From IMG/VR virus record IMGVR_UViG_3300030107_002285, positions 1 through 34,173 of that record: DNA of 34,173 nt, one strand, 5' to 3'. The position numbers and the translations under genes are program-made. Below, piece after piece: positions 1 to 34,173 of the stretch (its first letter is position 1; each line of letters begins with the position of its first letter). The notes below the pieces were generated by a model that saw only the letters and a program-made list of their open reading frames with translations, ran no database searches and had not been told where the DNA came from. This DNA is from a virus.

Positions 1-953
1 AATCCACCAAAATATAAAAAGGAATTTCCATCAACATCTCCACCTACCATTTGAACACCAGTACCGCCATTCCAGTAAACACAGATTATTCCAGTATCAT
101 TTGGAGAAACATACATGTGAGGAACGCCTTGTTGTGCAACTACACCATTATACCAACTTCCAACCGTAGCTACTCCAGCGTATCTTGATGCAGTAGAACC
201 ATTATAAGAAGTAAAAGGTAATCCTCCAAACGTGCAAGCATTAGTGGTTGTTCCACTTGCACTACTTATAGCTAAATAAATTTCAAAGGTAACTTTATTG
301 CCAATTTTTGTATAAAACCCAAATTGGTGGTTATAACTGGGTGTAAAACTTGACGATACTACTGTAGGGGTGAACGCACCTTCTTCGTAGTCGTCTAATA
401 GTTCTGAAGCCATAGTCGTTCCATCACTTGTAGCAGAAAAGTCTATGCCTTGACCAGCTGGGAATTTGATGTTTCCTGCCGATGTAATATTAAATGCTTT
501 CGCTGTAGTTCCAGAATTAACCCCAATCGTAAACTGTGTGGCATTATGTTCGTATTGTATATAGCCATCATAAGTAGCATTGCCACTTGTTGCATCGGCA
601 AAAGCAACAGCACCAACACTGTCATTACCAGAATAAACAGTTATCCCATTATGCCCAGTTCCAGTACCTACAATTAAATCATCATAACTTGCTTCAAAAC
701 CAGTTTGATTAGTTCCAACACAAACAGTATCTGTGCCACCATCTACTACAAGCATATTGGCATTGCCATTACTTTCAACTCTGAAATCCTTATCAGCACT
801 ATCTTCATTAATTGTTACATTGCCTTTTAAGGAAGTATCGCCAGTTGTTGTGATGGCTATATCACTAGCTAAGTCATCATTGGTGATTGTGCCGTCAGTT
901 ATCTCTGACGTTGAAACAATATTCTGTGTAACCTTTGTTCCTACATATCCCAT
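1..953 (-). CDS. tail fiber / adhesin, 3' end cut by the window edge
   Basis: An open minus-strand frame of 317 codons starts at ATG 953, with AGGAGA about 6 bases upstream, and runs off base 1 without a stop. The N-terminus (MGYVGTKVTQNIVSTSEITD, then 'DGTITNDDLASDIAITTTGDTSLKG') is the style of repetitive marine phage fibers: Thr/Ser/Gly/Asp-rich, beta-prone, with 'SADKDFRVESNGNANMLVVD'-type strands that recur in beta-helical fibers. Around residues 180-190 'SELLDDYEEGAFTPTV' is a linker commonly seen before a C-terminal receptor-binding head in such fibers. It follows the 112-aa tail protein in the late operon by 8 bases. The stop is probably only a few codons beyond the edge, because the last residues resemble a fiber C-terminus. 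The family role (receptor binding) is inferred from composition and position. Confidence 0.75.
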   Translation of the reverse strand, partial: MGYVGTKVTQNIVSTSEITDGTITNDDLASDIAITTTGDTSLKGNVTINEDSADKDFRVESNGNANMLVVDGGTDTVCVGTNQTGFEASYDDLIVGTGTGHNGITVYSGNDSVGAVAFADATSGNATYDGYIQYEHNATQFTIGVNSGTTAKAFNITSAGNIKFPAGQGIDFSATSDGTTMASELLDDYEEGAFTPTVVSSSFTPSYNHQFGFYTKIGNKVTFEIYLAISSASGTTTNACTFGGLPFTSYNGSTASRYAGVATVGSWYNGVVAQQGVPHMYVSPNDTGIICVYWNGGTGVQMVGGDVDGNSFLYFGG

Positions 954-961
954 GCTATCTC

Positions 962-1300
962 CTATGCACTAATTGTATCGACAACGCTGACCATCGCATC
1001 AACAGCATTTGCACTTGATGCAATTCCATACAGTACATCGCCACTAGCCAGAACAATCTTAGAACCAGAGTCAATTAGCTCTAATGAACTCCCGCTTGGA
1101 ATCGGTCCATTTTTAATCAAGTAATAATCAGTTGAACTTTTCCTAACATAGACATCTACATTCACAGTTGACGTTGATATGTTAGCTAACCGAATACTGA
1201 TAACTGCATCATAATTCCCTCCTGTCCACAATAATGAAGTGGTATCATTATGGGCTGTCGGCAAATCATCATTAAAATTATTTCTAAAATCTTGTGCCAT
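962..1300 (-). CDS. small tail-associated protein (112 aa), conserved in marine podoviruses
   Basis: A compact beta-rich protein sits between two fiber genes. The key stretch is 'IRLANISTSTVNVDVYVRKS' followed by 'YYLIKNGPIPSGSSLELID' and 'VLASGDVLYGIASSANAVD'. This pattern of a short beta-sandwich with 'IP.GSSLELI..G.K..L..GD' recurs in small proteins next to fibers in marine phages; I recognise the pattern but know no proven function. There are no cysteines, signal peptide or membrane segment. AGGAGA lies upstream of ATG 1300, and the fiber gene ends only 9 bases before it. A fiber-attachment or distal tail role is inferred from position. Confidence 0.7.
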   Translation of the reverse strand: MAQDFRNNFNDDLPTAHNDTTSLLWTGGNYDAVISIRLANISTSTVNVDVYVRKSSTDYYLIKNGPIPSGSSLELIDSGSKIVLASGDVLYGIASSANAVDAMVSVVDTISA

Positions 1301-1309
1301 CTGTTTCTC

Positions 1310-2851
1310 CTATAAACAAATACTCATTGCAATAGCAAACCCCTGGCTTGCCTTTGCATCTAATTGTGTTTGTATTGCTGATGTTAAACCATTTACATAT
1401 CCTATTTCTGTAGATGTTGTTGTTGCTACAGATACATCACCATTACCATCTGATACTAATGCTCTTGAAGCTGTAAGGTTTTCCATTTTACTAAAAGCAA
1501 CCGAAGCACCAGAAGCTATACTTGCATTAACAACAGCATCACTTGCTAATTGGTCAGCACCAACAGCATCATCTGCAATTTTAGCTTGTGTTACATTGTC
1601 ATCAACAATCGAAGCTGTAACAACAGCATCACTTGCCAACTCATCTGCACCTACAGCATCATCAGCCAACATGGAATTAACAATCGAGCCAGCACCAATA
1701 ACAAAATCTAAAGTATTATCCCCATCTTCATACGTTACTGAAATTCCAGTTTCAGTATTTGAACCAACCATTGCACCAACAGTATCAGCAATGTATTCAT
1801 TTAATGCAGTACCATCAACAGTAATAGCATCTGCTTCCAAAGTTCCGTCAATGTCAGCATCGCCACTAATATCTAAACTGGTTGCTTCAATTTCACCACT
1901 TGCTTTAAAGACAACACCATCACCAGCACTCACTCTAAATGTTATCTCATTATCTGTACCAAACTTTATCTGGTTATCGGCATCTCTACCTACAACTAAA
2001 CTCGCATTTGTTAATGATGTGACTGTAGTATGAGTAGTACCAAGAACAAAATCCAGAGTATTATCACTATCTTCATAAGTAACTGTTACTCCTGTTTCTG
2101 TGTTAGACCCCACCATCGCTCCGACAGTATCAGCGATATATTCATTAAGGGCTGTGCCATCAACAGTAATTGCATCAGCTTCTAATGTACCATCAATATC
2201 AGCGTTACCCGAAACATCCAATGAACCAGCATCAAGTTCACCCGTTAATGTAACATTACGAAAAGAACCGATATCTTTATTTGCATCAACAAGAACATAC
2301 TTGCTTTCAGTTACAGTACCAGCTGTTAATCCATCTAATGCAACTGTGTTCTCATTAGTAAGATACACATACATTTCTGGTACACCAGTAGAAGAATTAA
2401 ATCCTAATATTTTCCCAAGCCTTGCCGCTTTTAAAGGAAGTTCCATTGCCACTGTTGCGTCTTCTGCATCGAGTCTTAATGTTCTTGAGATGTCATCTTC
2501 AAGTTCTTGCTGAACTGCTGTGATAGTATCAAGTTCGGTGTTAAGAGAATCAACTTGAAAAGCACCACTGGCTGGGAAGTCTGTTGTTCTTTGGATTGCT
2601 ATGTCACGAATAATTGTAACAGTAACATCATCTACTGCTGACCCAAAAGTAACAGTACCACCATGATTTGAAGCTGTATCATTTCCTTCACCAGTAACAG
2701 TATAGTGTGTCGTCAAACTCTTTAGAGTAGAGTCTACATAAACTTTAATATCCGAATCTTGGAAAAAATTAAAGTCAAATGAAAACTCTGTCGTAGGGCT
2801 TGTGACAGTAAATTGTCTTCTTGGTGTTTCTGCATCTACATATATCGACAT
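1310..2851 (-). CDS. tail fiber with T7 gp17-like N-terminal attachment domain
   Basis: A 513-aa protein. Residues ~1-135 match the T7 gp17-type tail-attachment domain: a start like MSIYVDAETPRRQFTVTSPT, an 'FDFNFFQDSDIKVYVD' strand, 'TIIRDIAIQRTTDFPASGAF' and a helix 'LNTELDTITAVQQELEDDIS'. Two near-identical modules follow (the 'GTLEADAITVDGTALNEYI' core), and then short repeats of the form 'DDAVGADELASDAVV'. The C-terminus ends 'TSAIQTQLDAKASQGFAIAM', a common short fiber ending. The protein is probably trimeric and docks on the tail tube proteins encoded upstream. AAGGAT lies upstream of the ATG. It follows the 1246-aa ejection protein by 27 bases, the usual T7-like order. The receptor is unknown. 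Confidence 0.9.
   Translation of the reverse strand: MSIYVDAETPRRQFTVTSPTTEFSFDFNFFQDSDIKVYVDSTLKSLTTHYTVTGEGNDTASNHGGTVTFGSAVDDVTVTIIRDIAIQRTTDFPASGAFQVDSLNTELDTITAVQQELEDDISRTLRLDAEDATVAMELPLKAARLGKILGFNSSTGVPEMYVYLTNENTVALDGLTAGTVTESKYVLVDANKDIGSFRNVTLTGELDAGSLDVSGNADIDGTLEADAITVDGTALNEYIADTVGAMVGSNTETGVTVTYEDSDNTLDFVLGTTHTTVTSLTNASLVVGRDADNQIKFGTDNEITFRVSAGDGVVFKASGEIEATSLDISGDADIDGTLEADAITVDGTALNEYIADTVGAMVGSNTETGISVTYEDGDNTLDFVIGAGSIVNSMLADDAVGADELASDAVVTASIVDDNVTQAKIADDAVGADQLASDAVVNASIASGASVAFSKMENLTASRALVSDGNGDVSVATTTSTEIGYVNGLTSAIQTQLDAKASQGFAIAMSICL
1745..1862 (-). repeat. fiber module repeat, copy nearer the C-terminus
   Basis: This encodes the second copy of a roughly 39-residue module (D-A-D-I-D-G-T-L-E-A-D... 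to ...N-T-E-T-G). It aligns without gaps to 2090-2207. The protein is essentially identical, but about 22 codons differ at synonymous positions. Confidence 0.85.
2090..2207 (-). repeat. fiber module repeat, copy nearer the N-terminus
   Basis: Partner of the 1745-1862 repeat. Counting codon by codon I find about 22 synonymous changes and one clear replacement (Asn for Asp at the start of the module), so this is an old duplication held under protein-level constraint. Confidence 0.85.
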
Positions 2852-2878
2852 AATAGTATCCTTATATACATATTTTTG

Positions 2879-5800
2879 TTAATTTGACAACCTTCTTCTT
2901 AATTCTCTTATCTCATCTCTTATAAACATATTGTATTGTAAAGGATAAGGCATTTGTGCTAATCCTTGACCAATACCTTCTGTTGCCATAGTGTAACCAC
3001 TTCTTCCTACATCGCCTACTAATCCATAAGCCGCCCCAAATGGTTCCATGATTGTATCAAATGAATTAGGATTATACATTGGTCGTATAAAAAAGTCTCC
3101 TGTACCTCCCCCTGTTGCCCCATGATACATGTGAAGATTCATATACATTAAATCACTATACATACCAGTAACACCAGACATGTGAACTGCTCTTGCCATT
3201 CTATCTTGAAATGACATTCTCTCCCACACATCATCACTTATCCTTAATCTTGTAATCATATAGCCAAGACCAATCATTATAGATGCCCCAGCAAGTCTAT
3301 GAAACAGAGGTCTAGTAGGGTCAAAGCCAGCCTGTAATATTTTTTGATTTGCCGCTAGTCCATAATTCCAGAATATAAATGGCAAAGACATAAGCCCACT
3401 ATGTAACCTTACATAAGGTTCTTGCCAACCAGCTGGGGTAGAACCAGCAGAGATTCTACCATCTGGTCTTAAACCAAATTTTTTCATCCAAGGCTTATAA
3501 GGAACATGAACAACTCCATCAACTAATTGAAATTTATCTGAAGCTGTAGCTGTTAAACTGCCTAAATTCATATATGTTTGATTAGCGGCTAAGAATCCTT
3601 GCAATGCTTCCTCATCATCCCACTTGTCAATCTCTGCAAACCATCTTGTTTTATCATCACTTTGCGTCATATTCTTTTTTTGTTTAGCTATTTTCCGTGC
3701 TAAACTTTCACTTACACCATGTCTTGCTAAGTTTGCTTTTTCAAAAACTGTTAAAGAATCGTAATTAAATGATTTAACTATTATATCTTGTGTTGAAAAT
3801 ATATTAATCATCTCTTTAAAAAATGTTGTAAGAGGTCTTAAAAAATTTAATTCCATAGAATAATCAACTAATCTATCTCTGGTAGCACCAAAAGACCTTG
3901 AAACTGGATGAGTTAAATTTGCATCAACAACCTTTTGTTGGATACTTCCCCTTAGAGATTCTATAGAACCTTCACCAGACCCCCTTGAAACTTTTGTAAA
4001 TTTACCCCAAGATTTAGGGTCAACCATTGTTTCCATAGCTTTTTGAAATGGTTTAAATCCATACTGAAAAATAATATTCCCCGAATCTACAATAGCGGCT
4101 CTTCCAGAATCACTTAGGTAAGTTATAACTGCTGGCGCTCTTAACCAATTTGTTAATTCATTGTCCCATCTATCTGGGCTTTCCACAACTTGCCCAACAA
4201 CTCTTCTGTACATTACATCAAATTTTTGTTTTATTTTGGCTATATCTTTTAAATCAAATTGCATCATACTAAGTTCAATATCTTCCAAAACATCTTTTTC
4301 ACTCATACCAAATTTCTTTTTAAATTCAATTTTTGGTGCAATTCTCTGAACATAATTCTTCATTACAGAAGCTGGGTCTAAAACCATAAAGTCACTAACT
4401 CTCCATATTTGACCATCAGTAGCTTGCACACCAAAAAAATTCGGTGCTTCAAAACTTCTTGGATTTAAAGAAGAAACTCTTAAAGGGGCTAACATTTCAG
4501 CAAATGTTTCGGGGTTGTCTGTTGCTAGTAGTTCGTCAATAAACTTATCAGCCCTCTTATCTATATCGTTTGGATTATCAGAGAATTTTTTTGTAACAAT
4601 TTTTTTTGTTTTGTAATCATAAGTTATTTTAAAAGGTCTGTGTGTAAACCAAGTAACAACTATTTGTTTAAACATATCTCTATGTTTAAGAACCTTAATT
4701 TTATCAATAATCCTTGCAAAATAACTTTCCTCCCAAGGGGGTGTTATCGTTTTACTTTCATCATTTATTTGTTTTTCTAAAGTATCAGCCGTTTTTTTAT
4801 TCTTAGCCATCAATTCTTTAATATCTTTTATACCCTTTTGTATTTTTTTTGACCGAGGATATTTTTTTAATCTGCTTTCTGATTGTTTTAATAACCCCAT
4901 TAATCGAGGAATACTACCCCTTAGTGCGTCTACAGAATCATGAATAGAAAACATTTTGGCATTTTTGCCTTCTTTTTCATACTCTTTAAAAAAATTTTCT
5001 ATAACTTTAGATGCTTTCTTTTCTTCGGCTGTTATAGGTTTGCCATTAAAATGTTCATCGGGATTGAATTTTAAATAAGTTAAATCATTTAATTTACCTC
5101 CTTTAGTTAAAGACTCTATAGTTTCATCAGAAATATTTAATATATAATAAGTAACTGCCCTTTCCAAAAACTCACCAAATGTATTCCCATTTTTTTGAGT
5201 CCATAATTTATCTCTGTGCCTATAACCAAAATAACTTCTAGGTGCTTCAACAGTATTTTCAAGCCCTTTTATTTGTTGGTAATGCAAGTCTTCTAACATA
5301 CGAGTATAATTAGCATACTGACCCCAATGCTTTCCTAAACTTTGTAATACAGATGTTAAAGATTTACCTAAAAAATGGGCTTTTACTGTAACACCCCCAT
5401 CCATAAATCCTAAATGAAAATATTTTTTTACTCTGTCTGGAAGTTTTACACCAGCTTTTGATGCAAATTGTATAGCACTCCTATAAGGTGATGAAACAAT
5501 ATTACCTATATAATTAGGAAAAGCTAAATCCCATATATCTTCTGGCTCAAAAGTATCTTTTATCTTTTGCTGCTCTTCTTCAAATCTTTTAACTGCACTT
5601 TCATTAATGCGATTTTCATAACTTGCTGTTGACTCACCTGTTCTTTGTTTTATTTTTGAATGTTCTAGTTCATGCAAAAGAACAAAGTTATACCATTCTT
5701 GTGGAGATTCAAAAGCATTTTCTGGTAAAGGTTTAACACCTTTTACCTTAGGTTTTGTCCAAGGTTTTTCTTTAAACTGGTTTAATATGTCTTGTTTATC

Positions 5801-6619
5801 TATATGAATTGTGTTGGTATCTTTATTATACCTTGCATTAACATATCGACTATCTACATCTTCTTGTTGCCCTGTCTTAGCTTTAGTAGCTTGCTGAACT
5901 TTCCCTGTCTTAATATTAACTTTATACTGGTCGGCAAGATTAACTGCATTAAATTCTGTATTTCTTACAGTTTGACTAAACTTACGAATCATATCATCGT
6001 TTAACGAATGGGCTTTTTTTACAGACCTTTTATATCTGGCAACAGCCATAGGAGTTTTTACTATTCCTCCCAATGCACCACCAAAAACAGTCGATGAGCC
6101 TATATTCATCATAGTTTCCATTTGTGTATTTGTTGGGTCAAAAGGAGTTCTTAATCCTTCGGAAACTCCACCATATAATAACCCAGCTTTCGCTCCACTT
6201 TTTATTCCTTGCATTACAGTTTTACCAGCAAGACTATAAGGAATCATCCATGTTAATGGGTCAATCATTGCACCAGCTAACATTGAGTGCCAATGCAATT
6301 TGCCCATATTTTCTTTGACCTTTAACATCTCTGTTTGATTTTCACGCATCCATGTTAATTCATCCATAGACCTAGCGTTCATAAGATATGAAGGATTTTC
6401 ATAAGTAAAATCAATATGATTTTCTGGTTTAAAATTTACATCTTCTTCAAATTTCCCAATGGATTCTATTGTATTAAGTAAAGGCTTATACTGATATTTT
6501 AATACTGTACCTACTTCTTCCCACCAACCCATAGGCATTGGTGCATCAACTCTTACATCATAAGGAAAATAAGGTGTCTTTAAATAATTTTTTTTATAGA
6601 GATGCTCTAATGAGGTCAT
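2879..6619 (-). CDS. large internal virion / DNA ejection protein (gp16-like) with HExxH motif
   Basis: A 1246-aa protein in the position of T7 gp16, the last of three core proteins before the fiber. It is Lys-rich with several hydrophobic helical stretches (for example residues 112-150 'AGAMIDPLTWMIPYSLAG' and ~1130-1155 'SGLMSLPFIFWNYGLAA'), as expected for a protein that crosses the envelope. The N-terminus lacks the lytic transglycosylase domain of T7 gp16; a murein domain is instead on the preceding protein. Residues 316-320 read H-E-L-E-H, an HExxH zincin motif in 'FVLLHELEHSKIK', followed at 335-340 by E-N-R-I-N-E, a possible third ligand. The start ATG 6619 overlaps the upstream stop by 4 bases. 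The ejection role is inferred from synteny and size; peptidase activity is only motif-based. Confidence 0.85.
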   Translation of the reverse strand: MTSLEHLYKKNYLKTPYFPYDVRVDAPMPMGWWEEVGTVLKYQYKPLLNTIESIGKFEEDVNFKPENHIDFTYENPSYLMNARSMDELTWMRENQTEMLKVKENMGKLHWHSMLAGAMIDPLTWMIPYSLAGKTVMQGIKSGAKAGLLYGGVSEGLRTPFDPTNTQMETMMNIGSSTVFGGALGGIVKTPMAVARYKRSVKKAHSLNDDMIRKFSQTVRNTEFNAVNLADQYKVNIKTGKVQQATKAKTGQQEDVDSRYVNARYNKDTNTIHIDKQDILNQFKEKPWTKPKVKGVKPLPENAFESPQEWYNFVLLHELEHSKIKQRTGESTASYENRINESAVKRFEEEQQKIKDTFEPEDIWDLAFPNYIGNIVSSPYRSAIQFASKAGVKLPDRVKKYFHLGFMDGGVTVKAHFLGKSLTSVLQSLGKHWGQYANYTRMLEDLHYQQIKGLENTVEAPRSYFGYRHRDKLWTQKNGNTFGEFLERAVTYYILNISDETIESLTKGGKLNDLTYLKFNPDEHFNGKPITAEEKKASKVIENFFKEYEKEGKNAKMFSIHDSVDALRGSIPRLMGLLKQSESRLKKYPRSKKIQKGIKDIKELMAKNKKTADTLEKQINDESKTITPPWEESYFARIIDKIKVLKHRDMFKQIVVTWFTHRPFKITYDYKTKKIVTKKFSDNPNDIDKRADKFIDELLATDNPETFAEMLAPLRVSSLNPRSFEAPNFFGVQATDGQIWRVSDFMVLDPASVMKNYVQRIAPKIEFKKKFGMSEKDVLEDIELSMMQFDLKDIAKIKQKFDVMYRRVVGQVVESPDRWDNELTNWLRAPAVITYLSDSGRAAIVDSGNIIFQYGFKPFQKAMETMVDPKSWGKFTKVSRGSGEGSIESLRGSIQQKVVDANLTHPVSRSFGATRDRLVDYSMELNFLRPLTTFFKEMINIFSTQDIIVKSFNYDSLTVFEKANLARHGVSESLARKIAKQKKNMTQSDDKTRWFAEIDKWDDEEALQGFLAANQTYMNLGSLTATASDKFQLVDGVVHVPYKPWMKKFGLRPDGRISAGSTPAGWQEPYVRLHSGLMSLPFIFWNYGLAANQKILQAGFDPTRPLFHRLAGASIMIGLGYMITRLRISDDVWERMSFQDRMARAVHMSGVTGMYSDLMYMNLHMYHGATGGGTGDFFIRPMYNPNSFDTIMEPFGAAYGLVGDVGRSGYTMATEGIGQGLAQMPYPLQYNMFIRDEIRELRRRLSN

Positions 6620-9501
6620 AAAAGATTAATTCCTCTTTTAATATCCTCTTCCCAAAATTCATAATTTGAATATGCTGTTACACCTATTTCATGTTTAGTC
6701 ATTGACTGAAATATTTTAATCATCAAATCTTCATTTAATAAATCTATAGGGTGATTGTCTGGTAATCCCGAATAATCTGAAACATGCTTAATATAAGACT
6801 CGGTATCATTCTCAAAAGGAGGCGCCCATCTAGTTATTAAATCTCTAATCGTCATATTATAATTAAAATACTCACTATTATAAGTATTCATTATAGTATA
6901 GCCAGCCCTGTATGCCTGTACATTATCTTCAAAAGTTTCAAATCCCGAACCATCATCACCCATACTACCTAACCATTGATTCTTCTGCTCGTACCTTATA
7001 TTAAGAGGATTGTTTCTTTGTATTGATTTAATGCCACTACCAATAGAAGCCTTTGCTTCTTGACCAAAAAGCAATATGTGAAGTTTATCTGGCATTTCAA
7101 CAAATGAATCTATTACAGATTCGTACCAAGACTCTTCATCCATACCCAAAAATTCTTCAAACATTTCGTCTTCTGGCTTACTCCAGATTGGGTGTACCCC
7201 TCCTATTATTTGTTTCTTCTTTGATTTTAAATGTCTTTGAAATTCTCCATATAATTTTATACCTTCACCTATATATCCAGCTGGATTATTTTGATGATAA
7301 GTAATATTTTCTCTATCTAATTTATTTTTAAAATCCGAAACATCTATAATTAATTCTTGTGCAAATCCTCCAATATCTATTTCTAGGGGAATCATTGACC
7401 CAGAATCATCTACTGTATAAACTTTAAATCGAGGATAATTAGGGGTGCTATTTTCTGTGGCTTGGAAAAAAAAATTTTCACCATAAACAAACTTAGTATC
7501 ATCATCACCCAGCCTCATATTATTTGCCAATGTAATTGTTTCCGAAATAAATCTTTCTTCACCTAATTGATTTTCATAATTTTTAAAAACTAAATTTAAA
7601 GCATAAGGAGTTTTAACAGCGTTTTTATTTTTAAATTTTCGGGTAAAATATTCTGGTGATTCCCCAATCATACCACCAGCACCTACAGATACTAACCCAG
7701 CATCCTCATTCTTTTCTAAAATACTCATAGTTTTCGAATGAATGATTTTATTTGAGCCAATAATTCCTTTATCCCAATCTGTGTCTCCATAAACTGTAGT
7801 AGCTACATGTTTTATGGCATCCTCTATTGTTTTATATTTTCTTTCTTGAGGTAATTTTTTTGAATCATTGCTATATATACTCATAACTTCATCAGCGTAT
7901 TTAAAGGCTGTAGTTGAATCAAGACCACCAGCATGAAAAGGCCACCAAGAAAAATCTTGAGCCTGTAACAACTCTGCAATTTTATTTTTTACATTTTCTT
8001 TTGTTACAGAAGTATCTGATGGCATACCTAATTGTTCGTGCATATCTTTTAAATAAAGAGAAATTCCAGAACTATCTTTTTCATCAAGTGCATAATAAAG
8101 TCCTATTGCTTTATTAAAAGAATCTAAATCTTGATTGTATTGCATAGAATCATCAACTTGAGTCATAATATTAGAAAACTCTTCTGGGAATATATCTTGA
8201 TTAACTCTTGTCATTTCACCCGTTGCACTTTCTCTATATGTTACTGCTCTCCATATCTGCCAATACCCAAAACCTTTCCCGCCTGTAGGGTCTTGCACAC
8301 CACCCCTTGCCCATTGTTTTATTTGATTGTGTAAAGTAATCGGTAAAGCACTTCTATTATTAATAATTTCTAAAGTTAATGGGTCAGAGAAATTAAATTG
8401 TATGTCCATCTGCTGTGGTGAAATCATGTGAGTATGACCTGTCTGGGAATAAGGCAATACTTTTTGAGATGTAAAAGAATCATAAGTCATTAAATTCTTA
8501 TTTATTAAACTTGATTGAACATAATTCATATTAGTATTATTAGGACCAATGTTCCCCGTTTTTTCTACTACTGGGTCACTACTATTAGACATTAAAAAAG
8601 ATAGATGAGTTCGTATATTATCTATTGTATCCCCTTGTAATTCTATATTATCCCATGTCATTTTAATTTCATCTGGTAAATTTTCATATCTTTGACCAAC
8701 TAAATTTAATGATAACCCTTGTATTTGCGATTTACTCTTTCCTACTGCCCATTTATTAACAACCGATGTCATAACTGCTTGGTCTAAACGTCTTAATAAA
8801 TACTGCCCTGTATCAAATTTCATTCCTTTTGCTTCAACTGATTGCAAGATTTCATTTCTGTATTGCTGGTAGTTATCTATATTATCTTTAAAATTTTCTG
8901 TTAAAAGAGTATTACTAAAATCATCTATCTCTGATGTAAATGTCTGCTTTGATTGCAAATCAATGGCTCTTAATGCGTTAGAAAATTGATTAGCTGTAAC
9001 TTGCGTTAATCCAGCACCCATAATCTGTTCACCAATTTCTTTAACATATCCTTGAAATTCGGTGGGTGTTGCCTTTACATATTCAGCTAACTTAATTGTT
9101 GCTTGGTCTCTATAAGCCTTAGGGTTTGCGTGGTATTTCCCATCTTCATCGTACATTATCTGAGATAAAGCTGTTTTCATTTGAGATTTTATAGAATGTT
9201 CTGTTCTTATACGAACAGCATCATTGAATGATTTTGTCGCTATTCGACCAAATCCTTCTGGAGCATCAATCTTTTCAATAAAACCATTTTCGGGATTTAA
9301 CACAGTTAATTGTGTAGTATCACCAGCACTTTTGCCTGTTAGTTTAGCTTCCTCAACTCCTTGCTGGTATAACATCCCCATCCATTTTGTGCCTAAATCT
9401 GATATAGATTTATACAATTCAGCATCAGCAGAAACAGGCTCTTGCTTTACAACGCCTACAGGCTGAACCATTGCTTGATTTTTTAATACACGAATAGCCA
9501 T
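6616..9501 (-). CDS. internal virion / ejection protein (gp15-like) with C-terminal P5-like murein-hydrolase domain
   Basis: A 961-aa protein in the position of T7 gp15. Most of it is predicted helical with no motif I recognise. Residues ~824-961 look different: 'SIQRNNPLNIRYEQKNQWLG', then a Gly-rich turn, 'GFETFEDNVQAYRAG', 'MTIRDLITRWAPPFENDTES' and 'YIKHVSDYSGL'. This is the signature of the PRD1 P5/structural lysozyme-like domain (R-N-N-P-L-N-I, W-A-P-P..N-x-T..Y), used by phages to open peptidoglycan during entry. Placing it at the end of the gp15-like protein differs from T7, where the transglycosylase is on gp16. It starts 7 bases after the 156-aa core protein, and its stop overlaps the next gene (ATGA-type). 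Confidence 0.85.
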   Translation of the reverse strand: MAIRVLKNQAMVQPVGVVKQEPVSADAELYKSISDLGTKWMGMLYQQGVEEAKLTGKSAGDTTQLTVLNPENGFIEKIDAPEGFGRIATKSFNDAVRIRTEHSIKSQMKTALSQIMYDEDGKYHANPKAYRDQATIKLAEYVKATPTEFQGYVKEIGEQIMGAGLTQVTANQFSNALRAIDLQSKQTFTSEIDDFSNTLLTENFKDNIDNYQQYRNEILQSVEAKGMKFDTGQYLLRRLDQAVMTSVVNKWAVGKSKSQIQGLSLNLVGQRYENLPDEIKMTWDNIELQGDTIDNIRTHLSFLMSNSSDPVVEKTGNIGPNNTNMNYVQSSLINKNLMTYDSFTSQKVLPYSQTGHTHMISPQQMDIQFNFSDPLTLEIINNRSALPITLHNQIKQWARGGVQDPTGGKGFGYWQIWRAVTYRESATGEMTRVNQDIFPEEFSNIMTQVDDSMQYNQDLDSFNKAIGLYYALDEKDSSGISLYLKDMHEQLGMPSDTSVTKENVKNKIAELLQAQDFSWWPFHAGGLDSTTAFKYADEVMSIYSNDSKKLPQERKYKTIEDAIKHVATTVYGDTDWDKGIIGSNKIIHSKTMSILEKNEDAGLVSVGAGGMIGESPEYFTRKFKNKNAVKTPYALNLVFKNYENQLGEERFISETITLANNMRLGDDDTKFVYGENFFFQATENSTPNYPRFKVYTVDDSGSMIPLEIDIGGFAQELIIDVSDFKNKLDRENITYHQNNPAGYIGEGIKLYGEFQRHLKSKKKQIIGGVHPIWSKPEDEMFEEFLGMDEESWYESVIDSFVEMPDKLHILLFGQEAKASIGSGIKSIQRNNPLNIRYEQKNQWLGSMGDDGSGFETFEDNVQAYRAGYTIMNTYNSEYFNYNMTIRDLITRWAPPFENDTESYIKHVSDYSGLPDNHPIDLLNEDLMIKIFQSMTKHEIGVTAYSNYEFWEEDIKRGINLL

Positions 9502-9508
9502 ACTTTAC

Positions 9509-9979
9509 CTATGTCTCTATATCTTTTATTTGCATAATGCCAGCAGTGCCAACATTTAAAGCATTAATAAGCCCACTTCTTCTTGAAGCAGTAGCCCTTT
9601 GCGAAGCTGTTGATAAAGTCGCATCAATCATTCTATCCCTTTTATCTTGATTTAATTTATGCTGTAGATTTATTCTTTCTATATCTTCTTGTGCTGTGTC
9701 AAAGTTTCTCTGGAATAAAGCCATAGCTGAAGGGTCATTTACGTTCCTATTCGCTAAAGCAAGAAATGTATTATTAATAGACAACGCTTCTCCATAATCT
9801 TTCCATCTTGAAGTTATAGCTATTTGAGACTCTAATTCTGCAACTTGCTTGTCAGCTTGTATTTGTTCTGCCTCACTTTTAGCAGAGTCCATATAGGCTC
9901 TGGCTTGTGCTTTCCCAGCACTTATACTGGCATAAGTTGTAGCCATAGTTGTCAACATCATTGCTTGTGGCATACACAT
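9509..9979 (-). CDS. small internal virion protein (gp14-like)
   Basis: A 156-aa protein between tail tube B and the gp15-like protein, exactly where T7-like phages put gp14. The N-terminus is Met/Ala/Thr-rich and mildly hydrophobic ('MCMPQAMMLTTMATTYASIS'). It is followed by long alanine-rich amphipathic helices ('KAQARAYMDSAKSEAEQIQA', 'RNFDTAQEDIERINLQHKLN') and a Ser/Arg-rich tail. This architecture suits a core protein that forms an outer-membrane channel after ejection, as known for T7 gp14. The first base overlaps the last base of the tail tube B gene. The function rests on synteny and composition rather than a motif. Confidence 0.8.
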   Translation of the reverse strand: MCMPQAMMLTTMATTYASISAGKAQARAYMDSAKSEAEQIQADKQVAELESQIAITSRWKDYGEALSINNTFLALANRNVNDPSAMALFQRNFDTAQEDIERINLQHKLNQDKRDRMIDATLSTASQRATASRRSGLINALNVGTAGIMQIKDIET

Positions 9980-11970
9980 TAGAAGGCTACCTCTACTATC
10001 ATACCATTAATCTGTAAATCCAATGGTGCTGTTTGAGTTATCTCAACTCTTGGGTCACGACTATATCCTAACAAACGAAACTCCTTTTTGCCTGTAAAAG
10101 CATTAAATCCCATTTCACTACTTGTTACTGTATCAGTAACACCTTGTATTATTAATGGTTGACTATTAACAGAAACCGATAGCGTTGACAATAAATCAAG
10201 ATTAACTCTTGTGATTGCTCTTGGTTCTCCAGTTAAAGGTCCACCTTGAACTTGTGCATCTACTGGTAAACTTTTTAAATTAGATGTAAAGCTATAACCA
10301 ATCTCTGCTGTATTAATAGCTTTTACAGCCGACACATTTGTCTGATTACTAGCCTGTGTAAACGAGCCTATATAATTATCTCCTTCAACAACAGCCAATG
10401 AAGCACCATCTGTAAATATAGTATTGGTTGCAAAGATACCATTGTTACTCGATGTCGCAGTAAAACTATCGGAACAATCCAAACGCAATGAGGTTTTAAA
10501 TTCTTCAAGTGTATATTTATTTGTACTGCCTCCCATATCTCTATACACAACAGCAAAGACTCTATCATCTATAGCACAGACTGAATGATAGTTCCCTGTT
10601 GTTGTCCACTTAGTCCATCCAGCCTTTTCTTCATTACGAATAGAATGGAACACAGCCAGCGAACCATCGTCATTAACAACAAAAGCATACTGCTCTGGTC
10701 TGGAGAACGCACCTTTAATAGAAGCTATGTGGGTTGGGTTACTAATTAAATGCGATGAAATTAAAGATAATGGAGTGGATACATACGCTGATTCTTGCTC
10801 ACTAAAAAGAAACTCTCTCACGGATGTTCCTGTCTTTTGAATATATATTGTTGCACCATCAAAAGGTAAAGGTCTTACATAAGAAGCACCATAAGGAGTT
10901 TGCCTTCTAATCTGAGCATTAGTAGGAGTCAATGCCTTATCTGCAAAAGAAGGGATATATAACTCTGATGTGCTGGTAAATATCTGCAAATCACGATTAG
11001 CAACCAAATGTCTTATGTTATTAAATTCACCAACATTGATTGTTATTTGAATACTGTCATCATCACTGGCATTATCAACATCAAAATTAAAATACTCTGA
11101 TGTCTTGGAAGACCAAATAGCGTCTGGTTGACTCTTAGTTCCACCTAACCACAACCTATCTTCATGGAATGTTATAGCATGAGGATAACCACGATAAGCT
11201 GAAAAGCTGGCTTCATCCCAGTTTGTTGTAGCTGTTGATGCTGATAATGTTTTTCTAATTGTACCAGTTACAACTGTAGCACTTGTGTATCCAGTTATTA
11301 ACACTTCATTACCAGCGTATCGTATAATCGTACCGACATGACTTGAGTTCCAGTAATCTTCCGAGGTTGTCATTGTTTTACCAGTTCCGCTAGTTGCTTG
11401 AGGAGTTAAGGTAACTCCACTTTCTTGAAAGGCAAAATAGGGCTGGTACTTTTCATCATCAGCTGTTGTTGCATCAAATGCCATAGTCGAAACTGAAAAG
11501 GCTGTTGCACTTGTTCTTGTTATTTTTCTTACCATAAAATCGGGATGAGCAATAAACATGACATCTGCGTTCTGAGTGAATGTCATGCGTTCCAATCTTG
11601 CTGTTGTCCAAGGCAAAGCACTTGAACCCGAATCAGCAGTTAAAGCTGTTAAGGCTGTTACTGCTCCTGTACTTGCAACAATACGAAATATATCTAATCG
11701 TGCATTACTAAAAGCCATGATATATCGCTCATCATCACTAAATAAAAATGGCTCTAAGCGAACCTCAACTCTATTCGATGTATTAGGTGTTATACCAAAA
11801 GTACTTAACCATTCTGAACCAGCCCTTCTTTTTACTCCCCCTTCAGCCAAGAGAAAGAGATTCCTTACTTCTTCTGCACCCTGTACATAAGTATTAAGGT
11901 CAGTTCTCATCGTCATAGATGGACTGATTTCACCCCTCTCAAAGTTATTTTGAGGAATACGGACTCTCAC
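9979..11970 (-). CDS. tail tubular protein B (gp12-like)
   Basis: A 663-aa protein. The N-terminus is the classic family signature: 'NNFERGEISPSMTMRTDLNT' followed by 'YVQGAEEVRNLFLLAEGGVK' and RRAGSEW (N-x-F-x-x-G-E-x-S-P ... D...Y..G...N......GG..R..G). A later segment 'YRGYPHAITFHEDRLWLGGT' is also conserved in gp12-like nozzle proteins. The rest is beta-rich, consistent with the beta-propeller nozzle that closes the tail and carries fibers. It lies 2 bases after the tail tube A gene, in the same order as T7 genes 11-12. Function call is firm. Confidence 0.95.
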   Translation of the reverse strand: MRVRIPQNNFERGEISPSMTMRTDLNTYVQGAEEVRNLFLLAEGGVKRRAGSEWLSTFGITPNTSNRVEVRLEPFLFSDDERYIMAFSNARLDIFRIVASTGAVTALTALTADSGSSALPWTTARLERMTFTQNADVMFIAHPDFMVRKITRTSATAFSVSTMAFDATTADDEKYQPYFAFQESGVTLTPQATSGTGKTMTTSEDYWNSSHVGTIIRYAGNEVLITGYTSATVVTGTIRKTLSASTATTNWDEASFSAYRGYPHAITFHEDRLWLGGTKSQPDAIWSSKTSEYFNFDVDNASDDDSIQITINVGEFNNIRHLVANRDLQIFTSTSELYIPSFADKALTPTNAQIRRQTPYGASYVRPLPFDGATIYIQKTGTSVREFLFSEQESAYVSTPLSLISSHLISNPTHIASIKGAFSRPEQYAFVVNDDGSLAVFHSIRNEEKAGWTKWTTTGNYHSVCAIDDRVFAVVYRDMGGSTNKYTLEEFKTSLRLDCSDSFTATSSNNGIFATNTIFTDGASLAVVEGDNYIGSFTQASNQTNVSAVKAINTAEIGYSFTSNLKSLPVDAQVQGGPLTGEPRAITRVNLDLLSTLSVSVNSQPLIIQGVTDTVTSSEMGFNAFTGKKEFRLLGYSRDPRVEITQTAPLDLQINGMIVEVAF

Positions 11971-11972
11971 AA

Positions 11973-12566
11973 TTAAGACCTTCTTGAGACTATAAAGCGA
12001 TTTGTTATAAGTTTTCTTGTTGTTTGTTGCTGACTATCCATTGTCCTTGCCCTTTGCATATAAAAGCGAGCATTGTTAAACATCATACTTGATAGTGCGT
12101 CATCTCTTGCTATACCCAAAGCAAACTGTCCAGCCAGTTCATAGACAAGTGCCTGTACAAAATAAGAAGGAAACTTTGCTTCTGTTGGTCTAAAATTATA
12201 ATCAGCTATAACTGTATCGTTTGTTGTTGCATCGCAGTAGACCATATTACCAAATATATCATATTGAATAGGGGCATCATTTACTGTAACTGCATGAACA
12301 AAAAGTGATTCTGCTGGTATTAAATAGGCGGCATCCCATCTGCCAGTAGGTTCACTTGTTAATCTGTTTAATGCTCTTTGGTCTGTAGCAAATCGCCAAC
12401 GAGTATTAACCAATGTGGCTCGGCAAGTATCTTCGTACAAGTTCACAGCAACCAAAGCCTCGTTTGTTCCATCTTCAAAAGATGTCATGGGAGAAGCACC
12501 GATAAGAACCAATGCCCTGTTACAAACATCTATGGCTGTTGTTGCTGTGGTACTTGTTACTGCCAT
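11973..12566 (-). CDS. tail tubular protein A (gp11-like)
   Basis: A 197-aa protein, the usual length for T7 gp11 homologues. Diagnostic features are 'CNRALVLIGASPMTSFEDGT' near the N-terminus, then 'LYEDTCRATLVNTRWRFATD' (the 'L....R......W.FA' motif) and 'FVQALVYELAGQFAL', characteristic of the adaptor ring between portal and nozzle. There is no conventional Shine-Dalgarno directly before the ATG: AGGAG lies about 27 bases upstream, separated by a GGGGGA-GAAA-TCCCCC hairpin (12575-12590) that also contains a G-rich SD-like sequence. It sits between the capsid-associated 89-aa gene and tail tube B. Confidence 0.95.
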   Translation of the reverse strand: MAVTSTTATTAIDVCNRALVLIGASPMTSFEDGTNEALVAVNLYEDTCRATLVNTRWRFATDQRALNRLTSEPTGRWDAAYLIPAESLFVHAVTVNDAPIQYDIFGNMVYCDATTNDTVIADYNFRPTEAKFPSYFVQALVYELAGQFALGIARDDALSSMMFNNARFYMQRARTMDSQQQTTRKLITNRFIVSRRS

Positions 12567-12574
12567 TTGGTATA

Positions 12575-12590
12575 GGGGGATTTCTCCCCC
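12575..12590 (-). promoter_or_regulatory. GNRA-loop hairpin before tail tube A start
   Basis: On the coding (minus) strand the six-base stem GGGGGA/TCCCCC encloses a GAAA tetraloop, 8 bases before the ATG of the tail tube A gene. The purine-rich 5' arm could act as a Shine-Dalgarno, or be masked in the stem. The real AGGAG (12593-12597) lies on the far side, so the hairpin may either bring it near the start or gate translation. Confidence 0.6.
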
Positions 12591-12599
12591 TACTCCTTA

Positions 12600-12869
12600 T
12601 TAGTCGCTGTCTGTAGCTGTAACTGTTAAGCCATCAACTACATCAACTGCTGATGCAGTCACACTATTAGCGTATGTCAACGATACAACAGGTGTTCCAC
12701 CAGAAGATGTAACTGCTATAATTACATCATTTGTGTTGAACATATTAGCACTGTCTGAAAAATATCCAGCTGTGTTAACTGTTGCAATCGTATCGGTTGT
12801 CGTATAGTGCCATAGAGTATGCCCACTTCCACCAGCCAAGCGAGTTAAACTATCTTTATCATAAGCCAT
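12600..12869 (-). CDS. small capsid-associated protein (89 aa), possible decoration/head protein
   Basis: The N-terminus is 'MAYDKDSLTRLAGGSGHTLW' then HYTTTDT, followed by beta-prone Thr/Val/Ala-rich sequence. It follows the major capsid gene by 10 bases and has a near-perfect Shine-Dalgarno (AAGGAGG). Proteins of this form ('LTR.AGGSG..LWHY', then 'AGYF.DA...') are regularly found directly after the capsid gene in marine phages and are usually left as hypothetical or head/decoration proteins. I have no direct evidence for its structure. Strong translation signals and position favour an abundant virion component. Confidence 0.75.
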   Translation of the reverse strand: MAYDKDSLTRLAGGSGHTLWHYTTTDTIATVNTAGYFSDSANMFNTNDVIIAVTSSGGTPVVSLTYANSVTASAVDVVDGLTVTATDSD

Positions 12870-12879
12870 TTAAACCTCC

Positions 12880-13695
12880 TTAACTGTTGTTATCCAAGAC
12901 TTCATAGACACCATTATCATCGATAACAGCCGCGCCCATACTCATCATGGATGTTGTTAAATGTGATACGTTTTCTGGCACATAATTTATTTCTGTAGTT
13001 ACATCTGCCCCAATGCCTAAACCAACCGCAGAAGAATGATACGCTATATTCTTCCCAGCAGTTACAGCAGAAGTGCTAAACCACATAAATGATAACCAGT
13101 TTTTCGCAGTCATTCCCCCAGCATAAGGCAACTGAGCCTCACCCACATAATCAGCACTAGAAAATTCTGTGATTGTGAATAAGTCTGCAAAGCCTTTTGG
13201 ATTCATGGCAACAAATCTCTGCCCGTCTTCTGGAACATCTGCCGCACCCATTGTTTCAAACAATGATAGCACATCTGCTCTTTCCAACGCAGAACTTGTG
13301 TCATGTATTTGAGTGCTGTTCGCACCCGAATCCATAGCTGTGTAAATGATTTCATCGGTCTTTCGACCAAGAGCCGCGGCTGCACTTGTTGCAACTGCTT
13401 GCCTTTCGTTAATGTTAGTCTTTAATTCGTCTAACTTGTCGATATACTCTGGTGCATACCAGTCAGCTAGAGTAACATCAACAGTGGTATGTGCCAACTC
13501 CATGGGAGTGACTTTACCATTTCTGCTTTTAGTATTAGCAGAACCAGAACCAATCTTTTGGAATCTTACTTGATTCCCTCGTACATTACCAGCAGTACGC
13601 ACAGTATTTCGTAACTTTGAACCCATACGTTGATATGCTAAATGTACCTCAGCCTCGAACTGCTTAATAAAAGCTGTATCTATGGTGTTTGCCAA
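12880..13695 (-). CDS. major capsid protein (TTG start)
   Basis: This is the major capsid protein of the Phage_capsid_2-like HK97-fold group: 'NTIDTAFIKQFEAEVHLAYQ' at the N-terminus, then RMGSKLRNTVRT, 'NVRGNQVRFQKIGSG', 'ADWYAPEYIDKLDELKT' and a C-terminal 'GAAVIDDNGVYEVLD'. An ATG lies at 13707, but no ribosome site precedes it. A perfect GGAGG sits inside those first codons, 5 bases before TTG 13695. Starting there gives M-A-N-T-I-D-T-A-F, the common N-terminus of the family, and a 271-aa product. It lies after the scaffold and gp13-like genes across a 120-base untranslated leader containing a GAAA-loop hairpin. Confidence 0.93.
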   Translation of the reverse strand: MANTIDTAFIKQFEAEVHLAYQRMGSKLRNTVRTAGNVRGNQVRFQKIGSGSANTKSRNGKVTPMELAHTTVDVTLADWYAPEYIDKLDELKTNINERQAVATSAAAALGRKTDEIIYTAMDSGANSTQIHDTSSALERADVLSLFETMGAADVPEDGQRFVAMNPKGFADLFTITEFSSADYVGEAQLPYAGGMTAKNWLSFMWFSTSAVTAGKNIAYHSSAVGLGIGADVTTEINYVPENVSHLTTSMMSMGAAVIDDNGVYEVLDNNS

Positions 13696-13725
13696 GATAG
13701 CCTCCATTTAAGTTAATAAAGTTAT

Positions 13726-13739
13726 GATGCTTTCGCATC
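13726..13739 (-). promoter_or_regulatory. GNRA-loop hairpin in the capsid gene leader
   Basis: On the coding strand GATGC-GAAA-GCATC forms a five-base stem with a GAAA loop, 30 bases before the TTG start of the capsid gene, in the longest intergenic gap of the virion operon (13708-13815). No convincing -35/-10 pair was seen in the gap. A role as mRNA 5' stabiliser, processing site or partial terminator is inference. Confidence 0.5.
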
Positions 13740-13815
13740 GTTCAGCATGATTGTCCTAATTTAGCTTCAACATGGTTGCCTTTTTACAAAGACCATTCTG
13801 CTTTTTTCGGGTCAC

Positions 13816-14334
13816 TTAATGTACTGTTGCCATATTTTCTAGGTTTTTGCAACGGAAAAAATGCAACATAGGCACATTTTTTTGTAAAACAAAGTCATTT
13901 TCTATAATAAACCCCAATTTTTTTAACCATATAATAGTATCCAGATGGTCGTATGGCACAACATTCCATATCTTTTCATAGTTATTTTGGAGTAAATTAA
14001 CAACTTCAATAGATGCTTTAACAAAACTTTTTCGATATTTAAATATTTTATCGCTCCCCAATGCCCATACCACAGCTTGATTGTCGGTTGCTTTTACAGT
14101 ACCAAACATACAGATTGGCTCACCACCCACTGTTGCAGTATAAGTAGTTGCATCAAGGTCTTCCTTATCTACTATCGGTGTCAGTAATGCTTGCAATGGG
14201 TCTGAATCAGACAGCCATACTTCTCTCAAATCATTCTTTCTTAATCGGGAAGAAAGATAATAAGCATGAGATTCCTTACCTTCTATAACTTGTATGGCAT
14301 CAACTTCTATTATGCAGTTTGGCAAAGCCTTCAT
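13816..14334 (-). CDS. GNAT-like gp13-type internal protein (DUF2833-like)
   Basis: A 172-aa protein between the scaffold and capsid genes. The start 'IIEVDAIQVIEGKESHAYYL' then SSRLRKNDLREVW, a middle 'YTATVGGEPICMFGTVKATD', and 'VWALGSDKIFKYRKSF' are typical of the DUF2833 / T7 gp13 family, which adopts an acetyltransferase-like fold. The segment 'VPYDHLDTIIWLKKLGFIIE' is the GNAT-like 'N....A...Y.KLGF' region. No acetyl-CoA pyrophosphate loop (R/Q-x-x-G-x-G/A) is evident, so catalysis is doubtful. In T7 gp13 is needed for proper virion core assembly. It overlaps the scaffold gene by 35 bases, which suggests translational coupling. Confidence 0.8.
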   Translation of the reverse strand: MKALPNCIIEVDAIQVIEGKESHAYYLSSRLRKNDLREVWLSDSDPLQALLTPIVDKEDLDATTYTATVGGEPICMFGTVKATDNQAVVWALGSDKIFKYRKSFVKASIEVVNLLQNNYEKIWNVVPYDHLDTIIWLKKLGFIIENDFVLQKNVPMLHFFRCKNLENMATVH

Positions 14335-15004
14335 CCACTTGATTTACAAAGTCTTGACTTCTATCTTTCGGATTCCAGTAACGAGGGTCTTTCATCATCT
14401 GTTCTAAATCGGCTTGCGATATAACCCCAGCTGGCTGTGCCTGTCCATTAATAGATGCCCCCTTGAGTTTTTCTATTAACATTTCCATGACTTGTATTCC
14501 TTCGGCTGTTGACCCAAGAGTTTCCATTGCTGGCATTAATTCCTGTGGGAAATTTGCATTTGCCCATAGCTTAACTGCATCTATACGAGCATCGGCATTA
14601 TCACCTAGCTTGGCATGTTCTTCTTCCAGATTAGGCATAGCCGCATTTAATTCATTTGCATAAATATTTAATCCTTCTTCAAACTGCTCTTGGCTAAACC
14701 CATTATCAAAAGAAGTGTTTGCCCACCATTGCAATAGTTCATTCTGGTTTGCCTGTTCTGCATCAACAGTCTCTGGCAGTTGATAATCACCTACATTTGC
14801 TGGGCGATTTTTATAAAGGTTATCTTGCATTTCCTGTTCAATATTTTTTCTTAAATCCTCTTCCTTTTGCCCAATCTTTGATTCAAGATTTGTATAACTG
14901 GTCGCCATGTCTTCTGGTGTATTAAACTTTTCTGGCAACCATTCGGGTCTTTCTACTGCTTGTTCAGTTTGTTCTACTGCTGATTCCTGTGCTTCTTCAC
15001 TCAT
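14300..15004 (-). CDS. capsid assembly scaffolding protein (gp9-like)
   Basis: A 234-aa, strongly acidic, helix-rich, cysteine-free protein. The N-terminal pattern 'ERPEWLPEKFNTPEDMATSY' then TNLESKIGQKEEDL (R-P-x-W-L-P-E-K-F ... E-D-x-A-x-S-Y-x-x-L-E) is the signature of T7-type scaffolds. The C-terminal 'ADLEQMMKDPRYWNPKDRSQ' then DFVNQVDEGFAKL is the coat-binding end seen in many marine podovirus scaffolds. The start overlaps the upstream Bbp19-like gene by 4 bases. It acts inside the prohead and leaves before or during packaging (family knowledge). Confidence 0.92.
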   Translation of the reverse strand: MSEEAQESAVEQTEQAVERPEWLPEKFNTPEDMATSYTNLESKIGQKEEDLRKNIEQEMQDNLYKNRPANVGDYQLPETVDAEQANQNELLQWWANTSFDNGFSQEQFEEGLNIYANELNAAMPNLEEEHAKLGDNADARIDAVKLWANANFPQELMPAMETLGSTAEGIQVMEMLIEKLKGASINGQAQPAGVISQADLEQMMKDPRYWNPKDRSQDFVNQVDEGFAKLHNRS

Positions 15005-15255
15005 AAACTTTTTACTCCATGACTATGTTGAATACGTCTTTCAATTAAACCGACAAGATAACGCTGACCTTCTAAATGTCTAAGTTCATTATCGGTAATA
15101 TTAGCACCCGATACAGATTCTATCGTGATGCTTCTTAAATACTTCAATACTTCTTGCCCATTGGTTGTATGAAAACATTGAGCAATATTATGCGATATTC
15201 TTTCATCCTGTTCTTTGCTACGAGGATACCCGTCTATTCCAATACTAGCTGTCAT
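15001..15255 (-). CDS. Bbp19-like small phage protein
   Basis: An 84-aa protein. The core 'HNIAQCFHTTNGQEVLKYLR', then 'NELRHLEGQRYLVGLIERRI', matches the Bbp19-type pattern ('..F.T..G..VL..LR ... G.R..V..I...I') found between portal and scaffold genes in many podoviruses. Biochemical function is not established for the family. It overlaps the scaffold start by 4 bases and follows the 94-aa gene by 3 bases, so it is co-translated with head assembly genes and is probably involved there (inference). Confidence 0.75.
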   Translation of the reverse strand: MTASIGIDGYPRSKEQDERISHNIAQCFHTTNGQEVLKYLRSITIESVSGANITDNELRHLEGQRYLVGLIERRIQHSHGVKSL

Positions 15256-15258
15256 ATA

Positions 15259-15543
15259 TTACCAAGAAAAAAACCCTGTTTTCTTTCTAGGAATAGGAGA
15301 ACCCCTCCCATAAGGATTTGATGAAGCTCCTCTCCAATCGCTTTTTTGATATGCACTTTTATTTCTGAAAGAACTAGTTCTAATCATATCTGGTTTATTT
15401 GTAGAGTTCATCATAACACCTAGTGCTACAGCTCCCCCTATAACTCCTAATGTATGTTTTCCAACCTCATACTTATCAATTTTAGTAGAATCTTTAGTTG
15501 GCTTTTTTCTAGTATATCCTTTAGGTCCTGCTTTATTTGTCAT
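15259..15543 (-). CDS. hypothetical basic protein with one hydrophobic segment (94 aa)
   Basis: I do not recognise this protein. It starts 'MTNKAGPKGYTRKKPTKDST' (strongly basic), has a hydrophobic stretch at about residues 31-46 (TLGVIGGAVALGVMM) that could be a membrane or glycine-zipper helix, and ends in an Arg/Lys/Ser/Gly-rich tail. The start overlaps the portal stop by 4 bases, indicating translational coupling. Position between portal and Bbp19-like genes suggests a minor virion or assembly protein, but nothing in the sequence proves it. Confidence 0.65.
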   Translation of the reverse strand: MTNKAGPKGYTRKKPTKDSTKIDKYEVGKHTLGVIGGAVALGVMMNSTNKPDMIRTSSFRNKSAYQKSDWRGASSNPYGRGSPIPRKKTGFFSW

Positions 15544-17126
15544 TGTGCTGGCTGCTCCATTCCTTGTTGTTGTTGTTGCATTTGCATCTGTGCCATCTGT
15601 TGTGCCATCTCTGTAAGCATCGCCCTCTGTTCTGGTGAACGTATTAAATTATCGGGAACACCAAACTTCCTTGCTAAATATATAGATACTTCTTGTGAAT
15701 CTATCAAGAGGTTCAGTATTTGTGGACCAAATCGACCACCAACCAACTCAAGGAATCTATCAACAGACAATACATCTTGCTGGGCTTGTGCTTGGGCTAG
15801 CGGAGAAACCGACCTTATCTTTATTTCCCTACCATTAACTGTCGGAACTTCAATCCTTCCTTGTCTTTTAAGAATATAAATAACTCTTTGTAAAACTGGC
15901 TGGACTAACTCGGCTTGCAATCTTCCAAAAGCCGCGCCTATCCTTCTTGAAAGGTCAGCCATTCGTTCAGCTATCTCTGTTGCAGATGCTGGAGTTCTGT
16001 TTGGGTCGCCTAACATATCATTATACAAAGCCCTTTTAATATTGTTTCTCATATCTCCCAATACCAAATCAGCAACATCAAATCTTCCAGCCGCATTTAT
16101 TGGCTGTAATCCAGCACTTCCAGCAGACTTAGGAATAACAGTCCCTGGCACAAGCGAAATAGAATCTGGGTTTATTATCCCATCATCTTCCATTTGATAT
16201 ATACCCGATATTGCCATCTGTGCATTTTCCAATATCAACTCAACTGTTAGGTTAGTCGTTTTAATTGCACTAAGGGCATTGATTAGTGGACCTCTTCCAT
16301 AAATTTCACCACTCGCTTTAGACCAGCGATAGGCAATAATAGGACAAGAACCCACCCCTTCATACCTTTCCTGTAAGACTTTTTCTTTTGTTTTCATATC
16401 TATGACGCAGTAATGATGTGCCATGACATTTAATTTTGAATAATCCCTGTAGACTACTTCAAGGATTTTTCTTTTATCATCTGGATTTCTTTTGACTTCT
16501 TCAGCCATTTTAGATGGAATTGTTGCTCTTGGATAAGCAACAGTAATTTCCGAACCACGAATATGACGCTCTCTAAAAATATGGTCAATGCTGTCATCAC
16601 TACCAACATCCAATGTAACATGAGGCAATGGAATCGCAGAGAAACGTATTGGGTTAATTGCATCCCCTTCTTCAGCAAGTAAAACACCTGTGCCTACTGC
16701 CAAATCCAAAAAGGATTCATGAACCTCTTGAGCAAAGTTCGAGTTCTGCAAAACTTCAAATACATATTCTGTTACATCTTCCAACTGAGCATTGATATTT
16801 TCCCTTTGTTCAATAGGCACTTCAGAACCAGCCATAAGGTCTGCCCATCGTGCAAAGTTTGGAACAATACCCGATTGCAGACGAGAAGCAAATTCCTGTG
16901 TACCTACTACAGCTGTCTCATCAAATATCTTATCATCTCTGCGTTGTCCAGCAACTTCGTTATAGAAACTTTCCCTTTGAGGTAAAGCATACTCATAACA
17001 TTCTTCAAACAAATCTACCCAATTTTTACGGACAGCCTTTGCTTTTTCATATCTTTTCAATAATAACTTAACAGCACCTTCAGCATTACTGATAGATAAT
17101 GTATCAATAGGTTGGTTTACTATCAT
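15540..17126 (-). CDS. portal / head-to-tail connector protein
   Basis: A 528-aa T7 gp8-type portal of normal length. Hallmarks are 'WVDLFEECYEYALPQRESFY' at ~35-55, 'FDETAVVGTQEFASRLQSGI', 'FLDLAVGTGVLLAEEGDAIN', 'YGRGPLINALSAIKTTN' and 'NRTPASATEIAERM' (the conserved 'P..TATE...R' clip/stem region). The C-terminus ends in a Met/Gln-rich tract with five glutamines in a row, common in these proteins. It forms the dodecameric ring at one capsid vertex through which terminase packages DNA. It overlaps neighbours by 4 bases on both sides. Confidence 0.96.
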   Translation of the reverse strand: MIVNQPIDTLSISNAEGAVKLLLKRYEKAKAVRKNWVDLFEECYEYALPQRESFYNEVAGQRRDDKIFDETAVVGTQEFASRLQSGIVPNFARWADLMAGSEVPIEQRENINAQLEDVTEYVFEVLQNSNFAQEVHESFLDLAVGTGVLLAEEGDAINPIRFSAIPLPHVTLDVGSDDSIDHIFRERHIRGSEITVAYPRATIPSKMAEEVKRNPDDKRKILEVVYRDYSKLNVMAHHYCVIDMKTKEKVLQERYEGVGSCPIIAYRWSKASGEIYGRGPLINALSAIKTTNLTVELILENAQMAISGIYQMEDDGIINPDSISLVPGTVIPKSAGSAGLQPINAAGRFDVADLVLGDMRNNIKRALYNDMLGDPNRTPASATEIAERMADLSRRIGAAFGRLQAELVQPVLQRVIYILKRQGRIEVPTVNGREIKIRSVSPLAQAQAQQDVLSVDRFLELVGGRFGPQILNLLIDSQEVSIYLARKFGVPDNLIRSPEQRAMLTEMAQQMAQMQMQQQQQGMEQPAQ

Positions 17127-17326
17127 TTGACATACCCTATTCCACCCGATTGACCAGAAATAAGGGAACGTCTACCTACTTTACCCCCGTGTAACCTTTC
17201 TTTATAGTCTTCTTGCTGTTTAGCTAGAGCATCAGCCTTTTCTTTTTCAGCCTTCTTTTGTGCTTCAACTTCGGGGTCTATCACTGGTGTTGGTGTTGGT
17301 ACTTGTAATCTTCTAAAAAAACACAT
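17123..17326 (-). CDS. small conserved phage protein between terL and portal (67 aa)
   Basis: It begins M-C-F-F with a Pro/Thr-rich segment ('VPTPTPVIDPEVEAQKKAEK'), has a charged helix in the middle, and ends 'GKVGRRSLISGQSGGIGYVK'. This layout (MCFF or MGF start, Pro-rich, charged helix, then R-S-x-L-x-G...G-x-G) is a recurring small gene next to the portal in T7-like and other podoviruses. Its function is unknown. It has a 4-base overlap with the portal start, 9 bases after terL. Confidence 0.75.
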   Translation of the reverse strand: MCFFRRLQVPTPTPVIDPEVEAQKKAEKEKADALAKQQEDYKERLHGGKVGRRSLISGQSGGIGYVK

Positions 17327-17335
17327 GGTTCTCTC

Positions 17336-18853
17336 CTACATTCTCGCCCACATTCCTTGTCTTCGTTGCCGAGAAGGTTTGGCGAAAACATCAAAACCTT
17401 TTCGGGCATTAAATGCTTGAAGTGGTTTCTGGTTTGTCATTAACTGTCTACCCTCTCCAGCACCAAGCATTAAATACTGTAACGCATCATGTATATGTGA
17501 ATACATGTTTTTTTCGGGTTTGTCACTATATCTTTCTCCCGACACTTGTATTCGTCTATACTGATAGCCACCATCAAAACCTTTAATGATTGTTCGGCAA
17601 CGATAATCTATTAATATACCCGACTGCCCCTCAACCATATTTGTCAATGTCTTGTTGACAGCTTCTATCCTTAATCCAACATCATTGGATGAAGCTGGCA
17701 AAGCCCTTAAACCACAAGCCCTTAATATCTGAAAGGGTGTACTCTCATCCGTTTGCGCCCTAAAGTCTCCCGATGGGTCGCCATATATATGAGCCTCCAA
17801 CCCAGCGTATTTTGTTGCCAGTTCTTCTCTTACAAGTTCTGCAAAACGAACTATGCCCATATCAAAAGCAACCACTTCTGATTGTATTAACCAACGACCC
17901 CTGACCTTTTGACCAAAAACTGCGGCTGGTGTTAACCCAAAGTCCATGCCTATATACACAGGAACACCCTTGGCTATGTTTACTTCTTCTTTTGAAGCAT
18001 GCACATCGGGTGCAAACATCTGGTAAACTGGCTTGCCATCACTTACATTACCCAGTTTATTCATAATATAAACATCAATCCAAGACTTTGTTTTCCCTCG
18101 TATCGTGTTATCGTAATATGCTTTTAAAAGGTTGCTGGTGTTTTCTGCCTTGGGGTTTGCTTTATAATCCTTAACATTACCCGACTCATCCTTTATTTCC
18201 AGCATCGCACTCGGCTGTGTATAGAAATTCCATGTATCGGGAGAGACTAACATTCGTGCTTCTTCTTTTGGAATATGGTCTGGAACAGGGACTTCCCCCG
18301 ACATAATCGACCACCAATGGTCTTCTTCGGGAGCATTGGTATCACAGATAACTCCTGTCCAGCTTGGACCACCTTCCCTCATAGAAGGAAATCTCCCCAC
18401 CCTCATTGTGCAAGCATCAATAATTGACTTCGGTAATTCCCTTGCTTCGTTTATCCATACCCCTGTTAATTCCAAAGATAATAGCTTTTTAACGTCTTCG
18501 GGTCTATCCAATGCCAAGAAGATAACTTCTAAATCTACTTCTCCTTTTCGGATAAAATGCGTATACGGAACTTCCCATCGGAAGTTTCCCCATGTGTTTT
18601 CGGGAAACCAATCGAGCCAAGTTTTAATTGTTGTCGTTCTAAGCTGGGGGTTGGTGTTTCGTATAACTGCCCACCTCGATTTACGAATACCCTTCTCGTT
18701 TTTCTTTTGCGACAATGCCCTTCGGAAGACTTCAACGCAACATGCAACCGACTTTCCCGAACCAACTGGTCCTCGTAATCCTCTGAAGAAGGAGTCATCT
18801 TTCATAAACTCCTTTATTACGCTTCCGTCTGGCTTGTAATTAAAGGTTGCCAA
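17336..18853 (-). CDS. terL: terminase large subunit
   Basis: A 505-aa packaging motor. Walker A is at residues 28-35 (G-P-V-G-S-G-K-S), Walker B at about 131-137 (G-V-W-I-N-E-A, catalytic Glu136), and a coupling-type motif 'CDTNAPEEDHWW' at ~170-181. The RNase H-like nuclease domain shows Asp304 (I-G-M-D-F-G), Asp359 (Y-G-D-P-S-G) and Asp456 (H-I-H-D-A-L-Q-Y). All key residues are present. It pumps DNA through the portal and cuts concatemers. It overlaps the 66-aa gene by 14 bases. The small subunit is separated from it by two extra genes, which is unusual. Confidence 0.96.
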   Translation of the reverse strand: MATFNYKPDGSVIKEFMKDDSFFRGLRGPVGSGKSVACCVEVFRRALSQKKNEKGIRKSRWAVIRNTNPQLRTTTIKTWLDWFPENTWGNFRWEVPYTHFIRKGEVDLEVIFLALDRPEDVKKLLSLELTGVWINEARELPKSIIDACTMRVGRFPSMREGGPSWTGVICDTNAPEEDHWWSIMSGEVPVPDHIPKEEARMLVSPDTWNFYTQPSAMLEIKDESGNVKDYKANPKAENTSNLLKAYYDNTIRGKTKSWIDVYIMNKLGNVSDGKPVYQMFAPDVHASKEEVNIAKGVPVYIGMDFGLTPAAVFGQKVRGRWLIQSEVVAFDMGIVRFAELVREELATKYAGLEAHIYGDPSGDFRAQTDESTPFQILRACGLRALPASSNDVGLRIEAVNKTLTNMVEGQSGILIDYRCRTIIKGFDGGYQYRRIQVSGERYSDKPEKNMYSHIHDALQYLMLGAGEGRQLMTNQKPLQAFNARKGFDVFAKPSRQRRQGMWARM

Positions 18854-19040
18854 TGTTGTTATCTCGCCCTGTCTTAATTAAATTTTCCACAGTTTGTGGA
18901 CCAAGTACGGAGATTAACTTATCTGCTTCATAGTCTGTTTTAACTTCTTCGGGGTAATGCTTAAAATGAACCATCTTAACAATGCGTCTGAGCAAATCTC
19001 TTTCTGCGGGTTTCAGTAAATGAAGAAAATCTCCACTCAT
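18840..19040 (-). CDS. hypothetical protein upstream of terL (66 aa)
   Basis: It reads 'MSGDFLHLLKPAERDLLRRI' then VKMVHFKHYPEEVKTDYEADKLI in short helical blocks, with no cysteine, membrane or nucleotide motif. It overlaps terL by 14 bases and shares one base with the upstream 403-aa gene, so it is tightly coupled to packaging genes. I recognise the general type (small helical protein before terL in marine podoviruses) but no function. Confidence 0.65.
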   Translation of the reverse strand: MSGDFLHLLKPAERDLLRRIVKMVHFKHYPEEVKTDYEADKLISVLGPQTVENLIKTGRDNNIGNL

Positions 19041-20251
19041 TAACGAACCTCGGTGGGTACTAACGCATTATACTTTCGCATCCCTAACCACCATTTACGA
19101 CCTTGCGTGGCTCTAGCTGTTGAGTAATATTGTGCTTCTGGTGGGAATACTTTAGTAGTGTAAACTGGTTTATAAGGATAGTTTTTTACCTTTTTATCAA
19201 AAACAGGTGTCTTCTTCTGAACTGCCTTGCCTAAAGATTTAATAGTTCCCCATTGACCTTCATTTAAAGAACCAGTTTTTAAAACTCTTTGCTTCTCTTG
19301 TTTAGCTGTTTCTGTCTTCATCCTTCTGGCTTTTGATAACCAAGGTGCAGAATCAACACCACTATAGACGTTTTTAAAAGGAGACTTAACTTTACCCCAA
19401 AGAGAAACAACCTTTTTGTCAAATGCTTTTGCTTTGGCAATAATTTTTTGGTTTCTCTTAACTGTACTAATAGCCTTGTCTGCATAGCTTGTATAAGGCT
19501 TTGTAAGTACAGAACTAAGTTTCTTATTATTACCAGAGCCAGAAGAGAGACTCACGCTTTTTTTTTGCGATGAACCCGAGGCTCTCCATGCTTCTGATGA
19601 AGACCGTCTCTGACCCTCACCAAAAAACTTTCGAGTCTTCTGTTCCCAAGGCTGATTACCACCTATGGCTTGCCCATCCCTAAGAAGCGTTGGTGGTGGC
19701 GTATAAATATTATCATGGGGGGCTTTACTAGGAGCAGCGACCTTATCACCTTCCTGTGGTTTATGACCATAAGCTGGCGATGCCTTAACTGGCGATGCCT
19801 TAACTGGCTTGGCTTTAACTCTTGATGCCATCGACCTACCTTTAATAGCACCTTTTGAAGTTGCTTGTACTGGGTCACGGAAGTCAGCCCAATTTTTACC
19901 AGCATCATCAAACCTACCTTTTACTTTAGGAACAGGCTTATAAATATTAGAATGAGGGGCTTTCGTGGTAATCTTCCCAGCTTGATGTGTCGGTGCAGAA
20001 AATATTTTGCCTGTAGAGGTAGTGTGAATCTTTCCACCAGCCCCCGTCTTAAACACAGTAGCCTTTCCAGAATCTACTTTCTTCTGGTAATCTGATTTCG
20101 GTGGTGTACCAATCGTTAAGCCAAATAGTGTTTTAGCTTTCTTCTTAGGCTTATCATTCCTATTCCCTTGATTCCCACCTACCGAAGATGTCCTAATGTT
20201 AGCACTTCTATTCTGAGCCCTTCGTGTAAACTGTCCGTATCCGCTAGCCAT
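19040..20251 (-). CDS. unrecognised large basic repeat protein between terS and terL (403 aa)
   Basis: A very basic, Ser/Gly/Lys/Pro-rich, probably disordered protein with no cysteines. Internal repeats include 'KAPHSNIYKPVPKVK' and 'KAPHDNIYTPPP', and three tandem V-K-A-x-P units (VKAKP, VKASP, VKASP) encoded by 15-base DNA repeats at 19774-19818. A first block near 60-80 is Gly/Thr-rich ('GAGGKIHTTSTGKIF'). The start ATG 20251 follows AAGGAG. It could bind nucleic acid through charge (a virion-packaged or packaging-accessory protein), but nothing proves it. Its place between the two terminase subunits is unusual. It is not a shadow of another gene, since the frame shares operon spacing on both sides. 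Confidence 0.8.
   Translation of the reverse strand: MASGYGQFTRRAQNRSANIRTSSVGGNQGNRNDKPKKKAKTLFGLTIGTPPKSDYQKKVDSGKATVFKTGAGGKIHTTSTGKIFSAPTHQAGKITTKAPHSNIYKPVPKVKGRFDDAGKNWADFRDPVQATSKGAIKGRSMASRVKAKPVKASPVKASPAYGHKPQEGDKVAAPSKAPHDNIYTPPPTLLRDGQAIGGNQPWEQKTRKFFGEGQRRSSSEAWRASGSSQKKSVSLSSGSGNNKKLSSVLTKPYTSYADKAISTVKRNQKIIAKAKAFDKKVVSLWGKVKSPFKNVYSGVDSAPWLSKARRMKTETAKQEKQRVLKTGSLNEGQWGTIKSLGKAVQKKTPVFDKKVKNYPYKPVYTTKVFPPEAQYYSTARATQGRKWWLGMRKYNALVPTEVR
19774..19818 (-). repeat. three tandem 15-base repeats inside the basic protein gene
   Basis: The unit ctggcgatgccttaa (plus strand) occurs at 19774-19788 and 19789-19803 exactly, with a diverged third copy at 19804-19818. It is in frame, encoding Pro-rich pentads of the V-K-A-S-P type. 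The identical DNA of two copies points to a recent slippage duplication. Confidence 0.85.
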
Positions 20252-20271
20252 AAATCTCTCCTTTTTTAAAA

Positions 20272-20291
20272 CTGACTCCCGAAAGAGCCAG
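20272..20291 (-). terminator. hairpin in the terS-403 aa gap (weak terminator or processing site)
   Basis: On the minus strand CTGGCTC-(TTTCGG)-GAGTCAG forms a seven-base-pair stem with one G-U pair, followed directly by TTTT and then the AAGGAG ribosome site of the 403-aa gene. The U tract is short, so read-through is likely. The rest of the 189-base gap (20252-20440) is AT-rich and carries two G5 runs on the minus strand just after the terS stop; I see no gene in it. Confidence 0.45.
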
Positions 20292-20440
20292 CCTTATCTT
20301 GTATCATTTTTACCTTTAACAGAAAAATATTTTTTAGGCAATAGAAAGTTATATCGAGCCTTTTGTGAAATATTCTGAGTACGAGGGATGATATGGCGTG
20401 GTCACATCATGTTTTGACCCCCTACCCCCATTTAAGGGAA

Positions 20441-20806
20441 TTAACTAGATAAGTCTATATTAACCTTTATGTCGCCAGCATGTAGGTGCATGTGCTTGTC
20501 TGGTGCTTTAAAGCCAGCCCTATCGAGTATATCCTTACTGGCTTCAAGTTGAACGTACTCAGATTTAGCGTTACCCGAGAGTTGAATGACTCTACCGAGT
20601 GCTTTAGTAGCACCGAGAGACATGGTATCACGAACTTGTTGCATCATATACTCTTGTACATGTGGTTGCCTCAAAGCCTTACTGGCTGTCACTCTACCAG
20701 ATTCACCCTTAGCATATCCAGCAGTAGATGAAGCTTCTTTTATCGTACAGTTAGTTGCTACGAGGGTATCAACGAGTTTGCGTTGCTTATCGGTTAAACT
20801 ATTCAT
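20441..20806 (-). CDS. terS: terminase small subunit
   Basis: A 121-aa protein of the Terminase_2-like small-subunit type. It has an N-terminal 'LTDKQRKLVDTLVATNCTIK' then EASSTAGYAKG helix-turn-helix (the 'L..KQ..FV......N...AA..AGY' pattern), 'ASKALRQPHVQEYM', and a helical oligomerisation region 'ALGRVIQLSGNAKSEYVQLE' then ASKDILDRAGF. It recognises the packaging site and loads the large subunit. It is the first gene of the leftward arm, with a good sigma-70-like promoter 30-60 bases upstream and AGGAAA before the ATG. Confidence 0.9.
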   Translation of the reverse strand: MNSLTDKQRKLVDTLVATNCTIKEASSTAGYAKGESGRVTASKALRQPHVQEYMMQQVRDTMSLGATKALGRVIQLSGNAKSEYVQLEASKDILDRAGFKAPDKHMHLHAGDIKVNIDLSS

Positions 20807-20835
20807 AAAGGCTGGTTTCCTAATCGAGTTTACTT

Positions 20836-20865
20836 ACTATAGATAACTAAAGATGGTACTGTCAA
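20836..20865 (-). promoter_or_regulatory. sigma-70-like promoter for the leftward (virion) arm
   Basis: On the minus strand, TTGACA (20865-20860) is a perfect -35. An 18-base spacer separates it from TATAGT (20841-20836), one mismatch from TATAAT. The expected transcript start is about 25 bases before the terS ATG. No phage RNA polymerase gene is visible, so use of host polymerase fits. Confidence 0.6.
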
Positions 20866-20883
20866 TTCTTTTTATACAAAGCC

Positions 20884-21005
20884 GATAGTGTTGACTATCA
20901 TATCGAATCACTTTTGTGTTTCCCTCCGTACCGTACCATAACCTCCACACAAAGGAATCGTTCACCAAATCACAGATTTGGACTCATCCAGATTCGACAT
21001 GATAG
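20884..21005. ncRNA. structured noncoding domain 1: closed three-way junction
   Basis: There is no coding potential here. Bases 20895-20909 pair with 20991-21005 (14 of 15; the exception is A-C on the plus strand but U-G on the minus strand). Inside, 20913-20919 (TTTGTGT) pairs with 20947-20953 (ACACAAA), and CCAAATC 20965-20971 pairs with GATTTGG 20975-20981 across a 3-base loop. A competing palindrome GATAGT-gttg-ACTATC (20884-20899) shares bases with the closing stem. It could be RNA structure, an operator, or a structured DNA site for packaging or replication. The strand is not certain; the wobble favours minus. Confidence 0.55.
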
Positions 21006-21046
21006 AAATGAGGATAATTACAATTTAATGTTTTGAATATACAATA

Positions 21047-21055
21047 TGTTATACA
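21047..21055 (+). promoter_or_regulatory. possible extended -10 promoter for the rightward arm
   Basis: TG-T-TATACA matches the extended -10 form (TGnTATAAT) with two mismatches in the hexamer, in an 84-base AT-rich stretch between the two structured domains. No good -35 is present. Transcription from here would place structured domain 2 at the 5' end of the early transcript. Tentative. Confidence 0.3.
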
Positions 21056-21089
21056 TAAATCAAAGAAAGATGAGCAAAAGTATTTACTC

Positions 21090-21436
21090 TCCGTTGCGAC
21101 ATAACCTAATGCTTCGCATTAGAACATGACGGACGTTTCCTTTCTTTGTGTAGCCTAATAAAGATTGAAAAGGTCATCAATCTTAGGCTACCTGTGTTTG
21201 AGTTTACTCTGACACATGTGCTAAGGCACATGACGAGTAACCTCTAGTATTGTCCGTTCATTCATCGGGCATAAGAAACATGCACCCTAACTCAAGGGTG
21301 GTCGGCTCATAGTTGTGTCTCAGAAGTGGCACGAAAGATGCCGAGCCTCCTACAAGTCGATGTAATATATTATTTCTTAATTTCATCGACCCTTGACTTT
21401 AGGGAGCGACCAACTGTGACCGATGAATAAACACGG
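21090..21436 (+). ncRNA. structured noncoding domain 2: multi-stem RNA or leader
   Basis: There is no ORF. Hairpin A is TCCGT 21090-21094/ACGGA 21129-21133 with CTAATGC/GCATTAG (106-112/116-122 of the 21000s). Hairpin B is 21150-21157/21184-21191 (8 bp) plus 21162-21167/21178-21183. Hairpin C is TTACTC 21204-21209/GAGTAA 21235-21240 plus CATGTGC/GCACATG (21215-21221/21226-21232). Domain D is closed by ATTCATCGG 21260-21268/CCGATGAAT 21420-21428, with CCGT/ACGG outside it. It contains 21283-21288/21295-21300, 21304-21308/21343-21347, 21328-21331/21339-21342 and 21356-21362/21384-21390. An alternative long helix pairs 21285-21298 with 21390-21404. I match it to no known family by eye. The strand is guessed from position upstream of the plus operon. 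Confidence 0.6.
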
Positions 21437-21442
21437 TTGTAA

Positions 21443-21460
21443 TTAAACAATAATGTTTAA
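21443..21460. promoter_or_regulatory. palindrome TTAAACA-ATAA-TGTTTAA before the first early gene
   Basis: A perfect 7-base inverted repeat with a 4-base centre, 14 bases before the AAGGAG of the 204-aa class gene. It may be an operator or a small mRNA hairpin. It is not a terminator, because no T-run follows. Confidence 0.45.
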
Positions 21461-21488
21461 CTATTAATTGTCACAAGGAGATAATCAA

Positions 21489-22082
21489 ATGACAAAAAAT
21501 CAAACTAATGGTACTGAAATAGTACAATCTATATCAGAGCAAATGGATTGCAAGTTTAGTTCTGAAAAGAAAACAGCCTTAGATAAAGAAATAGAACTAA
21601 GGTTCAGCAGAATACCTACATCGTTTTATCAGAGTGTTGAAATTGATGGTGTAGTTCACAATGCCAAGTACATCATTGATACTGACGGAAATGAAATACC
21701 CAATCCGTTCTTTAATATTGGCTGTCTCTTCAAAGAAGGTGTTGAGGCAACAAGGTCTAGTGAAGAGGTAGCAAGAGCATCTTCGCATCTTGATTCACAG
21801 CAGACTAAGTACCAAAGAGCAAAGCTAAAAGCCATAGCAAATGGTGCTACTGTTGAAGACATGGAAGGCACACAAGCATATTATATTATGTCGTGTGCTA
21901 TTGACAGATACCAGAAAGCACTTGAAGATGCTTATGTTACTGCTGGTGTTTGGGAAGCTGTATATGGCGAAGAGTTTTCTCCAAGTAAGCATGAGGAATA
22001 CTCAAGCAATTACAACAATCGTGACCAAGAGACTACTCCATTGTCAAATAATGTTGACATGAAAGAGTTTGGTTACAAATAA
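21489..22082 (+). CDS. hypothetical first early protein (197 aa)
   Basis: Start ATG 21489 is chosen because AAGGAG (21475-21480) lies 8 bases upstream. A longer TTG-started frame from 21468 would place that site inside the gene. The protein is acidic and soluble, with no membrane segment: 'DKEIELRFSRIPTSFYQSVE', a beta hairpin 'IDGVVHNAKYIIDTDGNEIP', then charged helices 'VARASSHLDSQQTKYQRAKL' and 'AIDRYQKALEDAYVTAGVWE'. I do not recognise a family. As the first gene after the long structured leader it is probably expressed at once on infection and could be a host-takeover or regulatory protein (inference). A 12-base-pair RNA hairpin follows the gene. Confidence 0.75.
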   Translation: MTKNQTNGTEIVQSISEQMDCKFSSEKKTALDKEIELRFSRIPTSFYQSVEIDGVVHNAKYIIDTDGNEIPNPFFNIGCLFKEGVEATRSSEEVARASSHLDSQQTKYQRAKLKAIANGATVEDMEGTQAYYIMSCAIDRYQKALEDAYVTAGVWEAVYGEEFSPSKHEEYSSNYNNRDQETTPLSNNVDMKEFGYK

Positions 22083-22097
22083 TAACAACAATAACAT

Positions 22098-22125
22098 GGC
22101 TGGTTGGGTTAATACCTAATCAGCC
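22098..22125 (+). promoter_or_regulatory. 12-bp RNA hairpin with two G-U pairs between early genes
   Basis: GGCTGGTTGGGT pairs with ACCTAATCAGCC across a TAAT loop. Two of the 12 pairs are G-U on the plus strand and would be C-A mismatches on the minus strand, so selection acts on the plus-strand RNA. Only two U residues follow, so it is more likely a processing or stability element, or a weak attenuator, than a full terminator. Confidence 0.55.
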
Positions 22126-22143
22126 TTAATTGAGGAGAAAATA

Positions 22144-22281
22144 ATGAGAGATGATTTTATCAAAAAGATGTTAGAAGATACTAACAAACATGGCATGACA
22201 TGGTTTAATAAAGCCTGTTGGGTGGTAACGATTGGTGGATTGTTACTGTTATTCATACAAACAATTAGATATTTTGGTTAG
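22144..22281 (+). CDS. small single-pass membrane protein (45 aa)
   Basis: It has a GAGGAGA ribosome site 6 bases before ATG 22144. The protein has a charged N-terminus ('MRDDFIKKMLEDTNKHGMTW') and one hydrophobic helix of about 20 residues (CWVVTIGGLLLLFIQ), ending R-Y-F-G. Topology is a short cytoplasmic N-terminal helix plus one membrane anchor. I know no family. Small inner-membrane proteins early in infection often target host envelope or polymerase functions, but that is speculation here. Confidence 0.6.
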   Translation: MRDDFIKKMLEDTNKHGMTWFNKACWVVTIGGLLLLFIQTIRYFG

Positions 22282-22291
22282 GAGTTTTATT

Positions 22292-22483
22292 ATGTATAGA
22301 AATCAATGGGAAGAACATTGTGATTTTAATTATTCCACTGATGCAGAAATAGACCAGTACAATGCAACATGTGATGGACATAAATGGAAAGACAAGGCTT
22401 GGTTGCTAAGTTCAAGAGATGTATGGTATCCGAATCCATACTATGAGGGCAAGCCAGTACCACATCCAGAGAGTGAAGACTAA
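22292..22483 (+). CDS. hypothetical small acidic protein (63 aa)
   Basis: ATG 22292 is preceded by TAGGAG (overlapping the stop of the upstream gene). The protein is 'MYRNQWEEHCDFNYSTDAEI' followed by 'YNATCDGHKWKDKAWLLSSR' and a Pro/Tyr-rich end, 'WYPNPYYEGKPVPHPESED'. It is rich in aromatic residues. It has two cysteines about 15 residues apart, with histidines nearby, which is not a clear zinc motif. It is unrecognised. It is the last gene before a strong intrinsic terminator, so the first three early genes form one short transcription unit. Confidence 0.65.
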   Translation: MYRNQWEEHCDFNYSTDAEIDQYNATCDGHKWKDKAWLLSSRDVWYPNPYYEGKPVPHPESED

Positions 22484-22501
22484 GGGTTTCTCCCAAACTA
22501 G

Positions 22502-22538
22502 CTGTAGTAACTGTGAAAGGTTACTACAGTTTTTTTTT
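22502..22538 (+). terminator. intrinsic (rho-independent) terminator
   Basis: A perfect 10-base-pair stem CTGTAGTAAC/GTTACTACAG with an 8-base loop is followed by nine T residues (22530-22538). It lies 18 bases after the stop of the 63-aa gene and ends the first early transcript. The next 119 bases (22539-22657) contain a G-rich stretch with three GGTGG motifs (22547-22580) and no gene; a promoter for the next operon is expected there, but I could not place one. Confidence 0.9.
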
Positions 22539-22657
22539 AATTCATGGTGGATAAGGGTGGATTAAACTGGAAAGGGGTGGCTTCAGCTTGGGTATGCCGC
22601 CCAGTATATGCAACATCTGAGTCATAAAATTATATTGAAAAAAATATGAGGAAGAAT

Positions 22658-22939
22658 ATGATTACAATACTGGAAACAAACAAACCAATCTTTAAAAATC
22701 AATGCAATCATAGGAAAAAAGAATATCAATTTACTATTGTTATATCTAAAGGAAAAGAAGACACATCAATAGGTAAAAGATATTATGATGTCTATTTATT
22801 TAAGAACTTTGAAGACGTTGGATTTCCCTTTGAAGAGATGAAGGTGTGTTTAAGATATGGAGATGAAGCGGCACAGTATAGGTCGTTGGATTTCCAATCA
22901 GTAATGGTATCGTATTTAAAATATTATGATGTCTATTAA
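22658..22939 (+). CDS. hypothetical protein (93 aa)
   Basis: ATG 22658 is preferred over the in-frame ATG 22646 because GAGGAA lies between them, 6-7 bases before 22658. The sequence 'MITILETNKPIFKNQCNHRK' is followed by beta strands 'KEYQFTIVISKGKE' and 'RYYDVYLFKNFEDVGFPFEE', then 'VCLRYGDEAAQYRSLDFQS'. It looks like a small alpha/beta fold and I do not recognise it. It is first in the second early operon, after the terminator at 22502-22538. Confidence 0.65.
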   Translation: MITILETNKPIFKNQCNHRKKEYQFTIVISKGKEDTSIGKRYYDVYLFKNFEDVGFPFEEMKVCLRYGDEAAQYRSLDFQSVMVSYLKYYDVY

Positions 22940-22954
22940 ATAAAGGAGATTAGA

Positions 22955-23110
22955 ATGGGGTATCAATGCAAGGTATGTGAAGGGTGGTTTAAGCCAGATG
23001 AAATGTCTCATCATTCAATAAATATATGTTTTGACTGCCCAGTTGAGGAAGAAACAACGGATATAAAAGATAATGAAACAGAAAGAACACAAACGCAAGA
23101 AGGAAGTTAA
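22955..23110 (+). CDS. small zinc-ribbon protein (51 aa)
   Basis: ATG 22955 has AAGGAG 6 bases upstream. Two CxxC pairs, Cys5/Cys8 and Cys25/Cys28 (Q-C-K-V-C ... I-C-F-D-C), 16 residues apart, make a treble-clef or zinc-ribbon knuckle; the acidic tail is 'EEETTDIKDNETERT'. Such tiny zinc proteins in phage early regions may bind nucleic acid or host polymerase, but no specific family is recognised. The 3' end overlaps the next ORF by 38 bases. Confidence 0.6.
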   Translation: MGYQCKVCEGWFKPDEMSHHSINICFDCPVEEETTDIKDNETERTQTQEGS

Positions 23111-23381
23111 ATGGCTAAGAGTATTCAAGACACACTATCTTGTTGATGAAGATTGGGATACAATAGACACACCATTTATACTGCCATTGCATATTGAAGA
23201 ACCATACCAGCAAGGAGCAACGGATTATACTTATTCCTATTTGAATGACCCTTTTAAAGCAACAGTATTCTGGTCAACAAAAGTATGGAATGGATATAAA
23301 ACTGAGAAAGGAAGGAGGAAATACAAAGACAGTAATAAAATAAATAAATATAATATTAAATCTAAAACATTGGCAAACTGA
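23073..23381 (+). CDS. hypothetical basic protein (102 aa)
   Basis: It begins 'MKQKEHKRKKEVKWLRVFKT', then an aromatic-rich acidic middle 'HYLVDEDWDTIDTPFILPLH', and ends in a Lys/Asn-rich tail. The start at 23073 lies inside the zinc-ribbon gene and has only a weak purine stretch upstream. No better start exists downstream, so the exact N-terminus is uncertain. There is no known family. It sits in the same orientation as its neighbours and ends 10 bases before the next start, so a real gene is likely. Confidence 0.5.
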   Translation: MKQKEHKRKKEVKWLRVFKTHYLVDEDWDTIDTPFILPLHIEEPYQQGATDYTYSYLNDPFKATVFWSTKVWNGYKTEKGRRKYKDSNKINKYNIKSKTLAN

Positions 23382-23391
23382 GGAGGTTTCA

Positions 23392-23724
23392 ATGACACAT
23401 AATGTACAAGCAGACATCCATTTAAGGGGTGTAACAGAAGTAGATATAACATTATCAGATGATAACACAGGATTCTGGATATCATTTAGATGCAAGTCTA
23501 ATGCCTATAAAACTCTTGATGTAAGTACAAGAGCCATAACTGTATTCGTTCATCATAAAGATACAAATGCTTTCCCTAAATTTATAATGCACGAAATAGA
23601 TAAGGATTCTGGTAAAAAACAATTAGAAGAATTTACATCACGCATACTTAGAGGAATGAGGAAGTCCAGTTACAAACAATGGAATGATATAGGGCAAGCC
23701 ATTCCTTATGGGGAGAATTTATAA
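23392..23724 (+). CDS. hypothetical protein upstream of ardC-like gene (110 aa)
   Basis: GAGGAGG lies 6 bases before ATG 23392. The N-terminal half is beta-rich ('VDITLSDDNTGFWISFRCKS', 'LDVSTRAITVFVHHKD'), and the C-terminal half has charged helices ('KKQLEEFTSRILRGMRKSSY'). Its stop shares one base with the start of the ArdC-like gene (TAATG), so the two are co-translated and may work together (inference). No family is recognised. Confidence 0.7.
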   Translation: MTHNVQADIHLRGVTEVDITLSDDNTGFWISFRCKSNAYKTLDVSTRAITVFVHHKDTNAFPKFIMHEIDKDSGKKQLEEFTSRILRGMRKSSYKQWNDIGQAIPYGENL

Positions 23725-24599
23725 TGGCTAAGTTAAAAGCTGATGAAATAGTATCAGAATTAATCACACAATTAGAGAAGGGAAAGGTAAAAGAGTTTGA
23801 GTTCCCTTGGTGTGGGCATATTGGAAGACCTAAATGTGCATCAACTAAAGCCTATTATAATGGAGGCAATGCAATATGGTTGAGTTTCAAAAGGCACATC
23901 ATGAATTACAGTTGCAATCTATGGGGTACAATGAACCAATGGAATAAGATAGGTGGCAAAGTAAAGAAGGGTGAGACTGCTGGTACACAACAGATAATCA
24001 AGCCAATGTTCCAGACAATAGAAGATGAACATGGAAAGAAACAACAGATTATCACCCAGTTCTATGCTTACTATGTATATAACATTGACCAAGTAGATGG
24101 GGTAAAAAGAGAAGAGGAAAAGCCAGCCCAAAAAATAGATGAGATTAAAGAGGCTGATAAATACATAGCTTCCTCCAAGATAAACATAAAGTATAGTGAC
24201 CAACCAAGGGCATACTACTCACCCGATGAAGACTATTGCCACCTACCATTCAAGGATACATTCAAACATACGCATGGATTTTATTCCACATTATTCCATG
24301 AGGTTGTCCATGCAACAGGACATAAGTCAAGGCTGGATAGAAAAGGAATAACAGAAAGATTCAAACGCGATGAAGACTATGCTCTTGAAGAATTGATTGC
24401 TGAACTAGGTGCTGCTTTATTATGCAGTAAGTTTGATATGTACATGCACAAAAGAGAAGACCATCTATCATACCTTGACTCATGGATTAAGATACTAAAA
24501 GAAAAACCAACAATACTATGGACAGCATCCAAGCAAGCACAAGAATCTATTGATTGGTTAGATTTTTTTAGTACAAAATATATAAAGGAGAACACATGA
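23724..24599 (+). CDS. ardC: ArdC-like antirestriction protein (ssDNA-binding + zincin)
   Basis: A 291-aa protein of normal length for ArdC. The N-terminal ArdC-type domain shows 'WCGHIGRPKCASTKAYYNGG' then NAIWLSF and 'TMNQWNKIGGKVKKGE' (the 'W.....Y.G.N...L' and 'T..Q....GG.V.KGE' patterns; residues ~27-85). The C-terminal metallopeptidase-like domain carries H-E-V-V-H at 192-196 in 'FHEVVHATGHKSRLDR' and 'EELIAELGAALLC' at 222-234, with the Glu ligand region. In plasmid ArdC the pair protects incoming DNA from type I restriction. In this early operon it likely does the same for phage DNA. All motif residues are present. It overlaps both neighbours. Confidence 0.92.
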   Translation: MAKLKADEIVSELITQLEKGKVKEFEFPWCGHIGRPKCASTKAYYNGGNAIWLSFKRHIMNYSCNLWGTMNQWNKIGGKVKKGETAGTQQIIKPMFQTIEDEHGKKQQIITQFYAYYVYNIDQVDGVKREEEKPAQKIDEIKEADKYIASSKINIKYSDQPRAYYSPDEDYCHLPFKDTFKHTHGFYSTLFHEVVHATGHKSRLDRKGITERFKRDEDYALEELIAELGAALLCSKFDMYMHKREDHLSYLDSWIKILKEKPTILWTASKQAQESIDWLDFFSTKYIKENT

Positions 24600-24856
24600 C
24601 AGTATATGTACAAGCAATAATCAAAGAGGAACACCAACAATTTATTGCTGAAAGAATTGCTCCCATGTTTGAAGACAAGGAAAAGATATTGCATTTAGCC
24701 AGCCTCATAAAAATATATGCACCCGAATTTGATATGCAGAAATTTTTAGATGTAGCTAATAGAGCATGGGAGGCAGAAAAAGAGTTCAAAGAATTGGACT
24801 TATCACCAGAAGAATACACACATCATACAAGCAATATAAATTATCGGAGGTCATAA
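24596..24856 (+). CDS. hypothetical helical acidic protein (86 aa)
   Basis: Its ATG overlaps the ArdC-like stop (ATGA) and has AAGGAG upstream. All-helix prediction: 'VQAIIKEEHQQFIAERIAPM', 'DKEKILHLASLIKIYAPEFD' and 'FLDVANRAWEAEKEFKELDL'. There is no cysteine or membrane segment. Its stop shares one base with the next start. Function unknown. Tight coupling to the ArdC-like gene may reflect joint function or just compact packing. Confidence 0.65.
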   Translation: MTVYVQAIIKEEHQQFIAERIAPMFEDKEKILHLASLIKIYAPEFDMQKFLDVANRAWEAEKEFKELDLSPEEYTHHTSNINYRRS

Positions 24857-25074
24857 TGAAAGGCATGAAAATAAACTATGAAGAGATGAATGAAGATGAA
24901 GTTATCTTTTTATTAAAGCCAATAATCTTTAAGGGATTAGAATTTGCCAGAAATAAAGAACATGCGTTGGAAATAAATAAAGCATGGATAAAAGCAGAAG
25001 TAATACTCAAGTTAAATAAGCTAAGACGAAAAGAAAAAAAGCATTTAATCCCCGAAGGTGAAGCCAATGACTAG
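24856..25074 (+). CDS. hypothetical helical protein (72 aa)
   Basis: ATG 24856 is chosen since CGGAGG lies 5-6 bases upstream and the start overlaps the previous stop. An upstream in-frame start at 24766 would lie deep within the previous gene. The sequence is 'MKGMKINYEEMNEDEVIFLL' then 'KGLEFARNKEHALEINKAWI' and a Lys/Arg-rich helix. It is unrecognised. It ends inside the start of the nuclease gene. Confidence 0.6.
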   Translation: MKGMKINYEEMNEDEVIFLLKPIIFKGLEFARNKEHALEINKAWIKAEVILKLNKLRRKEKKHLIPEGEAND

Positions 25075-25387
25075 CAAGGAAAAAAGAAAAGGAACTTACC
25101 ATGAAAACTGGTGGGTTAATTTATTTAGAAGCTGGAAGTGGACAGCTAGAAGACAGCCTCTGTCTGGTATCTTAAAAGATTTCCCCAATGATATAGAAGT
25201 GAAGACCAAGGACATGAGTATAATATGTGAGTCTAAGTACAGGGCTAATGGCTTTGCATTAGTGTCATCCTATCTTGGTAAAGGAGAAGTTGATTTGCTT
25301 TTACTTAAAGAAAAGAATAGCAACGCTTACATTTGTTTTAATGTAAAGAATAAAAAAATATTAAAACTATTAGGTATAAAGTTATGA
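25067..25387 (+). CDS. PD-(D/E)XK nuclease, Holliday junction resolvase (Hjc)-like
   Basis: A 106-aa protein from ATG 25067 (GAAGG upstream; a GTG at 25058 is also possible). It has the small resolvase layout: 'KRKGTYHENWWVNLFRSWKW' with Glu13, 'ARRQPLSGILKDFPNDIEV' with Asp42, and 'IICESKYRANGF' with Glu55-x-Lys57, followed by a strand 'AYICFNVKNKKIL'. The R-K-G-x-x-x-E and R-x-P-x-S-G pattern matches archaeal Hjc and phage-encoded relatives (family knowledge). It likely cleaves branched DNA before packaging or during recombination. Length is near the minimum for the family but complete in motifs. Confidence 0.75.
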   Translation: MTSKEKRKGTYHENWWVNLFRSWKWTARRQPLSGILKDFPNDIEVKTKDMSIICESKYRANGFALVSSYLGKGEVDLLLLKEKNSNAYICFNVKNKKILKLLGIKL

Positions 25388-25563
25388 GTTACCTTTGCGA
25401 AAAGTGCAGAGTCAAAGAACCATCTGTCATACATCCATTAACAAGACAAGAAATCTGTTCAGCATGTGCCATAAAAGATTTAAGAGAAAGCCATGTGCAA
25501 ATTAAGAGAACAAAATTTATACCTATACAACCACAGGTATTAAGAAACAGGAGAAGTAAATGA
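25384..25563 (+). CDS. small zinc-ribbon protein (59 aa)
   Basis: The start overlaps the nuclease stop (ATGA). Cys5/Cys8 (L-C-E-K-C) and Cys25/Cys28 (I-C-S-A-C) have the same 16-residue spacing as the 51-aa zinc-ribbon protein at 22955. The C-terminus is basic ('LRNRRSK' after a Pro/Gln turn), so it may bind nucleic acid. The stop overlaps the next ATG. No named family. Confidence 0.6.
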   Translation: MSYLCEKCRVKEPSVIHPLTRQEICSACAIKDLRESHVQIKRTKFIPIQPQVLRNRRSK

Positions 25564-25703
25564 AAGAAAATTGGAAATATATAGTATGGGTAGGTGGTGT
25601 AGATGATTACTACACTACTTATGAAAGAGCAAAAGAACATTATGACGAGTGGATAGAGCAAGGTTATGATGATGTAATACTAGAAAAGATAGAGGAGAAG
25701 TAA
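25560..25703 (+). CDS. hypothetical small protein (47 aa)
   Basis: It has AGGAG upstream and an ATGA overlap with the previous stop. The sequence is 'MKENWKYIVWVGGVDDYYTT' followed by 'YERAKEHYDEWIEQGYDDVI', then a short acidic tail. The pattern of strand, 'Y..Y..A......W...GYDDV.L' helix and strand recurs in tiny phage proteins of unknown role. Short, but well supported by spacing and ribosome site. Confidence 0.6.
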   Translation: MKENWKYIVWVGGVDDYYTTYERAKEHYDEWIEQGYDDVILEKIEEK

Positions 25704-25865
25704 ATGAAGTTTCATATATATGACCATGAAAAAGAAGAGTCATTTCAAATCATTGGTAAAAGTTACTTTATGAGTTGGCTAAATAACCACGCAAACCAAC
25801 AAAGATACTCATTCTTTTCAACATACGAAAAACTTAAAAAATATATAGGAGAAATAAATGAATAA
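25704..25865 (+). CDS. hypothetical small protein (53 aa)
   Basis: It starts directly after the preceding stop with GAGGAG upstream. The sequence is 'MKFHIYDHEKEESFQIIGKS' then 'SWLNNHANQQRYSFFSTYEK', rich in aromatic and charged residues, with no motif. It overlaps the next gene by 8 bases. Unknown function. Confidence 0.55.
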   Translation: MKFHIYDHEKEESFQIIGKSYFMSWLNNHANQQRYSFFSTYEKLKKYIGEINE

Positions 25866-26118
25866 AACATACGAAGACTTTGTATCAATGGGAATAGCTG
25901 GGTTAAATATTCCTCAACAGCTACAATTCTATGGGGTAGATAAAAGTACACTCAACAAATGGAAACGAAAGGCTGGTAGATTTGGTAAGTTTTGTACCAA
26001 CAAGACAACAGATATTAAACGAAATTGTTTAACATGCAATACAACTTTCATTGCTGATACAAAATTTATTCGTGTATGTAATAAATGTAAATTGTCAGAC
26101 GAGTGGAGGAACTATTAA
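25858..26118 (+). CDS. HTH plus zinc-knuckle small DNA-binding protein (86 aa)
   Basis: It has TAGGAG upstream. The N-terminal half 'MGIAGLNIPQQLQFYGVDKS' then TLNKWKRKAGRF reads as a helix-turn-helix of the transposase/regulator type. The C-terminal half has two CxxC pairs (Cys57/Cys60 N-C-L-T-C, Cys75/Cys78 V-C-N-K-C), a zinc finger. Together this suggests a sequence-specific DNA-binding regulator. It is followed by an inverted repeat (26120-26160) that could be its operator or an mRNA element. The specific role is unknown. Confidence 0.65.
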   Translation: MNKTYEDFVSMGIAGLNIPQQLQFYGVDKSTLNKWKRKAGRFGKFCTNKTTDIKRNCLTCNTTFIADTKFIRVCNKCKLSDEWRNY

Positions 26119-26119
26119 A

Positions 26120-26160
26120 AATGGTGGCTTATCTACAGGGAGTAAAAATAAACCACCATT
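26120..26160. repeat. 13-base inverted repeat in an early intergenic gap
   Basis: AATGGTGGCTTAT (26120-26132) is complementary to ATAAACCACCATT (26148-26160) with one mismatch, leaving a 15-base loop. No T-run follows. It lies directly after the HTH/zinc gene and 20 bases before a tiny ORF, so operator or leader-hairpin roles are both possible. Confidence 0.6.
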
Positions 26161-26180
26161 AGTGTTTCTGAGGAGGAAAC

Positions 26181-26237
26181 ATGTGTACCATAGGGTACTA
26201 TACAAACCATAGCAATTCTTTTATGAGGAGGGAATGA
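26181..26237 (+). CDS. possible 18-residue leader peptide
   Basis: A tiny ORF, MCTIGYYTNHSNSFMRRE, has a very strong ribosome site (GAGGAGG, 5 bases before ATG). It stops exactly where the next gene starts at GTG 26238, and its last codons contain the next gene's GAGGAGG. A short stem GTACC/GGTAC overlaps its codons 2-6. This arrangement suggests translational coupling or a regulatory leader, not a functional protein. Confidence 0.4.
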   Translation: MCTIGYYTNHSNSFMRRE

Positions 26238-26843
26238 GTGAAACAATTAAAAGAAATAAAATTACCAGTACAAAATAAACAAACACAAATTGACATACCC
26301 GATATAACAAAAGAAAAAGGTTATAAAAACTGGTGTATAAAATTAAGTGATAAAACCCCAATACAAACAGACAAAGAATTATATAAAGAATTATGTGATG
26401 TGTTAGGGGATAACCAGATAGAGAGAAAAATAATTCCAGATTATAATAGCCCTTATGGTTTCGATTATAGAATAGAAGAATACAGAATTAAAAGTAAAGA
26501 TAAAGAAAAATTAATTGAAGCCTTTAAATTAGTACAGTATTCATTAGCACCTCTACCTTATGAAGAATTAAAAAAACATTTAACAGTTATGTATGCCATG
26601 CAAGTACAAACTGGTGGGCAAAGAATGACAGCTAAAGAAAAAGCACAGCAAATGGCAGCCATGTTAAAAAATACCCCAGCCGACATAACAACCTACGCAA
26701 TTAGGTACTTAACAAATGAAGGGAAATTCTGGTCATCATGGGCAGAGTTTAATAAATTAATAGGACAACGATTAATAAAGCGTACTCTTTTACTAGAAGC
26801 ACTGAGAAAAAAAATAAATAGCTTGAATATAATAGATAAATAA
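26238..26843 (+). CDS. hypothetical protein near recombination genes (201 aa, GTG start)
   Basis: The GTG start at 26238 is supported by GAGGAGG 5 bases upstream. The N-terminal third is Lys/Ile-rich, and the middle has 'RIEEYRIKSKDKEKLIEAFK'. The C-terminal part shows 'LKKHLTVMYAMQVQTGGQRM', 'AAMLKNTPADITTYAIRYLT' and then N-E-G-K-F-W-S-S-W-A-E-F. The pattern 'L....P.D....A.......KFWP.W.E' recurs in phage proteins beside replication/recombination genes, but I cannot name its function; a DNA replication accessory role is only a guess. Its stop lies just before a promoter-like sequence for the exonuclease operon. Confidence 0.7.
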   Translation: MKQLKEIKLPVQNKQTQIDIPDITKEKGYKNWCIKLSDKTPIQTDKELYKELCDVLGDNQIERKIIPDYNSPYGFDYRIEEYRIKSKDKEKLIEAFKLVQYSLAPLPYEELKKHLTVMYAMQVQTGGQRMTAKEKAQQMAAMLKNTPADITTYAIRYLTNEGKFWSSWAEFNKLIGQRLIKRTLLLEALRKKINSLNIIDK

Positions 26844-26851
26844 AGTATAAA
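26823..26851 (+). promoter_or_regulatory. sigma-70-like promoter for the exonuclease-SSAP-SSB operon
   Basis: TTGAAT (26823-26828), a 17-base spacer and TATAAA (26846-26851) overlap the end of the 201-aa gene, 25 bases before the YqaJ start. The -10 has five of six consensus bases; the -35 has four. Confidence 0.45.
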
Positions 26852-26876
26852 TATATATAATTCTGAGGAGAATAAT

Positions 26877-27692
26877 ATGGAAACAAAAGAATATAGTATC
26901 GGTGGGTCTGATGTTAACAGGCTACTCAATGCAAACTGGTATGAGTTATACCTAGAAAAAATTGGCGAGAAAGAACCAGAAGATTTATCTAACGCATTGC
27001 CAGTTCAACTTGGTATTGAGACAGAACAGTTTAATATTTTATGGTTTAGAAAAAATACACCCAAAGAATTGTGGATAGATAAAGATATAGATATAAGTTA
27101 TAACCCATGGTCTTGTAGCTTTGATGGTGTTCGTCTTCATGGGCATACCGATGCTTTAATAGTGCATCCTAAAACAAAGAATAGTATATGTGCTGTTATT
27201 GAATGTAAACATACCAACCCATTTACCAACATGAATAAAGTTGCTGACTATTATATGGGGCAGATGCAACTGTATATGTATCTTACAAACACAGACTCTT
27301 GCTATCTATCTGTTATCTTTGGCAACAGCCGATGGGAATACATCAAGGTATCTTGGAGTCAAGAATACTTTGATAAGATATGGGTATACATTAAAGAGTT
27401 TTGGGATTGCTTGCAAAGAGGTGAAGCACCAGCCAGTAAAGATGTAATGAAACCTTCATCTGATTTAGTACCTATTGATGACAGGGTTCGTAGAAATATG
27501 TCACATGATAATCAGTTCATGCACATGGCACATGAGTACAAACGTACATACTATGATGCCAAAGCTAATACTGATGCCAAAAAATTCTTGGTATCTAGTG
27601 TGACAGATAAGGATAGGGAGTTACATTGTGACCTACTCTCTGTTCATGTTTCAAAGACAGGTCGCAAAACAATTAAACTTACTGAGGAGTAA
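26877..27692 (+). CDS. YqaJ-family viral exonuclease
   Basis: A 271-aa lambda-exonuclease/YqaJ-type PD-(D/E)XK nuclease. The N-terminal 'YSIGGSDVNRLLNANWYELY' is the G-G-S-D-(I/V) signature. Catalytic motifs follow: 'LGIETEQF' with Glu48/Glu50, Asp92 in 'HGHTDALIV', Glu109-x-Lys111 in 'CAVIECKHTN', and 'MGQMQLYMYL' with Gln129/Gln131. It degrades 5' strands from double-strand ends to give 3' single strands for annealing (family knowledge). It is followed by an HTH protein, an annealing-protein candidate and an SSB-like protein, a standard phage recombination cassette. GAGGAG precedes the ATG. Confidence 0.9.
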   Translation: METKEYSIGGSDVNRLLNANWYELYLEKIGEKEPEDLSNALPVQLGIETEQFNILWFRKNTPKELWIDKDIDISYNPWSCSFDGVRLHGHTDALIVHPKTKNSICAVIECKHTNPFTNMNKVADYYMGQMQLYMYLTNTDSCYLSVIFGNSRWEYIKVSWSQEYFDKIWVYIKEFWDCLQRGEAPASKDVMKPSSDLVPIDDRVRRNMSHDNQFMHMAHEYKRTYYDAKANTDAKKFLVSSVTDKDRELHCDLLSVHVSKTGRKTIKLTEE

Positions 27693-27695
27693 ACT

Positions 27696-27929
27696 ATGAG
27701 TGATGGTTATGAATCTCAAAAGAGAACTATCCTTAAACATTTAAAGGAATCAAAGTCTATAACTAGCTGGGAAGCTATAACTCAATACAGAATTACAAGG
27801 CTGTCAGCAGTTATATATTTATTAAGAGATGAAGGGTATGATGTAATTACTACCCGACATAAAGGAGTAACCGAAGAAGGTGTCCATAAAAACTGGGCAA
27901 TCTACCACTACTTAGGGAGGAAGACATGA
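27696..27929 (+). CDS. helix-turn-helix protein (HTH_39-like, 77 aa)
   Basis: It begins 'YESQKRTILKHLKESKSITS', then 'WEAITQYRITRLSAVIYLLR' and DEGYDVIT, ending in a strand 'NWAIYHYLG'. This is the winged-helix pattern of the HTH_39 family ('...IL..L..G.SIT..EAI...GI.RLSA.I..LR..GY.I....'). It is common beside phage recombination genes; a regulator or DNA adaptor is likely. It starts 3 bases after the exonuclease stop and overlaps the next gene by 4. Confidence 0.85.
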   Translation: MSDGYESQKRTILKHLKESKSITSWEAITQYRITRLSAVIYLLRDEGYDVITTRHKGVTEEGVHKNWAIYHYLGRKT

Positions 27930-28342
27930 GTAGAATACCAAAAGGTTTATCAGAACTACTAGAGAAAGTAGGAGAAACACCACAGTCTGCATTATGGGAT
28001 TGTCACGGAACATCAGTCATTAAACATAAAGCATTAGAAAAAGTAGCAACATTACTACAAGTTGTATTCAATGAACCTACTATTATTGAAAGCAATGCAA
28101 GAGATAAGATTGCTGTGGTCTGTGTTAAAGGACAACGAACTATTGTGGATAAAGATAATAAGCAACACAAAATAGAAGCATGGTCATTTGGAGAAGCCAC
28201 TCCTTATAATAATAAAAATGCTTATCCTTATGCTATGGCAGAAAAGAGAGCCATAGATAGAGTAATACTAAAACTAATTGGGATACATGGTTATGTGTAT
28301 TCTGAAATTGAAGCTGATGATTTTAAAAAGGAGAACAACTAA
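27926..28342 (+). CDS. putative single-strand annealing protein (Rad52/ERF-like)
   Basis: A 138-aa protein. An N-terminal helix region leads into 'LQVVFNEPTIIESNARDKIA', with strands 'VVCVKGQRTIVDKDNKQHK' and 'WSFGEATPYNNKNAYPYAMA'. The final helix 'EKRAIDRVILKLIGIHGYVY' is the region resembling the Rad52/ERF beta-beta-beta-alpha core ('YP..MAEKRA.DR..L...G'). Position between exonuclease and SSB-like gene supports an annealing partner of the YqaJ nuclease. It is shorter than typical annealing proteins, so the assignment is moderate. It overlaps the upstream HTH gene by 4 bases. Confidence 0.65.
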   Translation: MSRIPKGLSELLEKVGETPQSALWDCHGTSVIKHKALEKVATLLQVVFNEPTIIESNARDKIAVVCVKGQRTIVDKDNKQHKIEAWSFGEATPYNNKNAYPYAMAEKRAIDRVILKLIGIHGYVYSEIEADDFKKENN

Positions 28343-28771
28343 ATGGAATATGATAATACTGACAGAGGTGCGGCTTTCCCACCAAGGAATACACAAAAAT
28401 TAATACTGCAAGGGAATGGTCAGTTCGGTAGCAAGGAAGTAAAACTTGTTTTTGTTTCGGACACTTCAAAGAATGGTAAAGACTTTATAGAAGTCTATCA
28501 AAAGATAGGTTGTGTTTTTGAAAATACTTTTAAAGACCCATCCGATAAGAAGCCACACTTTACTGGCAAGCTGGAAGCACCAGTAAAAGAGATAGCCTGT
28601 TGGAGAATGAACAAGGCTGAAACAAACCTAGACTATATGCAATGGAAAATAAAAGAACCCTTTGCTAAAGATGATGATGATGACATTCCTTTCGGTAAAG
28701 ATTTAGATAGGATGGCAGAAGAGGTTGAAGAAGAAAGGCAACAAAAAGGGGAGAAGACAAGTGGTTGGTAA
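28343..28771 (+). CDS. SSB-like protein with internal DDDDDIPF motif
   Basis: A 142-aa protein. The N-terminal 'YDNTDRGAAFPPRNTQKLIL' followed by strands 'KEVKLVFVSDTSKNGKDFIE' and 'VYQKIGCVFENT', then 'HFTGKLEAPVKEIACWRM', suggests a small beta-barrel. Residues 110-117 are D-D-D-D-D-I-P-F, the partner-binding tip of bacterial SSB. Here 25 more residues (Glu/Lys/Gln-rich helix) follow it instead of the tip being terminal. It sits directly after the annealing candidate (next base) and the exonuclease. It probably coats single strands during recombination; SSB identity is inferred from motif and context. Confidence 0.65.
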   Translation: MEYDNTDRGAAFPPRNTQKLILQGNGQFGSKEVKLVFVSDTSKNGKDFIEVYQKIGCVFENTFKDPSDKKPHFTGKLEAPVKEIACWRMNKAETNLDYMQWKIKEPFAKDDDDDIPFGKDLDRMAEEVEEERQQKGEKTSGW

Positions 28772-28952
28772 TAACAAGGATGCAAAGTATGTCTCCTTTA
28801 AGGTAGTGGGAGAGCATGCCAAGATACTTCATAGTATTAAAAAGCAAATAATGGATGAGTATGGAATTAAATGCAGTTTCCAACAAGTCATTAACCACGC
28901 ATTATCATTTTATGTTAAGCATAATTCTGATAAGCTAGACATGATTGAATAA
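28761..28952 (+). CDS. hypothetical small protein, ribbon-helix-helix-like (63 aa, GTG start)
   Basis: GTG 28761 is chosen because GGGGAG lies 6 bases upstream and the overlap with the SSB-like gene is then 11 bases; an ATG at 28725 would sit deep inside it. The sequence runs 'DAKYVSFKVVGEHAKILHSI' then 'KCSFQQVINHALSFYVKH': a strand followed by two helices, as in ribbon-helix-helix DNA-binding proteins. It is the last gene of the recombination group. Family uncertain. Confidence 0.6.
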   Translation: MVGNNKDAKYVSFKVVGEHAKILHSIKKQIMDEYGIKCSFQQVINHALSFYVKHNSDKLDMIE

Positions 28953-28953
28953 A

Positions 28954-28995
28954 TATTCCAGTATTCTATTCCCTAGGGGTAGGAATAATGGAATA
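28954..28995 (+). repeat. two-part inverted repeat after the recombination operon
   Basis: The outer stem TATTCCA/TGGAATA (28954-28960/28989-28995) and inner stem TATTCC/GGAATA (28967-28972/28982-28987) enclose CCCTAGGG. It lies 2 bases after the stop of the 63-aa gene. No T-run follows, so it is a processing/stability hairpin or operator rather than a standard terminator. The rest of the 281-base gap up to 29233 shows only a possible 21-codon ORF (29052-29117) that I do not trust, and the hairpin at 29178-29213. Confidence 0.5.
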
Positions 28996-29177
28996 ATAAA
29001 GGTGTGGTTGGAGTTAAATATCCTATGACAGAGGAGTGAATAGCCTTTATAATGTTTAGAATGTTTTTATTAGTAAGCCCACAAAAGCAATCGTTAGACC
29101 TTATTAATAATTATTAAAACTGTAACTCCGTAATTCATTGAGGTGAAATTCTAAAAAATATTCAAGATATAAAGATG

Positions 29178-29213
29178 GGTGGGGAGTAACTATAAAGGGA
29201 GGAACTCCCCACC
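29178..29213 (+). promoter_or_regulatory. 10-bp GC-rich hairpin before the 82-aa gene
   Basis: GGTGGGGAGT (29178-29187) pairs perfectly with ACTCCCCACC (29204-29213). The 16-base loop contains an exposed GGGAGGA. It sits 20 bases before ATG 29234 and just upstream of its GAGGAGG. No T-run follows. Probably an mRNA control or processing element. Confidence 0.55.
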
Positions 29214-29233
29214 AAGTAACATGAGGAGGAAGT

Positions 29234-29482
29234 ATGACATCAAGAAAGTATTGTGTTTGGGACAAACAGGAATGGGCAAAGTCTAATGAAGGGAAAGAAA
29301 TTAATTCAACAGCCTTTGCTAATGATGACCCAAGAGCCATTGACTATGATAAACATGGAACTGTCTATCATACCTATGGACAAGAGAAGCCACAAGATTT
29401 AAACTGGACTAGAGAAAAAATACTTGAGGCTAAAAAAAGAAAACCAAAACATTTGTTTAGAAAAAAACATTCTCATGAATAA
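29234..29482 (+). CDS. hypothetical protein (82 aa)
   Basis: It has a strong ribosome site, GAGGAGGA, before ATG 29234. The sequence is 'MTSRKYCVWDKQEWAKSNEG' then 'FANDDPRAIDYDKHGTVYHT', ending in a Lys/Arg/His-rich tail 'KKRKPKHLFRKKHSHE'. It is basic overall at the C-terminus and could bind nucleic acid or a phosphate-rich surface. No family recognised. It overlaps the next ORF by 8 bases. Confidence 0.65.
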   Translation: MTSRKYCVWDKQEWAKSNEGKEINSTAFANDDPRAIDYDKHGTVYHTYGQEKPQDLNWTREKILEAKKRKPKHLFRKKHSHE

Positions 29483-29684
29483 ATTTGTTTACACCAAAGA
29501 CAAAAATCTAATTACTGCTAAAGAAATAGAATCTGGATTTTTTTTAAAGAAAATATATATTAGTGATATTAATAAACCTATACAACAAAATGTAATTAAT
29601 CTTATAGGAGAAGTATTGTATGACCATGAAAAAAAATGGGAAAGCAAAAAAGAAAAAAACACAAACACCAAAGAAAAAAGATAA
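29475..29684 (+). CDS. hypothetical Lys-rich protein (69 aa)
   Basis: ATG 29475 overlaps the previous stop; the ribosome site is weak. The sequence is 'MNKFVYTKDKNLITAKEIES' then 'IYISDINKPIQQNVINLIGE', ending in a Lys/Glu/Thr-rich tail. The last 65 bases overlap in another frame with the next ORF, which has a better ribosome site, so one of the two may be shorter or not expressed. Unknown function. Confidence 0.45.
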   Translation: MNKFVYTKDKNLITAKEIESGFFLKKIYISDINKPIQQNVINLIGEVLYDHEKKWESKKEKNTNTKEKR

Positions 29685-29778
29685 CTATAGAACTACTTAC
29701 TTCAGTTCAGATAGTAAACCTTTTTTTTTGTGGCTGGATAGTATGCTTACAAAACTAACAGGCATTAGGAGAGCATAG
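29620..29778 (+). CDS. small basic protein just upstream of holin (52 aa)
   Basis: ATG 29620 has TAGGAG 9 bases upstream. The N-terminus is Lys-rich ('MTMKKNGKAKKKKTQTPKKK') and the C-terminal half is amphipathic/hydrophobic ('SKPFFLWLDSMLTKLTGIRR'). Its stop TAG shares its last base with the GTG start of the holin. It could be a membrane-associated lysis accessory, but this is only inference. It overlaps the 69-aa ORF by 65 bases. Confidence 0.5.
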   Translation: MTMKKNGKAKKKKTQTPKKKDNYRTTYFSSDSKPFFLWLDSMLTKLTGIRRA

Positions 29779-30155
29779 TGTTCCAAGCATTAATAGGTCC
29801 AATAGCTAACCTTGCATCAACATGGATGGAGTCAAAGGTTGCAAAGACAAAGGCACAAGGAGAAGCAACACTAGCTAAAGCGAAAGCTGAAGCAAAGGTG
29901 ATGGAAACAATGGCAACCCATGAAGCTGGATGGGAAAAAATTATGGCTGAAGCTAGTAAGGATAGCTGGAAAGATGAAGCCTATACAATTTTATTTATAA
30001 TAATTATTGCCATGAACTTCATTCCACCTCTTAGACCATTCGTTGAAGAAGGTTTTAAATCCCTAGCAACAACACCTCAATGGTTTCAATGGGCAATTTA
30101 TGCCTCGATAGCCGCGTCATTTGGATTGAGAGGGATGAAAGGACTAAAGAAGTAA
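29778..30155 (+). CDS. holin, GTA-type 3TM family
   Basis: A 125-aa protein with a GTG start, TAGGAGAG about 8 bases upstream. N-terminal 'FQALIGPIANLASTWMESKV' then an Ala/Lys/Glu-rich helix, 'EAGWEKIMAEASKDSWKDEA', a membrane segment 'YTILFIIIIAMNFIPPLRPF', then 'ATTPQWFQWAIYASIAASFG' and LRGMKGLKK. This matches the 'holin of 3TMs, for gene-transfer release' family ('SWKDE...', 'IPP..P', 'ATTP.W....L...IAASFG'). It times lysis by opening the inner membrane to the endolysin. The lysozyme gene lies next door but on the opposite strand, an odd split of the lysis pair. Confidence 0.85.
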   Translation: MFQALIGPIANLASTWMESKVAKTKAQGEATLAKAKAEAKVMETMATHEAGWEKIMAEASKDSWKDEAYTILFIIIIAMNFIPPLRPFVEEGFKSLATTPQWFQWAIYASIAASFGLRGMKGLKK

Positions 30156-30178
30156 AAAACGACCTCATATAAAGAGGC
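30154..30178 (-). terminator. terminator candidate for the leftward arm
   Basis: On the minus strand GCCTC-(TTTATAT)-GAGGT forms a five-pair stem (one G-U), followed after CG by six T residues. It lies about 40 bases beyond the lysozyme stop, at the point where both arms converge. The stem is short, so strength is uncertain. Confidence 0.4.
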
Positions 30179-30181
30179 TGA

Positions 30182-30221
30182 GAGGGGTGGAATGATATGC
30201 CCGAAGGGTTTTGTACCCCTC
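30182..30221. repeat. inverted repeat between convergent holin and lysozyme genes
   Basis: GAGGGGT (30182-30188) and ACCCCTC (30215-30221) form a 7-bp stem, with an inner CCC-GAA-GGG mini-stem followed by TTTTG on the plus strand. It may stop plus-strand transcripts coming from holin. It overlaps the lysozyme stop by two bases. Confidence 0.4.
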
Positions 30222-30621
30222 AAATACTAAGCAATAGGTCTCGTAACTCTGGTCCACGGGATTTTACTTGACCCCACCAACGGCTGTCTTCCATCTGCCG
30301 ACCAGCTTCTGACCATGATTTATTCTCGATTGCTTCCCAGAATTTAACGAATTTAGAAAAACGATTCCATCCCATATTGAATTGCATTGAAAGAATCACA
30401 ATCTGTGCTGGCTGTGGCAACTCTCTCCACATTGGTTTATGCTTATCAAGTTCATTAGAGTGCTTTTCTAAGTCTCTGCCAAGAATAAAGTCAGCAGTCT
30501 CTTGGTCAATACCTTCTTCCAAGTTATGCCCATAGCCTATAGTCCAAACCCCCACAGTATCTTTATACATACCAAGACGACAACCCTCATGCTTTTTTAT
30601 AACCTCGACTAAATTATCCAT
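30220..30621 (-). CDS. endolysin, T4-type lysozyme (GH24)
   Basis: A 133-aa muramidase. The catalytic triad is intact: Glu12 in 'IKKHEGCRLGMYKDTVGVW', Asp21 (K-D-T) and Thr27 in W-T-I-G-Y-G-H, one residue offset from T4 lysozyme Glu11/Asp20/Thr26. The later 'LSMQFNMGWNRFSKFVKF' and 'AGRQMEDSRWWGQVKSRGPE' are also typical. No signal or SAR anchor at the N-terminus, so it relies on a holin. Slightly shorter than T4 gpE (164 aa) but typical of the small phage GH24 enzymes. It is the final gene of the leftward arm. Confidence 0.95.
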   Translation of the reverse strand: MDNLVEVIKKHEGCRLGMYKDTVGVWTIGYGHNLEEGIDQETADFILGRDLEKHSNELDKHKPMWRELPQPAQIVILSMQFNMGWNRFSKFVKFWEAIENKSWSEAGRQMEDSRWWGQVKSRGPELRDLLLSI

Positions 30622-30656
30622 GCTATTTTTTCTTTCCTTTAAAATACCTGGGGATA

Positions 30657-30854
30657 CTATTCTCCTTTTTTTTCATCCACCTTTTGAGGTATGCAATAAG
30701 CCTTAACCCATATCTTATCCCCAGCCCTCGACTGATGCCAATTCTGCGAACGGACTCGCTCTGCGAATTCCAAACATGTATCAATATCCTTGAAATAGAC
30801 ACTTTCCTGTATAGTCCCCTGTATAAAAATCATTAATACCCAAATCAATTTCAT
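30657..30854 (-). CDS. small exported or membrane-anchored protein (65 aa)
   Basis: The N-terminus is a hydrophobic signal-like helix ('MKLIWVLMIFIQGTIQES'). The remainder has two cysteines, Cys27 and Cys53 ('DTCLEFAERVRSQNW', 'VKAYCIPQKVDEKKG'), that could form a disulfide outside the cytoplasm. The start overlaps the EF-hand gene's stop by 4 bases, and lysozyme follows. A spanin-like lysis role is suggested by position, but there is no lipobox or coiled coil, so I leave it open. Confidence 0.6.
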   Translation of the reverse strand: MKLIWVLMIFIQGTIQESVYFKDIDTCLEFAERVRSQNWHQSRAGDKIWVKAYCIPQKVDEKKGE

Positions 30855-31186
30855 TTACCATTACCATTTTCCTTTGCTCTTGTCCATGCTGTTGTTGCAC
30901 AGAAGGTAGCGACAATACCAAGGTTGGCTACAATGTAGGTAGAGAGTAAGGCAGTAACCATCTCGACTCTAGCATCAGGGATAATAGGAAAGAGAACTAG
31001 AATAATTAAAGAGATAGATGATATAGAAGATACCCAGCATATAAGACGTTGTTGGTCTTGCATCTTATTGGAGTTTTCCATTCTTAAAATTTTTTCTTCT
31101 CTTGCTATTTCTTCATCGGTAACAATACCATCACCATCCAAATCATGTTGCTCATATCTGGACTGTGCTTGCAACTTCTTATTCAT
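30851..31186 (-). CDS. EF-hand membrane protein (111 aa)
   Basis: ATG 31186 is chosen: AAAGGG lies 6-8 bases upstream and it overlaps the upstream stop as ATGA; a longer frame to 31255 sits inside the neighbour. Residues 15-26 form a canonical EF-hand loop (D-L-D-G-D-G-I-V-T-D-E-E; ligands at positions 1, 3, 5, 12). Two membrane helices follow at about 48-70 ('LICWVSSISSISLIILVLFP') and 78-100 ('VTALLSTYIVANLGIVATFC'). It sits in the lysis-proximal cluster. It could be a second holin or a calcium-sensing membrane protein; both are inference. Confidence 0.75.
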   Translation of the reverse strand: MNKKLQAQSRYEQHDLDGDGIVTDEEIAREEKILRMENSNKMQDQQRLICWVSSISSISLIILVLFPIIPDARVEMVTALLSTYIVANLGIVATFCATTAWTRAKENGNGK

Positions 31187-31578
31187 ATAGCACCCTTTCT
31201 TTTTAAATAAAATAAATAACCAATCCACATTATAACTGCACCAACAATGGTGCAAAGAAAAATAATACCTAAGATATTTAAAGCCTTTCTTCTTGCCTCA
31301 GCTTGAGCATACAAAGTTTCCTGTCTTTGTTTGCGAATCTTAACTTGCATCTTTAACAATTCACTCCACGCATTAGGACCATGTGTTAGATTTATCCATG
31401 TGCGAAGTTCGTCTTCCATAGCTTTGGCTCTTTTCTTAGCGGCAAAAGCATCCAATGCTTCTTGCTCAACTGAAGAACCAGCAAATAGTTTCTTAAACAA
31501 TGGGGGATTCTTTGCCATCTTCTCGGCTTGGTTGACATCGGATACTGCACCCATCCATCGACCAATGTCTGAGTACAT
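31183..31578 (-). CDS. membrane-anchored protein (131 aa), N-terminus possibly longer
   Basis: From ATG 31578: 'MYSDIGRWMGAVSDVNQAEK', 'LFKKLFAGSSVEQEALDAFA', 'ELRTWINLTHGPNAWSELLK' then a charged helix and one membrane segment 'ALNILGIIFLCTIVGAVIMW', ending in Lys-rich residues. This is a recurring marine phage family of unknown function. The frame remains open and coding-like for about 30 codons upstream (reading V-I-D-P-V-T-A-I-T-A...), with AAGGGGGA at 31678-31671, but the ATG next to that site (31670) is out of frame by one base. See findings. It overlaps the EF-hand gene by 4 bases. Confidence 0.75.
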   Translation of the reverse strand: MYSDIGRWMGAVSDVNQAEKMAKNPPLFKKLFAGSSVEQEALDAFAAKKRAKAMEDELRTWINLTHGPNAWSELLKMQVKIRKQRQETLYAQAEARRKALNILGIIFLCTIVGAVIMWIGYLFYLKRKGAI

Positions 31579-31676
31579 AGACTCAACATCACGACCTGCC
31601 TCAAAGCCTTTTTTAATTAAATTAAATGCTGTGGTTGCGGCTGTTATAGCTGTTACTGGGTCGATAACATTCCCCC

Positions 31677-31874
31677 TTAATCAGCATCCTCAATGGTGAG
31701 TTCACCAGCATCTACTTGTTTCATCAAATCAACATAGTCCATGTTATCATTAGCTAAAGGAACACCCAATACTGTATTACTATTGTTAAATGTAACTCGT
31801 ATTGATTTTACTACACCATGATACTTTTCATAATTGGCTGATTTAATGTCTGTTAGTCTGTACCCAATATCCAT
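31677..31874 (-). CDS. hypothetical conserved small protein (65 aa)
   Basis: TAGGAG lies 6 bases before ATG 31874. The sequence is 'MDIGYRLTDIKSANYEKYHG' then 'VVKSIRVTFNNSNTVLGVPL', ending 'LMKQVDAGELTIEDAD'. The 'K.VDAGEL.I.DAD' ending recurs in small proteins following fiber genes in marine phages. No catalytic motif. Possibly fiber- or tail-associated (position only). Confidence 0.65.
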   Translation of the reverse strand: MDIGYRLTDIKSANYEKYHGVVKSIRVTFNNSNTVLGVPLANDNMDYVDLMKQVDAGELTIEDAD

Positions 31875-31882
31875 AATAACTC

Positions 31883-32992
31883 CTATAACTCTGCACCAAA
31901 AGCTACTTTAGAACTTGCATTATTTGTGCTTACAACAACACCTCTCCCAGCAGTATTTCCACCAGCATTTAATCCAGCATCATTGTAACAATAAGCAACT
32001 TTAGCACTCATATCTGCTGTTTTTATACCATCAAAAGTGTCTGTTGCACCCCCACCATAAGATATATAATAGTTTGTAGCTTCTACATCCTCAATACTTG
32101 GGGATGCTCTCATAGTAACTGGAAAAGGCATTGTCCAACTAGAACTTGTAGCACTTTCAGCTACACCACTACCAAGAGGTTCATCATTCCCTTCTGCAGC
32201 CACATAGTAGTATCGTTGGCATTTTCTTAACGTATCACCATAAGCTTCATGTTCAAATTCTGTAGCCACCTCGCCACATTCAAGCTGAATACCAGTTATG
32301 TACCATGTACTTTCATCTGTAGTTAGTAAGGCACTTTGTGTATGCCCATTCCATCTTTTAGCATCCGTATAAGATGTCCAAGTCGTATTGGCTGTTCCAG
32401 TAAAATTACTTCCCAGACCTAAACACCATTGAACTTTAAATCCAGAGGTATTGTCATTCGCTATAGCATCACCAGTATTCCCAACAAATGATATAGTTTT
32501 ATGTTCCCATGTGTCGGCTGAATTAATAGTATATGTTCCACCTATTATATCACCACCATCATATTGATAAGCGGAAACACCAAAAGTTCCAGTTAAACTA
32601 CTTCTTACCCAAAAAGATAAGGTCATAGTCTTAGCAGAGGATGTTCCGTAACATAATTTTTGTAAATTCTGCCCTTCAAAAAACTGAACTAATGCTAAAT
32701 ATTCATCAGAAGCTACAGCACTTTCAACAGTTTTGGTTTGATATTTGAGAGAATAACCACCATGAAAAGCATCTGGTACAGTTGTAGATTGAGTAACTTC
32801 AAAGGCGAGATTGTCCAATGAACTATGCTCCATCTTCCATCTATCTAAAGTATAACTATTAATAGTAGTATAGGCAGTTGTTCCACTTCTCTGGCTTATA
32901 GCCATGTTTCCATTTATTACCATGTTGCGATTACTTAAAGCATCTTGGCTATAAGCACTTGCCAAATCAGCGAAATCTCTTGCTCTAGACAT
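31883..32992 (-). CDS. tail protein with carbohydrate-binding-like beta-sandwich
   Basis: A 369-aa protein. After a short N-terminal helix ('MSRARDFADLASAYSQDALS') comes the hallmark 'NRNMVINGNMAISQRSGTTA', then 'SYTLDRWKMEHSSLDN'. Middle segments 'YSLKYQTKTVESA', 'TMTLSFWVRSSLTGTFGVSA' and 'TWYITGIQLECGEVATEFEH' form the jelly-roll style seen in many cyanophage and marine phage fibers, followed by 'LRKCQRYYYVA' and a C-terminal head. It probably binds surface glycans. It starts within the stop of the S74 fiber (TAATG). The binding target is unknown. Confidence 0.85.
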   Translation of the reverse strand: MSRARDFADLASAYSQDALSNRNMVINGNMAISQRSGTTAYTTINSYTLDRWKMEHSSLDNLAFEVTQSTTVPDAFHGGYSLKYQTKTVESAVASDEYLALVQFFEGQNLQKLCYGTSSAKTMTLSFWVRSSLTGTFGVSAYQYDGGDIIGGTYTINSADTWEHKTISFVGNTGDAIANDNTSGFKVQWCLGLGSNFTGTANTTWTSYTDAKRWNGHTQSALLTTDESTWYITGIQLECGEVATEFEHEAYGDTLRKCQRYYYVAAEGNDEPLGSGVAESATSSSWTMPFPVTMRASPSIEDVEATNYYISYGGGATDTFDGIKTADMSAKVAYCYNDAGLNAGGNTAGRGVVVSTNNASSKVAFGAEL

Positions 32993-34173
32993 TATCCATC
33001 CTCCAATGCTTTTACTTTAGTTTCCAATGTTTCTATTCGTGTCATGGCTTCTTGCAAGGCTTTAATGGCTTTCATATACAAAATAGAATATTTAACTGCC
33101 TTTACCTTTTCTTTAATTTCAACTTTTTTCTTGTAAGTCTTGGCATCACCAACTTGCTTGCCATCTGGAATTGTATCTCCTTCTTCATAATAAGTATCTG
33201 GTTTGGTTGTATCGTCTACAAGTGTACCAAAATCTGAAGATGAAATTATATCTCCCTTAGTAGGTTCTGCCCCCTTAATTAATTTAGGTGATACTGCTTC
33301 TAGTTCTTGAGCAATAACTCCAATCTGTTCCCAAGCCTTATCTCCGTATTGCCTAACATCATCTTTCTTTTTAAAGTTTCTAATTTTAACAGCTTTAATG
33401 TCATCCCATTGGCTATTAGCATCTTTAATATCTTCTTTAATTCTTTCATCAGATATAGAACCATAACTATTGTCGTGATTTTTAACATCACCATCACTAT
33501 CTACTCTGAGTCTTGCAGTTGTTCCATCACCATCATCAAATGCTAAAAAGTAATTTGAATCATTATCTGGGTCATCATGGTAATTCATATACAAACCCCA
33601 AGGATTAGAAGCGTGTGCGTTTTCCATAACCATAAGCCAAGTATTGTACGTCTGATAAAACTCATAATACTGTCCAGTTGCCGCAATATGATTGCCATCC
33701 ATAGTAAACTTCCAGTAATTATGATAGCTTATTATTGCATCAGTAACTTCACTTCCACCACCAAGATTTCTTTTAAACTTTGTTTGACCATTCTCTCCAT
33801 CATTTTGAATCCTAAATGTTTGAGCCGCATTAGAACCATTCGCTCCTGTCATAGTAAGAGTAGCACCACAATCGGCAACAGTTGTATTTCTCCCTATTTG
33901 AAGTTCACCACTTGCAGTTATTCTCGCTCTTTCAATGGTCGTTCCACCATCTCGTGTAGTCCATACAATCTGACCATGTGCTGATGTTCCATCTGCTCTA
34001 TTAGCTAAATGTGTAGCAACACCATCATCACCAGAAACTATTGAATAATTTGTTTCTGAAGCTTTAATAATTCTTAAACCCAATGAACCAGTTAAATCCA
34101 TTTCAGAGTTTGCACCACCCATGCTAACTTTATCTGTACCGCCTAATTTAAAATGTATGACATCATCAGTATC
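32992..34173 (-). CDS. tail fiber/spike with S74 intramolecular chaperone, 5' end cut by the window edge
   Basis: The frame is open to the right edge; 17 codons precede the first internal ATG (34122), so the true start is outside. Counting from that ATG, ~1-215 is beta-rich fiber ('GELQIGRNTTVADCGATLTM', 'WGLYMNYHDDPDNDSNYFLA'). At 222-232 'SISDERIKEDI' is the Peptidase_S74 self-cleavage site (Ser224, with Lys229). The chaperone follows: 'WDDIKAVKIRNFKKK', 'EQIGVIAQELEAVSPKLI', 'VKYSILYMKAIKALQEAM' and a terminal coiled coil. The domain trimerises the fiber, then cuts itself off (family knowledge). A large insertion (K-G-D-I-I-S-S... to ...K-K-K-V-E-I) lies between the core and the last helices. 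Confidence 0.92.
   Translation of the reverse strand, partial: DTDDVIHFKLGGTDKVSMGGANSEMDLTGSLGLRIIKASETNYSIVSGDDGVATHLANRADGTSAHGQIVWTTRDGGTTIERARITASGELQIGRNTTVADCGATLTMTGANGSNAAQTFRIQNDGENGQTKFKRNLGGGSEVTDAIISYHNYWKFTMDGNHIAATGQYYEFYQTYNTWLMVMENAHASNPWGLYMNYHDDPDNDSNYFLAFDDGDGTTARLRVDSDGDVKNHDNSYGSISDERIKEDIKDANSQWDDIKAVKIRNFKKKDDVRQYGDKAWEQIGVIAQELEAVSPKLIKGAEPTKGDIISSSDFGTLVDDTTKPDTYYEEGDTIPDGKQVGDAKTYKKKVEIKEKVKAVKYSILYMKAIKALQEAMTRIETLETKVKALEDG

Follow-up and report, generated by a model that had tools for sequence, protein, structure and literature searches.

A strongly folded region with a nearly invariant core hairpin ahead of the first early gene of a Hodr-related phage: most likely a 5′ leader, perhaps with put-like antitermination

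Phage lambda has the order pL-nutL-N-tL1, that is, a leader hairpin, a small first gene, an intrinsic terminator and then recombination genes. GOLLD, ROOL and OLE are large ornate RNAs, and GOLLD occurs in phages. A put RNA is characterized by its binding to RNA polymerase (β′ zinc-binding domain) and by suppression of termination. To our knowledge, little is known about host transcription control by marine phages that lack a polymerase of their own. In phage HK022, put RNA immediately follows PL and needs no phage protein to suppress termination (PMC9378689). The window analyzed here is a virus record of 34,173 bases from an uncultured marine phage, taken at its full length, in which the minus strand carries a T7-like structural and packaging half and the plus strand carries the early genes, including those for an anti-restriction protein, a RecE-like exonuclease and a RusA-like resolvase. 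No RNA polymerase or DNA polymerase was found among the window proteins searched. Among isolates, Pelagibacter phage EXVC031P Hodr is closest, sharing 65% identity in the large terminase subunit and 61% in terS. A structured region sits at the divergent junction beside terS, between terS and the first early gene (gene 1), and is most likely the 5′ leader of the first early transcript. The features of the locus are as follows.

17336-18853, minus strand: large terminase subunit
20441-20806, minus strand: terS, terminase small subunit (PHROG 2538, E 2e-12), the synteny anchor
20836-20865, minus strand: late promoter of terS and the leftward genes, TTGACA-18-TATAGT (11 of 12 consensus bases)
21017-21045, plus strand: weak promoter-like site, a candidate, ATTACA-17-TACAAT (9 of 12 bases), ahead of the structured region
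21061-21148, plus strand: domain D1, defined by folding, with outer stem CAAAGAAAG/CTTTCTTTG and a side hairpin at 21072-21089, enclosing the core
21091-21101, plus strand: 5′ half of the core, CCGTTGCGACA
21102-21126, plus strand: variable inner stem-loop of the core, whose inner stems covary across relatives
21127-21137, plus strand: 3′ half of the core, TGACGGACGTT
21150-21191, plus strand: second hairpin, GTAGCCTAA/TTAGGCTAC with AGATTGA/TCAATCT (z −5.6)
21200-21244, plus strand: third hairpin, TTACTC/GAGTAA with CATGTGC/GCACATG (z −3.3)
21254-21436, plus strand: long-range domain D2; CCGT/ACGG and ATTCATCGG/CCGATGAAT close it, and its interior can adopt either of two mutually exclusive folds
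21489-22082, plus strand: gene 1, the first early gene, from AGGAG before the ATG and an alignment of syntenic genes
22500-22531, plus strand: strong intrinsic terminator, a 13-bp stem followed by a T run, behind the first three early genes

HK022 put, too, is a structured element that precedes the first early gene; both have stems interrupted by bulges and mismatches, no phage protein partner was found for either, and both early regions contain recombination genes. The order of leader, gene 1, terminator and recombination genes resembles HK022 pL-putL-nun. The put RNA is about 70 nt with two stems, whereas the present element, known from sequence alone, has four domains over 380 nt, and its core is absent from HK022 positions 20000-40751, where the best match (16 of 22 bases) is at chance level. 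Lambda nutL/boxB-N-tL1 shares the same order; however, N is a short basic peptide, whereas gene 1 encodes a neutral to acidic protein predicted to be helical, and no phage gene tracks the core. Like GOLLD, ROOL and OLE, the element is large, structured and noncoding, but it has no Rfam match and its sequence conservation is limited to one short core.

Folding supports the first-pass annotation, which had noted a structured element upstream of the early genes with pairing far denser than expected of an AT-rich spacer. As plus-strand RNA, 21060-21450 reaches −125.1 kcal/mol (z −5.99); as minus-strand RNA it gives z −7.55, and as single-stranded DNA z −7.6, and in each case none of 100 shuffles folded as well. 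All of the long exact helices named in that annotation are present at the coordinates given, including the three hairpins at 21090-21133, 21150-21191 and 21204-21240, although the first is larger than described, with CAAAGAAAG (21061-21069) and CTTTCTTTG (21140-21148) closing D1. In D2, ATTCATCGG (21260-21268) pairs with CCGATGAAT (21420-21428), extended by CCGT/ACGG. The local inner fold comprises CACCCT/AGGGTG (21283-21300), CCCT/AGGG (21390-21404) and GTCGGCTC (21301-21308) paired with GAGCGAC (21404-21410), and it is excluded by the alternative pairing of 21285-21298 with 21390-21404. D2 alone (21251-21437) has a z-score of −4.76, and its long-range fold (−64.4) is more stable than the local one (−59.9) by 4.5 kcal/mol. 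The suggestion of a long switch-like leader is only partly supported: its mutually exclusive folds are real on paper, but no relative aligns with the D2 part of the window, and the substitution patterns described below do not favor plus-strand RNA. The pattern of the 21283-21300 hairpin has matches in seven contigs.

The statement that the region holds no open reading frame also stands, as frames of at least 60 aa are absent from 20807-21488 and none longer than 43 aa begins with ATG, GTG or TTG. An Rfam scan of the window, including GOLLD, ROOL, HEARO and OLE, gave no family match at gathering or permissive thresholds, in line with the first-pass annotation, in which the element could not be assigned to a known family by eye, and ten relatives gave no match either. 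One sub-threshold match in the window was set aside as a chance match to a snoRNA. A second shared motif seen by eye, GTCTC...GAGCC, was unsupported when tested and was dropped.

A terS search yielded 80 loci. At the DNA level, almost nothing of the region matched these loci beyond the first 73 bases, in locus L002, and no direct DNA homologue of the leader was found in phage records. The terS of L002 is 97% identical to that of the window, yet its leader is otherwise unrelated. L002 and Hodr carry very stable but different stem-loops at the same place (z −7.1 and −5.7, respectively). The 99 leaders compared form 33 sequence clusters, and the last 380 nt of the leader scored below −3 in 30 of the 33 cluster representatives (mean −5.2; rough values from 16 shuffles each), as against 8 of 31 stretches of coding sequence behind the leaders (mean −2.2). 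Strong folding in so many unrelated leaders suggests that the folding habit is conserved while the sequence turns over. In clade A/B leaders (e.g., L075 and L102), a GCCCGCGCTT...CGCGCAAGCGGGC hairpin is embedded in larger hairpins at varying positions, which looks like insertion of one hairpin into another. Multi-copy mobile hairpins were considered and rejected, the hairpin modules being confined to the leader.

Comparison of leaders revealed an almost unchanging core of 22 bases, CCGUUGCGACA...UGACGGACGUU, which in the window (21091-21137) consists of CCGTTGCGACA, the variable stem-loop and TGACGGACGTT. In its best pairing, C-G, G-C, U-A and U-G are followed by a bulged G and then by C-G, G-C, an A-A mismatch, C-G and A-U. 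The mismatch is replaced by U-A in L048 and its kin, and the T-G pair, a wobble on the plus strand only, is invariant. Covariation was assessed in 29 distinct sequences including the window, after removal of the distal part of long inner stems. Covariation across homologues, the mark of a cis-regulatory structured RNA, is found in the D1 stems next to the core: they score 0.341 versus 0.094 in shuffles, 88.7% of cells are paired and 69 two-sided changes were counted versus 21 expected, and the pair adjoining the core occurs as GC, UA, AU and CG. Part of the invariance of the core here follows from the retrieval of the aligned sequences by exact patterns. The covariance model R1 gives the window 50.7 bits, the window being one of its 29 sequences, and recovers only core-bearing loci among 64 sources. 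The structured element is real, and its conserved core is new and without a known family.

The core is present in 54 viral contigs, the window included; exact patterns located the 53 others, 33 with a short and 20 with a long inner stem. In every contig that holds terS, it lies 120-370 nt upstream of terS and always on the strand of gene 1, a position kept even beside terS proteins that are only about 34% identical. Wherever the first rightward gene was located, the core precedes it. In the terS set, which avoids the bias of retrieval by pattern, the core occurs with at most two differences in 9 of 71 loci, and the remaining loci score at shuffle level. It is present in 8 of the 33 leader clusters, and L002 and G012, the closest relatives of the window, do not have it. 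As most leaders and these relatives lack it, the core is dispensable in this group. A pattern relaxed at three positions gave only three additional matches, without terS or terminase context, bacterial genomes gave two matches, about chance level, and the pattern of the window's own D1 hairpin has no matches elsewhere. The domain behaves as a cassette, in that some members of one leader cluster lack the whole core domain while the flanks still align. Across ten core-positive and nine core-negative genomes, no phage gene was found to track the core, which makes a host partner more likely than a phage protein. In L106, a contig with an unrelated terminase, the core lies inside matching stems at 5961-5995, which could reflect transfer or convergence.

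The product of gene 1 is fast-evolving, mostly helical and acidic, and gene 1 proteins have net charges from −11 to +3. It belongs to no PHROG or Pfam family, and a fold search of its model against the PDB gave no significant match. Gene 1 and its syntenic counterparts make up a highly divergent family marked by an NPFW-like motif and two long helices. In 17 of 30 leader clusters, gene 1 is followed after 5-26 nt by a canonical intrinsic terminator (shuffled sequence would give 0.1); the terminator of the window lies 417 nt behind gene 1, after two more small genes. These terminators show that gene 1 forms a closed, rightward transcription unit and, together with gene order, suggest that the leader is transcribed as well. 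In GC-rich clades, at most a dozen or so bases separate a hairpin from the ribosome-binding site, and no promoter-like site is found at that place, so that the message probably includes at least the 3′ part of the leader. Plus-strand promoters in the leaders are not above chance. TTGACA recurs 50-80 nt from terS in many relatives. The −35 of the late promoter is part of a longer conserved plus-strand word, TGTCAAYGCACA, common to many leader clusters; an overlapping plus-strand promoter using this −35 was tested and found unsupported. A promoter-like site (22054-22083, TTGACA-18-AATAAT, 11 of 12 bases) overlaps the end of gene 1. Such a site behind gene 1 is also found in three relatives and in Hodr, and with promoters at or behind gene 1 the later genes may not need read-through.

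We tentatively favor a leader in which the core hairpin binds a host component and gives put-like, RNA-based antitermination at the gene 1 terminator. Several stable hairpins with quickly changing sequence would make up this leader. D1 would offer an almost invariant recognition site, set between variable stems and formed by a helix that contains a U-G pair, a bulged G and an A-A mismatch, and its partner would be a conserved component of the host, in the simplest case RNA polymerase or a Nus factor. Binding to the core would then let the polymerase pass the terminator behind gene 1. Put-like antitermination is the leading, although tentative, mechanism. That the leaders constitute a new class of RNA-only antiterminators, with an almost invariant bulged hairpin in rapidly changing surroundings by which marine phages lacking an RNA polymerase of their own make the host enzyme read past the gene 1 terminator, we regard as unlikely for the present.

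The substitutions do not favor the plus strand. The helices that both strands share are almost purely Watson-Crick, G-U and A-C being rare, and the ratio of A-C to G-U mismatches on the plus strand is 49:16. This excess is the opposite of what plus-strand RNA would be expected to show and thus gives it no support, and it is partly due to the scarcity of G in unpaired positions. Given this result, promoters at chance level, promoter-like sites behind gene 1 and the lack of the core in most leaders, a DNA role or an RNA role limited to gene 1 is possible.

A transcribed leader RNA might protect the early messenger, control translation of gene 1 or form an RNA-protein pair with gene 1 that is exchanged as a cassette, a reading that we consider possible but doubtful. 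It would suit the fact that gene 1 is wholly different between the window and L002 despite their 97% identical terS and similar following genes, as well as the terminator-closed unit of leader and gene 1. It would also suit the last 60 nt of clade A leaders (e.g., L036, L041 and L113), where the stretch preceding the ribosome-binding site has two possible pairing partners, an upstream and a downstream copy of the same word, and in L113 all three copies change together, as in a switch. However, a core that hardly varies points to a constant partner from outside and not to a variable protein of the phage itself, and the homology and fold searches give no hint of a role for gene 1.

The hairpins may instead act as DNA, extruded or single-stranded, at a replication start, as a packaging signal or as a target of the phage's own junction resolvase, which we judge to be unlikely. 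The first-pass annotation had listed a packaging or replication locus as an alternative, and in favor of a DNA role both strands fold equally well, DNA parameters included (z −7.6). The nearly pure Watson-Crick pairing of the shared helices, the divergent junction beside terS and the RusA-like resolvase encoded by the phage point the same way. Against a DNA role stand the invariant T-G pair of the core, which is a wobble on the plus strand only, the fixed orientation of the core towards gene 1 and the closure of the unit by a terminator. A side effect of replication, in which template switching grows palindromes and keeps them matched with little function except for the core, fits the apparent insertion of hairpins into hairpins, the sequence turnover and the unrelated leaders of near relatives, but is improbable, as strong folding is retained at this one site of compact genomes in 30 of 33 clusters and one core stays constant while its flanking stems change.

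The short, nearly invariant core between variable stems is easy to test, and the order of leader, gene 1 and terminator gives a direct prediction. Phages with such leaders include relatives of a SAR11 phage isolate. A regulatory architecture that is kept while its sequence is almost wholly replaced is hard to detect by ordinary homology searches. A double C-tract (e.g., CCCCCCTGTAATCCCCCC) recurs upstream of terS in relatives, whereas that of the window lies downstream of terS, at 20418-20430. Possible roles of the double C-tract beside terS are those of a ribosome-binding region, a packaging signal or an R-loop starter.
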